Shown one piece after another: positions 1-64,000 of a stretch of DNA of 64,000 bases (position 1 is the first letter of the stretch; each line of letters opens with the position of its first letter). Made by a program: the position numbers and the translations under genes. The notes below the pieces were generated by a model. The model did not search any database. It was given only the letters and a program-made list of their open reading frames with translations, and was not told the origin of the DNA. Origin of the DNA: Microbacterium sp. LWH13-1.2 (GTDB taxonomy: Bacteria > Actinomycetota > Actinomycetes > Actinomycetales > Microbacteriaceae); the NCBI RefSeq assembly GCF_038397735.1, contig NZ_CP151635.1:1488001-1552000 (forward strand), in the 5' to 3' direction.

Positions 1-723
1 GACGGCGGTCTGCAGCGCGACCGCCCCGCCCATCGACCAGCCCATCAGGATCACGCGGTCAGCGCCGTGGCGCAGCGCGTACGAGATGGCGGCATCGACA
101 TCACGCCATTCGGATGCTCCGAGGGCGTACGCTCCGCTGCGACTGCGGGGCGCCTCACCGTCGTTCCGGTAGGACACGACGAGGTTCGGGAAGCCGGCCG
201 CGTGCAGCACAGGCACCGCACGAAGGCATTCGGCGCGTGTGACACCTCGGCCGTGCACCTGGATGACCCAGGTCGACGACTCGGCCGGAAAGAACCATGC
301 CGGACACGGTCCGGCGGGCGATCCGATGAGCACGTTCTCCCACCGGAGGTGCAGCTCGCTCGGGGTGGCGTAGTACCAGCCGCTGAACGCGGCATCGCGG
401 TCGACTCGAGCCCCTGGTTCGATCTGCGTCAACAGCTTGCGACGCACGGTCGTGGCGTCGGCGCTCAGCACCGCCCCCAGCTTGACGTAGCCGTAGGTGC
501 CCGACGTGAACAGCCCGTAGCGGCCCGGCAGCTCGGTGTCGCGCGTGCGGGTGAGTTCGATCGTCTGGGCGCCCGTGTCCACGGCGAGGATCTCGGCATC
601 CGCGGGGCGTTTCGCCGGGATCACCACGCGCCTGGCGATGCTGAGCACGAGCAGAGCCATCGCCGCCCCGAGCGCGAGCAGTGCAGGGACAAGGAGCGCA
701 ACGGCGTGCCTGAGACTCTTCAT
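1..723 (-). CDS. Alpha/beta hydrolase, membrane-anchored (3' end outside window)
   Basis: Only the first 241 codons are present; the gene runs off the left edge. Residues about 5-30 form one hydrophobic signal-anchor helix. A hydrolase fold begins near residue 150, with an HGRG oxyanion-type motif at 157-160 and a nucleophile elbow GWSMGG at 228-233 (Ser230). This is typical of serine hydrolases of the peptidase S9/S15-like or esterase type. The catalytic Asp and His would lie beyond the window, so activity cannot be judged. Residues 40-150 match nothing I recognise. The ATG is preceded by an AGGAAG ribosome site and a possible -10 (TAGAGT) that overlaps the one for the divergent DUF3000 gene. 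The substrate is unknown. Confidence 0.8.
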   Translation of the reverse strand, partial: MKSLRHAVALLVPALLALGAAMALLVLSIARRVVIPAKRPADAEILAVDTGAQTIELTRTRDTELPGRYGLFTSGTYGYVKLGAVLSADATTVRRKLLTQIEPGARVDRDAAFSGWYYATPSELHLRWENVLIGSPAGPCPAWFFPAESSTWVIQVHGRGVTRAECLRAVPVLHAAGFPNLVVSYRNDGEAPRSRSGAYALGASEWRDVDAAISYALRHGADRVILMGWSMGGAVALQTAV

Positions 724-732
724 CGCTTCCTG

Positions 733-738
733 ACTCTA
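733..738 (-). promoter_or_regulatory. Candidate -10 TAGAGT of the alpha/beta hydrolase gene
   Basis: On the minus strand TAGAGT lies 9 nt before the ATG. It shares its TA dinucleotide with the TAGCCT of the opposite strand, so the two divergent genes may use one melted site. Confidence 0.4.
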
Positions 739-742
739 GCCT
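737..742 (+). promoter_or_regulatory. Candidate leaderless -10 (TAGCCT) of DUF3000 gene
   Basis: TAGCCT ends exactly 6 nt before the GTG at 749 and no Shine-Dalgarno is visible. This is the geometry expected when transcription starts at the start codon. Confidence 0.55.
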
Positions 743-748
743 GTTGCC

Positions 749-1330
749 GTGACCGCACACCCCGATGCCGGGACGATCTTCGACGCCGCAGTGGCCGAGC
801 TGCGTGATATCGCGTTCCGCGCGGACATCACGATCCGTGAGATCCCCACCCCTCAAGGCCTCGCCCCGCACGCCCTCGCGCTCGCCGCCGACGTCCGTCC
901 GGACGACGAGGGAGAGTCCGCCTACGGAACCGGCCGGTTCGTGCTGCTGCACGATCCGGACACGCCTTCCGCATGGGACGGAGCGTGGCGGATCGTGATC
1001 TTCGCCCAGGCGCCGCTCGAGACCGAGATCGGAACCGACCCGCTTCTCGCGGACGTGACATGGTCGTGGCTGGTCGACGCGCTGGACTCCCGAGGCGCCG
1101 GATACCACTCCGCATCCGGCACGTCGACCAAGACGCTCTCGAAGGGCTTCGGCGGCCTCGCGGACGAAGGCGACGGCGCCCAGATAGAATTGAGGGCGTC
1201 CTGGACACCCGAAGGCCCCTTCACACCCCACGTCGAAGCATGGGTCGAACTGGTCGGAATGCTGGCGGGTCTTCCGCCCGGTTCCGAGGGCATCGCCGTG
1301 ATCGGCGCGCGAAAGGCAGCACGTGACTGA
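749..1330 (+). CDS. DUF3000 family protein
   Basis: A 193-residue soluble protein with no signal peptide or membrane segment, recognisable as the actinobacterial DUF3000 family by its overall sequence (N-terminal FDAAVAELRDI, central WRIVIFAQAPLETEIG, W-rich WSWLVDAL). The function of the family is unknown. The GTG start has no ribosome site but a TAGCCT -10 six bases upstream, so it is probably leaderless. It overlaps the next gene by 8 nt, which points to cotranscription and translational coupling with the RNase D-like exonuclease. The DUF3000/RNase D pairing is one I associate with Actinobacteria in general, so a role linked to RNA metabolism is possible but not shown. Confidence 0.85.
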   Translation: MTAHPDAGTIFDAAVAELRDIAFRADITIREIPTPQGLAPHALALAADVRPDDEGESAYGTGRFVLLHDPDTPSAWDGAWRIVIFAQAPLETEIGTDPLLADVTWSWLVDALDSRGAGYHSASGTSTKTLSKGFGGLADEGDGAQIELRASWTPEGPFTPHVEAWVELVGMLAGLPPGSEGIAVIGARKAARD

Positions 1331-2516
1331 ATACTCCGTGATCTCCGACGTCTCGGAGTTCCGTGCGGCATGCGCCGCGCTGGCCGCAGGCACAGGCCCT
1401 GTCGCCGTCGACGTCGAGCGGGCATCCGGATTCCGATACTCGCAGCGCGCGTACCTCGTGCAGGTGTTCCGCAGGGATGCGGGGGTCTTCCTCTTCGACC
1501 CGCCGCCGCTCGGCGACTTCAGCCCGCTTCAGGAGGCGATCGGCGACGTGCAGTGGATCTTCCACGCCGCGAGTCAAGATCTCCCGTCGCTGCGCGAACT
1601 CGATCTGCTTCCTCGCTCGATCTTCGACACCGAGCTCGCCTCGCGTCTGCTCGGACACGAACGCGTCGGTCTCGCCGCCGTGGTCGAGAACACCCTGGGC
1701 ATCACTCTCAAGAAGGAGCACTCGGCCGCGGACTGGTCGACGAGGCCGCTCCCCGCAGCCTGGCTCGAATACGCGGCACTCGATGTGCTGCATCTGATCG
1801 ACGTGTACGAGGCGCTCCAGGCCGAGCTCGAGGAGCAGGGCAAGACCGAGTACGCGGCAGAGGAGTTCGCCGCGACGCTCACGCGCCTCCCCAAGCCGCC
1901 GCGCGAAGACCCCTGGCGCCGACTGAGCGGGCTCCACCAGGTTCGCGGCGCCCGCAACCTCGCCGTCGCCCGATCGCTCTGGCAGGCACGGGAGGCCTTC
2001 GCGCAGGATCAGGATGTCTCCCCCGGTCGCCTGGTCCCCGATCGCTCGTTGATCGCCGCGGTCCTCGCGAACCCGCAGAGCAAGCAGGCGCTCGCGGGAG
2101 TCAAGGACTTCCAGGGTCGAGCCAGCCGCACGCAGCTCGACCGGTGGTGGCAGGCGTTCGTCGATGGGCGCGCGACCGAGGAGCTTCCACGCGAACGCGT
2201 CCCCAGCGATGCGCTGCCACCCCCTCGTGCGTGGTCGGACCGCAACCCCGAGGCCGATGCGCGGCTTAAGGCCGCACGCCCCGTGATCGAGGCGACGGCA
2301 GAGGAACTGGGGATGCCGACCGAGAACCTGCTGACCCCCGACTACCTCCGTCGCGTGGCCTGGGATGTGCCGGGCACGACCCCCGAGGCCATCGGAGATG
2401 CCCTCGCGGCGCTCGGCGCACGCCCGTGGCAGATTGCACAGACCGCACAGAAGATCGCCGACGCCTTTGTAGAAGCAGCGCAAACGCCCGACGAGACGCC
2501 GCCGCCCGCTTCGTAG
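1323..2516 (+). CDS. RNase D-like 3'-5' exonuclease with HRDC domain
   Basis: A 397-residue protein. The DEDD exonuclease core occupies about residues 10-180: Exo I has VAVDVERASG (Asp and Glu ligands), Exo II the WIFHAASQDL segment with its Asp, Exo III YAALDVLHLID. An HRDC nucleic-acid-binding domain follows at about 215-300 (VARSLWQAREAFA). The family trims the 3' ends of structured RNAs, in E. coli tRNA precursors. It starts on GTG inside the end of the DUF3000 gene. The length is normal for actinobacterial RNase D homologues. The last 80 residues form a second helical region, seen in many RNase D proteins as a further HRDC-like repeat. Confidence 0.88.
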   Translation: MTEYSVISDVSEFRAACAALAAGTGPVAVDVERASGFRYSQRAYLVQVFRRDAGVFLFDPPPLGDFSPLQEAIGDVQWIFHAASQDLPSLRELDLLPRSIFDTELASRLLGHERVGLAAVVENTLGITLKKEHSAADWSTRPLPAAWLEYAALDVLHLIDVYEALQAELEEQGKTEYAAEEFAATLTRLPKPPREDPWRRLSGLHQVRGARNLAVARSLWQAREAFAQDQDVSPGRLVPDRSLIAAVLANPQSKQALAGVKDFQGRASRTQLDRWWQAFVDGRATEELPRERVPSDALPPPRAWSDRNPEADARLKAARPVIEATAEELGMPTENLLTPDYLRRVAWDVPGTTPEAIGDALAALGARPWQIAQTAQKIADAFVEAAQTPDETPPPAS

Positions 2517-2589
2517 GTTCGACCCAACCGATTCCTCCCGGTTTCCGGCCCTCCCTAAACTGAGGCCACCGCACAAACTTGGAGGCAGA

Positions 2590-3795
2590 GTGGCCGAGAT
2601 CTCGGACGTCTTCTTCGTCGATGGAGTGCGCACCCCCTTCGGGCGCGCCGGCGAAAAGGGCATGTACTGGAACACCCGCGCAGATGACCTCGCCGTGAAG
2701 GCGACCATCGGCCTGATGGAGCGGAACGCAGCCGTCCCTGCTGATCGCATCGACGACGTCGCCATCGCCGCGACGAGCCAGACGGGAGACCAGGGCCTCA
2801 CCCTCGGCCGCTCGGTGGCGATCCTCGCCGGGCTTCCGCAGACGGTTCCCGGCCTCGCCGTGGAGCGCATGTGCGCGGGAGCGATGACCAGCGTCACGAC
2901 GATGGGAGCATCGATCGGTGTGGGTATGTACGACTTCGCCCTCGCCGGCGGCGTCGAGCACATGGGCCACCACCCGATCGGCGGCAACGCCGACCCCAAC
3001 CCCCGGTTCGTCGCGGAGCGCATGGTCGACCCCGGCGCCCTGAACATGGGTGTCACGGCCGAGCGCATCTTCGACCGCTTCCCACACCTGACGAAGGAGC
3101 GCTCCGACCGGTTCGGCATGCTGAGCCAGCACAAGGTGCAGGCGGCGTACGACGCCGGCAAGATCCAGCCCGATCTCGTCTCCGTCGCGATCAAGAGCGC
3201 CGACGGAGCGTGGGGCCTGGCCACCGAGGATGAGGGCCGACGACCGCAGACGACGATGGAAGACCTCGCGGCGCTCAAGACCCCGTTCCGACCGCACGGT
3301 CGTGTGACCGCAGGCACATCGTCGCCCCTCACCGACGGCGCGACGATGTCGCTGCTCGCTGGTGGCGGTGCGGTGAAGGAATTCGGCCTCGCCCCGAAGA
3401 TGCGCATGGTGTCGTTCGCCTTCGCGGGCGTCCAGCCCGAGATCATGGGCATCGGCCCGATCCCCTCGACCGAGAAGGCACTGAAGAAGGCCGGGCTCAC
3501 GATCGCCGACATCGGCCTGTTCGAGCTCAACGAGGCCTTCGCGATCCAGGTCATCTCGCTGCTCGACCACTTCGGTATCGCTGATGACGACCCCCGGGTC
3601 AACCAGTGGGGCGGCGCCATCGCACTCGGACACCCGCTCGCGGCATCCGGTGTGCGTCTGATGATCCAGCTCGCGGCGCAGTTCGCCGAGCGTCCCGACG
3701 TGCGCTACGGCCTGACCGCGATGTGCGTCGGTCTCGGCCAGGGCGGCTCCGTCATCTGGGAGAACCCGCACTTCGACGGCAAGAAGAGGAAGTAA
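2590..3795 (+). CDS. fadA: Thiolase, acetyl-CoA C-acyltransferase (beta-oxidation)
   Basis: A 401-residue thiolase. The nucleophilic Cys is in ERMCAGAMTS (Cys95), the NEAFA motif lies near 315, the GHPLAASG histidine near 345, and the second catalytic Cys in CVGLGQGGS near 378. It catalyses thiolytic cleavage of 3-ketoacyl-CoA to acetyl-CoA and a shortened acyl-CoA in the cytosol. The GTG start is preceded by GGAGG at 2581-2585. A TAAACT at 2556-2561 could be the -10. Six bases separate it from the multifunctional hydratase/dehydrogenase, so the two form one operon and likely one complex, as in other FadBA systems. A biosynthetic thiolase is less likely given this partner. Confidence 0.93.
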   Translation: MAEISDVFFVDGVRTPFGRAGEKGMYWNTRADDLAVKATIGLMERNAAVPADRIDDVAIAATSQTGDQGLTLGRSVAILAGLPQTVPGLAVERMCAGAMTSVTTMGASIGVGMYDFALAGGVEHMGHHPIGGNADPNPRFVAERMVDPGALNMGVTAERIFDRFPHLTKERSDRFGMLSQHKVQAAYDAGKIQPDLVSVAIKSADGAWGLATEDEGRRPQTTMEDLAALKTPFRPHGRVTAGTSSPLTDGATMSLLAGGGAVKEFGLAPKMRMVSFAFAGVQPEIMGIGPIPSTEKALKKAGLTIADIGLFELNEAFAIQVISLLDHFGIADDDPRVNQWGGAIALGHPLAASGVRLMIQLAAQFAERPDVRYGLTAMCVGLGQGGSVIWENPHFDGKKRK

Positions 3796-3801
3796 GCGCC
3801 G

Positions 3802-5961
3802 ATGGCACACTCGATTTCCGAACAGTACGCGAACGTCGACTTCTCCCCCATCCAAGCTCTCACCGACGACGAGGTGATCACGCACTCTCCTGTGCGCGAC
3901 ATCCGTCTCGCCTCGGGCAAGGTCCTCGCCCTGATCACGCTCGACAACGGACGCGACCACACTCGTCCGAACACCCTCGGCCCGGCGACCCTCACCGCTC
4001 TCGGCGACACGCTCGACGGCCTCGCCGCTCGCGCGGCCGTCGGAGAGATCCAGGCCGTCGGCATCACCGGCAAGCAGTACATCCTGGCCGCCGGGGCCGA
4101 TCTCTCGGACATCAGCAAGGTCGGCTCGCGTGACAACGCGCGCCTGATCGCGCAGCTCGGCCACAAGGTGCTGGGCAAGTTCGGCGAGCTCGGCGTTCCG
4201 TCCTTCGCGTTCGTGAACGGGCTGGCGCTCGGCGGCGGCCTCGAAATCGCGCTCAACTCCAGCTACCGCACGGTCGACGCGTCCGCCGCGGCGATCGCGC
4301 TTCCCGAGGTCTTCCTGGGCATCATCCCCGGCTGGGGCGGCGCCTACCTGCTGCCGAACCTGATCGGAATCGAGAACGCCCTCGAAGTCGTCATCTCGAA
4401 CCCGCTCAAGCAGAACCGGATGCTGAAGCCGCAGCAGGCCTTCGATCTGGGCATCGTCGACGCGATCTTCCCCGCAGCGAACTACCTCGAGAACTCGCTG
4501 GCCTGGGCCGACGCCGTGCTCGGCGGCAAGAAGGTCGAGCGCAAGAACGAGCCGGGCAAGATCGAGCGACTCACCAAGTGGCCGATCGCCATCAAGATGG
4601 CGCGCGGCATGCTCGAGTCGAAGATCGGCACCGTTCCGAAGTCGCCGTACGCCGCGCTCGAGCTGCTCGACAGGGCGAAGAGCGGCACCAAGGCCGAAGG
4701 CTTCGCGCGCGAGGATGAAACACTCGCCGAACTCGTGACGGGCGACCAGTTCGCGGCATCCATGTACGCGTTCGATCTCGTGCAGAAGCGTGCGAAGCGG
4801 CCCGTCGGCGCACCCGACAAGGCCCTCGCCAAGAAGGTCACCAAGGTCGGCATCATCGGCGCGGGGCTCATGGCGAGCCAGTTCGCGCTGCTGTTCGTGC
4901 GCAAGCTGCAGGTGCCGGTGCTGATCACCGACCTCGACCAGGCGCGAGTCGACAAAGGCGTGGCCTACATCCACGAGGAGATCGGCAAGCTCGAGAGCAA
5001 GGGTCGCCTGGATGCGGACTCCGCGAACAAGCTTCGAGCGCTCGTCACCGGCACGACCGACAAGAGCCTGTACGCAGACTGCGACTTCGTCATCGAGGCC
5101 GTGTTCGAAGAGGTCGGCGTCAAGCAGCAGGTGTTCGGCGAGATCGAGAAGATCATCGCCGAAGACGCGATCCTGGCGACCAACACCTCATCGCTCTCGG
5201 TCGAGGAGATCGGCGCGGAGCTCGCTCACCCCGAGCGTCTCGTCGGCTTCCACTTCTTCAACCCGGTCGCGGTGATGCCGCTGATCGAGATCGTGAAGAC
5301 GCCCGTCACCTCCGAGGGGGCGCTCTCGACCGCGTTCGTCGTCGCGAAGAATCTGGGCAAGAACGCGGTGCTCACCGCGGATGCTCCCGGGTTCGTGGTG
5401 AATCGCCTGCTGGCCAAGGTCATGGGCGAGGCAGCTCGCGCGGTGTACGAAGGCACTCCGATCACCGATGTCGAGAAGGCCTTCGCACCGCTCGGACTGC
5501 CGATGGGACCCTTCCAGCTGATCGACCTGGTCGGGTGGAAGGTCGCAGCCCACGTGCAGGACACTATGGCGCACGCGTTCCCGGAGCGCTTCTACGCGAA
5601 CGAGAACTTCCACGCTCTCGCGGAGCTCGACGCCGTGATCGAGAAGGACAAGGGCGGTCGGGTCACAGGCTGGACGAAGCAGGCCGAGAAGCTGCTGAAG
5701 CCTGCCGTCGGCAAGACGCCCGCGTCGGCCGAGACGATCCTGCAGCGGGTGCAGGACGGTCTCGCGAGCGAGATCAAGCTCATGCTCGATGAGGGGGTAG
5801 TGCCCGAGGTCGAGGACATCGACCTGTGCCTCATCCTCGGCGCCGGCTGGCCCTTCATCGACGGTGGGGCCTCGCCCTACCTCGACCGCGAGGGCGCCTC
5901 GGAGCGCGCCTTCGGCGGAGAGTTCCACACCCCGCAGATCCGAGGTATCGAGAACCGCTGA
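3802..5961 (+). CDS. fadB: 3-hydroxyacyl-CoA dehydrogenase / enoyl-CoA hydratase fusion
   Basis: A 719-residue multifunctional beta-oxidation alpha subunit. The N-terminal crotonase domain (about 20-300) shows the GITGKQYILAAGADL oxyanion region, ALGGGLEIAL, and PEVFLGIIPGWGG with the catalytic Glu. The Rossmann NAD domain starts near 350 with VGIIGAGLMAS (GxGxxxS/G), followed by the VGFHFFNPVAVMPL dehydrogenase signature with its catalytic His and a C-terminal 3HCDH region. It hydrates trans-2-enoyl-CoA and oxidises the 3-hydroxy intermediate, feeding the thiolase encoded just upstream. Gene order thiolase-then-fusion and the 719-residue length are typical of actinobacterial fatty acid oxidation operons. 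A strong hairpin follows the stop. Confidence 0.93.
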   Translation: MAHSISEQYANVDFSPIQALTDDEVITHSPVRDIRLASGKVLALITLDNGRDHTRPNTLGPATLTALGDTLDGLAARAAVGEIQAVGITGKQYILAAGADLSDISKVGSRDNARLIAQLGHKVLGKFGELGVPSFAFVNGLALGGGLEIALNSSYRTVDASAAAIALPEVFLGIIPGWGGAYLLPNLIGIENALEVVISNPLKQNRMLKPQQAFDLGIVDAIFPAANYLENSLAWADAVLGGKKVERKNEPGKIERLTKWPIAIKMARGMLESKIGTVPKSPYAALELLDRAKSGTKAEGFAREDETLAELVTGDQFAASMYAFDLVQKRAKRPVGAPDKALAKKVTKVGIIGAGLMASQFALLFVRKLQVPVLITDLDQARVDKGVAYIHEEIGKLESKGRLDADSANKLRALVTGTTDKSLYADCDFVIEAVFEEVGVKQQVFGEIEKIIAEDAILATNTSSLSVEEIGAELAHPERLVGFHFFNPVAVMPLIEIVKTPVTSEGALSTAFVVAKNLGKNAVLTADAPGFVVNRLLAKVMGEAARAVYEGTPITDVEKAFAPLGLPMGPFQLIDLVGWKVAAHVQDTMAHAFPERFYANENFHALAELDAVIEKDKGGRVTGWTKQAEKLLKPAVGKTPASAETILQRVQDGLASEIKLMLDEGVVPEVEDIDLCLILGAGWPFIDGGASPYLDREGASERAFGGEFHTPQIRGIENR

Positions 5962-5971
5962 TCGGAAGCAT

Positions 5972-6004
5972 CGAAGGGGGTCGCGCTCGGCGCGACCCCC
6001 TTCG
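5972..6004. terminator. Bidirectional hairpin terminator between fadB and GMC oxidoreductase
   Basis: Two 13-14 bp perfect arms (GAAGGGGGTCGCG and its complement) close a 5 nt loop. The hairpin fills the whole gap between the convergent stops. Confidence 0.75.
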
Positions 6005-7663
6005 TCATGTCTGCTGAACGGGACGCTCGTCGTCGTCGCCGGAGCGCGGCCAGAACGACATCGCACGCTCCGCGAGCGCCGTGATCGTGAGCGACGGGTT
6101 CACGCCCGGATTCGCGGGCACAGCCGCCCCATCGACGACGTGCAGCCCCGGATGCCCCCAGACACGGTGGTACAGATCGACGACACCGGTCGCGGGGGAC
6201 TCCGAGATCACCGCGCCGCCGAGGAAATGCGCGGTGAGAGGGATCCCGAAGACCTCGGGCCATGAGCCCCGAGCCTCGGCGGGCACGCCACCGTCCTTCT
6301 GCATGCGCGCGGCGATCGCCACAGCCGCACGGTGCGCCTGCGGCAGATAGCTCGGGTTCGGCTCACCGTGCCCCTGCCTGCTCGTCATCACCAGTCGGCC
6401 GAATCGGCGCCGCAGCGTCAGTGTGAGCGAGTTGTCGACGGTCTGCATGACGAGAGCGATGATGCCGCGTTCGCTCCAGCGCCGGAGAGACCCCATACGC
6501 AGCTGACGAATCGGCGCCCGAAGGAATCGCCCGACGAGACCGCCCAGTCGGCGGCCGAGCGGCACATCTCCGGGTACCAGGATCGACGCCAGCGCGCCCA
6601 TCAGATTCGAGCCCGGCCCGTAGCGCACGTTCTCGACATGGGTGCGCTCGTCGACGTGGAAGGAGGTCGTGATGGCGACGCCCTTCGCGAGGTCGAGAGA
6701 AGTCGGAACCCGGGCCGAGATCGCGCCGTCGAGAGCCTCGGAATTGGTCCTCGTGAGTCGCCCGACAGCGTCCGACACACGGGGAAGAACGCCCGAGTGC
6801 TTCATCCGATGCAGCAGCTGCTGCGTGCCCCAGGTGCCCGCAGCCAGCACGACCTGACCGGCGCGCACGGTGCGGCGATCACGACGCAGCCAGGCACCGC
6901 TGCGCACGCTCGTCACGGCGAACCCGCCGCCCGCCAGCTCGCGCACCTCGGTGACGGTGCGAAGGGGCTCGATCACCGCGCCGCGGCGCTCCGCGAGTGC
7001 GAGGTAGTTCTTCATCAGCGTGTTCTTCGCGCCGACACGGCATCCGACCATGCAGTTGCCGCAGAGCGTGCAGCCCGTGCGATCCGGGCCCTCTCCCTCG
7101 AAGAACGGATCGGGAGTGCGCTCCCCCGGCGTGCCGAACCACACCCCCACGGGAGCACGCCGGAACGTGCTGCCGACACCGAGATCCTCTGCGGCACCGG
7201 CCATGATGCGCTCGACGGGACCGGAATGGGGGTACCGCTCGACCACGCCGAGCATCCGCTTGGCCGTCGCGTAGTGCGGCGAGAGCTCGGCGTCCCAGTT
7301 CGCGAGTGCGCTCCACTGGGAGTCGGTGAAGAACGCTCGCCCGGGCTGATAGAGGGTGTTGGCGTAGTTCAGCGATCCACCGCCGACGCCCGCCCCCGCG
7401 AGGATCATCACGTGCGGCAGACGGTGGATGCGCTGGATGCCGTAGCAGCCGAACGCGGGCGCCCACAGGTAGCGGCGCACGTCCCAGCTGGTCTTCGCGA
7501 AGTCCTCGTCTTCGAAGCGGCGTCCGGCCTCGTAGACCCGCACGCGATATCCCTTCTCGACGAGCCGCAGCGCGGAGACGGATCCCCCGAAGCCCGAGCC
7601 GATCACGATCACGTCCTCGTCGAACGCTGCGCTCTCGCGTGCTTTCCCTCCGCTGTCAGCCAC
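6005..7663 (-). CDS. GMC-family FAD oxidoreductase (cholesterol-oxidase-like)
   Basis: A 552-residue flavoenzyme if it starts on the GTG 8 nt inside the end of the lipid kinase gene; longer frames upstream would overlap that gene by over 100 nt. An FAD-binding VIGSGFGGSVSALRL motif is at the N terminus, the GAGVGGGSLNYAN GMC signature follows, and the C-terminal VDGAAVPANPGVNPSLT segment is the conserved GMC_oxred_C end. A four-cysteine segment, CTLCGNCMVGC, lies in the middle, as in many cholesterol-oxidase-like GMC proteins; whether it binds a cluster is not known. The family oxidises alcohols or sterols. Its position downstream of a lipid kinase and an alkyl-DHAP-synthase-like enzyme suggests a lipid-derived alcohol, but the substrate is not determinable. 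Confidence 0.85.
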   Translation of the reverse strand: MADSGGKARESAAFDEDVIVIGSGFGGSVSALRLVEKGYRVRVYEAGRRFEDEDFAKTSWDVRRYLWAPAFGCYGIQRIHRLPHVMILAGAGVGGGSLNYANTLYQPGRAFFTDSQWSALANWDAELSPHYATAKRMLGVVERYPHSGPVERIMAGAAEDLGVGSTFRRAPVGVWFGTPGERTPDPFFEGEGPDRTGCTLCGNCMVGCRVGAKNTLMKNYLALAERRGAVIEPLRTVTEVRELAGGGFAVTSVRSGAWLRRDRRTVRAGQVVLAAGTWGTQQLLHRMKHSGVLPRVSDAVGRLTRTNSEALDGAISARVPTSLDLAKGVAITTSFHVDERTHVENVRYGPGSNLMGALASILVPGDVPLGRRLGGLVGRFLRAPIRQLRMGSLRRWSERGIIALVMQTVDNSLTLTLRRRFGRLVMTSRQGHGEPNPSYLPQAHRAAVAIAARMQKDGGVPAEARGSWPEVFGIPLTAHFLGGAVISESPATGVVDLYHRVWGHPGLHVVDGAAVPANPGVNPSLTITALAERAMSFWPRSGDDDERPVQQT

Positions 7664-8570
7664 GACCCGTGTCCTTCGCTGCAGGCACCAGGACGGTGAG
7701 CGCGGCCGGGCGGACGCTGACCGTGCACTCGTCCTCGCCGATCCGCTCTCCGTCGGCGTACACGACGAGTCCCGGTGCACTCACCGTCACAGAACGGGCA
7801 CGTCTGTGCGCCACTTCGCGGCGCGTCAGGTGGGCGCCTCGGAGCAGCAGCGGAAACAGCCGCAGCAGACGAAGGCGGCTCAGCGGCGCCACCTGTACGA
7901 GGTCGAGGAGACCGTCGTCGGCTTCCGCGCCGACACACACAGGCATGCCGCCTCCATAGCTCTCGGTGTTGCCGACGGCCACGAGTGTGCCAGGAGCTGC
8001 CACGGCGTCGGAGCCGTCCACGGACACCGTGAACTCCATCGGGCTCAGGCGCAGGAGCTCGATCGCGAGGGCGAGGTAGTAGCGCAGCACGCCGTGAGGC
8101 CAGCGCAGTCGGTTGGTGAGATCGCTGACCTTCGCGTCGAAGCCGAGAGCGGCGATCGTGAGGAAGAGCGCGACTCTGCCTCCGCTGCGCATCTCTCCGA
8201 CGTCGATCGCTCTGGTGACTCCGGAGAGCGCGAGCTCCGCCGCGGCGACCGGGTCGTGGCGAGGAAGGCCCAGGGCCCGTGCGAGGTCGTTCCCCGTGCC
8301 GGCCGGCACGAGCGCGACGGGTACGGAGGCGCCGCAGACCAGGTCGAGGATGCCGGACAGCGTGCCGTCTCCTCCGACGACCACCAGGACTCGAGGCGCT
8401 TCATCGAGAGCCTGCGCCGCGAGCACGAGGCTCGATGCGGCGGAGTGCCCGGTGAACACATGCACGTCCGCGCCGCGAGCCCGCAGATGGGCGAGAGCTG
8501 CGGCTGCCTCGCGCCCGGCGCGTCCCTTGCCAGCGGAGGGATTCGACAGCATGGCGATGTGGTCGCCCAC
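7656..8570 (-). CDS. Diacylglycerol kinase family lipid kinase (YegS/DagK-like)
   Basis: A 304-residue soluble kinase of the DAGK catalytic family. The nucleotide-binding NPSAGKGRAG is at residues 10-19, the glycine-rich catalytic loop VVVGGDGTLSGI near 88-99, and VPAGTGNDLARALGLP near 115. The C-terminal half, with DGxxxG-type ADDGLLDLV and YADGERIGED, is the all-beta lid domain. It phosphorylates a lipid with a free hydroxyl, usually diacylglycerol, to recycle it to phosphatidate. It starts on GTG one base after the stop of the upstream flavoenzyme and overlaps the downstream GMC gene by 8 nt, so the three are one transcript. A second, distinct homologue lies at 52941-53870. Confidence 0.88.
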   Translation of the reverse strand: MGDHIAMLSNPSAGKGRAGREAAAALAHLRARGADVHVFTGHSAASSLVLAAQALDEAPRVLVVVGGDGTLSGILDLVCGASVPVALVPAGTGNDLARALGLPRHDPVAAAELALSGVTRAIDVGEMRSGGRVALFLTIAALGFDAKVSDLTNRLRWPHGVLRYYLALAIELLRLSPMEFTVSVDGSDAVAAPGTLVAVGNTESYGGGMPVCVGAEADDGLLDLVQVAPLSRLRLLRLFPLLLRGAHLTRREVAHRRARSVTVSAPGLVVYADGERIGEDECTVSVRPAALTVLVPAAKDTGRG

Positions 8571-8571
8571 G

Positions 8572-10194
8572 TCAGCGCGTCCGATCAGCGGAGATCACGG
8601 CACCGGGATTGAGGATCCCCGTGGGGTCGAGCTCTCGCTTGATCGCGGTCAGGATCCTCACGCCGGTCTCGCCGATCTCCTGCTCCAGCCACGGCGCGTG
8701 ATCGCGACCCACGGCATGGTGGTGGCTGATCGTGCCGCCGTTCGCGATGATCGCGTCGTTGACACGCGCCTTCACCTGCCCCCAGACCTCCAGCCGGTCG
8801 GACCGGATGCCTGCCAGCACGGTGAAGTACAGCGATGCTCCCGTCGGATAGATGTGGGACACGTGGCACATCACGTAGGGCTTGGCCCCGACATCCGTGA
8901 GTCCGTCGCGGAGTGCCGCCGTGATCGCGGCATTCAGTATGCCGATGTTCGCCCAGGTGGTCGCCGTCTCGAGCGTCTCGCAGAAGACTCCGGCATCGAG
9001 CAGCGCGTCGCGCAGATACGGCCCGTCGAAGCGTCCGTCGAGCCAGTCCTCAGCCGCTCCTTCACCGGAGGAGAATCCGCCAGCAGTAGCCAGCAGCGCG
9101 GACGTGCGCGCCCGGCGCTCGGCGATGCCGTCGCCCTCGTACACGGTGACGACCGCTGCACCCTTCGAGAGCGCCTTGCCGATCCGCCCGACCTGAGCCA
9201 GACTGACCGCGGTCTCCGCCTCATCGGACAGGCGGATGACCGTCGGCCCGCCGCCGTGCTGCGCCACCGCTCTGAGGGCATCGGCCCCCGAAGCGAAATC
9301 CGGGAAGGTCCAGGACTCGAGAACGCGCTCACGCGGAATCGGATGGATGCGGACGCGGACCTCGGTGATCACCCCGAAGATGCCTTCGGAACCCAGGAAC
9401 ACGCGGACCAGGTCGGGCCCCGCGGCAGACCCCGGCGACCGCCCGAGATCGACGTCACCTGTCGGCGTCGCCACCCGGATGCCCGTGACCATGGTGTCGA
9501 AGCGCCCGTGGCCCGCAGAGTTCTGCCCCGACGACCGCGCGGCCGCGAACCCGCCGATCGTCGCGTAGCGGAAGCTCTGCGGGTAGTGGCCGAGCTCGTA
9601 TCCATGCGCGCCGAGCAGCGCCTCTGCATCGGGCCCGGTGGTTCCTGCGGCGAGGACGGCTTCGCCACTGACCGCATCCAGGCGGAGAAGACCGGTGAGT
9701 CGGCGCAGATCCAGGCTGATCACGGCATGGTGACGACCGCGTTGCGGATCGAGAGCCCCGACCACGCTTGTCCCGCCGCCGAAAGGGATCACCGCGACGC
9801 CGCGATCGGCGGCGACGGCGAGCACGGCAACGACCTCGTCGTGATCGGCAGGAAGCACCACGGCGTCCGGGGCGACCTGATGCGGCAGTCGTCTTCGCAG
9901 CAGGTCGGGCGTGGAGCGGCCCCCTGCATGGCGGATCCGAGCCTCGTCAGAGACATCGACTCGATCGTCGCCCACGACGACGGTGAACGCCGTGATGTCG
10001 TCGGGAGTCAGCGCAGAGGCATCGAGGAGCACGTCCCCGAGCTCGACGGGCGCGGCGGGCTTGCGGATGCGCCCGAGCAGCAACGGGAGCAGCGCCCGCA
10101 CGGCACGGGGCAGATCAGCGGCTTTCGCGGGATCACCCCAGCCGTTCCACCGCATCTCCGAGCGTGCGGCGACTCTGCCGTTCTCCTGACCCAT
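8572..10194 (-). CDS. FAD-binding oxidase, alkyl-DHAP-synthase (AGPS)-like
   Basis: A 540-residue FAD_binding_4 enzyme. PFGGGTSVVGALDP near 150 and GSEGIFGVITEV near 280 are the flavin-site motifs. Two features are specific to alkyldihydroxyacetonephosphate synthase rather than D-lactate oxidases: CHVSHIYPTGASLYFT, holding the catalytic Tyr position, and the histidine triplet in SHHHAVGRDHAPWL near the C terminus. AGPS exchanges the acyl chain of acyl-DHAP for a fatty alcohol, making an ether lipid. Lipid kinase and GMC genes follow in the same operon, and a TetR regulator and glycerol-3-phosphate dehydrogenase diverge from it. No ribosome site precedes the ATG, and only 20 bp separate it from the regulator gene. 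Confidence 0.83.
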   Translation of the reverse strand: MGQENGRVAARSEMRWNGWGDPAKAADLPRAVRALLPLLLGRIRKPAAPVELGDVLLDASALTPDDITAFTVVVGDDRVDVSDEARIRHAGGRSTPDLLRRRLPHQVAPDAVVLPADHDEVVAVLAVAADRGVAVIPFGGGTSVVGALDPQRGRHHAVISLDLRRLTGLLRLDAVSGEAVLAAGTTGPDAEALLGAHGYELGHYPQSFRYATIGGFAAARSSGQNSAGHGRFDTMVTGIRVATPTGDVDLGRSPGSAAGPDLVRVFLGSEGIFGVITEVRVRIHPIPRERVLESWTFPDFASGADALRAVAQHGGGPTVIRLSDEAETAVSLAQVGRIGKALSKGAAVVTVYEGDGIAERRARTSALLATAGGFSSGEGAAEDWLDGRFDGPYLRDALLDAGVFCETLETATTWANIGILNAAITAALRDGLTDVGAKPYVMCHVSHIYPTGASLYFTVLAGIRSDRLEVWGQVKARVNDAIIANGGTISHHHAVGRDHAPWLEQEIGETGVRILTAIKRELDPTGILNPGAVISADRTR

Positions 10195-10214
10195 GCGTTA
10201 CAGTGTGACAGATC
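10195..10214. promoter_or_regulatory. Divergent promoter region, AGPS-like gene / TetR gene
   Basis: Twenty bases separate the two start codons. On the plus strand TACAGT (10199-10204) can serve as a -10 for the regulator, giving a leader of only a few bases. On the minus strand only a weak CACACT fits. The regulator probably binds here, but I cannot define a symmetric operator. Confidence 0.45.
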
Positions 10215-10823
10215 ATGGAAGAACGTCAAGTGACTGCAGAAGCGCGGCTCGCACAGCATCTGCTCTGGGACGCCACCCAGGCGCGCATCCTCGACGCGGC
10301 CGACGAGCTGATCAGCCGCAGGGGGGTGCACGGAGTCACCATCGCAGAACTCGCGCGTCGCGCAGGTCACAGCCGTCCGACGATCTACCGCAGCTGGAAC
10401 GACGCCGACGACGTCGTGCGCTCATCCCTGCTCCGCCGGGTCGCCCGCATCGTCTCGCAGTTCCCGACAGAGCCCCTCACCCGCCACGACCTCGTCGACG
10501 ACGTGCTCCGTTTCTCGGCGTCCTTCCGCTCCGACGAGGTCTATGGGCGCCTGCTCGCGGACGAGCCCGAGGTCTTCACGCGCTACACGCTGCAGCGCGT
10601 CGGATCGAGCCAGCGGTTGATCCTGCAATGGCTCGCCGCAGCTATCCGGACCGCGCAGCAAGGGGGGAGCGTCAGAGCGGGAGAACCGAGCGAGATCGCG
10701 GTGATGCTGCTGCTCATCGCGCAATCGGCGGTGCTCTCGCACGGCACCGTCTCGGAGCTCATCTCCGAGCGTTCGTGGGAACGCGAGCTGCGTGCCGCGC
10801 TCGACGGGCTGCTCCGGCCGTGA
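10215..10823 (+). CDS. TetR/AcrR family transcriptional regulator
   Basis: A 202-residue regulator. Residues 18-65 form the TetR helix-turn-helix: an ILDAADELISRRGVHGVTIAEL opening, then the recognition helix AGHSRPTIYRSW. The C-terminal helical ligand-binding domain is unlike any I can name. It is divergent from the AGPS-like operon over 20 bp and its TGA overlaps the GTG of glpD, so it probably controls both directions and may sense an acyl-CoA, fatty alcohol or glycerolipid intermediate. That ligand assignment is inference from context. Confidence 0.88.
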   Translation: MEERQVTAEARLAQHLLWDATQARILDAADELISRRGVHGVTIAELARRAGHSRPTIYRSWNDADDVVRSSLLRRVARIVSQFPTEPLTRHDLVDDVLRFSASFRSDEVYGRLLADEPEVFTRYTLQRVGSSQRLILQWLAAAIRTAQQGGSVRAGEPSEIAVMLLLIAQSAVLSHGTVSELISERSWERELRAALDGLLRP

Positions 10824-12271
10824 CCGCTCACTCCCCCGACCTCAACGTCGCGCGTCGGGCCTCAGACCTCGCTCGGGCCGCCGACGAGACCGTCGACGTG
10901 CTCGTGATCGGCGGCGGGATCACCGGCACGGGAGTCGCTCTCGACGCCGCCTCTCGAGGGCTGACCGTCACGCTGCTCGAAGCGGATGACCTCGCATTCG
11001 GCACGAGCCGGTTCAGCTCGAAGCTCGTGCACGGCGGCCTTCGCTATCTCGCCACCGGTGACGTCGCGACCGCGAAGGAGAGCGCCCTCGAGCGGCACCT
11101 GCTGATGACGGTCATCGCACCGCATCTCATCCGGCCATTGGGCCAGCTGATGCCCTTCGCCGTCGGCGTGACCGCCGCACAGCGCGCCGCCGGCGTCGCA
11201 GGCATGGCCATGGGCGATCTGCTGCGGATGCGGGCTCACACGCCACGAACAGTGCTGCCCGGGCCGCGATTGGTTTCGGCGCGCGCCGCCCATGATCTGG
11301 TTCCCGCGCTCGACCGCCGAGGACTTCGGGGCGGCATGCTCTCGTACGACGGACAGCTCGTCGACGACGCGCGATTGGTCGTGACGGTCGCCCGCACGGC
11401 CGCGGCTCTCGGCGCACGCATCCTCACGCGGGTCCGCGCGCGCCGGCTCCGCAGCGATGGGGCGATCGCCGAAGACGCGCTGACCGGCGAGGCCCTGGAC
11501 ATCCGGGCCCGCTCGGTGATCAACGCAACCGGGGTATGGGCCGGGACCCTCGACGAGTCGATCACCATGCGCCCCAGCCGCGGAACCCACATCGTCTTGG
11601 ACGCCGCCGACCTCGGACACCCGTCGGCGGCCCTGACCATCCCGCACGAAGGGTCTATCAGCCGTTACGTGTTCGCTCTGCCGCAGCAGAGCGGACGGGT
11701 GATCGTCGGTCTGACGGACGAGGATGCTCCGGGCGCTGTGCCGCGGATCGCCACGCCGACAGAGGGCGAGATCCGCTTCCTTCTCACGACCCTGAACCGG
11801 GTGCTGGCCGAGCCGATCGGCCGGGAACGCGTGCGCGGGGCGTTCGCGGGCCTCCGCCCACTGGTCGACACGGGCGCGAATTCGACCGCGGACATCTCTC
11901 GCCGTCATCTGGTCGCCGCCTCCGACGCGGGGTTCGTCAACGTCCTCGGCGGCAAGCTGACGACGTACCGGCGGATGGCGGAGGACGCCGTCGACCTCGC
12001 GGCACGCGTGAGCGGTCTGAACGCCGCGCCGAGTCGGACGGCGTCCCTCCGGCTCACCGACACCGCGCCGAGCTGGTCTCACACCGGTTCAGACACCGAC
12101 GGCGCGGTGCCCCGCGTGCAGGTCGAGTTCGCGGTGCGCGCCGAGGGCGCGATGACCGTCGACGACATCCTCGACCGGCGCACCAGGGTCGGCCTCGTCG
12201 AGGCCGACCGCGAGCGCGTGAGAGTCACGACCGAAGCACTGCTCGCCGAGGTGCTCGCGGACCTCGGCTGA
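10820..12271 (+). CDS. glpD: Glycerol-3-phosphate dehydrogenase, FAD-dependent
   Basis: A 483-residue protein starting on a GTG that overlaps the regulator's stop (GTGA). The FAD-binding motif VLVIGGGITGTGVALDAASRG lies at about residues 30-50, followed by the GlpD signature FGTSRFSSKLVHGGLRYL. RGTHIVLD and FVNVLGGKLTTYRRMAEDA are further DAO-family landmarks. It oxidises sn-glycerol-3-phosphate to dihydroxyacetone phosphate at the membrane and passes electrons to quinone. DHAP is the backbone for the acyl-DHAP used by AGPS, which fits the divergent neighbour. The C-terminal DAO_C domain is shorter than in E. coli or Bacillus GlpD (about 500-555 residues). Confidence 0.9.
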   Translation: MTAHSPDLNVARRASDLARAADETVDVLVIGGGITGTGVALDAASRGLTVTLLEADDLAFGTSRFSSKLVHGGLRYLATGDVATAKESALERHLLMTVIAPHLIRPLGQLMPFAVGVTAAQRAAGVAGMAMGDLLRMRAHTPRTVLPGPRLVSARAAHDLVPALDRRGLRGGMLSYDGQLVDDARLVVTVARTAAALGARILTRVRARRLRSDGAIAEDALTGEALDIRARSVINATGVWAGTLDESITMRPSRGTHIVLDAADLGHPSAALTIPHEGSISRYVFALPQQSGRVIVGLTDEDAPGAVPRIATPTEGEIRFLLTTLNRVLAEPIGRERVRGAFAGLRPLVDTGANSTADISRRHLVAASDAGFVNVLGGKLTTYRRMAEDAVDLAARVSGLNAAPSRTASLRLTDTAPSWSHTGSDTDGAVPRVQVEFAVRAEGAMTVDDILDRRTRVGLVEADRERVRVTTEALLAEVLADLG

Positions 12272-12425
12272 GGAGCCTCGCCTGAGGCGCGCCGAGCCTC
12301 GCCCGCGCCCGCGGCGTATCCACCTCGCGGCGTCGTGGGTAACACCGACGGAACAGCGTGTGAACACCGGCATCCGAGAGCGGAGAATGGCCGTGCACAG
12401 AAGCAGCAGGCGGCACAGTGGAGTC

Positions 12426-13121
12426 ATGGACATGCTCCTCTCGATGCTCGGTGGTAAGGGAATGTCGGGTCTGTTCAAGACCGGCACGGCGATCCTCACG
12501 ATCCTGCTGGTCGTGCCGGCCCTGTTGAAGATCTTCGTCGTCACGGTGGATGAGGGGTGGGCGGCGATCCGCACGCGGAACGGCAAGCCGATCATCCGCA
12601 ACCGGCCGCAGCGGCGGCCCACCTCACGCGGGGGCGCGGTCGGCGAAGTCGTCGTGCTCGACCCCGGTTCACACGGCGCCTTCCCGCTGTTCTACTGGTA
12701 CAAGCTCATCGACGTCCGCTGTCGCGCGACCGACCTGCCCGCCCGCGAGATGACCGGTGCCAGCGGGCATCAGCACCGGGTGCACGCGTCCTTCGAATGG
12801 CGACCATTGGCCACCGGCAGAGATCTGCGAGTATTCGAGCTCGACGTGGTGAACGTGAACGAACGCGCGTCGAACATCGTCGGCGCGGCGCTGCGAGACG
12901 TCATCCGGAGCCTCGACGGAGCCGAGCTGCCGCACAATGACGAGATCAACACCCGCGTCATCGCCGCCAGCGCTGACGAGGTCCGACGTGCCTGCGGCGT
13001 CGAGCTCGTTCGAGTCATGGTCACAGGCGACGCCCTGACCGACGGCTATCTGCTCTCCACCGCGCTCCGCGACACGGGCCGCGGTGCCGAAGCCGTCGCG
13101 GCGCTGCACGCCCTCAACTGA
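12426..13121 (+). CDS. SPFH/Band 7-like membrane-anchored protein
   Basis: About 231 residues from the ATG at 12426. Earlier in-frame starts exist from 12360 and a later one at 12462, and no ribosome site decides between them. One hydrophobic segment (TAILTILLVVPALLKIFVV) is followed by a region resembling the SPFH fold: VTVDEGWAAIRTRNG, a HASFEWRP strand, then helices SNIVGAALRDVIRSLDGAEL and ITR-like TRVIAASADEVRRACGVEL. SPFH proteins scaffold membrane microdomains or protease complexes. The protein is shorter than stomatin or HflK and lacks the long C-terminal coiled coil. It is transcribed towards dxs, and I see no terminator in the 20 bp between them. The 150 bp upstream hold no other gene. 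Confidence 0.7.
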   Translation: MDMLLSMLGGKGMSGLFKTGTAILTILLVVPALLKIFVVTVDEGWAAIRTRNGKPIIRNRPQRRPTSRGGAVGEVVVLDPGSHGAFPLFYWYKLIDVRCRATDLPAREMTGASGHQHRVHASFEWRPLATGRDLRVFELDVVNVNERASNIVGAALRDVIRSLDGAELPHNDEINTRVIAASADEVRRACGVELVRVMVTGDALTDGYLLSTALRDTGRGAEAVAALHALN

Positions 13122-13141
13122 CCGGGCGAGCACTCCCGGGA

Positions 13142-15082
13142 TCAGCTCCGCTCGTGCAGCGGAAGATCGACAGTGCCGGTCTCCCCCGACTGGCGAGCGA
13201 CCGGAATACGAGTCCCGAGAACCTGCGCGACGACGTCCTGCGCGATCTTCGACGCGGTGAGGCCTGCATCCGCGAGGATCTGATCGCGCGAGGCGTGATC
13301 GATGAACTCGTCCGGCAGGCCCAGCTCGTCGACCGCCGTGTCGATGCCCGCCTCGCGGAGCACCTGACGCACGCGCGTGCCGATGCCTCCGACGCGGATT
13401 CCGTCTTCGAGCGTGATGACCAGGCGATGACGCGCGGCCATGCTGACGATCGAGGGCTGAACAGGGATCGCCCAGCGGGGGTCGATGACCGTCGCGCCGA
13501 TCCCCTGAGCGCGCAGTCGCTCGGCGACATCCATCGCCAGCGCCGCGAACGGCCCGATCGCGACGAGCAGCACATCCTCGGACTCGCCACGGGCGAGCAC
13601 GTCGACACCGTCGTGCAGGCGCTCGAGGGCGGGAAGCTCAGGCGCGACGTCACCCTTGGGGAAGCGGATCACGGTCGGGGCGTCTTCGACGAGTACGGCT
13701 TCGTCGAGCGCTTCCTGCAGGCGCACCCCGTCGCGCGGGGCGGCGATGCGGATGTGCGGGACGATCTGCAGCATCGCCAGGTCCCACATGCCGTGATGAC
13801 TCGGACCGTCGGGACCGGTGACACCCGCGCGGTCGAGAACGAACGTGACGCCCGCACGGTGGAGTGCCACGTCCATGAGCACCTGATCGAACGCGCGTCC
13901 CATGAAGGTCGCGTACAGCGCCACGACCGGGTGCAGGCCTCCGAAGGCGAGACCGGCGGCCGATGCCACCGCATGCTGCTCGGCGATTCCCACGTCGTAG
14001 ACGCGGTCGGGGAATCGCTCGGCGAACGGGGCGAGACCCGTCGGGCGCAGCATCGCCGCAGTCATCGCGATCACGTCCGAGCGGCGCTCGCCCACGGACA
14101 CGAGAGCGTCGGAGAAGACATCGGTCCAGCCGGTCCCTCCCGACGAGAGCGTCTCACCGGTCGTCGGGTCTATGCGCCCGACAGCATGGAACTGGTCGGC
14201 CTCGTCATCTCGAGCGGGCTGGTAGCCGCGCCCCTTCTCCGTGATGGTGTGCACGATGACGGGCGCGCCGAACGACTTCGCGAGCTCGAGGGTCTCCATG
14301 AGCGCGGGAAGATCATGTCCGTCGACCGGGCCGAGGTACTTGATGTCGAGATTGGAATACAGCGCCTCGTTGTTCGTGAACCTCGAGAGGAACCCGTGGG
14401 TCCCGCCCCGCACACCGCGGAACACGGCACGGCCGACGGGCCCGAAGGCGCGGAAGAGGCGGTCCGATTTGTGGTGCAGCTCCTTGTACGCCGCGGCCGT
14501 GCGCACTCGGTTGAGGTAACGGGACATCCCGCCGATGGTCGGCGCGTACGAACGCCCGTTGTCGTTCACCACGATGACCAGGTTGCGGTCGTTGTCGTCG
14601 GAGATGTTGTTGAGCGCCTCCCACGTCATGCCGCCGGTCAGCGCGCCGTCCCCGACGACCGCGACCACGTGGCGGTCTGCACGCCCGGTCGCGGTCAGTG
14701 CGCGCGAGACGCCGTCGGCCCAGCTCAGCGAGCTGGACGCGTGCGACGACTCGACGACGTCGTGCGGGCTCTCGGAGCGCTGCGGGTAACCGGCGAGCCC
14801 TCCGCGCACACGGAGCGATGAGAAGTCCTGACGTCCGGTGAGCAGCTTGTGCACGTACGACTGGTGGCCCGTGTCGAAGATGAACGGGTCGTCGGGAGAG
14901 GAAAAGACGCGATGCAGGGCGATCGTCAGCTCGACCACTCCGAGATTCGGTCCCAGATGCCCGCCGGTGCGCGACACGTTCTCGACGAGGAATTCACGGA
15001 TCTCCCCCGCGAGCTCGATGAGCTGATCCTCAGACAGCGAGTCGAGGTCACGGGGTCCTGAGATGCTCGGAAGAATCGGCAT
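13142..15082 (-). CDS. dxs: 1-deoxy-D-xylulose-5-phosphate synthase
   Basis: A 646-residue transketolase-like enzyme that condenses pyruvate and glyceraldehyde-3-phosphate to DXP, the first step of the MEP isoprenoid pathway, with TPP. The start is fixed by AGGAGGTG 5-8 nt before the ATG of MPILPSISGPRDL; longer frames lack this. The TPP motif GDGALTGGMTWEALNN with NDNGRSYAPTIGG downstream, the FDTGHQSYVHKLLTGR segment, and the transketolase pyrimidine domain RVYDVGIAEQHAV are present. The C-terminal domain ends at the expected length. It sits downstream of acnA but is separated by a strong hairpin, so it probably has its own promoter. Confidence 0.96.
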   Translation of the reverse strand: MPILPSISGPRDLDSLSEDQLIELAGEIREFLVENVSRTGGHLGPNLGVVELTIALHRVFSSPDDPFIFDTGHQSYVHKLLTGRQDFSSLRVRGGLAGYPQRSESPHDVVESSHASSSLSWADGVSRALTATGRADRHVVAVVGDGALTGGMTWEALNNISDDNDRNLVIVVNDNGRSYAPTIGGMSRYLNRVRTAAAYKELHHKSDRLFRAFGPVGRAVFRGVRGGTHGFLSRFTNNEALYSNLDIKYLGPVDGHDLPALMETLELAKSFGAPVIVHTITEKGRGYQPARDDEADQFHAVGRIDPTTGETLSSGGTGWTDVFSDALVSVGERRSDVIAMTAAMLRPTGLAPFAERFPDRVYDVGIAEQHAVASAAGLAFGGLHPVVALYATFMGRAFDQVLMDVALHRAGVTFVLDRAGVTGPDGPSHHGMWDLAMLQIVPHIRIAAPRDGVRLQEALDEAVLVEDAPTVIRFPKGDVAPELPALERLHDGVDVLARGESEDVLLVAIGPFAALAMDVAERLRAQGIGATVIDPRWAIPVQPSIVSMAARHRLVITLEDGIRVGGIGTRVRQVLREAGIDTAVDELGLPDEFIDHASRDQILADAGLTASKIAQDVVAQVLGTRIPVARQSGETGTVDLPLHERS

Positions 15083-15205
15083 CTGCACCTCCTCATAGGC
15101 ACCGTTCGCGGCATCCGATTCCGGTACGGACGCCTGCTCGATCCTACCCCGGGCATCCGGGAAAGCTCGGAGAGCGACTCCCCCTTGACACAGGCGCTGA
15201 CACGC

Positions 15206-15241
15206 GGAAAGGGCCCGGTTCCGAAGAACCGAGCCCTTTCC
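15206..15241 (-). terminator. Hairpin terminator after acnA
   Basis: GGAAAGGGC and GCCCTTTCC arms, extended by a GGTTC/GAACC inner stem with a CGAA loop, form a strong hairpin 10 nt past the aconitase stop. Confidence 0.75.
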
Positions 15242-15251
15242 GACTGTGCGA

Positions 15252-18089
<2,838 letters not shown>

Positions 18090-18215
18090 GAATCCGTCTC
18101 CTTCTATTCGGATGGGAGCGACAGGCGCCTCCATCTTGCTCGCCAGCGAGCCCCTGCGGCTAGCAAGGCAGACCTAACCAGTCTGCTCCGCTCAGCCTCC
18201 GGGCGAAAGCCTGCA

Positions 18216-18239
18216 ATTTATCTTGATGTCAAGATAAAT
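18216..18239. promoter_or_regulatory. 24 bp palindromic operator upstream of acnA
   Basis: ATTTATCTTGA and its exact complement TCAAGATAAAT flank a 2 bp centre, so 11 of 11 bases pair in each arm. The AT-rich block stands out in GC-rich surroundings. The geometry is typical of MarR-family operators. The regulator is not encoded next to it. The site lies 4 bp past the DUF3159 stop and 127 bp before acnA. Confidence 0.7.
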
Positions 18240-18242
18240 CTA

Positions 18243-18977
18243 TCACGACTGGACAGGTGCCTCGGCATCCGACGCGCGCGGGTAGAGCGCGCGCACGACG
18301 AGCCACGTGACCGCGATCAGCGGTGCGAACAGCGGAAGACCCATGATGAGCTTGAGCGTGCCGAGCGCCGTGACATCGCCGGCGAGGTACAGCGGGAGCT
18401 GCACCGCCAGTCGCGCGAAGAACAATGCGGCCCAGGAGACTCCGAGCCAGAAGAAGGCCCGGCGCTTGCGGCGGTCACCGCGCCAGGCGGTGCCCTCCCC
18501 CATCAGGAACCCGACAGCGAGGCCGATGAGCGACCATCCGATCAGCGCGGAGACGAGCATCGCCGTGCCGTACACGGCGTTCGTGATCAGGCCGGGGACG
18601 AAGTTGTCCTCACCTCGCCCCGTCCAGAGCGCCAATGCCGCAGCGGCCGCAGCGGCCACCAGACCGCCGATGGCCGCGGACGGCGGGGACTTCTGCACCA
18701 GCCGCACGAGGGTGAACACGGCGGCGAGCCCGACGGACACTCCCAGAGGGAGGATCAGCGGCTCGGGGCGAATCGTGAAGAGGACGACGAACGCGAGGCT
18801 CGGGAGGACGGACTCGAGGATGCCGCGCCACCCGCCGATCGCGGACCAGACCACCTTGTGGGTCGCACCGCTCTCGGTCGGGTCGAGCCCTGCGCGCCGA
18901 GCGGCGCCGCCGAGCGCCGCGCCGACGATGTCGGAAGCGGTCTGCTCGCGCTCGGGCTCCGGGGCCGGGGTGGTCAC
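18243..18977 (-). CDS. DUF3159 family integral membrane protein
   Basis: A 244-residue protein with about six hydrophobic segments, beginning at VLPSLAFVVLFTI and ending at FAPLIAVTWLVVRALY, and a conserved cytoplasmic motif GEGTAWRGDRRKRRAFFWLG. It belongs to the actinobacterial DUF3159 family, whose function is unknown. It starts on GTG overlapping the stop of DUF3710 by 4 nt (GTGA). The order dut, DUF3710, DUF3159 reads as one operon on the minus strand. This linkage is widely conserved in Actinobacteria, to my knowledge, but no role has been established. Confidence 0.85.
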   Translation of the reverse strand: MTTPAPEPEREQTASDIVGAALGGAARRAGLDPTESGATHKVVWSAIGGWRGILESVLPSLAFVVLFTIRPEPLILPLGVSVGLAAVFTLVRLVQKSPPSAAIGGLVAAAAAAALALWTGRGEDNFVPGLITNAVYGTAMLVSALIGWSLIGLAVGFLMGEGTAWRGDRRKRRAFFWLGVSWAALFFARLAVQLPLYLAGDVTALGTLKLIMGLPLFAPLIAVTWLVVRALYPRASDAEAPVQS

Positions 18978-19561
18978 GCGGAGCCGGGAGTCGCGGGCAT
19001 CTTCAGCGGGATCAGGTCGCGCGGAGGCATCGGAGCCCCACCGCGGACGACCACGATAGACCGGAAGAGGTCCTCGACCTTCGCCGCGGCTTCGAGATCG
19101 GAGGCGGCAGCGCCGCCGATCACGCCGCGAAGGAACCAGCGAGGACCGTCGATGCCGATGAACCGGGCGAGCCGCAGCTCCGAGCCCTCGTTCGCGGCCG
19201 CCGGCACTTCGGCGAGCAGTTCTTTGCCGAGAGGACCGTCCCGCTCCTCCACGCGACCGCCCTGGCCGCGCACCTGGTCGCGCAGCTGCACTCGCGTCTC
19301 ATCCCACAGCCCGCCGGAGCGCGGTGCGGCGAAGGGCTGCACCTGCAGCGAGGAGTCGGCGTAGTCGAGACCGACAGCGACGATGCGCTTGGACTGCTCC
19401 TCGACCTCCAGGCGGAGATTCAGTCCTTCGCGCGGAAGGATCTTGATTCCGCCGAGGTCGATGTACGGGCGCACGGGGTTCGCCTCGGAGTCGTCGAAGG
19501 GACCCTGCGTCGCCCGGTCGTCCGGGGCCGACTTCGAGGGAGTCGCGTTGTTGTCAGTCAT
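18974..19561 (-). CDS. DUF3710 family protein
   Basis: A 195-residue soluble protein of the DUF3710 family, function unknown. Characteristic features are RPYIDLGGIKILP near residue 35, the central WDETRVQLRDQV, and RLARFIGIDGPRWFLRGVI near 130. The start at MTDNNATPSK overlaps the dut stop by 8 nt, and a GGACAGG sequence lies just before it. It is translationally coupled to dut upstream and DUF3159 downstream. Confidence 0.85.
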   Translation of the reverse strand: MTDNNATPSKSAPDDRATQGPFDDSEANPVRPYIDLGGIKILPREGLNLRLEVEEQSKRIVAVGLDYADSSLQVQPFAAPRSGGLWDETRVQLRDQVRGQGGRVEERDGPLGKELLAEVPAAANEGSELRLARFIGIDGPRWFLRGVIGGAAASDLEAAAKVEDLFRSIVVVRGGAPMPPRDLIPLKMPATPGSA

Positions 19562-20027
19562 TGGCCTGTCCTGCCGAAGGGGAATGGGATCCTGCCTGGT
19601 AGCCGGTCGAACCGAAGCCACCCTCGCCGCGGACGCTGTCGGGCAGCTCCTCGACCGGGATGAACGTGGCTCGCGTCACGGGCATGACGATCAGCTGCGC
19701 GATGCGGTCGCCGACGGCCACATCGTACGCGCTGCGGCTGTCGGTGTTGATCAGGCTCACCTTGATCTCGCCGCGGTATCCGGCATCCACCGTGCCGGGC
19801 GAGTTGACGATCGAGATGCCGTGCTTGGCGGCGAGACCGCTGCGTGGCACCACGAATGCCGCGTATCCCTCGGGCAGCGCGATGCGCACGCCCGTCGCTA
19901 CGAGGGCTCGCTCCCCCGGGGCGAGGTGAACGGCCTCCGCCGCCACCAGATCGGCTCCGGCGTCGCCGGGGTGCGCGTAACCGGGCACCACAGAGGCGAT
20001 AATGGGGACATCAACGGAATCAGTCAC
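19554..20027 (-). CDS. dut: dUTP diphosphatase
   Basis: A 157-residue homotrimeric dUTPase that hydrolyses dUTP to dUMP and pyrophosphate, keeping uracil out of DNA. All five motifs are visible: HPGDAGADL (1), PRSGLAAKHG (2), NSPGTVDAGYRGEI (3), DRIAQLIV (4) and RGEGGFGSTG (5). The length is normal. A TAGCCT -10 lies 6 nt before the GTG start with no ribosome site, so the transcript is probably leaderless. It heads the operon with DUF3710 and DUF3159 and diverges from DUF3093 with 12 bp between the start codons. Confidence 0.96.
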   Translation of the reverse strand: MTDSVDVPIIASVVPGYAHPGDAGADLVAAEAVHLAPGERALVATGVRIALPEGYAAFVVPRSGLAAKHGISIVNSPGTVDAGYRGEIKVSLINTDSRSAYDVAVGDRIAQLIVMPVTRATFIPVEELPDSVRGEGGFGSTGYQAGSHSPSAGQAND

Positions 20028-20033
20028 CCCACG

Positions 20034-20039
20034 AGGCTA
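20034..20039 (-). promoter_or_regulatory. Candidate leaderless -10 (TAGCCT) of dut
   Basis: TAGCCT read on the minus strand ends 6 nt before the GTG start. It abuts the ATG of the divergent DUF3093 gene. Confidence 0.5.
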
Positions 20040-20504
20040 ATGCAGAACATCGCTCCTGACGCGCGGACCCGCTACCGCGAGAGACTGTCGCCCAGCCTGT
20101 GGCTGCTGGTGACGGTCGCACTCGCGGGCCCGATGGTCGCCCTCATCTTCGTCCCGGTCGGCTCCACGATCGCTCTGATCGTCGGCGCCGTCGTCTCGAC
20201 ACTGCTCGTGATCGCGTTCATCGCCCTCACGCCCGTGGTGTCGGTCGAGGGCGACGTCCTGCGCGCGGGACGGGCGCACATCGAGACTCGGCACCTCGGC
20301 ACCCCGACTGCGCTGACCGGCGAGGAGGCGCGCCACGCGCGCGGCCCCGGACTGCCTGCCCACGGGTGGCACCTCATCCGCGGCGGCGTGGACGGCGTGG
20401 TCGTGGTCCCCAACATCGACCCGGATGACCCGGTCGACGCCTGGACCGTCTCGACCAGGACGCCGGACCGCCTCGCGGCGGCGATCCTCGCCTCCCGGGC
20501 CTGA
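20040..20504 (+). CDS. DUF3093 family membrane protein
   Basis: A 154-residue protein. Residues about 20-65 form two hydrophobic helices with a short turn (LWLLVTVALAG and a second one ending in FIALTPVV). The rest is a cytoplasmic domain that includes RGGVDGVVVVPNIDPDDP. This matches the actinobacterial DUF3093 family, which is commonly encoded divergently from dut. Function unknown. The ATG at 20040 follows an ACGAGG that could act as a very close ribosome site. A GC-rich hairpin follows the stop. Confidence 0.82.
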   Translation: MQNIAPDARTRYRERLSPSLWLLVTVALAGPMVALIFVPVGSTIALIVGAVVSTLLVIAFIALTPVVSVEGDVLRAGRAHIETRHLGTPTALTGEEARHARGPGLPAHGWHLIRGGVDGVVVVPNIDPDDPVDAWTVSTRTPDRLAAAILASRA

Positions 20505-20530
20505 CGACAGCCGAGCCACGGACAAAGACG

Positions 20531-20562
20531 ACGCGCCCCTGACCGGAAGGTCGGGGGCGCGT
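20531..20562. terminator. Bidirectional hairpin between DUF3093 and DUF4193
   Basis: ACGCGCCCCTGACC pairs with GGTCGGGGGCGCGT around a GGAA loop, with one G-T wobble in 14 bp. It serves two convergent genes. Confidence 0.7.
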
Positions 20563-20582
20563 GGAATCTCGTTCGAGTGCGC

Positions 20583-20876
20583 TCAGGCGGCGCACTCCTT
20601 GCAGATGGGGCCGGAGGAGCCCTCGTGATCGAGCTGAGAACGGTGCTTCACCAGGAAGCAGTTCATGCAGGTGAATTCGTCCTGCTGCGCGGGCAGCACG
20701 ACGACATCGAGCTCGAGGTCGGAAAGATCGGCTCCGGGAAGATCGAAGCTGGACGGGTTGTCCGCATCCTCGTCTCCCGAAGAGCCGGAGCTCTTGTCCG
20801 GCACACGCTCCTTGAGGGCTTCGATCGACTCGGAGTCGTCTTCACTCTTGCGGGGAGCGTCGTAGTCGGTTGCCAT
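20583..20876 (-). CDS. DUF4193 family small zinc-finger-like protein
   Basis: A 97-residue acidic protein: MATDYDAPRKSEDD at the N terminus, then an acidic middle and a C-terminal CMNCFLVKHRSQL and CKEC pair (two CxxC motifs) that probably bind zinc. This is the actinobacterial DUF4193 family, function unknown. GGAG lies 8 nt before the chosen ATG. A longer start exists five codons upstream. A possible -35 TTGCTT and -10 CAAACT with 17 bp spacing lie at 20965-20937 on the minus strand. Confidence 0.85.
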   Translation of the reverse strand: MATDYDAPRKSEDDSESIEALKERVPDKSSGSSGDEDADNPSSFDLPGADLSDLELDVVVLPAQQDEFTCMNCFLVKHRSQLDHEGSSGPICKECAA

Positions 20877-21072
20877 GTGGTGAATCTCCACTTTCATGCG
20901 AGTGGGTGGTGCGCCGTCGGGGTAATCGGCGGCCATAGTTTGCACGACTGCGAGGCAATAAGCAAATGCCCGAGCTTGCGACAGACCAAACTCACGGCAC
21001 GCCCAGAGTATTCCCGGCTGAGAGGCGCACCGCGTGACACCATGAACGCACACCCATCAGAGGGGCATTCGC

Positions 21073-22110
21073 ATGGAAAACGTCACCATCGTCGGCACAG
21101 AAGCAGGTCTGCTCGTACTCGCGACCGAGTCGGGCGAGCGCTTCGCGCTGCCCATCGACGACGTCCTTCACCGCGAGATCCGGCGTGCGACGCGACAGAG
21201 CGAGCCGACTGCTCAGCGCCTCGCCGCGAGCCCGCGCGACATCCAGGCGCAGATCCGCGCCGGGCTCACGGCCCCCGAGGTGGCTGAGCTCCTCGGCATC
21301 AGCGTCGACGACGTCATCCGCTTCGAGGGCCCCGTGCTGGCTGAGCGCGAGCACGTGATCGGCCAGGCTCTCGCCGTTCCCGTTCTGATCGGGAGCGACG
21401 TCGAACCCGACGCGCAGCCGACGTTCGGCACCGCCATCCGCGCCAAGCTCTCCGAGCTCGAGGCCACCGCCGAACGCTGGGCGAGCTGGAAGGACGAGAG
21501 CGGCTGGATCATCAAACTCGAGTTCGCTGCCAACGAGGTCGATCACGATGCTCGCTGGAGCTTCGATCCGCGTCGCAGTGCCCTGGCGCCGCTCAACGCC
21601 GATGCGACGCAGCTCTCGCGTCAGGGCTCTCTCCCGGAGGGACTCATCCCGCGGCTGCGCGCCGTCGAAGCCGAACGCCAGGCATCGCCCTACAAGGACG
21701 ACAGCCGCTTCGACTCCGGCGCCTTCGGACCGCGCCTGATCCCTGCCCCCGAGGCCGATATCGAGGACGTGGCCGCGCCCGAGCGCTCCACCGCAGCAGT
21801 GCAGGATGCCGCGATCAATCGTGCACCGGAATCGGCCACGACGAGCCCCGAGACCGCCGACCTGCTCGAGGCCCTCCGCCGCCGCCGGGGACAGCGGGAG
21901 ACCGCACCGGTCCTCGAGACGTCCGAGGACGACCAGGACGACCGCGATCCGATCGCCCTCTTCGACGCCTTCGAGAGCTCCGTTCCCGAAGAGGAGGGCC
22001 GGCCGGAAGTCACCCCCGAGCCGGCGAACGACAACTCCGGCCGACGTAAGCGGCGAAACGCCATGCCCTCGTGGGACGAGATCGTCTTCGGAGCACGCAC
22101 CGACGAGTAG
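21073..22110 (+). CDS. sepH: Septation protein SepH (DUF3071)
   Basis: A 345-residue protein. The N-terminal domain (about 1-130) contains a helix-turn-helix-like segment: RDIQAQIRAGLTAPEVAELLGI followed by SVDDVIRFEGPVLAEREHV, the hallmark of DUF3071/SepH. In Streptomyces and mycobacteria SepH binds FtsZ and stimulates its assembly at division. The middle (about 200-310) is acidic, Pro/Glu-rich and probably disordered; the C terminus RKRRNAMPSWDEIVFG is the short conserved tail. The ATG follows AGAGGGGC. The 196 bp between it and the divergent DUF4193 gene hold the promoters of both. Confidence 0.92.
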   Translation: MENVTIVGTEAGLLVLATESGERFALPIDDVLHREIRRATRQSEPTAQRLAASPRDIQAQIRAGLTAPEVAELLGISVDDVIRFEGPVLAEREHVIGQALAVPVLIGSDVEPDAQPTFGTAIRAKLSELEATAERWASWKDESGWIIKLEFAANEVDHDARWSFDPRRSALAPLNADATQLSRQGSLPEGLIPRLRAVEAERQASPYKDDSRFDSGAFGPRLIPAPEADIEDVAAPERSTAAVQDAAINRAPESATTSPETADLLEALRRRRGQRETAPVLETSEDDQDDRDPIALFDAFESSVPEEEGRPEVTPEPANDNSGRRKRRNAMPSWDEIVFGARTDE

Positions 22111-22152
22111 AGTCCGCGGGCCGAGCGCTCCACGGCTCGATGCAGAGGCCGC

Positions 22153-23274
22153 TCAGCGGGCGAACGCACCGAAACGGAGCAGGGGCACCTGGCGCTCCTC
22201 CGGAGTGAGGCCGCCGTGTTGACCGATCATGCCCCGGCTGCGCTGATCCTGCGCGGTCCCGTCATACACCGCGCCATTGCCGCGCGCGACGACGAGCACG
22301 TCGCCGATCCGCGACGCGGCTGCGGCAGTGACCTCCGGGCCGAACAGCCCCGCCGCGATCGCTTCCTGACGTGTGCCGACGTCGGCGCGGCCGTCGAGGT
22401 CGCGCGTCCATCGATCGGCGACGGCCGCAGCCTCGACGTCGGGATCGACGTAGACGTGCAGCATCCGCGGTTCCCCGCCGATGTGACGCACATCGGCCAG
22501 ATGCTCGGCTTCGAGCACGATCTGCCGATGCGCGGGTACATCGACCATGCCGTGGTCCGAGGTGACGAGCACTCCGACTCCCGGCGGCACCCGCCAGGAC
22601 ATCGCGGCGTCGATCTCCTCGAGCGCCGACACCCACTGCGCAGAATCGAGGCCGTAGCGGTGGCCCGCCTTGTCCACCTCCGGCAGGTAGCAGTACACCA
22701 GCGAACCGGGATGCCGTTCGGCCAGGTCGTACGCGACCTGGACCCGCTCTGCCGGCGTCTGCGCGGCGACGAAGTCGGCACCGCGGAGCGTCGCTCGTGT
22801 GAACCCGCTTCCGGCGTATGCGGCGACGCCGACCGCGAAGGTCGGTCGTCCCTCGGCACGGGCGCGCTCGAAGATCGTCGGCGCTGCCTGCCAGGTCGCG
22901 GGGTCGATCCCTACGGACTCCCAGCCGGTGAGCTGATTGACCAGAGCATCCTGCGCGGGGTCGAGCACGCTGTAGCCGACGAGACCGTGCTCGCCGGGCC
23001 ACACGCCCGTGAGGATGCTCGTGAGGGCCGCCGCGGTGGTCGACGGGAAGACCGAATGTGCCACATCCTTCTTCGCCATGCCCGCCGTCAGCGTACGGGC
23101 ATGCCCGGCATGGGCGCGCAGGCTGATCGCGCCGAGGCCGTCGATCAGCACGAGCACGACGGATGCGGCCCGCGGCAGGGTCGCGAATTCGCCGCGCAGA
23201 GCGGCGAACACGTCGTCCGCCACCCCGACGACGCTCCGGACTGCGAGCGACTCGGACGGTAGAATGATGGGCAT
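22153..23274 (-). CDS. Alkaline phosphatase superfamily phosphodiesterase/nucleotide pyrophosphatase-like
   Basis: A 373-residue enzyme of the type I phosphodiesterase/nucleotide pyrophosphatase family. The metal-binding VLVLIDGLG Asp lies near residue 45, the nucleophile region [18 protein letters not shown] near 75-92 (Thr), [12 protein letters not shown] supplies Asp and His, [11 protein letters not shown] the Asp-His pair, and [10 protein letters not shown] the last His. These are the six metal ligands of the superfamily. There is no signal peptide, so it appears cytosolic. The substrate could be a nucleotide sugar, phosphonate or phosphodiester lipid and cannot be told. A weak CAGACT box lies 7 nt before the ATG. 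Confidence 0.87.
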
Positions 23275-23328
23275 CCGAGCCAGTCTGACACAGGCTCCCG
23301 TACGCCCTCAGCCTCGCACCCATTCAGG

Positions 23329-25776
23329 ATGGCCATGCCGAAGACCCCGCCTCCCGAGCTCGCCCCGGAGAGAATCCAGGACATCGATCTCGAAACCGAG
23401 ATGCAGGGTTCCTTCCTCGAATACGCCTACTCGGTGATCTACTCGCGAGCGCTGCCCGATGCTCGAGACGGTCTCAAGCCCGTTCAGCGACGCATCCTCT
23501 ATCAGATGGCGGAGATGGGACTCCGCCCCGACCGCGGCCATGTGAAGAGCGCTCGTGTCGTCGGCGAGGTCATGGGAAAGCTGCACCCGCACGGCGACAC
23601 GGCGATCTACGACGCCCTGGTGCGGCTCGCGCAGGAATGGGCGCTTCGTGTCCCCCTCGTCGACGGCCACGGAAACTTCGGCTCGCTCGACGACGGTCCC
23701 GCGGCGGCTCGTTACACCGAGGCGCGTCTGGCCTCGCCGGCGATGGCGCTCACCGAGAACCTCGACGAGGATGTCGTCGACTTCATCCCCAACTACGACG
23801 GCCAGTTCCAGCAGCCCTCCGTGCTCCCGGCCGCCTTCCCCAACCTCCTCGTCAACGGCGCGAGCGGTATCGCGGTCGGCATGGCCACCAACATGGCGCC
23901 GCACAACCTGATCGAGGTCGTCGCCGCCGCCACGCACCTGCTCGAGAACCCTGAAGCCACGACCGAAGAGCTCATGGAGTTCGTGCCGGGGCCAGACTTC
24001 CCCTCGGGCGGCATCCTGATGGGGCTCGATGGCGTCAAGGACGCGTACACGAACGGGCGCGGCGCGCTCAAGGTGCGAGGCAAGGTCTCCGTCGAGCCCC
24101 TCGGACCGCGCCGAACCGGCATCATCGTCTCGGAGCTGCCGTACATGGTCGGCCCCGAACGGCTGATCGAGAAGATCCGCGATGCGGTGCAGGCGAAGAA
24201 GCTGCAGGGCATCAGCGATGTGACGGACCTCACGGACCGCAACCACGGACTTCGCGTCGCGATCGGCATCAAGACCGGGTTCGATCCCCACGCGGTGCTC
24301 GAGCAGCTGTACCGCCTGACGCCCCTCGAGGATTCCTTCAGCATCAACAACGTCGCACTCGTCGACGGGCAGCCCCGCACGCTGGGGCTCAAGGAGATGC
24401 TCCGGGTCTACGTGGCGCACCGTCTCGAGGTGATCACGCGACGCAGCCGGTATCGGCTCGCGCGGCGCGAAGAGCGGCTGCACCTCGTCGAGGGTCTGCT
24501 CATCGCGATCCTCGACATCGACGAGGTCATCCAGGTCATCCGGTCGTCCGACGACTCCGAGCAGGCGCGTGCGCGGCTGCGCTCCGTGTTCGACCTCAGC
24601 GAGCTGCAGGCCGAGTACATCCTCGAACTGCGCCTGCGCCGATTGACGAAGTTCTCGCGCATCGAACTCGAGACGGAGCGCGACGCCTTGCTCGCCGAGA
24701 TCGCCGCGCTGCGCGAGCTCCTCGGCAGCGACGTGCTGCTCCGGGCTGCGGTCGCGAAGGAACTGGATGCCGCAGCAGACGCCTACGGCACTCCTCGCCG
24801 CACGCTCCTGATGAACGCCGCTCCCCCGAAGCCCCGTGCGACGAAGGGAGCGGTCGATCTGCAGATCGCGGACGCGCCGACCGTGCTCGTCCTCTCGACG
24901 ACCGGTCGAGCGGTGCGGGTGGATCTCGGCGAAGGCCAAGAGCTCTCGCTGCCACCTCGCCGCAGCAAGCACGACGCGATCCTGACGACGATCGAGACGA
25001 CGGTCCGTGCCGAGATCGGCGCGCTGACGACCGAGGGTCGCGTGCTGCGGTTCTCGCCAGTCGACCTGCCGTCGGTGCCGTCGTCGTCCGTTCAGCTGGC
25101 CGCAGGAGCGCCGCTGCGCGACTACCTCGGGATCACCACCCGAGGAGAGCGCATCCTGGGCTTCGTCCGTTTCGACAGCGAGGTGCCGATCGCGCTCGGC
25201 ACGGCACAGGGCACCGTGAAGCGGATCGTCCCGTCGACGCTTCCCGTGCGACCCGATCTCGAGGTCATCGGCATGAAGCCCGGTGACACGGTGGTCGGTG
25301 CGGTGGCTGCGCGAGACGATGACGACCTCGTCTTCGTGACGACCGACGCCCAGCTGCTCCGGTTCTCCGCGTCCGCCGTGCGACCACAGGGTGCACCGGC
25401 GGGTGGCATGGCCGGCATCAAGCTCGGCGCAGGTGCCTCGGTGCTCTTCTTCGGTGCGGTGACCCCCGAGTCCGACGCCGTGGTCGCCACTGTGTCCGGA
25501 GGCGACAGCAGCCTTCCGGGAACCGAACCGGGCCGCGCCAAGGTCTCGTCGTTCTCCGAGTACCCCGCGAAGGGCCGGGCGACCGGTGGCGTGCGCGCGC
25601 ATGCCTTCCTGAAAGGCGAGGACCGTCTGACGGTCGCCTGGGTGGGACCGAGTCCGGCGCAGGCCGTCGACCCGACCGGTGCCGTGCGCAAGCTCCCCGA
25701 CGCGGGTGCACGTCGCGACGCCTCGGGGCAGCCGATCGACGGTGTGATCGGCAGCATCGGTCGCACCCTGGTGTGA
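23329..25776 (+). CDS. parC: DNA topoisomerase IV subunit A
   Basis: An 815-residue type IIA topoisomerase A subunit. The winged-helix domain carries the quinolone-pocket region [19 protein letters not shown] and the DNA-attacking Tyr in AARYTEARL, both near residues 85-130. The tower follows, then from about 500 a six-bladed beta-pinwheel. The canonical gyrase GyrA-box motif is absent from the C-terminal domain, consistent with a decatenating topoisomerase IV rather than gyrase. ParE lies at 31076-33178 on the opposite strand. Two in-frame ATGs six bases apart (23329 and 23335) are possible starts, with AGGA just upstream. ParC2E2 resolves catenated chromosomes. Confidence 0.93.
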
Positions 25777-25781
25777 GGGCA

Positions 25782-25815
25782 GGTGGGCCGGGCGTCAGTC
25801 CCCGCCCGGACCGCC
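25782..25815. terminator. Imperfect GC-rich hairpin between parC and the KASIII-like gene
   Basis: A 13 bp stem with two mismatches (core CCGGGCG and CGCCCGG) around an 8 nt loop lies between the convergent stops. It is weaker than the other terminators here. Confidence 0.4.
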
Positions 25816-25817
25816 TC

Positions 25818-26753
25818 TCAGAGTCGGAGCGCGAGGATGTTGGCAGTGAGGCCCGCTGCCGTGCCGCAGAGGATCACGGTGTCACCGGTGCCGACCCGAC
25901 CGCTCTCGAGCGCGCGGGCCAGCATGAACGGCACCGATGACGACACCATGTTGCCGAACTCTCTGACCTCGTCGATGCGGCGTTCGACCGGGATGCCGAG
26001 GCGATCGAGCATCGGTCCGAGCGCGGCCGATGCCTGATGGGGCACCCAGAGCGCGACATCGTCGTAGGAGATCCCCGAGCTCCGGTGGAACGCGTCGAAG
26101 AACTCAGGCAGCACGCGCATCATCCCGAGCAGCGCTCGGCGTCCGTCCATGTCGAACAGGTAGTCGGCGGGGTCGGCCGTGGCATACGCCTGCGCGGGCG
26201 AGCCGGACAGCCCTCCCCTGATCTCGGTGTCGTGCGCGTAGGCGGGCCAGGTGCGCTGAGCGCTCGCGATCACGCCCCGGTCGGCGTCTGCGGAGCGGCG
26301 GAGCACGACGGCTGCACCGGCATCGCTGAAGAGCTCGAAGCTCTCGCGCTGCTCGGGATTCAGGAAGCGTGTTCCCACATCGCCCGCGAACACGAGGATC
26401 GTCTCGTGGTCGCCGGCGTCCAGGTACCGAGACGCGACGTCGAAAGCCGTGATGAAGCTCGTGCAGGTCGAGTTGACGTCGAAGGCGGCCGCATGACCGG
26501 TGAGCGTCAACCTCTCGAGCACGAGCGCGGCCGTGCACGGGATGGGCTGGATGCCCGCTGCCGAGGCACCCACGACGAGGTCGATCTGATCCGCCGTGAC
26601 GCCCGCGTGCGAGAGCGCCCGTTCGCACGCCTCGGTCAGCATGTCGAGATGCGACACGTCGTCCTCGATGCGATACCGCGTCTCATCGCCGAATCGCACC
26701 GTCCGAGCGGGAAGCGACGTGCCCCACCCGACGATCTCGCAGTTCCTCACCAT
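25818..26753 (-). CDS. 3-oxoacyl-ACP synthase III-like condensing enzyme (OleA/FabH superfamily)
   Basis: About 311 residues from the ATG of MVRNCEIVGWG, which has GGGGGGA upstream; an ATG five codons earlier has a poor ribosome site. The thiolase-fold active-site Cys is in DVNSTCTSFITAF near 110, the His in WVPHQASAALGPML near 235, and the Asn in EFGNMVSSSVPFML near 270, completing the Cys-His-Asn triad of KASIII enzymes. It condenses two acyl thioesters or an acyl thioester with malonyl-ACP. It is the last gene of a four-gene operon with an OleD-like reductase, which favours an OleA-type head-to-head condensation over primary fatty acid initiation. The substrate is unknown. Confidence 0.82.
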   Translation of the reverse strand: MVRNCEIVGWGTSLPARTVRFGDETRYRIEDDVSHLDMLTEACERALSHAGVTADQIDLVVGASAAGIQPIPCTAALVLERLTLTGHAAAFDVNSTCTSFITAFDVASRYLDAGDHETILVFAGDVGTRFLNPEQRESFELFSDAGAAVVLRRSADADRGVIASAQRTWPAYAHDTEIRGGLSGSPAQAYATADPADYLFDMDGRRALLGMMRVLPEFFDAFHRSSGISYDDVALWVPHQASAALGPMLDRLGIPVERRIDEVREFGNMVSSSVPFMLARALESGRVGTGDTVILCGTAAGLTANILALRL

Positions 26754-28039
26754 CTCCGGTCCCCCCATTCCTGCACCACCCGGCGCAGCTTCACCGAACC
26801 GTCTCTCACATAGTCCACGAACGTGAGCTCGGGCCGCTCACAGCCGAGTCTGTCGGCCAGCGTGCCCACCTCGTCCTCGACGCGGCGCCGAGACCGATCA
26901 TCGACCGTGTCCAGGGCGATCTGCAGCCGCGACGCGCCGATCTGAGTGATGCGGTACTCGTCGAAGCCGTCCGCGTAGAGAAGCGCACGGGTGATCACAT
27001 CGGCGAAGACCGGGACGTCACGCCCGTCGAGGCCTCGGAAGACCAGCGTGTCGCCCTCTCTGCCCTCGATGCGCTCGATCGCCGTGAGCGCGCTGCCGCA
27101 GGGGCAGGGTCGATCCCGCTCACGGAGGACGTCGCCGAGCCGATACCGCACGATCGGCTGCGCGCGTCGGCGGAGGTCAGTGATGATCGGCGTGAACCGC
27201 TCGGCATCCAGCGCCTCGCGCTCGACGAGGATGTTGTCCTCGTTCAGGTGGATGACCCCGCGCTCGCAGGTGTGCGCGAGGAAGCCCTCCGTGCACTGGT
27301 AGAGCTGGTGCAGGAGAGGCTGTCCGAGCGACTCCCTGATGCGCTGCTCGTCGGCGATCTCGAGCACTTCGGCCACCGAGTACACCCGCTGGGGCACGAC
27401 GTCGAAGGCGCCCGCATCGGCCGCTCGCGCGATCAGTCTCAGGACAGACGGCGGGGCGACGAGGATGGTCGGGCGGTACTCCTGCAACCGGGCGATGTTC
27501 TCGTCCATATCGGAGTACACGTCGAAGTACCGGAACGACACCGCGCGCGAGGCGACCGACTCGTAGAGGCTGTTGTCCGCCCGGAGGAACAGCGCGATCC
27601 GATGCCCGAGCAGCCTGCCTCGAGGGAGGGTGCGGGCGAGCACCGTCCCCACCCAGGCATCGCGTTCGGGGCTGCTGACCACGAACAGGCCGCGGTGACC
27701 GCTCGTCCCACTCGAGAGCCCGACAGAGTTCGAACCCAGATCCGCCTCGAAGTCTCGGGAGCGCTCGTTCTCGATCGCGAGGGCGAGCGCCTCGTCGCGT
27801 CCGGCGCCCACGGTGTTGATGTCGTCGAAGCGGCTCATCATGACGCTCTTGTCCATCAAGGGAAGCTCGGAGAAGTGACGGCTCGCCAGCTGCTCGCGGA
27901 AGTACGCTGATCGCTGCCGCAGGAACCTCAGGTGAGACCGCAGCAGGCGTCGCTGCCGCCGCTCGACCGCCGCCCTCGTGTGCAGCGGCCGCAGCCACCG
28001 CACCGCGACGAACTCTCGCAGGATCGCGAACTTCGACAT
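26747..28039 (-). CDS. F390 synthetase-related adenylate-forming enzyme
   Basis: A 430-residue member of the PaaK/F390-synthetase branch of adenylate-forming enzymes. SSGTSGHRGLF near 110-120 is the AMP-binding P-loop. YQCTEGFLAHTC near 235 corresponds to the A5 Y-x-x-T-E motif, and PIVRYRLGDVL near 300 to A7/A8. CPCGSALTAIERIEGREGD is the F390/PaaK hinge with paired Cys. At 430 residues it is much shorter than OleC or acyl-CoA ligases (about 550). It would activate a carboxylate as an acyl adenylate. Its ATG overlaps the MBL gene's stop by one base (TGATG), and its end overlaps the condensing-enzyme gene. The substrate cannot be inferred beyond 'a carboxylic acid'. Confidence 0.8.
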   Translation of the reverse strand: MSKFAILREFVAVRWLRPLHTRAAVERRQRRLLRSHLRFLRQRSAYFREQLASRHFSELPLMDKSVMMSRFDDINTVGAGRDEALALAIENERSRDFEADLGSNSVGLSSGTSGHRGLFVVSSPERDAWVGTVLARTLPRGRLLGHRIALFLRADNSLYESVASRAVSFRYFDVYSDMDENIARLQEYRPTILVAPPSVLRLIARAADAGAFDVVPQRVYSVAEVLEIADEQRIRESLGQPLLHQLYQCTEGFLAHTCERGVIHLNEDNILVEREALDAERFTPIITDLRRRAQPIVRYRLGDVLRERDRPCPCGSALTAIERIEGREGDTLVFRGLDGRDVPVFADVITRALLYADGFDEYRITQIGASRLQIALDTVDDRSRRRVEDEVGTLADRLGCERPELTFVDYVRDGSVKLRRVVQEWGDRRW

Positions 28040-28836
28040 CAGTCCAGCAGCTCTTTCGCGCCGAGCGGGTCATGGCTGCATACGATCCGGATGCCGGCGG
28101 ACGCCAGGTCGCCGAGAACACGGGTTGTCGCGGCGTACCGATCCGCATCGTGCTGGACGAGCCGGGGCAGCGTCTTCAAACCCGCGGATGCGTCGACCAG
28201 GTCTCTTCCCCAGGCCGCATCCCCCGCCAGCAGCACTCGGCGCTCGATCAGCGCACCCAGGTGCCCGTCGGCATGGCCTGGAAGGTCGACCACCAGGTAT
28301 GAGCCGTCTCCGAAGAGGTCGTGAGCGCGCAGTGCGACACCTCGGATCTCGACCGTCGAGAATGCGTCGGCATCGAGCACCACGCCGTCTGTGCCCGGAA
28401 ACCACTCGGGGAACAGCCCAGGGAGCACCCCCGTGCGGAGCCGAGGCGCGGCGAGGGTCCGCACGTGCCCGGCGCTCAGCACGAAGGTGGCGCGCGGAAA
28501 CCGACGGACTCCCCCGACATGGTCCGGATGCAGGTGAGACAGCACGACGTGCGTGACGGATGCCGGGTCGACGCCGTCCGCTCGCAGACGTGCGCCCACG
28601 TCATCCTCGTCATCGACGGTCGGCGGGAGCAGACGCCGGTAGACGGCACCGCGCCAGCCCGTGCGCCACTCACCCGTCGCGTAACCCGTGTCGAACAGCA
28701 CGCGCCGCCCGTACGAGTCGTCGTACAGGAACACTCCGGACGGGAATTCACGGACTCCGTGCGGCGCGTCGTGGAACATCGCACCGACATCGTGCGAGGT
28801 GCTCCCGCACACGTAGTGGCGGAGTCGGGCGGTCAC
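28039..28836 (-). CDS. MBL-fold metallo-hydrolase
   Basis: A 265-residue metallo-beta-lactamase-fold protein. The metal site VLSHLHPDHVGG (HxHxDH) is near residue 97; further ligands are probably the Asp in LAGDAAWG near 210 and the His in VCSHDPLGAKELL near the C terminus. The family members most similar in layout are quorum-quenching lactonases (AttM/AiiA type) and thioester or ester hydrolases. It starts on GTG overlapping the OleD-like gene by 4 nt. In the Ole pathway the beta-lactone is opened by an alpha/beta hydrolase (OleB); an MBL lactonase in that position would be a replacement. That link is inference. Confidence 0.83.
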   Translation of the reverse strand: MTARLRHYVCGSTSHDVGAMFHDAPHGVREFPSGVFLYDDSYGRRVLFDTGYATGEWRTGWRGAVYRRLLPPTVDDEDDVGARLRADGVDPASVTHVVLSHLHPDHVGGVRRFPRATFVLSAGHVRTLAAPRLRTGVLPGLFPEWFPGTDGVVLDADAFSTVEIRGVALRAHDLFGDGSYLVVDLPGHADGHLGALIERRVLLAGDAAWGRDLVDASAGLKTLPRLVQHDADRYAATTRVLGDLASAGIRIVCSHDPLGAKELLD

Positions 28837-29822
28837 GCGCTCGCCCTCAGGTGGGCGGCGACAGCGGCGAGGGCATCATCCAGCGTCACCTCGGGTCGGT
28901 ATCCGAGCTCCTCCTGCGCACGCGAGATGTCGAGGGTCTGCGAGTAGGCGATGGTGCTGAGCGTGTAGCGGGTGAGCGGAGGTTCGGGCCGCCCGGGCAG
29001 CACCGCGCACACGCCCTCCAGAGCAGAAGCGATCGCCCAGGCGACACGTCTGCTCATCGGCCGGAACCGAGGCGTCTGCCCCATGAGATCGAGCAGTGTC
29101 GTCAGCAGCTCGCGGAATCGCCGAGGGTCTCCGTTCGAGATGTTGTACACCCCTCCGGCACCGTTTCCTTCGGTCACCGCCAGTCGCAGCGCCACAGCGA
29201 CGTTCTCGACCGCGGTCACGTCGATGAGGTTGTCGCCGTCGTCGAAGAGCGGCACGCCGATCCGCGTGTGCACATCGAGCAGCCTCGGCACGAGGCTCGG
29301 ATCCCCCACTCCGATGAGCCCTCGAGGGCGAAGGATCACGACCTCGGGGATCGTCCCGGCATCCATCGCCTCGAGCAGGAGGTCCTCGGCGGCGATCTTC
29401 GACCGGATATAGCCGTTGAGGCGATTGCTGCGATCGACATCGGGCTCCCGGATCGCGACGCGGTCGTGGGCCGCCGCGTACACACTCGGAGACGACACGT
29501 GCACGATCCTTCGCACGCCGTTGCGGCGGGCGAATTCGACGACATGCCCTGTGCCCTCGATGTTCGCCTCGCGGAAGTCCCTCCACGGACCCCACGGCGT
29601 CGACAGCGCCGCACAGTGGATCACGGCATCCATCGGGAGATCGCGGGTGCGGAGCGAGACGAGATCGCCGGGAACGCAGTGATCGCCGTCCGCGACCCGG
29701 GTGAGGGCCGCGGTGTCGCGCCCCGCCGCGAAGACCTCGTACCCCTGGCTCTGCAGCTCGGGCACCACGTAGCCGCCGAGGAACCCACTCGCCCCCGTCA
29801 CCAGCACACGGGCTCCGGACAT
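28833..29822 (-). CDS. NAD(P)-dependent epimerase/dehydratase, OleD / 3-beta-HSD-like reductase
   Basis: A 329-residue extended short-chain dehydrogenase. The Rossmann motif VLVTGASGFLGGYVV is at the N terminus, and the catalytic Ser with YIRSKIAAED (YxxxK) lies near 150. Several segments are those of OleD and 3-beta-hydroxysteroid dehydrogenases rather than sugar epimerases: RRIVHVSSPSVYA, LRPRGLIGVGDPSLVPRLL, and near the C terminus PPLTRYTLSTIAYSQTLDIS. OleD reduces a 2-alkyl-3-keto acid to the hydroxy acid. The ATG at 29822 was chosen because a TAGGGT -10 lies 7 nt upstream; starts 2-3 codons earlier also exist. It is the first gene of the four-gene operon and is divergent from the glycosyltransferase. 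Confidence 0.84.
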   Translation of the reverse strand: MSGARVLVTGASGFLGGYVVPELQSQGYEVFAAGRDTAALTRVADGDHCVPGDLVSLRTRDLPMDAVIHCAALSTPWGPWRDFREANIEGTGHVVEFARRNGVRRIVHVSSPSVYAAAHDRVAIREPDVDRSNRLNGYIRSKIAAEDLLLEAMDAGTIPEVVILRPRGLIGVGDPSLVPRLLDVHTRIGVPLFDDGDNLIDVTAVENVAVALRLAVTEGNGAGGVYNISNGDPRRFRELLTTLLDLMGQTPRFRPMSRRVAWAIASALEGVCAVLPGRPEPPLTRYTLSTIAYSQTLDISRAQEELGYRPEVTLDDALAAVAAHLRASA

Positions 29823-29829
29823 GCACATC

Positions 29830-29835
29830 ACCCTA
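29830..29835 (-). promoter_or_regulatory. Candidate leaderless -10 (TAGGGT) of the OleD-like operon
   Basis: TAGGGT on the minus strand ends 7 nt before the ATG at 29822. The -10 of the divergent glycosyltransferase gene is only 7 bp away on the other strand. Confidence 0.5.
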
Positions 29836-29842
29836 GCCGCCC

Positions 29843-29848
29843 TATTGT
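29843..29848 (+). promoter_or_regulatory. Candidate leaderless -10 (TATTGT) of the GT4 gene
   Basis: TATTGT ends 6 nt before the GTG at 29855; no ribosome site is visible. Confidence 0.55.
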
Positions 29849-29854
29849 GGTCGA

Positions 29855-31072
29855 GTGCGCATCGCCATGGTCACCGACTACTACCTGCCGACTCTGGGCG
29901 GCGTGCAGACCGTGATCAAGGCGCACAGGGAGGCTCTGGAGCACGCCGGGCACGAGGTCTTCGTGTTCGCTCCTCTGGCTGAGCCCAGTGCCGATCCGCA
30001 CGTCGTGCGGCTGCCCACGGCCCGTGGCTTCGCGCCGGACGGCTATCCGTTCACGTGGACGCCGGCAGCGGCGGCGGCGGCTCTTCGCGACGGTCTGAGC
30101 ATGCACCGGATCGAGATCGTCCACGTGCACACCGAGATGTTCGCGGCGCTGGCCGGCTTCGAGGCCGCGCGGGCCCTCGGCATCCCGATCGTGCAGACCA
30201 TGCACGGGCGCATCGACGTCTACACGCGATCCGTGCTTCCCCTTCCCTCGGTCACGACGGCGTTGCTCGCGGCGATGCATCGACGACGTCTGAGCCACGA
30301 CCGGGCGCGCATCGACTCGACCGCCGCGTATGCGAAGACGCGCATGGCCCAGCGGATGTGGCGGCTCATGGTGAGTCAGGCGAACCACGCCGACCAGGTG
30401 ATCGTGCCATCGGCGCATTTCGCGGCGAAGCTGGTCGCCCAGGGCGTGCGGACGCCGCTCACCGTGCTGTCCAACGGGCTCGAGTCGAGTGTGCTCGACC
30501 GGGTCGGCGCGCCGACGCCGCGGATCGTCGCGCCGGACGAAGAGCTCCGCGTCGTGTGGTGCGGCCGACTGTCGCCCGAGAAGCGGCCTCAGGTCTTCGT
30601 CGACGCCCTGCGGCAGTCGCCCGGAGTCCGAGCCGAGATGTTCGGTGACGGTGTCGCGCGTCGCACTGTCGCGGATGCCGCGGCGGATCTGCCGTCGGGG
30701 CGCCTCACGGTGCACGGCGGAGTCCCCCAGTCCCGGGTGCTCGACGGCATGCGTCAGGCTCACGTGCTGGTGTCTACCTCGCTCGACTTCGACAACCAGC
30801 CGATGGTCATCCTCGAGGCGATCGCGTCGGGGCTGCCGGTGATCGTCACCGACCCTGACCTCGCCGAGATGCTCCCGGACGGCGGCGGAATCGTGACCGA
30901 CACCCCGGATGCGTCGGGGCTCGCGCATGCTCTCCGCGCGCTGCGCGACGACCCGGCCGCTGTCCGGTCGATGAGCACGGCTGCGATCTCCCACCGCGAT
31001 CAGGTCGCGCAGGACACCCACCGCGATGCTCTGATCGCTGTGTACCGCGCGGCACTGTCGCTCGCGCGGTGA
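29855..31072 (+). CDS. GT4-family glycosyltransferase
   Basis: A 405-residue GT-B glycosyltransferase. N-terminal domain: MVTDYYLPTLGGVQTVI with the donor/acceptor glycine loop, and HVHTEMFAAL. C-terminal domain: VWCGRLSPEKRPQVFVDAL (GT4 R-x-x-x-K pair) and the modified E-x7-E segment FDNQPMVILEAIASGLPV, where an Asp/Asn pair replaces the first Glu position. It resembles mannosyltransferases such as PimB, which transfer a sugar from GDP- or UDP-donors to lipids. It is probably leaderless (TATTGT six bases before GTG). It is divergent from the OleD-like operon over 32 bp and may be co-regulated, so glycosylation of that operon's product is possible but unproven. Its end lies 3 bp from the convergent parE. 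Confidence 0.85.
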   Translation: MRIAMVTDYYLPTLGGVQTVIKAHREALEHAGHEVFVFAPLAEPSADPHVVRLPTARGFAPDGYPFTWTPAAAAAALRDGLSMHRIEIVHVHTEMFAALAGFEAARALGIPIVQTMHGRIDVYTRSVLPLPSVTTALLAAMHRRRLSHDRARIDSTAAYAKTRMAQRMWRLMVSQANHADQVIVPSAHFAAKLVAQGVRTPLTVLSNGLESSVLDRVGAPTPRIVAPDEELRVVWCGRLSPEKRPQVFVDALRQSPGVRAEMFGDGVARRTVADAAADLPSGRLTVHGGVPQSRVLDGMRQAHVLVSTSLDFDNQPMVILEAIASGLPVIVTDPDLAEMLPDGGGIVTDTPDASGLAHALRALRDDPAAVRSMSTAAISHRDQVAQDTHRDALIAVYRAALSLAR

Positions 31073-31075
31073 CGC

Positions 31076-33178
31076 TCAGGCGTCGATCGACTCCCGCGAC
31101 AGACGGTCGGAGGAGTCGATGATGAACTCGCGGCGTGGAGCGACCTCGTTGCCCATCAGCAGCTCGAAGACGCGACCCGCCGCCTCGGCGTCCTCCATGC
31201 GCACCCGGCGCAGAAGCCGTCCGCCTCGATCCATCGTGGTGTTCGCGAGCTGCTCGGCGTCCATCTCGCCCAGACCCTTGTAGCGCTGGATCGGCTCGTG
31301 CCAGCGCTTGCCGGCCTTGCGGAGCTTGGCCAGGAGCGTGTGCATCTCCTGCTCGCTGTAGGTGTAGATCGTCTCGTTCGGCTTGGAGCCGGGGTTCATC
31401 ACGATCACCCTGTGCAGCGGCGGCACCGCGGCGAACACGCGTCCGTGCTCGATGAGCGGACGCATGTACCGGTAGAAGAGCGTGAGGAGCAACGTGCGGA
31501 TGTGCGCGCCGTCGACATCGGCGTCGCTCATCAGGATCACCTTGCCGTAGCGCGCGGCGTCGATGTCGAAGCTCCGACCGGACCCCGCACCGATGACCTG
31601 GATGATCGAGGCGCACTCCGTGTTCGACAGCATGTCGCCGACGGACGCCTTCTGCACGTTCAGGATCTTGCCGCGAATGGGCAGCAGCGCCTGGAACTCG
31701 CTGTTGCGCGCGTTCTTGGCCGTACCGAGAGCGGAGTCGCCCTCGACGATGAACAGCTCGCTGCGCTCGACCTCGTTGGTGCGGCAGTCGACCAGCTTGG
31801 TCGGCAGGGTCGACGACTCCAGGGCGTTCTTGCGACGCTGGGTCTCCTTGTGCGCGCGAGCCGAGACGCGGGCCTTCATCTCGGCGACGATCTTGTCGAG
31901 CAGCTGCGTCGCCTGGCTCTTGTCGTCACGCTTCGTCGAGCTGAACCGCGCCGCGAGATCCTTGCGGATCACCTGGGCCACGATCTGGCGCACGGCCGGT
32001 GTGCCGAGGATCTCCTTCGTCTGCCCCTCGAACTGAGGCTCCGGCACGTTCACCGTGAGCACCGCGGTGAGCCCCGCGAGGACATCGTCCTTCTCGAGCT
32101 TGTCGTTGCTGCCGACCTTCAGACGGCGTGCGTTCTGATCGACCTGCGACCGCAGCACCTTGAGCAGCTCCTGCTCGAACCCCTGCTGGTGCGTGCCGCC
32201 CTTGGGTGTGGCGATGATGTTGACGAACGACCGCGTGGTCGTGTCGTAGCCCGTTCCCCAGCGCATCGCGATATCGACGGCGCAGACGCGCTCGACCTCT
32301 GTCGCGATCATGTGACCGTCGGCCTGCAGAACCGGAACGGTCTCCTTGAAGGTGCCTTCACCCTGGATGCGCCATGTGTCGGTGACGGGAGCGTCGTTCG
32401 CGAGGTACTCGACGAACTCCGAGATGCCGCCGTCGTACCGGTAGGAGGTCTCAATCGCCTGGCCCTCGACCTCGGCTCCGTTCGCCGCGCGCTCATCGCG
32501 GATGACGAGCTCGAGGCCGGGGACGAGGAATGCCGTCTGACGCGCGCGGGTCACCAGCTCGTTGAGCTGGAACGCGGCATCCTTCGTGAAGATCTGGTGA
32601 TCCGCCCAGTAGCGGATGCGCGTTCCGCTGGTGCCGCGCGGCGCCTTGCCGACGACCCGCAGCTCGCTCTTGTCCTGGAACGGCGTGAACTTCGCGTCCG
32701 GTCGCTTCTCGCCGGAGTCGGCGAAGAGCCCAGGCTCGCCGCGATGGAAGGACATCGCATACGTCTTGCCGCCGCGGTCGACCTCGACGTCGAGGCGCTC
32801 GGACAGCGCGTTGACCACAGAAGCACCGACTCCGTGCAGACCACCGGATGCGGCGTACGACCCACCGCCGAACTTGCCGCCGGCATGCAGCTTCGTGAAC
32901 ACGACCTCGACGCCGGTGAGACCGGTGCGGGGCTCGACGTCGACGGGGATTCCGCGGCCGCGGTCATGGACCTCGACGCTGCCGTCATCGTGCAGGATGA
33001 TGTCGATCTTCGAGCCGTTGCCCGCGACGGCCTCGTCGACGGCGTTGTCGATGATCTCCCAGAGGCAGTGCATAAGGCCCGGGGATCCGTTCGAACCGAT
33101 GTACATACCGGGACGCTTGCGGACGGCCTCGAGCCCTTCGAGCACCTGGAGATGATGGGCGGAATACTCGGCGGTCAC
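31076..33178 (-). CDS. parE: DNA topoisomerase IV subunit B
   Basis: A 700-residue GHKL ATPase subunit of topoisomerase IV. The start is the GTG of VTAEYSAHHLQVLEGL with GGAG upstream; the open frame continues 32 codons further without support. KRPGMYIGSN, the Bergerat Asn/Glu region EIIDNAVDEA, DRGRGIPV and the GLHGVGASVVNALS lid mark the ATPase domain (about 1-220). The TOPRIM domain has VEGDSALGTAKNAR and DADVDGAHIRTLLL. The C terminus QRYKGLGEMDAEQL is intact. TAGACT lies 8 nt before the GTG and may be the -10 of a near-leaderless transcript. It works with ParC, encoded 5.3 kb away on the other strand. Confidence 0.95.
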   Translation of the reverse strand: MTAEYSAHHLQVLEGLEAVRKRPGMYIGSNGSPGLMHCLWEIIDNAVDEAVAGNGSKIDIILHDDGSVEVHDRGRGIPVDVEPRTGLTGVEVVFTKLHAGGKFGGGSYAASGGLHGVGASVVNALSERLDVEVDRGGKTYAMSFHRGEPGLFADSGEKRPDAKFTPFQDKSELRVVGKAPRGTSGTRIRYWADHQIFTKDAAFQLNELVTRARQTAFLVPGLELVIRDERAANGAEVEGQAIETSYRYDGGISEFVEYLANDAPVTDTWRIQGEGTFKETVPVLQADGHMIATEVERVCAVDIAMRWGTGYDTTTRSFVNIIATPKGGTHQQGFEQELLKVLRSQVDQNARRLKVGSNDKLEKDDVLAGLTAVLTVNVPEPQFEGQTKEILGTPAVRQIVAQVIRKDLAARFSSTKRDDKSQATQLLDKIVAEMKARVSARAHKETQRRKNALESSTLPTKLVDCRTNEVERSELFIVEGDSALGTAKNARNSEFQALLPIRGKILNVQKASVGDMLSNTECASIIQVIGAGSGRSFDIDAARYGKVILMSDADVDGAHIRTLLLTLFYRYMRPLIEHGRVFAAVPPLHRVIVMNPGSKPNETIYTYSEQEMHTLLAKLRKAGKRWHEPIQRYKGLGEMDAEQLANTTMDRGGRLLRRVRMEDAEAAGRVFELLMGNEVAPRREFIIDSSDRLSRESIDA

Positions 33179-33362
33179 AATCTCCGAGTCTATTCGCGAT
33201 GCCTCCCCCCGGCCCGCAGACACTCCCCGTGGGCGACCACTGCGAGCGCTGCGCGTACGCGCTGAGCGAAACACGCCGCAAACCGGGCATTACTGCAGCC
33301 ACAGCGTGGTTACATTGAGCACGCCCAACCAGCGAACCCGACACTCTCAAGGAGGCACCGAG

Positions 33363-33575
33363 ATGAACGCAACGACTGAACGTGAGACCTCCGCCGTCGA
33401 GTTCCGCCTGACCGCCATGGATCGCTGTGATTCGTGTGGCGCTCAGGCCTACATCGCGGCCGAGGTCAACGGCTCCGAGCTGCTCTTCTGCGCCCACCAC
33501 GGACGCAAGTACGAAGAGAAGCTGCGCAGCGTCGCCACGAGCTGGCACGATGAGACCGCTCGTCTGATCGACTGA
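33363..33575 (+). CDS. Small cysteine-pair protein (DUF7455-like)
   Basis: A 70-residue protein. The start is set by a strong AAGGAGG 7 nt before the ATG. The core is MDRCDSCGAQAYIAAEVNG followed by LLFCAHHGRKYEEKL: a CxxC plus CxHH arrangement that probably binds one zinc ion. It matches a small actinobacterial family now labelled DUF7455, usually encoded near sigA or parE; function unknown. It has its own strong terminator and about 180 bp of upstream sequence shared with parE, so it is monocistronic. The strong ribosome site suggests abundant expression. Confidence 0.83.
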   Translation: MNATTERETSAVEFRLTAMDRCDSCGAQAYIAAEVNGSELLFCAHHGRKYEEKLRSVATSWHDETARLID

Positions 33576-33597
33576 GCCATTCGGTCTGATCCGCCTC

Positions 33598-33621
33598 GGA
33601 GCCCGTCATGTGACGGGCTCC
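33598..33621. terminator. Hairpin terminator after the DUF7455-like gene
   Basis: GGAGCCCGTC and GACGGGCTCC form a perfect 10 bp stem with an ATGT loop, between convergent genes. Confidence 0.75.
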
Positions 33622-33645
33622 GCTTTCGTGTAGTCGCCCTCGTCG

Positions 33646-34686
33646 TCACTCGATGACGACGCGCCGCACGCGGGGTGTCAGTCGGGTGAGGATCTCCTCC
33701 CCGACCGTGTCGATGCTCTCGGCGAGCGTGGTCGCGCTGCATTCCCCGTGCTCCCCCGCCCCGAACACCCGAACGGCGTCGCCCACCTGCATGCCCGGCC
33801 ACGCGGCGACCACGGACGTCGTCATGTCGATGCGGACCAGTTCGCGCGGTCCGTCCGGTGTGCCGACAGTCGCTCCCACGAGCGTGGACGGGATCCCGTC
33901 GAAAGAGCCGATCGCGATCACCGCATCGTGATCGCGGACCTCGACGACCGGGGCCACGAGCTCGGCCACGGGCAGGATCCCCTCGAGGTGCGGGCCGTCG
34001 GCCGAGCGGACCCCGTAGCAGAACGCACCGATGCGGGAGACGGAACCGCGCAGCTCCGGGCGCCACCAGGAAGCAGCGGATGCGGTCAGGTGCAGCGCCT
34101 CGGGGGTGCCCCCGGATTCCTCGACCACGCGGACGGCCTCGAGGAATGCCGCCTGGGCCTCGTCGTCCTCGGCGTCGCTGGCCTCGGCGAGATGACTCCA
34201 GACTCCGACGAGCTCGAGCTGCCCCGCGGCCTCACCTGCTCTGACGTCCGCGATCGTCTGCGCCCACTCCTGCGGAAGCAGTCCGTTGCGATGCAGCCCC
34301 GTGTCGATCTTGAGATGGATCCGGGCGCGAAGTCCGAGATCATGTGCCCGCGCGATGATCCGCTCGAGATACTCGGCGCTGCCGACACCGAGGTCGATGC
34401 CCTGCCGCAGCGCCTCGTCGATCTCGGGATCGGTCGATGTGACCCAGGCGAGCACGCGCCCGCTCTCGCCCAGTACGCGCCGTGCCTCGACACCGCTGTC
34501 GACGTCATAAGAGCCGAACCATTCGACGCCGGCGCTCTGGGCTGCCTCCACCGCCCAGCGGAGCCCGTGTCCGTACGCGTCGTCTTTGAGGACCACCATC
34601 AGCGCCGACGGAGCGATGCGCTCGCGCACGGCGGCGATGTTCGACACGAACCGATCGGTGCGGATGCGGAGTTCCGGGCGGCTCAT
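33646..34686 (-). CDS. alr: Alanine racemase-family protein, long subunit (catalytic-Tyr domain degenerate)
   Basis: A 346-residue fold-type III PLP protein. The barrel is complete: PLP lysine Lys34 in VLKDDAYGHG, KIDTGLHRNG near 126-135, GVWSHLAEASD near 161, and Arg218 in SRIGAFCYG, equivalent to Arg219 of Geobacillus Alr, which contacts the pyridine nitrogen. The C-terminal beta domain is altered: the segment with the catalytic Tyr265 is deleted, the Tyr284 position is Ser261 (AIGSFDGIP), and the Met312-Asp313 pair reads Met-Thr. Alone it should lack the second acid/base. It overlaps the short racemase-like gene by 4 nt (ATGA), implying coupled, near-equimolar synthesis. It could be inactive, act on another amino acid, or pair with the short partner. 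Confidence 0.85.
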   Translation of the reverse strand: MSRPELRIRTDRFVSNIAAVRERIAPSALMVVLKDDAYGHGLRWAVEAAQSAGVEWFGSYDVDSGVEARRVLGESGRVLAWVTSTDPEIDEALRQGIDLGVGSAEYLERIIARAHDLGLRARIHLKIDTGLHRNGLLPQEWAQTIADVRAGEAAGQLELVGVWSHLAEASDAEDDEAQAAFLEAVRVVEESGGTPEALHLTASAASWWRPELRGSVSRIGAFCYGVRSADGPHLEGILPVAELVAPVVEVRDHDAVIAIGSFDGIPSTLVGATVGTPDGPRELVRIDMTTSVVAAWPGMQVGDAVRVFGAGEHGECSATTLAESIDTVGEEILTRLTPRVRRVVIE

Positions 34687-35390
34687 GCCTCCCACCCCCG
34701 CTCCGCGTGCGACCCGGCCACGGCGATGAGCTCGGCGATGGTGAGTCCGGTCACAGCGCTCCAGCGCGCGAGCCCCGGGCCGGCAGGTCCCGTCCCGCCG
34801 AAGTAGGTGGCGTCGACACCCGGCTGGGGATCGGTCGCATCCTGCAGATCGACCACACAGACATCCATCGCGACGCGCCCGACGATCGGCCGTTGCACAC
34901 CGTCGATCTCGACGTGGGCCGCATTGCCAAGTGCCCGAACGATCCCCTGCGCGTATCCGCCGGTGATGAGTGCCGCTGTGGTGTCGCGAGTTGCCCGATG
35001 CGTGTAGCCGTACGAGACCGCGTCTCCGGCCTTCAGCGGCTTCGTCGACAGAATCCGTCCGACGAGGCGCATCACGGGGATCGTCTGCAGCGTCCCCTCG
35101 GCATCCGGCAGTCCGTAGAGCAGGAAAGGGTCGATGTCGGCCACGCCCTCGGTGACAGCCTCGATGCCCTCGAGTCGCAGCATCTCGGCCTCTTCCGCGT
35201 AGTCCACGAGCACGGCCGCGGCGCCGGCACCCGTCACGGCGTGCGCGATCGCGAGCACTCCATGGCCCCAGGCATCCTTGCGGAGATCCGCGATCCGGCC
35301 TCCCGCGTCGACGGCTGCGGACGCGGACGCGGCCAGAGCCGACCGCGAGATCATCGCCCGCGGACGGGAGCTGGAAGTCTTCTCACACAC
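34683..35390 (-). CDS. Truncated alanine racemase-like protein, short subunit (carries the catalytic-Tyr domain)
   Basis: A 235-residue protein, far shorter than the usual 360-380. It keeps the lysine loop (Lys38 in LRKDAWGHG) and the next helix and strand to about residue 82, then jumps to the end of the barrel (DPFLLYGLP, about 87-95), omitting the strands that bind PLP phosphate and the Arg219 position. The C-terminal domain is complete: Tyr127 in AVSYGYTH, Tyr146 in TGGYAQG exactly 19 residues later, as Tyr265 and Tyr284 are spaced in Geobacillus Alr, and Met175-Asp176 in GRVAMDVCVVDL. A TAGGCT -10 six bases before the GTG indicates a genuine, expressed 5' end, so this is not a decaying fragment. 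It is translated first, coupled to the long partner. Confidence 0.83.
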   Translation of the reverse strand: MCEKTSSSRPRAMISRSALAASASAAVDAGGRIADLRKDAWGHGVLAIAHAVTGAGAAAVLVDYAEEAEMLRLEGIEAVTEGVADIDPFLLYGLPDAEGTLQTIPVMRLVGRILSTKPLKAGDAVSYGYTHRATRDTTAALITGGYAQGIVRALGNAAHVEIDGVQRPIVGRVAMDVCVVDLQDATDPQPGVDATYFGGTGPAGPGLARWSAVTGLTIAELIAVAGSHAERGWEA

Positions 35391-35396
35391 GGTTCC

Positions 35397-35402
35397 AGCC
35401 TA
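35397..35402 (-). promoter_or_regulatory. Candidate leaderless -10 (TAGGCT) of the racemase operon
   Basis: TAGGCT on the minus strand ends 6 nt before the GTG of the short racemase-like gene. It supports that start. Confidence 0.55.
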
Positions 35403-35437
35403 GCTCCGCCTTCTCAGGATGCCCTGCGTGCCCCCCG

Positions 35438-35443
35438 TAGACT
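35438..35443 (+). promoter_or_regulatory. Candidate -10 (TAGACT) of the ATP-grasp gene
   Basis: TAGACT lies 26 nt before the ATG, leaving room for a short leader that contains TTGGAG. Confidence 0.35.
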
Positions 35444-35469
35444 GGATGGGACCCCGACCTTGGAGATCC

Positions 35470-36486
35470 ATGTCACGCTTTTCCCTCGTGCCCCGCGTCC
35501 GCTATCTGCTGACGCGCGCCCGCCGCATCGACGTCGCCTCGGTGATCGAGAGGGCCAAGGAGTCATCCGCCCAGCACGGCAAGGCCGTGCCCCTCGTGGT
35601 GGTCGACATGCTGTGGTCGGCGGGTCGACACAACGTCGGATTCCAGGACTACATCGACTACGACTTCGCGATCCTCACCAAGGCCGAGCGCGACACCTTC
35701 ATGACGCACCCGGTCTCCAACGAAATCTCGCAGAAGTACGACCACCCCGATTACCGGCACCTCTTCCACGACAAGGCCGAGTTCAACGCCGTCTTCGACG
35801 CGTTCCTCAAACGCGAGTGGATGCTCATCACCGAGGGCAATGCCGAGGAGCTGCGCGCCTTCACGGAGCGCCAGGGCACGATCGTCGTCAAGGAGACGCA
35901 CGGTCAGGCCGGCACCGGCGTGCACCGCTACCACGCGGCCGACGTGACCGACTGGGACGCCTTCCATGCGGAACTGCTGTCGAAGAAGCAGGTGCTGGTC
36001 GAAGAGGTCATCCGTCAGCACGCCGACCTCGCCGCCGTCTGCCCCGGCACGGTGAACACCACCCGCATCACCGCGTTCTTCGACGGCGAGAAGACGCACA
36101 TCCTCGCGATGGCGCAGAAGTTCGGCCGCGGAGCCGTCAGCGACCAGATGAGCTTCGGCGGTTTCTACACCATGCTCGACGAGGACGGACATTCGGTGGG
36201 CTCGGGCTACGACTCGCACGGGCACGTCCACGTCACGCACCCCGACTCGGGCTTCCCGATCGCCGATTTCCAGCTGCCGATGATGGATGAGGTGCGCGAG
36301 TTCGTCGACCGGGTCGCCCGCGTCGTGCCTCAGGTCCAGTACGTCGGCTGGGACGTCGTGGTCACCGCCGAGGGACCTGTCCTGGTCGAGGGCAACTGGG
36401 GAGCCGGCGTGTACGAGAACAAGCCGAGCGTCACGGGCATCCGCACGGGCCACAAGCCTCGCTACCAGGCCGCCATCGGGTTCTGA
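35470..36486 (+). CDS. Sugar-transfer-associated ATP-grasp family protein
   Basis: A 338-residue protein with an ATP-grasp core. GTIVVKETHGQAGTGVHRY (about 140-160) is the phosphate-binding loop, QVLVEEVIRQH the hinge Glu region, NTTRITAFFDG a central strand, and VGWDVVVTAEGPVLVEGNW the metal-binding Asp-Glu-Asn end. This matches the ATPgrasp_ST family (alpha-L-glutamate ligase-related), often found in cell-envelope polysaccharide loci. The ATP-grasp fold joins a carboxylate to an amine or thiol; the substrates are not known. The ATG follows TTGGAG. It diverges from the racemase pair over 79 bp and ends in a strong terminator, so it is monocistronic. A shared cell-wall role with the racemases is plausible only from position. 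Confidence 0.82.
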   Translation: MSRFSLVPRVRYLLTRARRIDVASVIERAKESSAQHGKAVPLVVVDMLWSAGRHNVGFQDYIDYDFAILTKAERDTFMTHPVSNEISQKYDHPDYRHLFHDKAEFNAVFDAFLKREWMLITEGNAEELRAFTERQGTIVVKETHGQAGTGVHRYHAADVTDWDAFHAELLSKKQVLVEEVIRQHADLAAVCPGTVNTTRITAFFDGEKTHILAMAQKFGRGAVSDQMSFGGFYTMLDEDGHSVGSGYDSHGHVHVTHPDSGFPIADFQLPMMDEVREFVDRVARVVPQVQYVGWDVVVTAEGPVLVEGNWGAGVYENKPSVTGIRTGHKPRYQAAIGF

Positions 36487-36517
36487 CCCGACCGGGTGCT
36501 GACCCGACTCGGGCACG

Positions 36518-36552
36518 AAGAAGGCCCGGATGCTGAGCATCCGGGCCTTCTT
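36518..36552. terminator. Strong bidirectional terminator, ATP-grasp gene / cofE-like gene
   Basis: AAGAAGGCCCGGATGC and its exact complement form a 16 bp stem with a TGA loop between convergent genes. Confidence 0.85.
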
Positions 36553-36575
36553 GCTGTCAGCGCGACTCGCGAGGA

Positions 36576-37267
36576 TCAGGCCTCGCGCACGATTCCCATC
36601 GGCGTCGACTGCGTCGCCTGGCCGAGGGGGTTGTCACCGAGGATCTGAACGAGCCGGCGCTCACCGGCCTTGTCGAGAGTCGATCCCAGGATGTTGCCGC
36701 CGATGTCGTTGATGTCGACGACCGCCACATCAACCTGTCCGCCGACCAGCTTCTGGATGCGGAGAGCGACCTCGCGCGGGTTCTTCGGTCCGAGCACGAC
36801 CGCCTGGTTGTAGGGCGGGATCGTGTTCTTCGTGGGGCCGTCGATCGCGCGGGCCTTGTCGCCCGCGATGCGATAGAAGTCACCGCGACGGCCGAAGGCC
36901 TTCGTGATCACCGAGACGCCCGCTGCGAAGAGGATGCGCAGGGTGCCGCACTCGCGCAGCGCCATCTCCATCGTCTCCGGCATGCCGAGGCCGATGCCGT
37001 AGGAGGTGCGTACGACATACCGCGAGAGGAAGCGCGCGAGCGGACGTGGAGTGATCTCGTCGAGACGGTACGAGCGTCCCTGCGTGATCGCCACGATCTT
37101 CTCGGTCACGAACAGCAGGTCTCCCGGCTGCACGGCATCCTTCGCGTACTCCGTGATGACGGAGTCGAGGTCGTCGTCAGGCATGACGACCCGGGTTCGC
37201 AGCGGAATACGTGCGTAGCTCTTGCCGTCGACGCTCGTCTCGAGCGCCTTGCCCTCGTTCGCCTGCA

Positions 37268-37268
<1 letters not shown>
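36576..37268 (-). CDS. CofE-like protein (coenzyme F420-0:L-glutamate ligase family)
   Basis: A 230-residue single-domain CofE/FbiB-N family protein. Visible family features are GDLLFVTEKIVAITQGR near 50, the central FYRIAGDKARAIDGPT and IPPYNQAVVLGPKNP, and DINDIGGNILGST near 190. CofE adds glutamates to F420-0 using GTP. The usual D-x-x-GRPWR segment is not recognisable; the DINDIGG stretch takes that position, so the substrate may differ. There is no C-terminal nitroreductase domain as in FbiB and no other F420 gene in the window. Its ATG overlaps the sigA stop by one base (TGATG), so it is translated from the sigA message. Confidence 0.75.
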
Positions 37269-38503
<1,235 letters not shown>

Positions 38504-38613
38504 GTTTCGCCTTTCACGGGGCCGCTCGCAGGCCCCGGAGCATTTCGGACACTAGTAAGACCCTTGTCAAGTCAGATCTCCGGAAAGATCGATTGACAAC
38601 GGGTCAGAGTCCT

Positions 38614-38619
38614 AGTATC
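38614..38619 (-). promoter_or_regulatory. Candidate extended -10 (TGC-GATACT) upstream of sigA
   Basis: On the minus strand TGC directly precedes GATACT, about 110 nt before the sigA GTG, with no clear -35. A TTGACA also lies nearer the gene but has no matching -10. Confidence 0.35.
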
Positions 38620-38682
38620 GCACACGTGTGGGCATGCAGGTGCATTCGGCTGAAGTTCACGAGCCGGATGGCAACCCCGGGC

Positions 38683-39624
38683 TCACCCTCGGCCGGGCTT
38701 GTCCTCGTCGCCGCTGGGACGTGAGGCGAGGTAGCGCTCGAGCTCGGCGGCCAGTTCGTCGGCGCTAGGAAGATCGCGCTCGTTGAATCCGCCCTCGTCG
38801 TACGAGCCGTCCTCGGGGTCGCGGCCGGCCATGTAGGCGTCGTAGCGGCGCTCGAGACCCTGCACCATCTGCTGCAGCTCGTCATTGCCGAGCACCTGCT
38901 CGTCGACCCGGGTCAGGTAGTCCTGACGGCGCTCCTGCACCTCGTCGAGCAGGATCACGAGGCCGGTGGCGGCCATGAGCTTCTCGGCGGCCGCGATCAC
39001 GGCTTCCGGATTCTCGGTCTCTGCGAGGTAGTGCGGCACGAGCAGGACGAAGCCGACGACGCGGGCGCCATGCTCGGCGAACCGGAACTCGAGCAGATGC
39101 CCTGCGGTCGCCGGCACCTGCGTACGCGGACGCCACACGGAGTGCGCGACCGTGAGCTCGCGGCGGTTGCCGCTGACCGTTGTGCCGATCGGACGGGTGT
39201 GGGGCACGGGCATCGCGATGGAGTGGACCCAGTTGAGGCCGGAGACCTCGAACTCGTCGGCGAGGTCGAGCACCGTGCGCGCGAACTCGTTCCAGGCGAA
39301 GTCGGGCTCGTAGCCCGCGAGGAGCAGGAACTTCTGGCCGAGGGCGTCGGTCGCGAGTGAGAGCTCGAGTCGCGCAGGGCGGAACTCCGTGAGGTGATCC
39401 TGATCGAACGAGATCACGGGGCGACGCGCGCGGTAGTCGAGGAGCACGTCGTTGTCGAAGACCGCGATCGGCTCGGGCGAGGTCGTCTCGCGGAGGTGCT
39501 CGATGAGCCCTGAGACAGCGTTGCCCGCGTCGGTGAAACCCGTCAGGAGCAGGACAAGGGGCAGCCCGCGCGGCACCGCCGGCGCGTTCGCTACACGTTC
39601 ATGGATCTCTCCGGAGAAGGGCAT
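38683..39624 (-). CDS. PAC2 family protein (proteasome-assembly-chaperone-like)
   Basis: A 313-residue protein of the PAC2/COG2047-like family found in Actinobacteria and archaea. Features are PLVLLLTGFTDAGNAVSGLI at the N terminus, VISFDQDHLTEF, GYEPDFAWNEFARTVLDLA, a central HTRPIGTTVSGNRREL, and a helical C-terminal third ending in ELAAELERYLASRP. Eukaryotic PAC2 chaperones proteasome assembly; the bacterial role is not established. It is probably leaderless: TAGCAT six bases before ATG. It is divergent from pepA and upstream of sigA on the same strand, with 179 bp in between holding the sigA promoter. Confidence 0.87.
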   Translation of the reverse strand: MPFSGEIHERVANAPAVPRGLPLVLLLTGFTDAGNAVSGLIEHLRETTSPEPIAVFDNDVLLDYRARRPVISFDQDHLTEFRPARLELSLATDALGQKFLLLAGYEPDFAWNEFARTVLDLADEFEVSGLNWVHSIAMPVPHTRPIGTTVSGNRRELTVAHSVWRPRTQVPATAGHLLEFRFAEHGARVVGFVLLVPHYLAETENPEAVIAAAEKLMAATGLVILLDEVQERRQDYLTRVDEQVLGNDELQQMVQGLERRYDAYMAGRDPEDGSYDEGGFNERDLPSADELAAELERYLASRPSGDEDKPGRG

Positions 39625-39630
39625 GAGTCC

Positions 39631-39636
39631 ATGCTA
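39631..39636 (-). promoter_or_regulatory. Candidate leaderless -10 (TAGCAT) of the PAC2 gene
   Basis: TAGCAT on the minus strand ends 6 nt before the ATG at 39624. Confidence 0.5.
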
Positions 39637-39716
39637 CGAGCAGGTTCCGACGGGCGGGCGGTGGCCGTCATGCTGAGAGCGAACACTCGCTCCGCGTCTC
39701 CCCCTGCAGGCTTCCC

Positions 39717-39722
39717 TAGGAT
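39717..39722 (+). promoter_or_regulatory. Candidate leaderless -10 (TAGGAT) of pepA
   Basis: TAGGAT ends 6 nt before the ATG at 39729. The intervening GGAGGC would also serve as a very close ribosome site, so a leadered transcript from further upstream is not excluded. Confidence 0.45.
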
Positions 39723-39728
39723 GGAGGC

Positions 39729-41201
39729 ATGACGCTTCCCGCGCTCTCGCGCACCTCAGATCAGTTCCCCGGAAGCGCTGCAGACGCCGCAGTGCTCGTC
39801 ATCCCCGACATCTCCGACTCCACAGAGTCGTTGTCGGACCACCCGGGACTCGCCGCCTCTCTGAAGGGCATCGGCTTCACGGGCTCGCCGTCGGCGTTCA
39901 CCCGCGTGTACGCCCCGGAGGTCACGGAGCTGCCGTTCGCCGTCGTCGGGGTCGGACGCACACCCGATGCCGCAGCCGTGCGCAACGCGGTCGGCGCGGC
40001 TCTTCGCTCCCTCACCGGTTTCGAGAACGTGTCACTCGGACTCGCCCCCGGACTCGAGGAGTTCGCCTCCGCTGCTGCGGAGGGCGCCGTCCTCGGCGGG
40101 TACCGTTTCGAGAGCTACAAGAGAGACGCCGGGAAGAGCCGCGCCACATCGGTCGTGCTGCATGCGGATCTCGACGACCATGAGCTCGCTCGGGCCGTCG
40201 CAGTCGGCGAGGCTGTCGCTCTCGTGAAGGATCTCGTCTTCGTGCCTGCCGAGTGGCAGAGCCCCACTCAGCTCGCGCAGAGCGCCGCTGACAGCGTCGA
40301 GGACCTCGACGTCACCGTCGAGATCCTCGATGAGACGGCCCTCGCAGAGCAGGGCTTCGGCGGAATCCTCGGCGTCGCCCAGGGCTCCGACCGCCCTCCG
40401 CGTCTCGTGCGCCTCGACTACGCGCCCGAGAACGCCACCCGGCACATCGCCCTGGTCGGCAAGGGGATCACGTTCGACACCGGCGGGCTCTCGCTCAAGC
40501 CCGCGGCATCGATGGTGGGCATGAAGTTCGACATGGCCGGAGCCGCGACGAGCGTCGCCGCGCTGCGTGCGATCGCCACGCTCGGTCTTCCGGTGCGGGT
40601 CACGGCCTGGCTCTGCATCACCGACAACATGCCTTCCGGTCGGGCGCTGCGCCCCGGCGACGTCATCCGGATGCTCGACGGCACCACCGTCGAGGTCCCG
40701 AACACCGATGCGGAGGGTCGACTGGTCATGGCGGACGGACTTGTCGCCGCCAGCCGGGAGAACCCCGACGTGATCATCGACGTCGCGACGCTCACCGGCG
40801 CGATCGTCATGGCGTTGGGTCACCGCCACACGGGTGTCTTCGGCGCCGACGAGGCGGTCGCCGAGTTCCTGAGCGCCACGAAGCGCGCGGACGAGCTCGC
40901 CTGGCACATGCCGCTCCCCGAGCACATGGAGGACTCGCTGGACTCCCCCATCGCCGACATGCAGAACGCGAACATGAGCGACCGCATGGGCGGTGCGTCT
41001 TACGCAGGACTCTTCCTGCGCCGCTTCGTCGGACGCGTCTCCGACGAGAAGGACGCCCCTCGCATCCCCTGGGTGCACCTCGACATCGCCGGATCCGGCG
41101 AGCACAACGGTGCGCCGTACGGCTTCACCGACAAGGGCCCCACGGGCGCGATGGTCCGATCGATCATCGCGTTCGCCGACGCATCCCACACGGAGGCATG
41201 A
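39729..41201 (+). CDS. pepA: Leucyl aminopeptidase (M17)
   Basis: A 490-residue cytosolic aminopeptidase with two metal ions. The C-terminal catalytic domain holds the metal/catalytic residues: VGKGITFDTGGLSLKP (Lys, Asp), GMKFDMAGAA (Asp) and the M17 signature NTDAEGRLVMADGL (Asp-x-Glu and Arg). The N-terminal 150 residues are the less conserved regulatory domain. It releases N-terminal leucine and other residues from peptides. It overlaps lpd by 4 nt (ATGA). The size is normal for the family. Confidence 0.95.
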   Translation: MTLPALSRTSDQFPGSAADAAVLVIPDISDSTESLSDHPGLAASLKGIGFTGSPSAFTRVYAPEVTELPFAVVGVGRTPDAAAVRNAVGAALRSLTGFENVSLGLAPGLEEFASAAAEGAVLGGYRFESYKRDAGKSRATSVVLHADLDDHELARAVAVGEAVALVKDLVFVPAEWQSPTQLAQSAADSVEDLDVTVEILDETALAEQGFGGILGVAQGSDRPPRLVRLDYAPENATRHIALVGKGITFDTGGLSLKPAASMVGMKFDMAGAATSVAALRAIATLGLPVRVTAWLCITDNMPSGRALRPGDVIRMLDGTTVEVPNTDAEGRLVMADGLVAASRENPDVIIDVATLTGAIVMALGHRHTGVFGADEAVAEFLSATKRADELAWHMPLPEHMEDSLDSPIADMQNANMSDRMGGASYAGLFLRRFVGRVSDEKDAPRIPWVHLDIAGSGEHNGAPYGFTDKGPTGAMVRSIIAFADASHTEA

Positions 41202-42577
41202 CCATGACCACGCACACCTTCGACATCGTCGTCCTGGGCGGCGGAAGCGGTGGATACGCCGCAGCACTGCGAGCGAGCGAACTCGGCAAATCCGTCGCCC
41301 TCATCGAGAAGGACAAGGTCGGCGGCACGTGCCTGCACCGGGGGTGCATCCCCACGAAGGCTCTCCTGCACGCTGCAGAGGTCGCGGAGCACGTACGCGA
41401 CGCCGCGCACGTCGGCATCTCCGCCACGCTCGAGGGAATCGACCCCGCCGGCGTGCGTGCATACCGCGAGGGCATCGTCGCGAAGAAGTACAAGGGCCTC
41501 GAGGGTCTCGTCAAGGCCCGCGGCATCACGACCGTCGCCGGTACCGGCCGCCTCACCGCCGACCGCTCCGTCAGCGTGGGCGACGACCTCTACGTCGGCA
41601 CGGACGTGATCCTCGCCACAGGGTCGTACAGCCGCACCCTTCCCGGCCTCGAGATCGGCGGGCGGATCCTGACGAGCGAGCAGGCACTGGCGCTGGATGT
41701 CATCCCCGAGCGCGTGCTGATCCTCGGCGGCGGTGTGATCGGCGTCGAGTTCGCAAGCGTGTGGCGCTCGTTCGGCTCCGAGGTCACGATCATCGAAGCC
41801 CTCCCGCATCTCGTCCCGAACGAGGACATCGCGATGAGCAAGGGGCTCGAGCGCGCCTTCCGTCGTCGCGGCATCCAGTACTCGCTCGGCATCCGATTCC
41901 AGACCGCCACGCAGGACGACGGATCGGTCACGGTCACGCTCGAAGACGGCAAGGAATTCTCCGGCGACTACCTCCTCGTCGCGGTCGGACGCGGTCCTGT
42001 GACGGCCGACCTGGGCTTCGAGGAGGCGGGTGTCAGCCTCGACCGCGGTTTCGTCATGGTCGATCAGGACCTCCGCACCGGCGTCCCCGGTGTGTGGGCC
42101 GTGGGCGACATCACCCCTGGACTGCAGCTCGCACATCGCGGCTTCCAGCAGGGAATCGCCGTCGCTGAGCGGATCGCCGGCCTCTCCCCCGCGAACATCC
42201 CCGATATCCAGATCCCGAAGGTCACCTACTCGAGCCCTGAGGTCGCGTCGGTCGGCGTCACCGAGGAAGCGGCCGTCGCCGAGCACGGTGCAGATGCCGT
42301 CGTCGCCTACGAGTACAACCTCGCCGGCAACGGCAAGAGCGAGATCATCGGCACGAGCGGTCTGGTCAAGGTCGTACGCCTCAAGGACGGCCCCGTCGTC
42401 GGCGTCCACCTTCTCGGCGATCGTGTGGGCGAGCTCATCACCGAAGGCCAGCTGGCCGTCGCGTGGGAAGCCCACCCCGAGGACATCGCGCCCCTGATCC
42501 ACGCTCACCCCACGCAGAGCGAGGCACTCGGCGAAGCCTTCCTCGCGCTCGCCGGAAAGCCACTGCACGCCCTCTGA
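41198..42577 (+). CDS. lpd: Dihydrolipoyl dehydrogenase (E3)
   Basis: A 459-residue flavoprotein disulfide reductase. FAD motif VVLGGGSGGYAAALRA, redox disulfide GGTCLHRGCIPTKALLH (Cys-x4-Cys), NAD motif VLILGGGVIGVEFASV, GVWAVGDI, and the active-site His-Glu in HAHPTQSEALGEAFL. It reoxidises dihydrolipoyl groups of 2-oxo acid dehydrogenase complexes with NAD+. It is coupled to pepA by a 4 nt overlap and followed after 67 bp by sucB, whose product is its substrate. An in-frame ATG two codons later is an alternative start. Confidence 0.96.
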   Translation: MTMTTHTFDIVVLGGGSGGYAAALRASELGKSVALIEKDKVGGTCLHRGCIPTKALLHAAEVAEHVRDAAHVGISATLEGIDPAGVRAYREGIVAKKYKGLEGLVKARGITTVAGTGRLTADRSVSVGDDLYVGTDVILATGSYSRTLPGLEIGGRILTSEQALALDVIPERVLILGGGVIGVEFASVWRSFGSEVTIIEALPHLVPNEDIAMSKGLERAFRRRGIQYSLGIRFQTATQDDGSVTVTLEDGKEFSGDYLLVAVGRGPVTADLGFEEAGVSLDRGFVMVDQDLRTGVPGVWAVGDITPGLQLAHRGFQQGIAVAERIAGLSPANIPDIQIPKVTYSSPEVASVGVTEEAAVAEHGADAVVAYEYNLAGNGKSEIIGTSGLVKVVRLKDGPVVGVHLLGDRVGELITEGQLAVAWEAHPEDIAPLIHAHPTQSEALGEAFLALAGKPLHAL

Positions 42578-42644
42578 ACACCAACCGGTGCACAGTTCAC
42601 TAAGCTAGACACGCGTCATTTAACTTCTTGAAGGAGACTCAGTC

Positions 42645-44420
42645 ATGAGCACATCCGTCGTCCTCCCCCCTCTCGGCGAGAGCGTCACAGAGGGTACGGT
42701 CACCCGCTGGCTCAAGCAGGTGGGAGACACCGTTCAGGCGGATGAGGGCCTGCTCGAGATCTCGACCGACAAGGTCGACACCGAGATCCCCTCGCCCATC
42801 ACCGGTGTGATCGAGGAGATCCTCGTCGCCGAGGACGAGACCGTCGAGGTCGGCGCGCTGCTCGCGCGCATCGGCGACGGCAGCAACCCGGCTCCTGCCG
42901 ACGATGCTCCTGCCGCAGCGGCTCCGGCCGCCGAACAGGCGCCCGAGCCGGCCGCACCGCAGGCCGAGGCGCCGGCAGAGCCCGCACCTGCCGCACCTGC
43001 CGCTCCCGCCGAGACCGCGCCCGCTGCCGCTCCGGCAGGCGACGCCACCGACATCGTCCTCCCCGAGCTGGGCGAGAGCGTGACCGAGGGCACCGTCACT
43101 CGCTGGCTCAAGCAGATCGGCGACACCGTCGAGGTCGATGAGGCTCTGCTGGAGATCTCCACCGACAAGGTCGACACCGAGATCCCCTCGCCCGTCGCCG
43201 GCGTGCTGCAGGAGATCGTCGCCGCCGAAGACGAGACAGTCGCCGTCGGCGCCGTGCTCGCCCGTGTCGGCTCCGGTGCTGCTCCCGCGGCTCCGGCAGA
43301 GGCTCCCGCTCCGGCCGCCGAGGCCCCAGCGCCCGCTGCTCCGGCTCCCGCCGCTGCTCCGGCTCCCGCCGCTGCTCCGGCACCCACCGCTGCCCCGGCT
43401 CCCGCTGCTGCCCCCGCACCTGCTGCCGCTCCGGCTCCCGCACCTGCTGCCGCTCCGGCACCCGCCGCTGCTCCGGCACCCGCCGAGCCGAAGCTGTCCC
43501 TCCCCACGGAGAGCGACAACCTGTACGTGACCCCGCTCGTGCGCCGCCTGGCCTCGCAGCAGGGCGTCGACCTCGCCAGCGTCACCGGCACCGGCGTGGG
43601 CGGACGCATCCGCAAGGAAGACGTCCTCAAGGCCGCCGAGAGTGCGACGTCTGCACCCGCTGCAGCCGCCGCTCCTGCCGCACCGGCTCCGCTCGAGGTC
43701 TCGCCGCTGCGTGGTACCACGCAGCCGATGTCGCGTCTGCGCAAGGTCCTCGCCAAGCGCGCCGTCGAGTCGATGCAGCAGACCGCTCAGCTCACCACCG
43801 TGGTCGAGGTCGATGTCACCGCACTCGCCGAGTACCGCGACAGCGTCAAGGGCTCGTTCCTCGAGAAGACCGGTGACAAGCTGTCGTTCCTGCCGTTCTT
43901 CGCACTGGCTGCCGCTGAGGCTCTGCGTGCCTTCCCGATCGTGAACGCCACGGTCGACGGGGAGAACATCGTCTACCCGGAGTCCGAGAACGTGTCGATC
44001 GCCGTAGACACCGAGCGCGGTCTGCTCACGCCGGTTCTGCGAGACGCAGCATCGAAGAACATCGCGGAGATCGCCCACGAGATCGCTGATCTCGCCGCAC
44101 GCACGCGTGACAACAAGCTGAAGCCCGACGAGCTCGCCGGCGGAACGTTCACGCTGACCAACACCGGTTCGCGTGGCGCACTGTTCGACACCCCCGTCGT
44201 GTTCCTTCCGCAGTCCGCGATCCTCGGCACCGGAACGGTCGTCAAGCGCCCCGGTCTGGTCAAGGTCGGCGGCGCGGACGCGATCGCTGTCCGCTCGTAC
44301 GTGTACCTCGCACTGTCGTATGACCACCGCATCATCGACGGTGCCGACGCCGCCCGCTTCCTGGGCGCCGTCAAGGCCCGCCTCGAGTCGGCGCAGTTCG
44401 CCGCTCAGCTCGGAGCCTGA
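42645..44420 (+). CDS. sucB: 2-oxoglutarate dehydrogenase E2, dihydrolipoamide succinyltransferase
   Basis: A 591-residue E2 subunit. Two lipoyl domains (about 1-76 and 135-210) each carry the lipoylated Lys in [14 protein letters not shown]. They are joined by Ala/Pro-rich flexible linkers (about 85-130 and 210-280). The E3-binding domain has [19 protein letters not shown], and the catalytic domain ends with [16 protein letters not shown] (His and Asp). It transfers the acyl group to CoA. Start ATG with AAGGAG 8 nt upstream, and TAAGCT at 42601-42606 may be the -10. Some actinobacterial E2s of this layout serve pyruvate as well as 2-oxoglutarate, so the substrate label is probable rather than certain. 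Confidence 0.93.
43280..43490 (+). repeat. Degenerate tandem Ala-Pro codon repeat in sucB linker
   Basis: Short GCTCCGGCTCCCGCCGCT-like units repeat with small variations and encode the flexible linker before the E3-binding domain. It is expected for E2 proteins and is a likely site of length variation between strains. Confidence 0.75.
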
Positions 44421-44428
44421 CCACAGCT

Positions 44429-45910
44429 TCACCCTGGCTGGTCCGCGACGTCGTAGGCGTCGCGGACCAGCCATTTCTCATTGACCCGCACGACCACGAC
44501 CATCTGCTCGATCCGCTCCGGCGGCGCCCCCTCGGCAGCCCCGGAGACCGACGAGACCCGGATCACTGCAACGTCGCCGTACTCGTCGATCCCGGCCAGC
44601 TCCGGCGCCTTCTCCCCCGATGCCACCCCCGCGAGCGCCTCTACGATCCCGGACGATCCGGCAGCCACCGCATCGGAGCACGCCAGGTCACCCGTCTCGG
44701 CGCAGTGGCCTACAGCGAGAAGGAGCGCTCGCGCCGCGACCACCGGGTCGTCGGAACCGGTCGACTGACCTGTCGGCTCTACGGCCGGGATCGGAGATGC
44801 CTGCCCCGTCGGCGTGGCAGTCGGCGGACCTGCAGCACTCCCACTCACCGCAGGCGACGGTCGGCCCGCCTCCGCCGCGGGCTCCCCGGTCGCACCACCC
44901 GGCCAGAGCAGACCTCCCCCGAGCACGACCGCCGCCGCAGCACCCGCCACGACCAGCCTGCGTCCATGGCGCCGAGGCATCGGCTCGACATCACCGGCGA
45001 CGACGTCTGAAAGTCTCTTCTCGTGCCTGGGTGGCCTGTCTCTGCCGGCCTTGATACCCTTCCGGCTCCATCGTTCCTCGAAAGCAGTCCTGCCATCCTC
45101 CAGCCGATGCCTCGCGGACTCGATCGCTCGATCGATCGCACCCCGGAGTCCCCGACCCGTCGAGTCAACCGATCCCCCTTCCCGCGCCGCACGTCTCGTT
45201 CCGGGCACCAGCACGACGCGGCGGGCGACGTCGAGGTCTCGTGCCTTCTCCGACGCATGCACGTCGAGCCTGAGCGGCCGCGACGCCGCGATCGCGAACA
45301 GCTCCGACTCCCACCGCTCGAGCTGCCGAACCGGCATCCCCGGACGCTCACGGCTCCTCTGCAGCCCGTCTCTGATCTCCCCGAGCAAGCGGCCCAGCGA
45401 ACGATCGCCGCAGTCCCGCTGCATCCGCTCGACCAGACGCCGGGTGGCCGACCGCGCATCGTCGCCCGCGCCGATCACGAACATCGGGCGCCCGTCGTCC
45501 GTCAACCACCAGTCCCCGGTGACGGCGGGGCCCTCTGCGCGAGCGAGTTCGCCCAGACCCCTCAGAAGACTCGCCACCATGGTGGTCAGCTCACCCGCGG
45601 CGAACGCGACGTCGGCGGCTGATCGGCGTCCGAGAAAGGCAACGATCCGCTCGGTGCACCAGGGAAGCAGGGCGTCGTGGCCGTCCTGGCGCCGCACGAT
45701 GTCGACCGGACCCGCGACGTGCTCGTCGCCCGCGTGCTCCCAGCCCGCCCATCCGGCCAGCGTCTCGCAGTCGATCTGCACCACCACGGACTCTCCGCGC
45801 GTGACGAGCGCTCCGGCATACGGCCCCTCCTCGGCGTCGAGCTGTCTGATGACGCGGTGCGCTCCGGGCACAAGCGACGCACCGCGGAGGGGCACTTCTA
45901 CGACTGTCAT
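44429..45910 (-). CDS. Single-pass membrane protein with possible pseudokinase-like N-terminal domain
   Basis: A 493-residue protein that I do not recognise. Residues 1-200 are cytosolic and loosely resemble a degenerate Ser/Thr kinase: a strand-rich start, then SLLRGLGELARAEG and WWLTDDGRPMFVIGAGD, where a catalytic loop and DFG would sit. No HRD, DFG or glycine-loop residues are present. A basic segment (about 215-320) precedes one transmembrane helix (LVVAGAAAAVVLGGGLLW, about 328-345). Outside is a Pro/Thr/Ser-rich stalk and a small domain with two Cys (HCAETGDLACSDA) ending in EKWLVRDAYDVADQPG. ATG with GGAG upstream. It is monocistronic and convergent with sucB. Confidence 0.7.
   Translation of the reverse strand: MTVVEVPLRGASLVPGAHRVIRQLDAEEGPYAGALVTRGESVVVQIDCETLAGWAGWEHAGDEHVAGPVDIVRRQDGHDALLPWCTERIVAFLGRRSAADVAFAAGELTTMVASLLRGLGELARAEGPAVTGDWWLTDDGRPMFVIGAGDDARSATRRLVERMQRDCGDRSLGRLLGEIRDGLQRSRERPGMPVRQLERWESELFAIAASRPLRLDVHASEKARDLDVARRVVLVPGTRRAAREGGSVDSTGRGLRGAIDRAIESARHRLEDGRTAFEERWSRKGIKAGRDRPPRHEKRLSDVVAGDVEPMPRRHGRRLVVAGAAAAVVLGGGLLWPGGATGEPAAEAGRPSPAVSGSAAGPPTATPTGQASPIPAVEPTGQSTGSDDPVVAARALLLAVGHCAETGDLACSDAVAAGSSGIVEALAGVASGEKAPELAGIDEYGDVAVIRVSSVSGAAEGAPPERIEQMVVVVRVNEKWLVRDAYDVADQPG
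44435..44473. terminator. sucB terminator hairpin embedded in the 3' coding end of the convergent gene
   Basis: TGGCTGGTCCGCGACG and its perfect 16 nt complement flank TCGTAGG and are followed by TTTCT in the sucB direction. The stem also encodes the last residues of the minus-strand membrane protein. Confidence 0.7.
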
Positions 45911-46057
45911 GTCTCCATGTCAACGCATCGCTCGGCCCCCGTGGTCTCGAACTGGGCGATGTGAACGGATCCGAGTCCTTTCCACGCTGTGCAGGAGGGG
46001 TGCCTGTGCATGAATCCGCCTGACGCGAACGACGACGTGAGCGCCGCCGGGAGTCGG

Positions 46058-46063
46058 TATTCT
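46058..46063 (+). promoter_or_regulatory. Candidate leaderless -10 (TATTCT) of the DUF4191 gene
   Basis: TATTCT ends 7 nt before the ATG at 46071 but only 1 nt before the alternative ATG at 46065. This favours the later start. Confidence 0.5.
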
Positions 46064-46070
46064 TATGGAC

Positions 46071-46781
46071 ATGGCAAACCGTTCGTCCGCGCCCGAGAAG
46101 CGTCCGGGGTTCTTCTCCCAGATCAAGTCCCTCTTCAAGTTCACGAGAGAGATCTACCCGTGGCTTCCCTGGGCGCAGATCGCACTGCTGGTGCTCGGTG
46201 TCCTGATCGGACTCATCGTCGGCTACCTCATCCCGCCGTTCCAGGTGTGGACGCTCATCCTCTGGGGCATCTCCGGCCTGATGCTCGGCATCCTCGGCGC
46301 GATGTTCCTGATGACCCGCCTGTCGACCTCGGCCATGTACCAGAAGATCGACGGCATGCCCGGCGCCACCGGCCACGTGATCAGCACGAGCCTCGGCCGC
46401 AACTGGCAGGGCTCTGAGACGCCCGTGGGCATCAACCCGAAGACGCAGGACGCGGTGTACCGCACCGTCGGTCGTGGCGGCGTCGTGGTGGTCGGGGAAG
46501 GCTCTCGCGGACGCCTGACCCGCCTGGTCAACGACGAGCGCAGCAAGGCCGCCCGCGTGGCCCACGGTGTTCCCGTGACCGTGATCTACGTCGGGCACGG
46601 CGAAGACGACGTGGCTATCGCCGACCTCGCCAAGACCATCAAGAAGCTTCCCAAGGTGATCGACAAGGCGACGATGGGCGCCGTCATCCGACGGATCGAA
46701 TCGGTCTCGCAGTCGATCTCATCGCTGCCGATCCCCAAGGGCATCGACCCGACCAAGGTCAGGGCGCAGCGCCCGCGCTGA
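46071..46781 (+). CDS. DUF4191 family membrane protein
   Basis: A 236-residue protein. After a basic N terminus (EKRPGFFSQIKSLFKFTREI) come two transmembrane helices (about 35-55 and 60-80: IALLVLGVLIGLIVGYLI and LILWGISGLMLGILGAMFLM). The rest is a cytoplasmic domain with AVYRTVGRGGVVVVGEGSRGR and a Lys-rich end. This is the actinobacterial DUF4191 family, function unknown. The ATG at 46065 is two codons upstream, but the promoter geometry fits 46071. It is usually found near lipoate or glutamine synthetase genes, as here. Confidence 0.85.
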   Translation: MANRSSAPEKRPGFFSQIKSLFKFTREIYPWLPWAQIALLVLGVLIGLIVGYLIPPFQVWTLILWGISGLMLGILGAMFLMTRLSTSAMYQKIDGMPGATGHVISTSLGRNWQGSETPVGINPKTQDAVYRTVGRGGVVVVGEGSRGRLTRLVNDERSKAARVAHGVPVTVIYVGHGEDDVAIADLAKTIKKLPKVIDKATMGAVIRRIESVSQSISSLPIPKGIDPTKVRAQRPR

Positions 46782-46801
46782 TCCACCCCGCAGACGAAGA
46801 C

Positions 46802-46835
46802 GCGCGGCCGCACCTCGGATGAGGAGCGGCCGCGC
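46802..46835. terminator. Bidirectional terminator, DUF4191 gene / rimK-like gene
   Basis: A GCGCGGCCGC stem with a second inner CCTC/GAGG pairing, followed by TTCTT. It separates convergent genes. Confidence 0.75.
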
Positions 46836-46843
46836 TTCTTCGT

Positions 46844-48031
46844 TCACTCCGAGAGCGGCTGGCGCGGAAGACGGCGCACCTTGGCGCGGCGACGGCGACG
46901 CTCGGGAACCATCGAGCGCATCTCATCGAGTTTGCCGAAGCAGAACAGGCGGTCGTCCGCTTCGAGGACGACGTGCTTACGAGGGTTCGGGATGACGGAG
47001 ACCCCGCGGTGGAGGGTGAGCACCGTGATGTCACGCTCCCACAGGCCTGCCTCGCCGAGCGTCTTGCCGACGAGGTCGACCGCACCGTGCACCATGAGCT
47101 CGGCGACGCCGTATCCGGTCGAGACCGTGAGGCGCTGACGCACGTCGATCTCGGGGAAGGCGACCTGACCGGCGATGTAGTCGATGATGGCACCGGCGAC
47201 ATCGAGCTTGGTCGCGGTCTCGATGCCCTGCAGACCTGGAGAGGAGTTGACCTCCATGACCAGAGGGCCGTCTTCTCCCTCGAGCATGTCGACGCCGGCG
47301 ACGCGCAGTCCCATGATCTGGGCGGAGCGCACAGCCGCGCGCTCATAGATCGGATCGAGCTCGACGGCTTCGACGGATCCGCCACGGTGGACGTTGGAGC
47401 GGAACTCGTCGCCTGCGGCCGACCGACGCATCGCCGCGACGACCCGATCTCCCACGACGAGCGCACGGATGTCTCGGCCGCGGCTCTCGGAGATGAACTT
47501 CTGGATGAGCACGTTCTGCTTCGTCGAGTGCAGGGTCTCGATGATCGCCTCTGCCACCTTGACCTGCGGCGCGAGGATCACGCCGATGCCCTGCGTGCCC
47601 TCGAGCAGCTTGATGACGACGGGGGCACCGCCGACGCGCTCGATCGCAGGACGCACGTCGGCTCGGTTGCGGACGAACGCCGTCGGCGGCATCGCGATGT
47701 TGTGGCGGGAGAGGATCTGGTTGGCGCGGAGCTTGTCACGCGCGCTCGAGATCCCGTTCGCGGTATTGGGCGTGTACACGTCCATCTGCTCGAACTGGCG
47801 GACCACAGCAGTGCCGAAGTAGGTGATCGAGTTGCCGATGCGCGGCAGGATCGCGTCGTAGTCGCTGAGCTGACGCCCACGGTAGTGAAGATCCGGCTCA
47901 TCGGCCGTGAGATCGATCGCGAAGCGCAGCGTGTTCAGCACCTTGACGGTGTGACCACGCTGGAGCGCGGCAGCACGCAGTCGTTGGGTGGAGTACGCCT
48001 GCGGCGCACGGGAGAGCACTGCGATCTTCAC
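46844..48031 (-). CDS. rimK: RimK-family ATP-grasp glutamate ligase with C-terminal RCK_C-like domain
   Basis: A 395-residue protein from the GTG of VKIAVLSRAPQ, preceded by AGGAAA. Residues 1-290 are a RimK-type ATP-grasp ligase: LPRIGNSITYFGTAVVRQFE, the ATP loop VVIKLLEGTQGIGV, the FISESRGRDIRALVVGD segment, and the metal end VMEVNSSPGLQGIE (Glu, Asn). RimK adds glutamates to a protein C terminus, in E. coli ribosomal protein S6. Residues about 310-380 look like a TrkA-C/RCK_C domain (ELMVHGAVDLVGKTLGEAGL, VVLEADDRLFCFGKLDEM), which in other proteins binds small ligands such as c-di-AMP. A RimB-like protease gene diverges from it over 26 bp. Confidence 0.9.
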   Translation of the reverse strand: MKIAVLSRAPQAYSTQRLRAAALQRGHTVKVLNTLRFAIDLTADEPDLHYRGRQLSDYDAILPRIGNSITYFGTAVVRQFEQMDVYTPNTANGISSARDKLRANQILSRHNIAMPPTAFVRNRADVRPAIERVGGAPVVIKLLEGTQGIGVILAPQVKVAEAIIETLHSTKQNVLIQKFISESRGRDIRALVVGDRVVAAMRRSAAGDEFRSNVHRGGSVEAVELDPIYERAAVRSAQIMGLRVAGVDMLEGEDGPLVMEVNSSPGLQGIETATKLDVAGAIIDYIAGQVAFPEIDVRQRLTVSTGYGVAELMVHGAVDLVGKTLGEAGLWERDITVLTLHRGVSVIPNPRKHVVLEADDRLFCFGKLDEMRSMVPERRRRRAKVRRLPRQPLSE

Positions 48032-48045
48032 GGGGGATTTCCTGC

Positions 48046-48051
48046 CAGGAT
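48046..48051 (+). promoter_or_regulatory. Candidate leaderless -10 (CAGGAT) of the rimB-like gene
   Basis: CAGGAT ends 6 nt before the GTG at 48058. The first base departs from TANNNT, so support is weaker. Confidence 0.35.
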
Positions 48052-48057
48052 GGTCGG

Positions 48058-48537
48058 GTGAGTAAGTCATCCCATTCAAACACTCTTATCGGGTGGCGAG
48101 AATGGGTGAGCCTGCCCGATCTCGGCGTCGATTGGCTGAAAGCCAAGATCGACACCGGCGCACGCACCTCTTCGTTGCACGCATTCGAGATTCAGGAGTT
48201 CGACCGCGACGGCGTGTCGTGGGTGCGCTTCCGGGTGAAGCCCTGGCAGGACAGCCAGGAGGACACCGTGTTCGTGGAATCCCCCGTGCATGATCGCCGA
48301 GCGATCCGCAGCTCGTCCGGGCACGCGCAGGAACGACTCGTGGTCGAGATGCTCATCCGACTGCACGACCGCGAGGTTCTGGCTGAGGTCACTCTGAGCA
48401 ACCGAGACGAGATGGGATTCCGGATGCTTATCGGCCGCGAAGCACTGCGGCAGGGGTACACGGTGGACCCGGCACGATCGTTCCTCGGAGGACGCGCGCC
48501 ACGCGAGGCCAGACGCCGCAACCGCGGCAAGGAATGA
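48058..48537 (+). CDS. RimB-like retropepsin-fold protease ('ATP-dependent zinc protease' family)
   Basis: A 159-residue protein of the Zn_protease/DUF785 family. The single catalytic aspartate is in AKIDTGARTSSLHA near residue 30, the D-T-G-A motif of retropepsin-like aspartic proteases. SSSGHAQERLVVEMLI and NRDEMGFRMLIGREAL are the other family signatures, and the C terminus is basic. In the RimABK system RimB removes the glutamate tails that RimK adds. The divergent neighbour is a RimK homologue, which supports the same writer-eraser pairing. It ends 6 bp before the convergent RDD gene. Confidence 0.88.
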   Translation: MSKSSHSNTLIGWREWVSLPDLGVDWLKAKIDTGARTSSLHAFEIQEFDRDGVSWVRFRVKPWQDSQEDTVFVESPVHDRRAIRSSSGHAQERLVVEMLIRLHDREVLAEVTLSNRDEMGFRMLIGREALRQGYTVDPARSFLGGRAPREARRRNRGKE

Positions 48538-48543
48538 CTCCGC

Positions 48544-48972
48544 TCAGGCGCGGATGAGCACGAGCCCCGGCGCCTTGTCGTGAAGACCGCGCTGATCGGC
48601 ATCCCAGATGACAGCCGGGATGACGATCACGAGAAGCAACGTGCGCACGAGCGGACGCCACAGACCCACCCATCCGCCGTCGAGGCGCACGACCCGCATG
48701 CCGAGGATGCGGTGCCCGGGGCTTCCGCCGGCCGTCGGGATGAACAGGATCTGCAGGACCACGAAGACCGCCATGGGGGCGAACTGCGTCAGGCCCGCCT
48801 CGCTGGGAAGCGCGAACTGGTCGTATCCGAGGAACCCGGTCGCGATGATCGTCGCCGCGAGGTAATCGATCACGAGAGCGCCGATCCGGCGGCCGGGGCG
48901 GGCGATGCTGCCGGTGCCCGTCTGCGGCATTCCGAGTCGTTCTCCGGGGTACGTGTTCACAGCGTCCGTCAC
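48544..48972 (-). CDS. RDD family membrane protein
   Basis: A 142-residue RDD-domain protein: PGRRIGALVIDYLAATIIA at residue 26 onward, then a second and a third hydrophobic helix (FAPMAVFVVLQILFI and LVRTLLLVIVIPAVIW), GGSPGHRILGMRVVRLDGG in between, and RGLHDKAPGLVLI at the end. RDD proteins have a transport or stress role in a few bacteria; here the function is unknown. It is probably leaderless (TAGGCT six bases before GTG). It diverges from glnA, as is common in Actinobacteria. Confidence 0.88.
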   Translation of the reverse strand: MTDAVNTYPGERLGMPQTGTGSIARPGRRIGALVIDYLAATIIATGFLGYDQFALPSEAGLTQFAPMAVFVVLQILFIPTAGGSPGHRILGMRVVRLDGGWVGLWRPLVRTLLLVIVIPAVIWDADQRGLHDKAPGLVLIRA

Positions 48973-48978
48973 GTATCC

Positions 48979-48984
48979 AGCCTA
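48979..48984 (-). promoter_or_regulatory. Candidate leaderless -10 (TAGGCT) of the RDD gene
   Basis: TAGGCT on the minus strand ends 6 nt before the GTG at 48972. It lies 8 bp from the GlnR-type box, so GlnR binding might affect both genes. Confidence 0.5.
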
Positions 48985-48991
48985 CCGGCGC

Positions 48992-49029
48992 GTAACATGC
49001 CGGAAACAAAGCGGATACCGTGGGGTAAC
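48992..49029 (+). promoter_or_regulatory. GlnR-type operator of glnA, four half-sites
   Basis: GTAAC, GAAAC, GATAC and GTAAC begin at 48992, 49003, 49014 and 49025, exactly 11 bp apart with 6 bp spacers. This is the actinobacterial GlnR arrangement (GTnAC-n6-GaAAC repeated twice). Confidence 0.8.
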
Positions 49030-49039
49030 GCCCCGCACG

Positions 49040-49045
49040 TACTGT
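49040..49045 (+). promoter_or_regulatory. Candidate -10 (TACTGT) of glnA
   Basis: TACTGT lies 10 bp downstream of the last GlnR half-site with no recognisable -35, as expected for an activated promoter. The leader would be about 40 nt with AGGAG before the ATG. Confidence 0.5.
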
Positions 49046-49090
49046 GCACAATGGCCGTGAAGCCATCGATCCGCAATCCAGGAGTCGTAC

Positions 49091-50515
49091 ATGTTCAAAG
49101 ATTCGTCCGAGGTGCTGACCTACATCAAGGAGAACGACGTCAAGTTCCTTGACATCCGATTCACTGATCTCCCTGGTGTCCAGCAGCACTTCAACATCCC
49201 CGCCTCCACCGTCGATGAGGACTTCTTCGTCAACGGTCAGCTGTTCGACGGCTCCTCGATCCGAGGCTTCGCGAGCATCCACGAATCCGACATGCAGCTC
49301 ATCCCGGACGTGACCACGGCCTACGTCGACCCCTTCCGCGAGGCGAGCACCCTCGTGATGGTCTTCGACATCTACAACCCGCGCACGGGTGAGATCTACT
49401 CGAAGGACCCGCGTCAGGTCGCCAAGAAGGCAGAGAAGTACCTCGCCTCGACCGGCATCGCCGACACCGCGGTCTTCGCCCCCGAGGCCGAGTTCTACAT
49501 CTTCGACGACGTCCGCTACTCGGTCACCGCCGGCGAGAGCTTCTACAAGGTCGACTCCGAAGAGGCCGCCTGGAACACCGGTCGCGAGGAAGAAGGCGGA
49601 AACCTCGCCAACAAGACCCCGTACAAGGGTGGCTACTTCCCCGTCAGCCCGGTCGACAAGACCGCTGACCTGCGTGACGACATCACTCTGAAGCTGATCG
49701 ACGCCGGGTTCATCCTCGAGCGCTCGCACCACGAGGTCGGCACCGCCGGCCAGCAGGAGATCAACTACCGCTTCGACACCATGGTGCACTCGGCGGACGA
49801 CATCCTGAAGTTCAAGTACATCGTCAAGAACACCGCCGAAGAGTGGGGCAAGGTCGCCACCTTCATGCCGAAGCCGCTGTACGGCGACAACGGCTCGGGC
49901 ATGCACACGCACCAGTCGCTGTGGAACGACGGCAAGCCGCTCTTCTACGACGAGGCCGGCTACGGCCAGCTCAGCGACATCGCGCGCTGGTACATCGGCG
50001 GTCTGCTCGCGCACGCCCCCGCAGTGCTCGCCTTCACGAACCCGACCCTGAACAGCTACCACCGTCTGGTCAAGGGTTTCGAGGCTCCGGTCAACCTGGT
50101 CTACTCGGCCGGAAACCGCTCGGCTGCGATCCGCATCCCGATCACGGGTTCGAACCCGAAGGCCAAGCGCATCGAGTTCCGTGCGCCTGACGCATCGGGT
50201 AACCCGTACCTCGCCTTCGCCGCGCAGCTCATGGCCGGCCTCGACGGCATCAAGAACCGCATCGAGCCGCACGAGCCCGTCGACAAGGACCTCTACGAGC
50301 TTCCCCCCGAGGAGGCCAAGAACATCCCGCAGGTTCCGAACTCCCTGCTGGATTCGCTCGAAGCGCTGAAGGAAGACCACCAGTTCCTCCTCGAGGGCGG
50401 CGTCTTCACCGAGGAGCTCATCGAGACCTGGATCTCGTACAAGTACGAGAACGAGATCCTGCCGATGGCTCAGCGCCCGCACCCGTTCGAGTACGAGCTG
50501 TACTTCGGAGTCTGA
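49091..50515 (+). CDS. glnA: Glutamine synthetase type I
   Basis: A 474-residue dodecameric glutamine synthetase that makes glutamine from glutamate, ammonia and ATP. Beta-grasp: [17 protein letters not shown]; latch Asp region [10 protein letters not shown]; metal Glu in [11 protein letters not shown]; the ammonia-site [17 protein letters not shown] loop [17 protein letters not shown]. The adenylylation Tyr is in [10 protein letters not shown] near residue 400, so GlnE (53880-56855) can regulate it. The 25-residue insertion typical of GSI-beta is present. The upstream GlnR-type box indicates nitrogen control. AGGAG lies 6 nt before ATG. Monocistronic with a strong terminator. Confidence 0.97.
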
Positions 50516-50531
50516 CCCTCAGACACGCAGA

Positions 50532-50564
50532 AAGAGCCCGCCAGGTCCGTCCTGGCGGGCTCTT
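50532..50564. terminator. Bidirectional terminator after glnA
   Basis: AAGAGCCCGCCAGG and its exact complement form a 14 bp stem with a TCCGT loop. Confidence 0.85.
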
Positions 50565-50583
50565 CTCATGTCGCGGCGAGGAT

Positions 50584-51048
50584 CTATTCGGTGCCGCCTT
50601 CGTTCTCACCGCGGATCAGACGCTGGATCTGCTCCTCCGGAAGTGGGTCGATGGATCCCGACGACATCTCGATGACCGGCGCCGATGGCGTCCCGCCGAT
50701 GGTGCATTGCGATTCTGCGACTTGTCCTGCCGTAGTGGCCGGAACCAGAACAAGCCATTCCGGCTCTACGATGCGATGCTCGATTCGGGTGGCATCGATG
50801 TCGAACTGCACGTCGGGCGCGAACACGCTGATCGTCGCATCGATGCAGGTCTGAGCGAGTTCCGCATCCGTGAACAGTGGTTCCTCGGACGCCGTCGCAC
50901 TCGGTGTCGGTTCCGCGGTCTCGGATGTCCGTGGCGACGACGACGGACTCGGAGCCGTGTCGGTCGCAGACGGCGACGCACACCCCGAGATCAGCACGGC
51001 CGCGGCCACACAGATCGCCGACACACCGAATCCTCTAGCGCTGGTCAT
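50584..51048 (-). CDS. Small lipoprotein, hypothetical
   Basis: A 154-residue exported lipoprotein. The signal peptide (about 1-24) ends in the lipobox LISGC, followed by a Ser/Thr/Pro-rich spacer to about residue 60. The mature domain (60-150) starts ELAQTCIDATISVFAPD and has a second Cys in ESQCTIGG; the two could form a disulfide. No family is recognised. The ATG at 51048 is supported by TACGAT ending six bases upstream; a GTG two codons earlier is possible. It is alone between the glnA terminator and the GNAT gene. Confidence 0.75.
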   Translation of the reverse strand: MTSARGFGVSAICVAAAVLISGCASPSATDTAPSPSSSPRTSETAEPTPSATASEEPLFTDAELAQTCIDATISVFAPDVQFDIDATRIEHRIVEPEWLVLVPATTAGQVAESQCTIGGTPSAPVIEMSSGSIDPLPEEQIQRLIRGENEGGTE

Positions 51049-51054
51049 ACGCAC

Positions 51055-51060
51055 ATCGTA
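51055..51060 (-). promoter_or_regulatory. Candidate leaderless -10 (TACGAT) of the lipoprotein gene
   Basis: TACGAT on the minus strand ends 6 nt before the ATG at 51048. Confidence 0.45.
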
Positions 51061-51173
51061 TGGAAGAACATCCGCTGAGCGCTGTCAGCCATTCGGGGGA
51101 CAGAGCACGCCAGGGGCGAATGGAGACCTAGCGCGACGCCGTGGTGAGCTGTTCGCCCTCGCGATGGTGGCGC

Positions 51174-51674
51174 TCATGCCTCGAGGTCGAGAACCCATTC
51201 GTTCATCGTCAGCTCGGATCCTCGGAACGTCTCGGTGATCGTGCCCAGGAGCTCGAACCCACCCCTGCGGCACAGCCCGTTCGACCCGGGATTCTCGACG
51301 GAAGGTAACGCCACCAGGAAGCGCCGTCCGTCTCGATGAGCGCGCGCGTCGTCGACCAACAGGGAGAGCGCACTCGAGGCTACGCCGTGCCCTTGCGCCT
51401 CCGGGACGACGAACCACCCGGTCTCCAGCGCCGGTGCGCCGCGCCATGCGGCGTGCCAGAAACCGATCGATCCGACCGCTCGATCGTGCTCGTCTTCGAT
51501 GACGAACATCCTCGCCTCGCCTGCTCGCCACAGGCGCAGGTACCGCTCGTTGCGCTCGAACAGCTGCTCTTCGGTCTCCTCCCCGTTCAGGTGCGCCGTC
51601 ATCTCGGGGGTGTTCGCGATGCGGAGCAGACCGAGGTCGTCGGCGGACCACCGTCTGAGCGTGAGGTTCTGCAT
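51174..51674 (-). CDS. GNAT-family N-acetyltransferase
   Basis: A 166-residue acetyltransferase of the RimJ/RimL-like (Acetyltransf_3) type. LTLRRWSADDLGLL is the first strand and helix, FVIEDEHDRAVGSIGFWHA the central strands, ETGWFVVPEAQGHGVASSAL the acetyl-CoA loop (Q/R-x-x-G-x-A: here QGHGVA), and NGLCRRGGFELLGT the end. The acceptor could be an amino group of a protein, antibiotic or metabolite and cannot be told. I chose the ATG of MQNLTLRRW; a GTG 12 codons upstream would add a weakly supported extension. Confidence 0.78.
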   Translation of the reverse strand: MQNLTLRRWSADDLGLLRIANTPEMTAHLNGEETEEQLFERNERYLRLWRAGEARMFVIEDEHDRAVGSIGFWHAAWRGAPALETGWFVVPEAQGHGVASSALSLLVDDARAHRDGRRFLVALPSVENPGSNGLCRRGGFELLGTITETFRGSELTMNEWVLDLEA

Positions 51675-51805
51675 CTCGGAACGATCCCACACACCTCTGA
51701 CATCGCGCACGGGTTTCGCGCGCGCAACCGTGACCGTGTCGCGCTTGCTTCGAAGGGCTACGGGTGGTGCACTGAGAGGTCGGGAACTACAGAGGGGACG
51801 ACGCC

Positions 51806-52954
51806 ATGCGCCGGAAGACCGAGAAGCAGCTGCTGCGGCACACGACCGAGACTCCCCCGGCGCAGCCGAAGACGGCGGCCGCGGCGATCGCCCGCATCAA
51901 CCCGTTCATGTACGGCCTGCTCGGAGCACTCGGTGTTCTCGTCGCGCTCATGCTCGGCGGCATCGTCAACCAGCTCGCTACCGTGCTGGTCTACATCGGA
52001 GTGGCGATCTTCCTCGCGCTCGGCCTCGATCCGATCGTCTCTTTCCTCGAGCGCAGGCTCCCCCGGCCTGCGGCGGTCGCCATCGTGGTGGCCGGAGTCG
52101 TCCTCGCATTCGCAGGCATCATCCTCGCGATCGTCCCGATCCTCGTGCAGCAGATCGCGAACCTGATCGAGAACGGCCCGCAGATGGTCAAGGACATCAT
52201 GGCCTCGGCCTGGTTCAAGGACCTCAACGACCAGTTCGGCTCGACTTTCGAGGACGCCGCGAACGGCATCCTGTCGTTCCTCCAGGATCCCGGCAATCTC
52301 GCCGACATCGGTGGCGGCGTGTTCGCCGTCGGTGCCGGCATCGCCGGAGGATTCACGGGCGTCACGATCGTCCTCATCCTCACGCTCTACTTCATGGCCT
52401 CGCTGCGCAGCATCAAGAAGGTGGCCGCACGCTTCGTCCCCGCCTACCAGCGCGACACGTTCAGCGGGCTCCTCGACGACGTGTCGGGTGCGGTCGGACG
52501 CTATGTGATCGGCCAGGCGAGCCTCGCGCTCGTCAACGGCATCCTGAGCCTCATCGTGCTGAGCATCATCGGTGCCCCGGTGCCGGCGCTGCTCGCCCTG
52601 ATCGCCTTCATCGGGTCGATGATCCCTCTCGTCGGCACTCTGAGCGCCTCCATCATCAACTCGCTGATCTGCCTGATCGTGAGCCCGGTCACCGCGCTGA
52701 TCGCCTTCATCTACTACCTGGTGTACATGCAGATCGAGGCGTACATACTCTCTCCCCGCATCATGAACAAGGCTGTGGCTGTTCCGGGCGCACTCGTCGT
52801 GATCGCGGCGGTCGCGGGCGGCGCACTCGGCGGGATCCTGGGAGCTCTCGTCGCGATCCCCGTCGCGGCCAGCGTGATCATCATCGTGCAGAAGGTGGTC
52901 TTCCCGACGCAGGACAGCAAGGTCGTGCCGCCGGGCACCCTCAGCGAACGGTGA
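51806..52954 (+). CDS. AI-2E family transporter (membrane permease)
   Basis: A 382-residue polytopic protein with about eight hydrophobic segments. INPFMYGLLGALGVLVALML is the first, followed by the paired VYIGVAIFLALGLDPIVSFLERR. The family signatures are the central FVPAYQRDTFSGLLDDVSGAVGRYVIGQA loop and the conserved C-terminal helices around LIAFIGSMIPLVGTLSAS and AYILSPRIMNKAVAV. The family contains TqsA, sodium/proton antiporters and other exporters, so 'AI-2E' is a family name and not a substrate. ATG with AGAGGGG upstream. It overlaps the convergent lipid kinase gene by 14 nt. Confidence 0.87.
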   Translation: MRRKTEKQLLRHTTETPPAQPKTAAAAIARINPFMYGLLGALGVLVALMLGGIVNQLATVLVYIGVAIFLALGLDPIVSFLERRLPRPAAVAIVVAGVVLAFAGIILAIVPILVQQIANLIENGPQMVKDIMASAWFKDLNDQFGSTFEDAANGILSFLQDPGNLADIGGGVFAVGAGIAGGFTGVTIVLILTLYFMASLRSIKKVAARFVPAYQRDTFSGLLDDVSGAVGRYVIGQASLALVNGILSLIVLSIIGAPVPALLALIAFIGSMIPLVGTLSASIINSLICLIVSPVTALIAFIYYLVYMQIEAYILSPRIMNKAVAVPGALVVIAAVAGGALGGILGALVAIPVAASVIIIVQKVVFPTQDSKVVPPGTLSER

Positions 52955-53870
52955 GAGCCGCGGGCTGAACCCGCACGGTGAAGTCCGAGACCGCCCCGAC
53001 CTCTTCGCCGTCGATCTCGAACGTCTGCGGCGACGCGAGCTCGACCCGAATGCGTTCCGCTGAGATGTGGGTCGTCGAGTCCGTGCTCACCGCGGTGTCG
53101 ACATTGCCCATCATGCGACGGATGCCGTTCTCCCAGACGAAGGCGCGCACCGTGTCGAGCCACTGCAGGGGCCCATCGGCGCTCACGAGCAGCATGTCGA
53201 GCAGCCCGTCGTCGAGCACGGCGTCCGGCAGGAGACGGATGCCGCCCTGCACCATTCCGCAGTTGCCGATCAGCATCGTGTGACCGCGAAGGCCCTGGGG
53301 CTCCTGGTCGTCGAGCGTGAGGGTGATGTCGGTCATCTCGGTGCCTGCCAGGGCACGCCCCATCGCCTCCACGTAGGCGATCCATCCGGCACGGTTCTTC
53401 AGGTCCTCGTCGGTCTCCACCAGCATCTGCGCATCGATGCCGAAGCCGACCATCACCACGAACGCATGCTCGGTGCCGTCGTGGTCGACCCAGCCCATGT
53501 CGATCCGCTGCGGCTCGCCGTCGCGGATCCGCTTCAGCGCGGCGGGGATGTCGTTCAAGGGGATCTCGAGGTTGCGAGCGAGCAGGTTGCCCGTGCCCTG
53601 CGGCACGATGCCGAGCGCGGACTCCGTGCCCGCCAACGATTCCGCGACCGCCCTGACCGTGCCGTCTCCGCCGACGGCGATCACCACGTCGCAGCCTGCG
53701 GCGACCGCCTCGGCGGCCATGCCGCGCCCCGGGTCCTCGATGCTGGTCTCCCACCACTCGGAGGGCGTCTCGACGCCCTCCGAGTCGAAGGTCGCGGCGA
53801 CGGCTTCGCGCAGCGAGTCCCCGTCAACTTTGGAGGGGTTCCAGATCACACCGAGCTTCGAGATCGTCAT
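52941..53870 (-). CDS. Diacylglycerol kinase family lipid kinase
   Basis: A 309-residue DAGK-family kinase, the second in the window. GVIWNPSKVDGD at the N terminus replaces the usual NP-xxG loop with a shortened form, VVIAVGGDGTVRAVAESL near 63 is the catalytic glycine loop, and IVPQGTGNLLARNLEIPLND follows near 90. The C-terminal lid has LLPDAVLDDGLLDMLLV and FEIDGEEVG. It is only distantly similar to the kinase at 7656, so it probably has another lipid substrate. TAGCCT six bases before ATG suggests a leaderless transcript starting at the end of glnE. Confidence 0.88.
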   Translation of the reverse strand: MTISKLGVIWNPSKVDGDSLREAVAATFDSEGVETPSEWWETSIEDPGRGMAAEAVAAGCDVVIAVGGDGTVRAVAESLAGTESALGIVPQGTGNLLARNLEIPLNDIPAALKRIRDGEPQRIDMGWVDHDGTEHAFVVMVGFGIDAQMLVETDEDLKNRAGWIAYVEAMGRALAGTEMTDITLTLDDQEPQGLRGHTMLIGNCGMVQGGIRLLPDAVLDDGLLDMLLVSADGPLQWLDTVRAFVWENGIRRMMGNVDTAVSTDSTTHISAERIRVELASPQTFEIDGEEVGAVSDFTVRVQPAALTVR

Positions 53871-53876
53871 GCAGCA

Positions 53877-53882
53877 AGGCTA
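53877..53882 (-). promoter_or_regulatory. Candidate leaderless -10 (TAGCCT) of the second lipid kinase gene
   Basis: TAGCCT on the minus strand ends 6 nt before the ATG at 53870. Its TAG is the stop codon of glnE. Confidence 0.45.
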
Positions 53883-56855
53883 GCCGTAGAAGAGCTGCTC
53901 GAACGCCCTGCGCGCGCGTCGCGTGACGCCGAGATAGTCGTCGTCGAGCGCACTCGCCGATCTGTCGGGATATCCGAGCAGTCGACCGATCGCATCGAGG
54001 TCGCGCAGATCAGTCGGCAGCACGTCGCTCGTCTTGCCGGTGAGCAGCGTGATGGCGGATCGCAGGCGGCTCGACAGCAACCAGGCCTCGCGCAACAGGT
54101 CCGCCGAGTCGGCCGGCACCAACCCGGCACCGACCGCGGCGTCAAGGGCCGTCAGCGTCGACGTCGTCTGCAGCTGCGGCACCGAATGGGCGTGCTGCAG
54201 CTGCAGCAGCTGCACGAGCCACTCGACATCGCTCAACGTGCCCGGCCCGAGCTTGAGGTGGCGCCGCGGATCGACGCCCTGCGGCAGCCGTTCGCCCTCG
54301 ACCCGCGCCTTGATGCGCTTGATCTCGCGCGCACCCTGCAGGTCGATCTCGGCGGGATAGCGGATGCTGTCCGCCAATGCGGTGAACTTCTCGATCAGAT
54401 TCGCACTGCCGGCGACTCCCCGAGCCCTCAGCAGCGCTTGAGCCTCCCACGACAGCGACCACCGTCGGTAGTACTCGGCATACGCCTCGATCGAGCGCAC
54501 GATGGGTCCGTTCCGCCCCTCGGGACGCAGGTCCGCGTCGAGGTCGAGAGGCACACGATGATCCGTGAGGTGCTCTCGCAGTCCCGAGACGATGCGCGTC
54601 GCGAGGGTCTGAGCGCGTTGAGGATCGACGCCGTTCGCCTCGTACACGAAGAGGATGTCGGCATCAGAGCCGAAGCCCAACTCCGCTCCCCCGTACCGGC
54701 CCATCCCGATCACCGCGAAGTCGAACGCGTCGTCTTCGTCGGGAACGAGCTCTCGCCGCACGGCACGGAGCGCCGCCTGGATCGTCGCATCCGTGATCTC
54801 GGTGAGAGAGGTCGCGATCTGCTCGATCGTGAGCACATCGAGCACTCCGCCCATGGCGGTGCGCAGCAGTTCTCTGCGCCGTAGAGCACGCACAGCCTGC
54901 AGCGCATCGCCCACCTCGCGGTGCCGGGTCTGGATCGCCCGCGCCTCTTCGTCGATCGCGGCACCACTGCGCGGGCGCAGCAGATCGCTGCTGTCGAGCC
55001 ACGCGACGGATTCGGGGATCCATTCCATGAGCTCGCCGACGTACCGCGACGACGACAGGAGCCTCGTGAGGCTCTCCGCTGCACCGGAGGAGTCGCGGAG
55101 CATCCGAAGGAACCAGGGCGTGTCGCCGAGTCGCTCGCTGATCCGGCGAAAGGCGATCAGGGCGTAGTCGGGATCACTGCCGTCTGCGAACCAGCGCACC
55201 ATGACCGGCATCAGGTGCCGCTGGATGGTCGCCTTCCGGCTGAGACCGGTGGTCAGCGCGCCGATGTGACGAAGGGCTCCGGCGGGGTCGCGGAAGCCGA
55301 TGGCCATCAGCCTGTCGTGCGCCTGCGCCGTCGACAGCGTGCGCTCCTCTTCGGGAAGTGAGGCCACGGCGCTGAGCAGAGGGCGGTAGAACAGCCGGGT
55401 GTGGATGTCGCGCACCTCGCGGCGCACGCTCTCCCACCGCGCCCAGATCGCCTCGCCGGACTCCCCCAGACCGGTGCTGCGCGCGAGCACGCGGAGCCCG
55501 GCCGGCGTGCGCGGCATCAGGTGGGTGCGGCTGAGCTCCTTCAGCTGAAGTCGGTGCTCCATCAGCCGCAGGATGCAGTAGTCGTCGGCGAACGATGCGG
55601 CTTCAGCCCGACCGATGTAGCCGCCCTCGACCAGGGCATCGATGCTCTCGAGGGTTCCCCTCGTCCGCAGACGGGGGTCTGTGAGGCCGTGGACGAGCTG
55701 CAGGAGCTGCACGGTGAACTCGATGTCCCTCAGCCCGCCCGAACCGAGTTTGAGCTGGTATTGGGCATCCTCGGGATCGATGTGCTCCATGACGCGCTCG
55801 CGCATGCGCTGCACGCTGTCGACGAAGTTCTCGCGAGCGGCGCTGGAGAAGACCTTGGGCTGCACCGCGGCGATGTAGTCCGCGCCGAGGTCGGGGTCGC
55901 CCGCGAGGGGCCGAGCCTTCAGCAGGGCCTGGAACTCCCAGCTCTTGGCCCAGCGGTCGTAGTAGGCAAGGTGCGAGGCGAGCGATCGCACCAGAGCGCC
56001 CTGCTTGCCCTCGGGGCGCAGCGCCGCGTCGACCTCCCACAGCGGAGGCTCGACCTCGATCCCGCTGAGCACGCGCATCGTCTCTCGTGCGAGGCGCGTC
56101 GCGATGTCGATAGCCCGCGCCTCGGACACGACCTCCTCGTCGGTCGTTCCGCCGACGAAGATGACGTCCACGTCGCTGACGTAGTTCAACTCGCGCGCAC
56201 CCGCCTTGCCCATGCCGATGATCGCGAGCTGCGTCGCTGCGACCTGCTCGCGGCTCAGAGTGTCTGCGAGACGTCGGCGGGCGACCGCGAGTGCCGCCTC
56301 GAGCGCTGCTCCCGCTATGTCGGCCAACGCCGCGGCCACGTCGCCCACGATGCGCACGGGGCTGTGCGCCGTGAGGTCGAAAGCGGCGATCTCGGCGAGA
56401 TTGCGCCGGTACGCGACGCGAAGCGTCACCACCGCCGCATCGTCTGCGGACTCGGCGAACCCGTCGTGCGCCCCCACCGCGTCCAGCAACCGCTCGCGCA
56501 GCTGGTCTGCCGACGGCAGCTCGCTCGTCACCTCTCCCAGCACCGTGATCTCGTCCGGGTGCCTCAGGAAGAAGTCCGCGAAACCCTGCGATGCGCCGAA
56601 CACTCGCCAGACTCGTCGACGCGACTCCGCATCGCGGAACAGCGAGGCGAGCGGGGCGGGGTCGCGTCGCGCCACGCGCAGCATCCCCTCCACCGCGGCA
56701 TCAGGGTCGGCACCGTCGGCCTCACCGAGCAGCAGCGATCGCTCGACGTCCAGCAGGGTCGCCAGCTCGGCGAGGTTGTCCGCGGCCCCGCTGAGCTCGG
56801 CGAAACCGAGCCTGGCCAGCGCGGAGAGAGAGACGGAGTCGTCCGAACGGGCCAT
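53880..56855 (-). CDS. glnE: Bifunctional glutamine synthetase adenylyltransferase/deadenylase
   Basis: A 991-residue GlnE. The N-terminal deadenylylating nucleotidyltransferase domain has ARELNYVSDVDVIFVGGT near 220 and the acidic DAALRPEGKQGALVRS near 280. The C-terminal adenylylating domain has the matching GFGSDADILFVYEANG near 730 and LDADLRPEGRNGPIVRS near 780. The linker helices carry GGLRDIEFTVQLLQL and a second LSDVEWLVQLLQLQH. It attaches or removes AMP on the glnA Tyr in response to nitrogen status. It is followed by the second lipid kinase and preceded by the second glutamine synthetase with only 9 bp between. Confidence 0.95.
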   Translation of the reverse strand: MARSDDSVSLSALARLGFAELSGAADNLAELATLLDVERSLLLGEADGADPDAAVEGMLRVARRDPAPLASLFRDAESRRRVWRVFGASQGFADFFLRHPDEITVLGEVTSELPSADQLRERLLDAVGAHDGFAESADDAAVVTLRVAYRRNLAEIAAFDLTAHSPVRIVGDVAAALADIAGAALEAALAVARRRLADTLSREQVAATQLAIIGMGKAGARELNYVSDVDVIFVGGTTDEEVVSEARAIDIATRLARETMRVLSGIEVEPPLWEVDAALRPEGKQGALVRSLASHLAYYDRWAKSWEFQALLKARPLAGDPDLGADYIAAVQPKVFSSAARENFVDSVQRMRERVMEHIDPEDAQYQLKLGSGGLRDIEFTVQLLQLVHGLTDPRLRTRGTLESIDALVEGGYIGRAEAASFADDYCILRLMEHRLQLKELSRTHLMPRTPAGLRVLARSTGLGESGEAIWARWESVRREVRDIHTRLFYRPLLSAVASLPEEERTLSTAQAHDRLMAIGFRDPAGALRHIGALTTGLSRKATIQRHLMPVMVRWFADGSDPDYALIAFRRISERLGDTPWFLRMLRDSSGAAESLTRLLSSSRYVGELMEWIPESVAWLDSSDLLRPRSGAAIDEEARAIQTRHREVGDALQAVRALRRRELLRTAMGGVLDVLTIEQIATSLTEITDATIQAALRAVRRELVPDEDDAFDFAVIGMGRYGGAELGFGSDADILFVYEANGVDPQRAQTLATRIVSGLREHLTDHRVPLDLDADLRPEGRNGPIVRSIEAYAEYYRRWSLSWEAQALLRARGVAGSANLIEKFTALADSIRYPAEIDLQGAREIKRIKARVEGERLPQGVDPRRHLKLGPGTLSDVEWLVQLLQLQHAHSVPQLQTTSTLTALDAAVGAGLVPADSADLLREAWLLSSRLRSAITLLTGKTSDVLPTDLRDLDAIGRLLGYPDRSASALDDDYLGVTRRARRAFEQLFYG

Positions 56856-56864
56856 GCGCGACGC

Positions 56865-58202
56865 TCAGAGAAGCTCGAGGTTGTTCTTCAGCTCCAGCGG
56901 CGTGACCTGGCCACGGTAGGCCTCCCACTCCTTGCGCTTGTTGAGCAGCACGTAGTTGAAGACAGACTCCCCCAGCGTCTCGGCGACGAGTTCGGAGCTC
57001 TCCATGTACTCGAGCGCGTGGTCGAGGCTCGCCGGCAGCGCGGAGTAGCCCAGAGCGCGACGCTCAGCGTCGCTGAGCGACCACACGTTGTCCTCGGCCT
57101 CGGGAGGAAGTTCATACTCCTCCTCGATGCCCTTGAGGCCGGCCGCGAGCATGAGCGCGTAGGCGAGGTAGGGGTTGGCCGCGGAGTCGAGCGCGCGGTA
57201 CTCCACGCGAGACGAGCCACCCTTGTTCGGCTTGTACATCGGGACGCGTACGAGCGCCGAACGGTTGTTGTGGCCCCACGTGACGAAGCTCGGAGCCTCG
57301 TCGCCGCCCCAGAGACGTTTGTACGAGTTCACGAACTGGTTCGTCACCGCCGCCATCTCGTTGGCGTGCCGCAGGAGTCCTGCGATGAAGTGACGGCCGG
57401 TCTTCGAGAGCTGGTACTTGGCGCCCTCTTCGTAGAACGCGTTGCGCTCGCCCTCGAAGAGCGACATGTGCGTGTGCATGCCGCTTCCCGGGTGACCGCT
57501 CAGCGGCTTCGGCATGAAGGTGGCGTAGACGCCCTGCTCGATCGCGACCTCTTTGATCACGGTGCGGAACGTCATCACGTTGTCCGCCATCGTCAGCGCA
57601 TCCGCGTAGCGGAGGTCGATCTCGTTCTGACCGGGGCCGCCCTCGTGGTGGCTGAACTCCACGGAGATCCCGAGGTCCTCGAGCATCCGCACCGACCGGC
57701 GACGGAAGTCGTGCGCGGTTCCGCCCGGAACGTTGTCGAAGTAACCGGCCGAGTCCACGGGGACGGGGCCTTCGGGACCGAACGACGAGGACTTCAGCAG
57801 ATAGAACTCGATCTCGGGATGCGTGTAGAACGTGAACCCGGCGTCAGCCGCCTTGGCCAGCGTGCGCTTGAGGACGTGCCGGGGGTCGGAGACCGCGGGA
57901 CGACCGTCGGGCGTGGTGATGTCGCAGAACATGCGCGCGGTGGGGTCGATCTCGCCGCGCCACGGGAGTGTCTGGAAAGTGGTGGGGTCCGGCTGCGCGA
58001 GCAGGTCGGACTCGTAGCTGCGGGTGAGTCCCTCGATGGCAGAACCGTCGAAGCCGATTCCCTCGGCGAATGCCCCCTCGACCTCGGCCGGGGCGATAGC
58101 GACCGACTTGAGCGTGCCGATGACATCGGTGAACCACAGGCGCACGAACTTGACGCCGCGCTCTTCGATCGTCCGGAGGACGAAATCCCTCTGCTTGTCC
58201 AC
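56865..58202 (-). CDS. glnA2: Second glutamine synthetase (GlnA2-like)
   Basis: A 445-residue type I glutamine synthetase of the shorter alpha-like type. VKFVRLWFTDVIGTLKSVAI is the beta-grasp domain, EIEFYLLKSSS a metal strand, EFSHHEGGPGQNEIDLRYADA the active-site stretch, and GHPGSGMHTHMSLFEG the ammonia-binding region. RVPMYKPNKGGSSRVEYRALD is the ATP/phosphate strand. YELPPEAEDN occupies the adenylylation-loop position but without the [10 protein letters not shown] context, and GlnA2 proteins are generally not adenylylated. The GTG start lies 2 bp after the end of the small upstream gene. GlnE is immediately downstream, so the operon is small protein, glnA2, glnE. Confidence 0.93.
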   Translation of the reverse strand: MDKQRDFVLRTIEERGVKFVRLWFTDVIGTLKSVAIAPAEVEGAFAEGIGFDGSAIEGLTRSYESDLLAQPDPTTFQTLPWRGEIDPTARMFCDITTPDGRPAVSDPRHVLKRTLAKAADAGFTFYTHPEIEFYLLKSSSFGPEGPVPVDSAGYFDNVPGGTAHDFRRRSVRMLEDLGISVEFSHHEGGPGQNEIDLRYADALTMADNVMTFRTVIKEVAIEQGVYATFMPKPLSGHPGSGMHTHMSLFEGERNAFYEEGAKYQLSKTGRHFIAGLLRHANEMAAVTNQFVNSYKRLWGGDEAPSFVTWGHNNRSALVRVPMYKPNKGGSSRVEYRALDSAANPYLAYALMLAAGLKGIEEEYELPPEAEDNVWSLSDAERRALGYSALPASLDHALEYMESSELVAETLGESVFNYVLLNKRKEWEAYRGQVTPLELKNNLELL

Positions 58203-58204
58203 GG

Positions 58205-58420
58205 TTACTCTGCGCCCTTGCCGGTGCCGGAGTCCCAGCCGCTCTCGGCCGCTTCCTCGTCAGCCCAGGCGCGCGAGCGCTCCTGCATCTTCTCCGGGGC
58301 ATGGGCGGCCTCATGCTCGGTGTCGAAAGGACCGACCCGATCGGCGGACGGCGAGATCATGCCGAACTCCACCTGACCGGTCTCCAGGTTGTACCAGTAC
58401 TTCTCATCGCCGTTCGACAT
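58205..58420 (-). CDS. Small conserved protein ('SPOR domain-containing' annotation group)
   Basis: A 71-residue protein starting MSNGDEKYWYNLETGQVEFG. This N-terminal KYWYNLETGQVE segment is conserved across Actinobacteria in a small family often labelled SPOR-domain-containing; I cannot verify a SPOR fold at this length. The rest is acidic and likely helical (EKMQERSRAWADEEAAES). AAGGGG precedes the ATG. It heads the glnA2-glnE operon with a 2 bp gap, suggesting a role linked to glutamine metabolism, but none is known. Confidence 0.8.
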   Translation of the reverse strand: MSNGDEKYWYNLETGQVEFGMISPSADRVGPFDTEHEAAHAPEKMQERSRAWADEEAAESGWDSGTGKGAE

Positions 58421-58451
58421 GGCAGATCCCCTTCATCACGTGGTGTCATCG

Positions 58452-58457
58452 ATCCTA
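58452..58457 (-). promoter_or_regulatory. Candidate -10 (TAGGAT) of the small protein-glnA2-glnE operon
   Basis: TAGGAT on the minus strand lies 31 nt before the ATG at 58420. No convincing -35 and no GlnR-type repeat are visible. Confidence 0.35.
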
Positions 58458-58477
58458 TCTGCGCTGACGTCGGTCGC

Positions 58478-58483
58478 TAAGCT
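58478..58483 (+). promoter_or_regulatory. Candidate leaderless -10 (TAAGCT) of ppgK
   Basis: TAAGCT ends 7 nt before the ATG at 58491; no ribosome site is present. Confidence 0.5.
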
Positions 58484-58490
58484 ATCGAGC

Positions 58491-59237
58491 ATGGCAAAAG
58501 CGATCGGCGTCGACATCGGCGGCACGGGTATCAAGGCAGGCATCGTCGACCTCGAGCACGGCATCATGGCCTCTGACAGGGTGCGTGTCCCCACTCCTGA
58601 GGGCGCATCACCCCAGGACGTCCTGGAGGCCGTGAAGACGGTTCTGAAGACCCTCGATGTCCACGACTCGACTCTTCCCCTCGGCGTGGCGTTCCCCGCC
58701 ATCGTCAAGCGCGGCAAGACGCTCTCCGCCGCCAACGTCTCGAAGGAATGGATCGACTTCGACGCCGAGCGTTTCTTCCGCGACGGGCTCGGGCGCAACA
58801 TCGTCTTCGTGAACGACGCGGATGCGGCCGGCGTCGCCGAGGCTCGCCACGGCGCGGCACGCGACGTGCGGGGCTTCACCCTTCTCACCACCCTCGGCAC
58901 CGGCATCGGGTCGGCGTTCCTCTACGACGGGGTGCTGCTTCCGAACACCGAGCTCGGTCATCTGAACTTCGGCGAGTACGAGTCGGTCGAGACGTACGCC
59001 GCGACATCGGCGCGCGAGCGCGAGGGACTCAGCTGGGCGGAGTGGGCAGAGCGTCTGCAGAAGTTCTACTCGCACATCGAGTTCCTCTTCAGCCCCGACC
59101 TGTTCGTGGTCGGCGGCGGCGTGTCGAAGAACGCCGGAGACTTCCTGCCGCTGCTCGACCTCAAGACCCCGATCGTGCCGGCGATCCACCGCAACAACTC
59201 GGGCATCATCGGCGCTGCATCCCTCGCCGGCGACTGA
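58491..59237 (+). CDS. ppgK: Polyphosphate glucokinase
   Basis: A 248-residue ROK-family kinase. MAKAIGVDIGGTGIKAG holds the phosphate-binding DIGGTGIK loop, FVNDADAAGVAEA the catalytic Asp, LLTTLGTGIGSAF the second phosphate motif, and NTELGHLNFGEYE the polyphosphate/glucose-site segment typical of strictly polyphosphate-dependent enzymes. It phosphorylates glucose using polyphosphate and, in many Actinobacteria, ATP. The open frame extends 34 codons further upstream into the promoter of the divergent gene, but TAAGCT seven bases before this ATG and the MAKAIGVDIG start fit family alignments. A perfect terminator follows. Confidence 0.93.
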   Translation: MAKAIGVDIGGTGIKAGIVDLEHGIMASDRVRVPTPEGASPQDVLEAVKTVLKTLDVHDSTLPLGVAFPAIVKRGKTLSAANVSKEWIDFDAERFFRDGLGRNIVFVNDADAAGVAEARHGAARDVRGFTLLTTLGTGIGSAFLYDGVLLPNTELGHLNFGEYESVETYAATSAREREGLSWAEWAERLQKFYSHIEFLFSPDLFVVGGGVSKNAGDFLPLLDLKTPIVPAIHRNNSGIIGAASLAGD

Positions 59238-59251
59238 AAGCCCCCTGACCA

Positions 59252-59288
59252 CGACGAAGGCCCCGCTGGATCAGCGGGGCCTTCGTCG
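59252..59288. terminator. Perfect 17 bp bidirectional hairpin between ppgK and rnpB
   Basis: CGACGAAGGCCCCGCTG and its exact complement enclose a GAT loop. It terminates ppgK and, from the other side, the RNase P RNA. Confidence 0.85.
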
Positions 59289-59294
59289 ATGTCT

Positions 59295-59663
59295 GGGCGA
59301 ATGGGCCGACCTGTACGCCGGGTTCTGTTCCGGGGTTCTTCGCCCCTTCGACGGCCATCTCTCTCGGCGACACGTTGCCGTGGCACTCTAGCGGTCTACC
59401 CGAGGACTCGGCGAGCCGCGTCAACATCCTCTGTCTGACCTTGCTCCGGACGAGGTTTACCTGGCGGGCCATGTCACCATGGCCCCCGGTGGTCTCTTAC
59501 ACCACCCTTTCACCCTTACCCCTTGCGGGGCGGTCTGCTCTCTGTGGCACTTTCTCGCGGATTGCTCCGGGTGGGCGTTACCCACCGTCCTGCCCTGAGG
59601 AGCCCGGACGTTCCTCGGTGCGGTTGCCCGCCACGCGGCCGTCCAGCCGACCCATTCGCAGTC
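59295..59663 (-). ncRNA. rnpB: RNase P RNA (type A)
   Basis: Read on the minus strand, the ends are GCGAATGGG (59659-59651) and CCCATTCGC (59305-59297), forming the P1 helix. Near the 3' end GGTCGGCCCATTCGC follows the conserved GAACAGAACCCGGCGTACAG segment. The internal GGTAAGGGTGAAAGGGTGG stretch, GTAAGAGACCACCG and GAGGAAAGTCC-like region (CGAGGAACGTCCGGGC) are the conserved P4/J and specificity-domain hallmarks of bacterial RNase P. Length about 365 nt is normal. It removes 5' leaders of tRNA precursors. Exact ends are not certain to a few bases. Confidence 0.93.
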
Positions 59664-59684
59664 CCAGTCTACGTTGGCGCGAGA

Positions 59685-61379
59685 CTACTTCTCAGCCGAT
59701 TCCGCGATGCGGAGATCGAGCGGCACGTCGATCGGGAAACCGCCGAAGAGCCGCCGGGTGGCGACCGCTGCGGCCTCGCGCACAGCATCCGCCGCCGCGT
59801 CCGCCTGATCGGCAGGAACGTGCAGGATCACCTCGTCGTGCAGGAAGAAGGCGAGGTGCGCGCGGGAACGGAAGACTCCGGATGCCGTCGCCGGCCGTTC
59901 CGCATCGGGCAGCGCCTGCAGGCGGTGTCTGATCTCGGCCAGCCAGATCAGCGACCACTCGGCAGCCGTCCCCTGCACCACGAAGTTGCGGGTGAACCGG
60001 CCCCAGTCCCTCGCTCGTCGTCGCGCGATAGCGACGTCCGCGGGATCGGCGTCGGCATCGGTCGCCCGCGCCTGCATCGCCTCCCACTCGCTGGAGGGAC
60101 GAGGCGAGGAGCGTCCGAGCCAGGTCGAGACGACTCCTCCGTCCTCTCCGAAACGTGCGGCCTTGTCGACGAGGGCCATGGCCCGCGGATACACCTTGCG
60201 CAACCGAGGAACGAGGCGGCCGCTGTCGCCGGTGGTCGCTCCGTACATCGCGCCGAGCACGGCGTACTTCGCCTCTTCACGGGTGGCGACAGCCCCGGAC
60301 TCCACGACGCCGGCATACAGATCCCTGCCCTGCGCGGCCTTCGCCATAGCCCGGTCACCCGCCATGCCCGCCAGCATCCGCGGCTCCAGCTGCGCGACGT
60401 CGGCGACGACGAGCGTCCAGCCCTCGTCTGCCCGCACAGCCGCGCGGAGGTTGCGCGGCAGCTGAAGCGCACCGCCGCCGGCGGACGCCCAGCGCCCGGT
60501 CACGACGCCGCCGGTGATGTAGATCGGCCGGAAGCGACCCTCGTGCACCCACTCCGCGAGCCACGCCCACCCGTTGGCGCTGAGGAGGCGTGAGAGCTTC
60601 TTGTACGCCAGCAGCGGCTCGACGACCGCGTGGCTGTGCTGAGCGAGCTCCCATCGGCCCGTGGACTCGACCTGCACGCCCACCCTGTGCAGTGCACGGA
60701 GGAGCTTCGGCTGACTCTCGAGATTCAACGTCGGGTCGCTGAGGATCGCACGCACTCGCTCGCCCTGCGCCACCATGCGGCTGGGGAGGCCTCCTGCGGC
60801 AGGGCGCGTGCCGAGGATCTCGGTGAGGATCTCGTCGTGCACCGCCTCGTTCCACGGCAGACCAGCGGCGCGCATCTCCTCGGCGATCAGCCCACCTGCG
60901 GACTCTGCCGAGGCGAGCAACGTCAGACGCCCGTCCTTGCCGTCACGGAGCACCCGGCGCTGCTCTCGATACTGCTCGAGCGCGTCGCCCACGGGGTCGC
61001 CGGACCCGCTCTCCTCGGCGACGTCGAAAAGAGCCGGCGCTTCATCGACGGGCTCACGTCGGACCCATGATGAGGAGGGCGCGAGCGGCCTCGCCACCTT
61101 GTCGGTGTCGCGGAGGATGGCATGGCAGAGCAGCAGGTCATGCGAGCGGCCGAGGATCACACCCGCGTCGAGCAGCCCGGGATAGATGTCTCTCGCGCTG
61201 CGGATGACCCAGCGTGGCGCGCTGGTCGCCTCCTGCTCGGACACCCACGCCGGCATATCTGCCGCCGCGAGCTCGACGCGTCCGACTTCCGAGTCGTCTG
61301 CGGCGAGTTCCACCGCTGTGTAGCCACCGGCTCGCGCGAGCAACGCCACACGCCGTTCGGTGCTCTGTGGCGAGCTCAC
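59685..61379 (-). CDS. Family A DNA polymerase-like protein (bifunctional 3'-5' exonuclease/polymerase group)
   Basis: A 564-residue PolA-like protein. The polymerase domain (about 190-564) has motif A VVADVAQLEPRML near 320 (usual DYSQIELR: Asp and Glu kept), motif B REEAKYAVLGAMYG near 365 (Arg and Lys kept, the Phe is Leu), and motif C FLHDEVILHV near 520 (Asp-Glu kept). The N-terminal 150 residues are exonuclease-sized, but I see no DEDD residues, so proofreading is doubtful despite the family name. No 5' nuclease domain. It starts on GTG 25 bp after the zinc-ribbon gene. It is a second, non-replicative polymerase, perhaps for repair. Confidence 0.85.
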   Translation of the reverse strand: MSSPQSTERRVALLARAGGYTAVELAADDSEVGRVELAAADMPAWVSEQEATSAPRWVIRSARDIYPGLLDAGVILGRSHDLLLCHAILRDTDKVARPLAPSSSWVRREPVDEAPALFDVAEESGSGDPVGDALEQYREQRRVLRDGKDGRLTLLASAESAGGLIAEEMRAAGLPWNEAVHDEILTEILGTRPAAGGLPSRMVAQGERVRAILSDPTLNLESQPKLLRALHRVGVQVESTGRWELAQHSHAVVEPLLAYKKLSRLLSANGWAWLAEWVHEGRFRPIYITGGVVTGRWASAGGGALQLPRNLRAAVRADEGWTLVVADVAQLEPRMLAGMAGDRAMAKAAQGRDLYAGVVESGAVATREEAKYAVLGAMYGATTGDSGRLVPRLRKVYPRAMALVDKAARFGEDGGVVSTWLGRSSPRPSSEWEAMQARATDADADPADVAIARRRARDWGRFTRNFVVQGTAAEWSLIWLAEIRHRLQALPDAERPATASGVFRSRAHLAFFLHDEVILHVPADQADAAADAVREAAAVATRRLFGGFPIDVPLDLRIAESAEK

Positions 61380-61404
61380 CGCCGTCGCGCGCGCGGCGCG
61401 GAGA

Positions 61405-62136
61405 TCACAGCCCGGATTCCTCGGTGCGGACGAGGATGCAGCCGCACTCGGGGCACGAGACCACGAGGTCGTCCGCCGCGTTTCGGATGTCGTTCAGGTC
61501 GGTGCCGGGAAGAAGCATGCGGCAGCCCTCGCAGGTGCCGCGCGCGAGACGAGCGGCGCCGGCGCTGTTGGCGGCACGACGCGTGTACTCGGCGAGCAAC
61601 GGTGCGGGGATCACCGCGGTCACGGCCTCACGGTCACGCGTCAGCTGCGCGCCGAGCTCGGTCGCCGACGCGACGTCGGCCTTGGCCTGCGCGGTGAGCG
61701 CCGAGCCCTCGGCAGTGGTCGTCGCGAGAAGCGCCTGCTGGGCGGCGACCGCCGCATCGGCATCCTCGACGCGCCCCATCACATCGAGCTCGATGTCCTC
61801 GAGGTCGCTCTGGCGTTTCGTGAGGCTGGCGATCTCGTGCTCGAGCGCCTGCGCGTCCTTGGGGTTCGTCGCGACGGCGAGACGGTCCGCGTCGCGCGCC
61901 CGACGCTGCTCGACGAGCTTCACGTCGGACTCGAGCCGGGTGAGTTCCGTGCGGACGTCGTCACGCGTGCCGGTGAGCGCGGTCAGCTCGCGGAGCTGCT
62001 CCTGGCGGATCGCGACGAGCTCGGCGATCCGAGCCGCCTGCGTGGGCTTGGTGCGTGCGCGCTCCGCCTGCGCGATGCGCCGGTCCAGGTCGGCGACGTC
62101 GAGCAGGATGCGCTGGTGTTCTGGGCTGGCGTTCAC
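61405..62136 (-). CDS. Coiled-coil C4-type zinc-ribbon protein
   Basis: A 243-residue protein from the GTG of VNASPEHQRILLDV. Residues about 8-165 form a long coiled coil (Asp/Leu/Arg heptads from LLDVADLDRRIAQAERART on). The C terminus carries GTCEGCRMLLPG and VVSCPECGCILV, two CxxC knuckles of a zinc ribbon. This is the CT398/FlgN-like family found near RNase HI or bifunctional polymerase genes in Actinobacteria; a role in nucleic acid handling is presumed. TAGATT seven bases before GTG suggests a leaderless transcript, cotranscribed with the polymerase gene. Confidence 0.87.
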   Translation of the reverse strand: MNASPEHQRILLDVADLDRRIAQAERARTKPTQAARIAELVAIRQEQLRELTALTGTRDDVRTELTRLESDVKLVEQRRARDADRLAVATNPKDAQALEHEIASLTKRQSDLEDIELDVMGRVEDADAAVAAQQALLATTTAEGSALTAQAKADVASATELGAQLTRDREAVTAVIPAPLLAEYTRRAANSAGAARLARGTCEGCRMLLPGTDLNDIRNAADDLVVSCPECGCILVRTEESGL

Positions 62137-62143
62137 GCTCTCA

Positions 62144-62149
62144 AATCTA
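62144..62149 (-). promoter_or_regulatory. Candidate leaderless -10 (TAGATT) of the zinc-ribbon gene
   Basis: TAGATT on the minus strand ends 7 nt before the GTG at 62136. Confidence 0.45.
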
Positions 62150-62170
62150 GTCGCTGCACGGTCGCGTGCA

Positions 62171-62596
62171 TCACCCGACCTGCCCGTCCAGGTACAGCCA
62201 CGATCGCCCCTCCCGCACGAATCGGCTGCGCTCGCGCAGCGAACCGCGCTCGGCGCCCTCTCGGAAGAACGCCTCGAACTCGACGACGCCCTCACGATCG
62301 AACGGACCGCCCGCGACGCGATCGACGATCACGAGCCGCTTCCAGACCAGGTCGTCGTCGAAGTCGATCGTCATCGGGCGTGTCGACTCATGCCAACTGG
62401 CGCGGAGATACGACGCATCGTGCAGTGCGAAGGCCGTGAATCGCGACCGCATCAGACGCTCGGCCGTCGGGGCGGGAGACCCGGCGAGCAGCGGGCCGCA
62501 GCATCCGCCGAAGACGTCACCCGAACCGCACGGACACCGACTCGCGTCGCCGGGGACATCACCGTCATCGACCGCCGTACTTCGCGCTCCCGTCAT
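62171..62596 (-). CDS. YchJ family protein (SEC-C motif)
   Basis: A 141-residue protein. The N-terminal SRCPCGSGDVFGGCCGPLLAG (about 20-40) is the SEC-C zinc motif (CPCGSG...CC). The remaining NTF2-like YchJ/DUF7660 domain has TAERLMRSRFTAFALHDASYL and FDREGVVEFEAFFREG. Function unknown; SEC-C motifs bind zinc and often protein partners. It starts at an ATG with TACGCT six bases upstream on the minus strand, directly back to back with the aldo/keto reductase promoter. Confidence 0.88.
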   Translation of the reverse strand: MTGARSTAVDDGDVPGDASRCPCGSGDVFGGCCGPLLAGSPAPTAERLMRSRFTAFALHDASYLRASWHESTRPMTIDFDDDLVWKRLVIVDRVAGGPFDREGVVEFEAFFREGAERGSLRERSRFVREGRSWLYLDGQVG

Positions 62597-62602
62597 GCCA
62601 CA

Positions 62603-62608
62603 AGCGTA
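62603..62608 (-). promoter_or_regulatory. Candidate leaderless -10 (TACGCT) of the YchJ gene
   Basis: TACGCT on the minus strand ends 6 nt before the ATG at 62596 and is part of the palindrome AGCGTACGCT (62603-62612). Confidence 0.5.
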
Positions 62609-62612
62609 CGCT
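62607..62612 (+). promoter_or_regulatory. Candidate leaderless -10 (TACGCT) of the aldo/keto reductase gene
   Basis: TACGCT ends 6 nt before the ATG at 62619 and overlaps its mirror copy for the divergent gene by 2 bp. Confidence 0.5.
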
Positions 62613-62618
62613 GGCGGT

Positions 62619-63458
62619 ATGACGGCTCTTCCTCGCTTCACCGCACACAACGGCTTCACGCTTCCCGCCCTCGGTTTCGGCACGTATGCCCTCGACGGCG
62701 ATGCGGGAGCGGGCTCTGTGACCTCGGCTATCGGTGCGGGATACCGTCTTCTCGACTCGGCCTTCAACTACGAGAACGAGGGATCCGTCGGCCGTGGAGT
62801 GCGCGCCGCCGAGGTCGACCGTGCCGAGATCATCATCACGACGAAGCTTCCCGGTCGTCATCACCCGCGCGAGAAGGCGCGCGCCAGCATCGAGGAGAGC
62901 CGTTCGCGTCTCGGCGTCGATGCGATCGACCTGCACCTGATCCACTGGCCGAACCCGCACCAGGACGAGTACGTGCAGGCCTGGGAGGCACTGGTCGAGG
63001 CACAGCAGCGCGGCACGGTCAGGCAGATCGGCGTCTCGAACTTCCTCCCCGAGCACCTCGAGCGCATCGAGCGCGAGACCGGCGTGCGCCCGGTCGTGAA
63101 TCAGATCGAGGTCCACCCGTACTTCCCGCAGGACGAGCAGCTGGCGTATCACCGTGAGCACGGGATCATCACCGAGGCGTGGAGCCCGCTGGGACGAGCC
63201 AAGGAGCTGATCCAGGAGCGGGTGATCGGCGAGGTCGCCGCCGCGCACGGCATCTCCCCTGCACAGACCGTTCTGGCCTGGCACGTCGCCCGCGAGACGG
63301 TCGCGATCCCGAAGGCGTCGTCGCTCGAGCATCAGGCATCGAACCTCGCGGCCGGCGAGATCGTGCTCTCCGCCGCCGAGGTCGAGGCGATCACCGCGCT
63401 CGGACGCTCCGACGGGCGCCTCTTCGACGCCGACCCGGCCACGCACGAGGAGTCGTGA
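62619..63458 (+). CDS. Aldo/keto reductase
   Basis: A 279-residue NADPH-dependent AKR of the 2,5-diketo-gluconate reductase-like branch. GFGTYALDG and the catalytic Asp-Tyr (LDSAFNYENEGSVG, Asp and Tyr), Lys (IITTKLPG) and His (LHLIHWPNP) tetrad are complete. IGVSNFLPEHLERI and the C-terminal cofactor strand VAIPKASSLEHQASN (K-x-S) follow. It reduces aldehydes or ketones; the substrate is not determinable. It is probably leaderless and divergent from the YchJ gene over 22 bp. Confidence 0.93.
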   Translation: MTALPRFTAHNGFTLPALGFGTYALDGDAGAGSVTSAIGAGYRLLDSAFNYENEGSVGRGVRAAEVDRAEIIITTKLPGRHHPREKARASIEESRSRLGVDAIDLHLIHWPNPHQDEYVQAWEALVEAQQRGTVRQIGVSNFLPEHLERIERETGVRPVVNQIEVHPYFPQDEQLAYHREHGIITEAWSPLGRAKELIQERVIGEVAAAHGISPAQTVLAWHVARETVAIPKASSLEHQASNLAAGEIVLSAAEVEAITALGRSDGRLFDADPATHEES

Positions 63459-63472
63459 TCGGGCCTCGCTCG

Positions 63473-63478
63473 TAGACT
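63473..63478 (+). promoter_or_regulatory. Candidate leaderless -10 (TAGACT) of the terminal membrane protein gene
   Basis: TAGACT ends 7 nt before the ATG at 63486. Confidence 0.45.
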
Positions 63479-63485
63479 GGCGGCC

Positions 63486-64000
63486 ATGCCCGTCATCGCA
63501 GGTATCCGCATCACTCCGGTGACGGCACGGGTGTATTTCGCCCTCCAGGCCCTCGCCGGCGGATTCTGGTGGATCGCGGTCCCGTTGTCGGAGGTGGTCC
63601 GTCATGCCACGCTCGGAGACCTTCCGGTCGCACCCGTGGCGATGCTCGACATCCCGCTCTTCGTCGTCGCGTCTGCGCTGGTCGCCGCCGGGGTCCGCTG
63701 GGCGCTCTGGGTGGTCGCGCCCTGGACGGCCCTGGTGGCGGCGGCGATGTGCGTCTATGCCACGGTCACCTCGCTCGCCGGATGGGGCGCCCTGCTGATG
63801 GTCGTCGCCGCCGGAGCGAGCATCGTGTCGGCGATCATCCTGCTCCTCGGCAGGGCTCCGGTGGAATGGATGGTCATCGGCCCGCTCGCGTTCCGGTCCG
63901 CCGATCGGGTCGGCACCGGGCGGCTGCTCGCCCGCACCGGTCTGCAGACGCTCTTCTTCTGGGGGACCTTCCTCCTGGCGATCCCCGTCGTCGTGTCGCT
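63486..64000 (+). CDS. Polytopic membrane protein, 5' part (runs off right edge)
   Basis: The first 171 codons. At least four hydrophobic segments: about 12-32, 52-75, 77-97, 99-116, with a fifth beginning near 153. There is no signal peptide before the first. The sequence MPVIAGIRITPVTARVYFALQALAGGFWW is not one I can assign. Multi-helix membrane methyltransferases or DUF-family transporters are possibilities, but the missing C-terminal half would be needed. TAGACT seven bases upstream supports the ATG. Confidence 0.7.
   Translation, partial: MPVIAGIRITPVTARVYFALQALAGGFWWIAVPLSEVVRHATLGDLPVAPVAMLDIPLFVVASALVAAGVRWALWVVAPWTALVAAAMCVYATVTSLAGWGALLMVVAAGASIVSAIILLLGRAPVEWMVIGPLAFRSADRVGTGRLLARTGLQTLFFWGTFLLAIPVVVS

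Follow-up and report, generated by a model that had tools for sequence, protein, structure and literature searches.

Two overlapping genes at the sigA-parE locus of Microbacterium probably encode a split, heterodimeric enzyme of the alanine racemase family

Textbooks present alanine racemase (Alr) as a homodimer, and antibiotics target it. In this fold-type III enzyme (structures 1SFT, 1XFC and 1VFS) a single gene provides both halves of an active site that is shared across the dimer, and each dimer holds two sites. The gene pair described here, SHORT and LONG, is like Alr in its two domains, its catalytic residues and a site that would be shared across the dimer, but judging from the sequence each gene provides only half a site and the pair would hold just one. 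Paralogous subunits of which one lacks catalytic residues are familiar from serine palmitoyltransferase and the prozyme-type heterodimers of trypanosomes; these have other folds or reactions, however, and do not place half a site on each gene with loss in both partners. The VanT serine racemase, in which the Tyr354 position is altered, resembles the pair as an Alr-family racemase with changed specificity, and its structure (4ECL) matched LONG, but VanT is full-length and unsplit. The lysine racemase Lyr and the broad-specificity racemase Bar are also Alr relatives without Tyr354 (Thr391 and Ala393), with larger cationic substrates (PMC3485190); both are complete-chain homodimers with a neutral residue at this position, whereas the residue in LONG is acidic and is paired with an acidic residue at position 169. 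Overlapping genes that form one heterodimeric enzyme are known from the LacLM beta-galactosidase (PMC4358714), which is an unrelated enzyme. No split or heterodimeric alanine racemase was found in the open-access literature.

The window analyzed here is a stretch of 64,000 nucleotides (positions 1,488,001-1,552,000) of a 3.77 Mb contig from Microbacterium sp. LWH13-1.2. A preliminary description had pointed to two overlapping alanine-racemase-family genes in it that look broken individually but complementary, and had proposed an obligate heterodimer. Its gene coordinates, the ATGA overlap and the residue assignments for both products were borne out by an open reading frame check, Pfam searches and alignment to 1XFC. 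The pair (Table 1) lies between a ParE-like gene and a gene called SigA, the product of which we take to be the principal sigma factor, recognized from its sequence; sigA and parE also flank the pair in most loci fetched with longer flanks. The hexamer described earlier as a -10 box was found where reported, and TAGGNT stands 6-7 nt 5' of the start codon in 30 of 33 relatives (those with a match starting at residue 1). On the evidence of this box, the SHORT transcript is likely to be leaderless. The gene for a small DUF7455 protein that adjoins parE is found at the same locus in several other genera.

Table 1. Features of the SHORT/LONG locus (positions in the window)
Feature	Position	Strand	Details
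SHORT subunit gene	34683..35390	-	235 aa; GTG at 35390, TGA at 34685-34683
LONG subunit gene	33646..34686	-	346 aa; ATG at 34686, stop at 33648-33646
ATGA overlap, SHORT stop and LONG start	34683..34686	-	NTGA in 71/75 relatives (clean loci)
TAGGCT, -10-like box	35397..35402	-	6 nt 5' of SHORT GTG
DNA gyrase B family gene (ParE-like)	31076..33274	-	flank; marks the sigA-parE locus
Gene called SigA	37268..38503	-	other border of the locus
DUF7455 small protein gene	33306..33575	+	adjoins parE
ATPgrasp_ST gene	35419..36486	+	divergent from the pair
F420_ligase-like gene	36576..37271	-	beside sigA

Pfam finds Ala_racemase_N (1.7e-42) and a partial Ala_racemase_C (4.2e-9, profile positions 35-126 of 127) in LONG, and Ala_racemase_C (1.3e-26, positions 1-123 of 127) in SHORT. 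LONG thus passes the family cut-off in both domains and SHORT in the C domain only, a short Ala_racemase_N piece (0.0035, positions 29-69 of 220) remaining below it. Both products scored under the 168-bit cut-off of the NCBIfam alanine racemase equivalog TIGR00492 (LONG 127.8 bits, SHORT 93.6 bits). The claim that SHORT lacks most of the PLP barrel holds, with the addition that it keeps the barrel start (first strands) in front of a complete Alr C-terminal domain and has Arg37 at the position of the PLP lysine; Lys38 follows, and a lysine at either place occurs in 0 of 75 relatives. Its Tyr127, Tyr146 and Met175-Asp176 align to Tyr271, Tyr290 and Met-Asp of the M. tuberculosis Alr 1XFC, corresponding to Tyr265, Tyr284 and Met312-Asp313 in Geobacillus numbering. 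The barrel of LONG is complete (Lys34, Tyr38, Lys126, Arg133, His165, Ser203, Arg218), and its C-terminal domain is missing the Tyr265 segment and has Ser at the Tyr284 and Thr at the Asp313 position. Met288 occupies the Met312 position of LONG, where just 2 of 75 relatives have Met. Glu168 and Glu330 of LONG correspond to Alr positions 169 and 354.

A scan of named genome contigs returned 242 relatives of LONG, and the best 80 were kept (by title 77 Microbacterium, one Microbacteriaceae bacterium, one Frigoribacterium and one Actinomycetota bacterium). In each of these best 80 of 242 loci, SHORT is the gene immediately upstream of LONG; in L043 it is cut by the contig edge. Setting aside L043, three loci with a broken frame (L074, L078 and L098) and, by hand, L090, in which SHORT has the same residues as elsewhere, left 75 clean loci, in which catalytic positions were mapped to Geobacillus numbering via the window genome's own full-length Alr. 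In every one of the 75, LONG has Lys39, Tyr43, Lys129, Arg136, His166, Ser204 and Arg219 and no residue at Tyr265, and SHORT has Tyr265, Tyr284, Ala311, Met312 and Asp313; a lysine at position 39 of SHORT was found in none. Lys39 and Tyr265 on one chain, the mark of a canonical homodimeric Alr, were therefore found together at 0 of 75 loci. Residues dispensable for one partner vary, position 312 of LONG being taken by 12 different residues across the 75 loci. As a control, full-length canonical Alrs keep Lys39, Arg136, Arg219, Tyr265, Tyr284, Met312 and Asp313 in 88 of 88 cases; an 89th row (P0153), labelled as partial and resembling a fragment of a fusion, was left out. The division of residues thus exceeds chance (75/75 divided vs 88/88 canonical Alrs whole). 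Comparison of the window with five relatives gave dN/dS values of 0.14-0.23 for LONG and 0.12-0.24 for SHORT, and both genes are under purifying selection.

Across 159 Microbacterium genomes, a match to SHORT was detected in 129 at a threshold of 1e-24 and in 30 there was none. A second search covered 21 genomes without a SHORT match, namely 20 of these 30 and G355 from the 398-genome family search described below. One of the 30, G477, turned out to have a diverged fusion of the two genes. The other 20 include 18 with a canonical Alr only and two, G411 and G438, with one more full-length-type match. Neither a lone LONG nor a lone SHORT was found in these 20 pair-less genomes: in the re-searched genomes the two genes are missing together.

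The ATPgrasp_ST and F420_ligase-like genes also stand near the pair at a few loci other than the window's. A functional link between the pair and the ATP-grasp gene was considered and is unsupported, because 20 of the 21 genomes chosen as pair-less have a relative of that gene (57-68% identity in 11 of them, only about 40% in 9), sometimes in two tandem copies. The single one of the 21 without such a relative is G477, which holds the fused pair, and in several genera the ATP-grasp gene was not seen beside the pair.

The same architecture was found beyond Microbacterium. The best 30 loci from a family search of 398 genomes span 11 genus codes, the window included, and 29 of them are tandem pairs in which LONG has Lys39 and lacks Tyr265 and SHORT has Tyr265 and Met312; the thirtieth is a fusion. 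Exceptions at secondary positions occur in other genera: Asp313 is replaced by Asn in the SHORT of L033 and Tyr284 by Phe in three SHORTs, some LONGs keep Tyr or Phe at 284 as well as Asp313, and the LONG frame of L038 is broken. At three loci from one genus (L021, L025 and L027) the upstream gene still encodes a full-length protein, in which Asp replaces the PLP lysine and positions 129 and 166 hold Val and Gly; we read these full-length, apparently dead partners as intermediates. Most SHORTs of other genera (L020-L039) carry Arg at the PLP-lysine position within a well conserved D-R-D-YGHG stretch, and for this reason the barrel remnant of SHORT does not seem to be simply decaying; in the fusion L206 it has apparently been lost. 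No short-type rows from outside Microbacteriaceae appeared among the matches listed in an order-wide search of 119 genomes, 110 of them from 16 other families.

Fusions were found in both gene orders. Short-Long fusions in one open frame occur in three genera: L125 (G234) and L122 (G283), both at the parE locus, and L206 (G477, from the window's genus). Long-Short fusions that keep Tyr354 lie in one open frame at another locus in 9 of 10 genomes from the G309 genus (G309 itself is, by protein identity, Pseudoclavibacter chungangensis), the fusion of the tenth (G398) being in pieces, and in 11 of 11 genomes of the G020 genus, which includes Gulosibacter species (the G399 match is without its first 96 residues). 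An alignment of 31 fusions shows K33, Y37, R141, R226 and Y367 invariant in the LONG half and Y523, Y542, M571 and D572 invariant in the SHORT half. AlphaFold2 modeled a Long-Short fusion of this Tyr354 type, which is other than that of the window's clade, with a pTM of 0.90 and a pLDDT of 87.6; the fold comparison of the fusion spans about residues 1-393, with the SHORT half outside. The Short-Long fusion of G234, from the window pair's clade, reached a pLDDT of 66.9 and a pTM of 0.67 with only 2 rows covering its LONG half. For this fusion, alignment A2 seemed, reproducibly, to put SHORT rows on the LONG half and was left out.

Two explanations other than a heterodimer can be weighed against these data. 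That the genes are decaying duplicates, two broken racemase genes heading for loss, we regard as having almost no probability. Essential residues are indeed lost from each gene alone, 30 of 159 genomes have no SHORT match, and one gene has a broken frame at 3 of the 80 loci and again at L038, but selection is purifying in both genes, the catalytic residues are invariant in all 75 loci, the pair has been kept across 11 genera, and fusions exist; decay into pseudogenes was rejected on dN/dS and residue invariance. It is also very unlikely, to a slightly lesser degree, that SHORT is a regulatory pseudo-subunit of the full-length Alr and LONG an independent enzyme. A complete Alr C-terminal domain in SHORT and a full-length Alr in the same cell would suit such a role, yet SHORT and LONG adjoin at all 80 of the best 80 loci, are missing together in the re-searched genomes and become fused to each other, and LONG has no catalytic tyrosine of its own.

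For 30 whole genomes picked for their pairs or fusions, matches to both Ala_racemase domains (C and N) were collected. At least one full-length homologue besides was present in 19, and in the other 11 (G309, G389, G140, G278, G377, G325, G020, G161, G211, G234 and G365, belonging to Pseudoclavibacter, Gulosibacter and a third genus) every Ala_racemase_C match falls within a pair or fusion. G309, G389 (rated 90% complete) and G211 are single-contig assemblies. All 11 also have weaker matches to Ala_racemase_N that lack the C domain; we take these to belong to other families. Formation of D-alanine by a D-amino-acid transaminase was considered as another route; in 0 of 12 genomes (the 11 and the window genome) did a match exceed the cut-off, the best reaching 64 of 277 bits, though weak matches occur in 10 of 12. 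If D-alanine is made by racemization in the 11 genomes, the split or fused form would have to do it. Two of them, G140 and G278 (L123 3849-5977), have two different split racemase pairs each, with no Ala_racemase_C match elsewhere.

A barrel tree was built from 51 rows after exclusion of four that could not be cut. In it, all the sigA-parE-type LONGs make up a single clade of 24 rows (99/99) and the Tyr354 fusions another (89/88), and the LONG of the Tyr354 tandem pair of G140 clusters with full-length Alrs from Agromyces (96/90). An AU test was run on 47 rows, four dead full-length rows being left out and the groups having been defined after a first tree was built. Because it rejected a single origin of all splits (p 0.018), the split probably arose at least twice independently; holding the sigA-parE LONGs and the Tyr354 fusions together was not rejected (p 0.081).

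Taken together, the strict adjacency, the invariant complementary residues, the fusions in both orders and the genomes whose only Ala_racemase_C is split or fused support the heterodimer that had been proposed. We infer that SHORT and LONG associate physically and form an active enzyme, and they very probably constitute a split, obligate heterodimeric member of the fold-type III alanine racemase family with a single composite site. The lysine base and the barrel that binds PLP would come from LONG. SHORT would contribute the C-terminal domain, the part of Alr that extends across the dimer, and with it the tyrosine base and the Met-Asp-Tyr residues around that base; the other site of the LONG/SHORT dimer, related to the first by symmetry, would be dead. 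The idea is stronger than first stated; in this family the same division probably evolved more than once, and the fusions indicate that the two halves belong together.

What such an enzyme acts on is a separate matter. The preliminary description spoke of an alanine racemase and missed the acidic residues at positions 169 and 354, which point to another substrate; it had named a full-length alr elsewhere, with the pair often lost, as grounds against the heterodimer. Two further full-length Alr homologues are indeed present in the window genome and 30 of 159 genomes lack a SHORT match, but this leaves the heterodimer untouched, since both genes are missing together in the re-searched genomes. 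It does argue against a house-keeping role in alanine racemization, a role that the pair probably does not have. The third homologue in the window genome, L006 (G000:C1:3669342-3670397), has His at both the Lys129 and the Tyr354 positions.

Positions 169 and 354 set the pair apart from Alr. Canonical Alrs have Asn169 in 86 of 87 scored rows (of 88) and in all 22 of a Microbacterium set that contains the Alr of the window genome, and they have Tyr (84/88) or Trp (4) at position 354. The Tyr354 gate is absent from LONG, with Glu at both 169 and 354 in all 75 loci of the sigA-parE clade. Among 21 rows from other genera, nine are Glu/Glu, 11 are Asp/Asp and one has a single Asp, a frameshift having removed the other site; the two acids are never mixed. 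This distribution follows the two main LONG clades on the tree and thus looks like one switch, not many events. The Tyr354 fusions have Gly169 in 29 of 29 rows (2 of 31 left out).

Fold-type III includes decarboxylases, and with Tyr354 replaced the heterodimer might catalyze another PLP reaction on a cationic substrate, decarboxylation for example. We consider this improbable, as both racemase bases (lysine and tyrosine) are kept, along with Arg136 and with Arg219, which marks racemases within the fold type. In Alr, the residue at position 354 and Tyr265 make up the inner gate, and position 354 has a bearing on alanine specificity (PMC3485190, PMC4517790). Lysine racemase has Thr there, and when Tyr was put in its place lysine activity was halved and specificity showed no significant change (PMC3485190); position 354 alone therefore does not set the substrate. 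LONG would place two carboxylates where the substrate enters, suggesting that the side chain is cationic, and from this acidic pair a cationic diamino acid can be proposed as the substrate.

A competing possibility is that the heterodimer, with the same architecture, serves as a second, back-up alanine racemase. Family membership speaks for this, several sources name SHORT 'alanine racemase', and in other genera the Tyr354-type fusions and pairs seem to be the only alanine racemase. In the window genome, however, a full-length Alr (can1) has the canonical residues (Thr at 204), Tyr354 is replaced by Glu or Asp in every scorable row of the window's clade, and T. tengcongensis Alr with Asp or Glu at that position is reported to have had lower L-Ala activity (PMC4517790). 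We therefore judge a back-up alanine racemase unlikely, and the word 'alanine' is probably a misnomer for the window's pair. A cationic diamino acid as the substrate of the window pair, most likely ornithine (or diaminobutyrate), has in our estimate an even chance.

No enzyme making the D-ornithine or D-diaminobutyrate of group B peptidoglycan was found in the open-access literature. The clade of M. lacticum, M. flavum and M. laevaniformans has L-lysine walls. Three pair-less genomes match these species by their Alr (100% identity for M. lacticum, 99.5% for M. flavum and 99.5% for M. laevaniformans). The liquefaciens clade, in contrast, is described as having D-ornithine (PMC10757982), and the pair is present in named loci of or near this clade, from M. 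oxydans, M. maritypicum, M. paraoxydans, M. algeriense, M. galbinum and M. sufflavum. The three pair-less species are placed in one clade (PMC10757982) and, being related, amount to about one independent observation, which is why we put the ornithine/diaminobutyrate reading no higher than evenly balanced.

In its widest form, the proposal is that the sigA-parE pair is a dedicated heterodimeric diamino-acid racemase through which Microbacteriaceae obtain the D-ornithine or D-diaminobutyrate of their B2-type peptidoglycan, that the Glu/Glu or Asp/Asp clamp at 169 and 354 sets its substrate, and that complementary splitting recurred, giving genera whose only alanine racemase would be a single-chain pseudo-heterodimer. 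This combined view is tentative, and we place it slightly short of an even chance. If true, the family would offer a natural record of the passage from a homodimer to an obligate heterodimer, with full-length dead intermediates and fusions surviving in relatives. The source of D-ornithine and D-diaminobutyrate in group B peptidoglycan would become testable, and the 'alanine racemase' names now carried by such genes would need correction.
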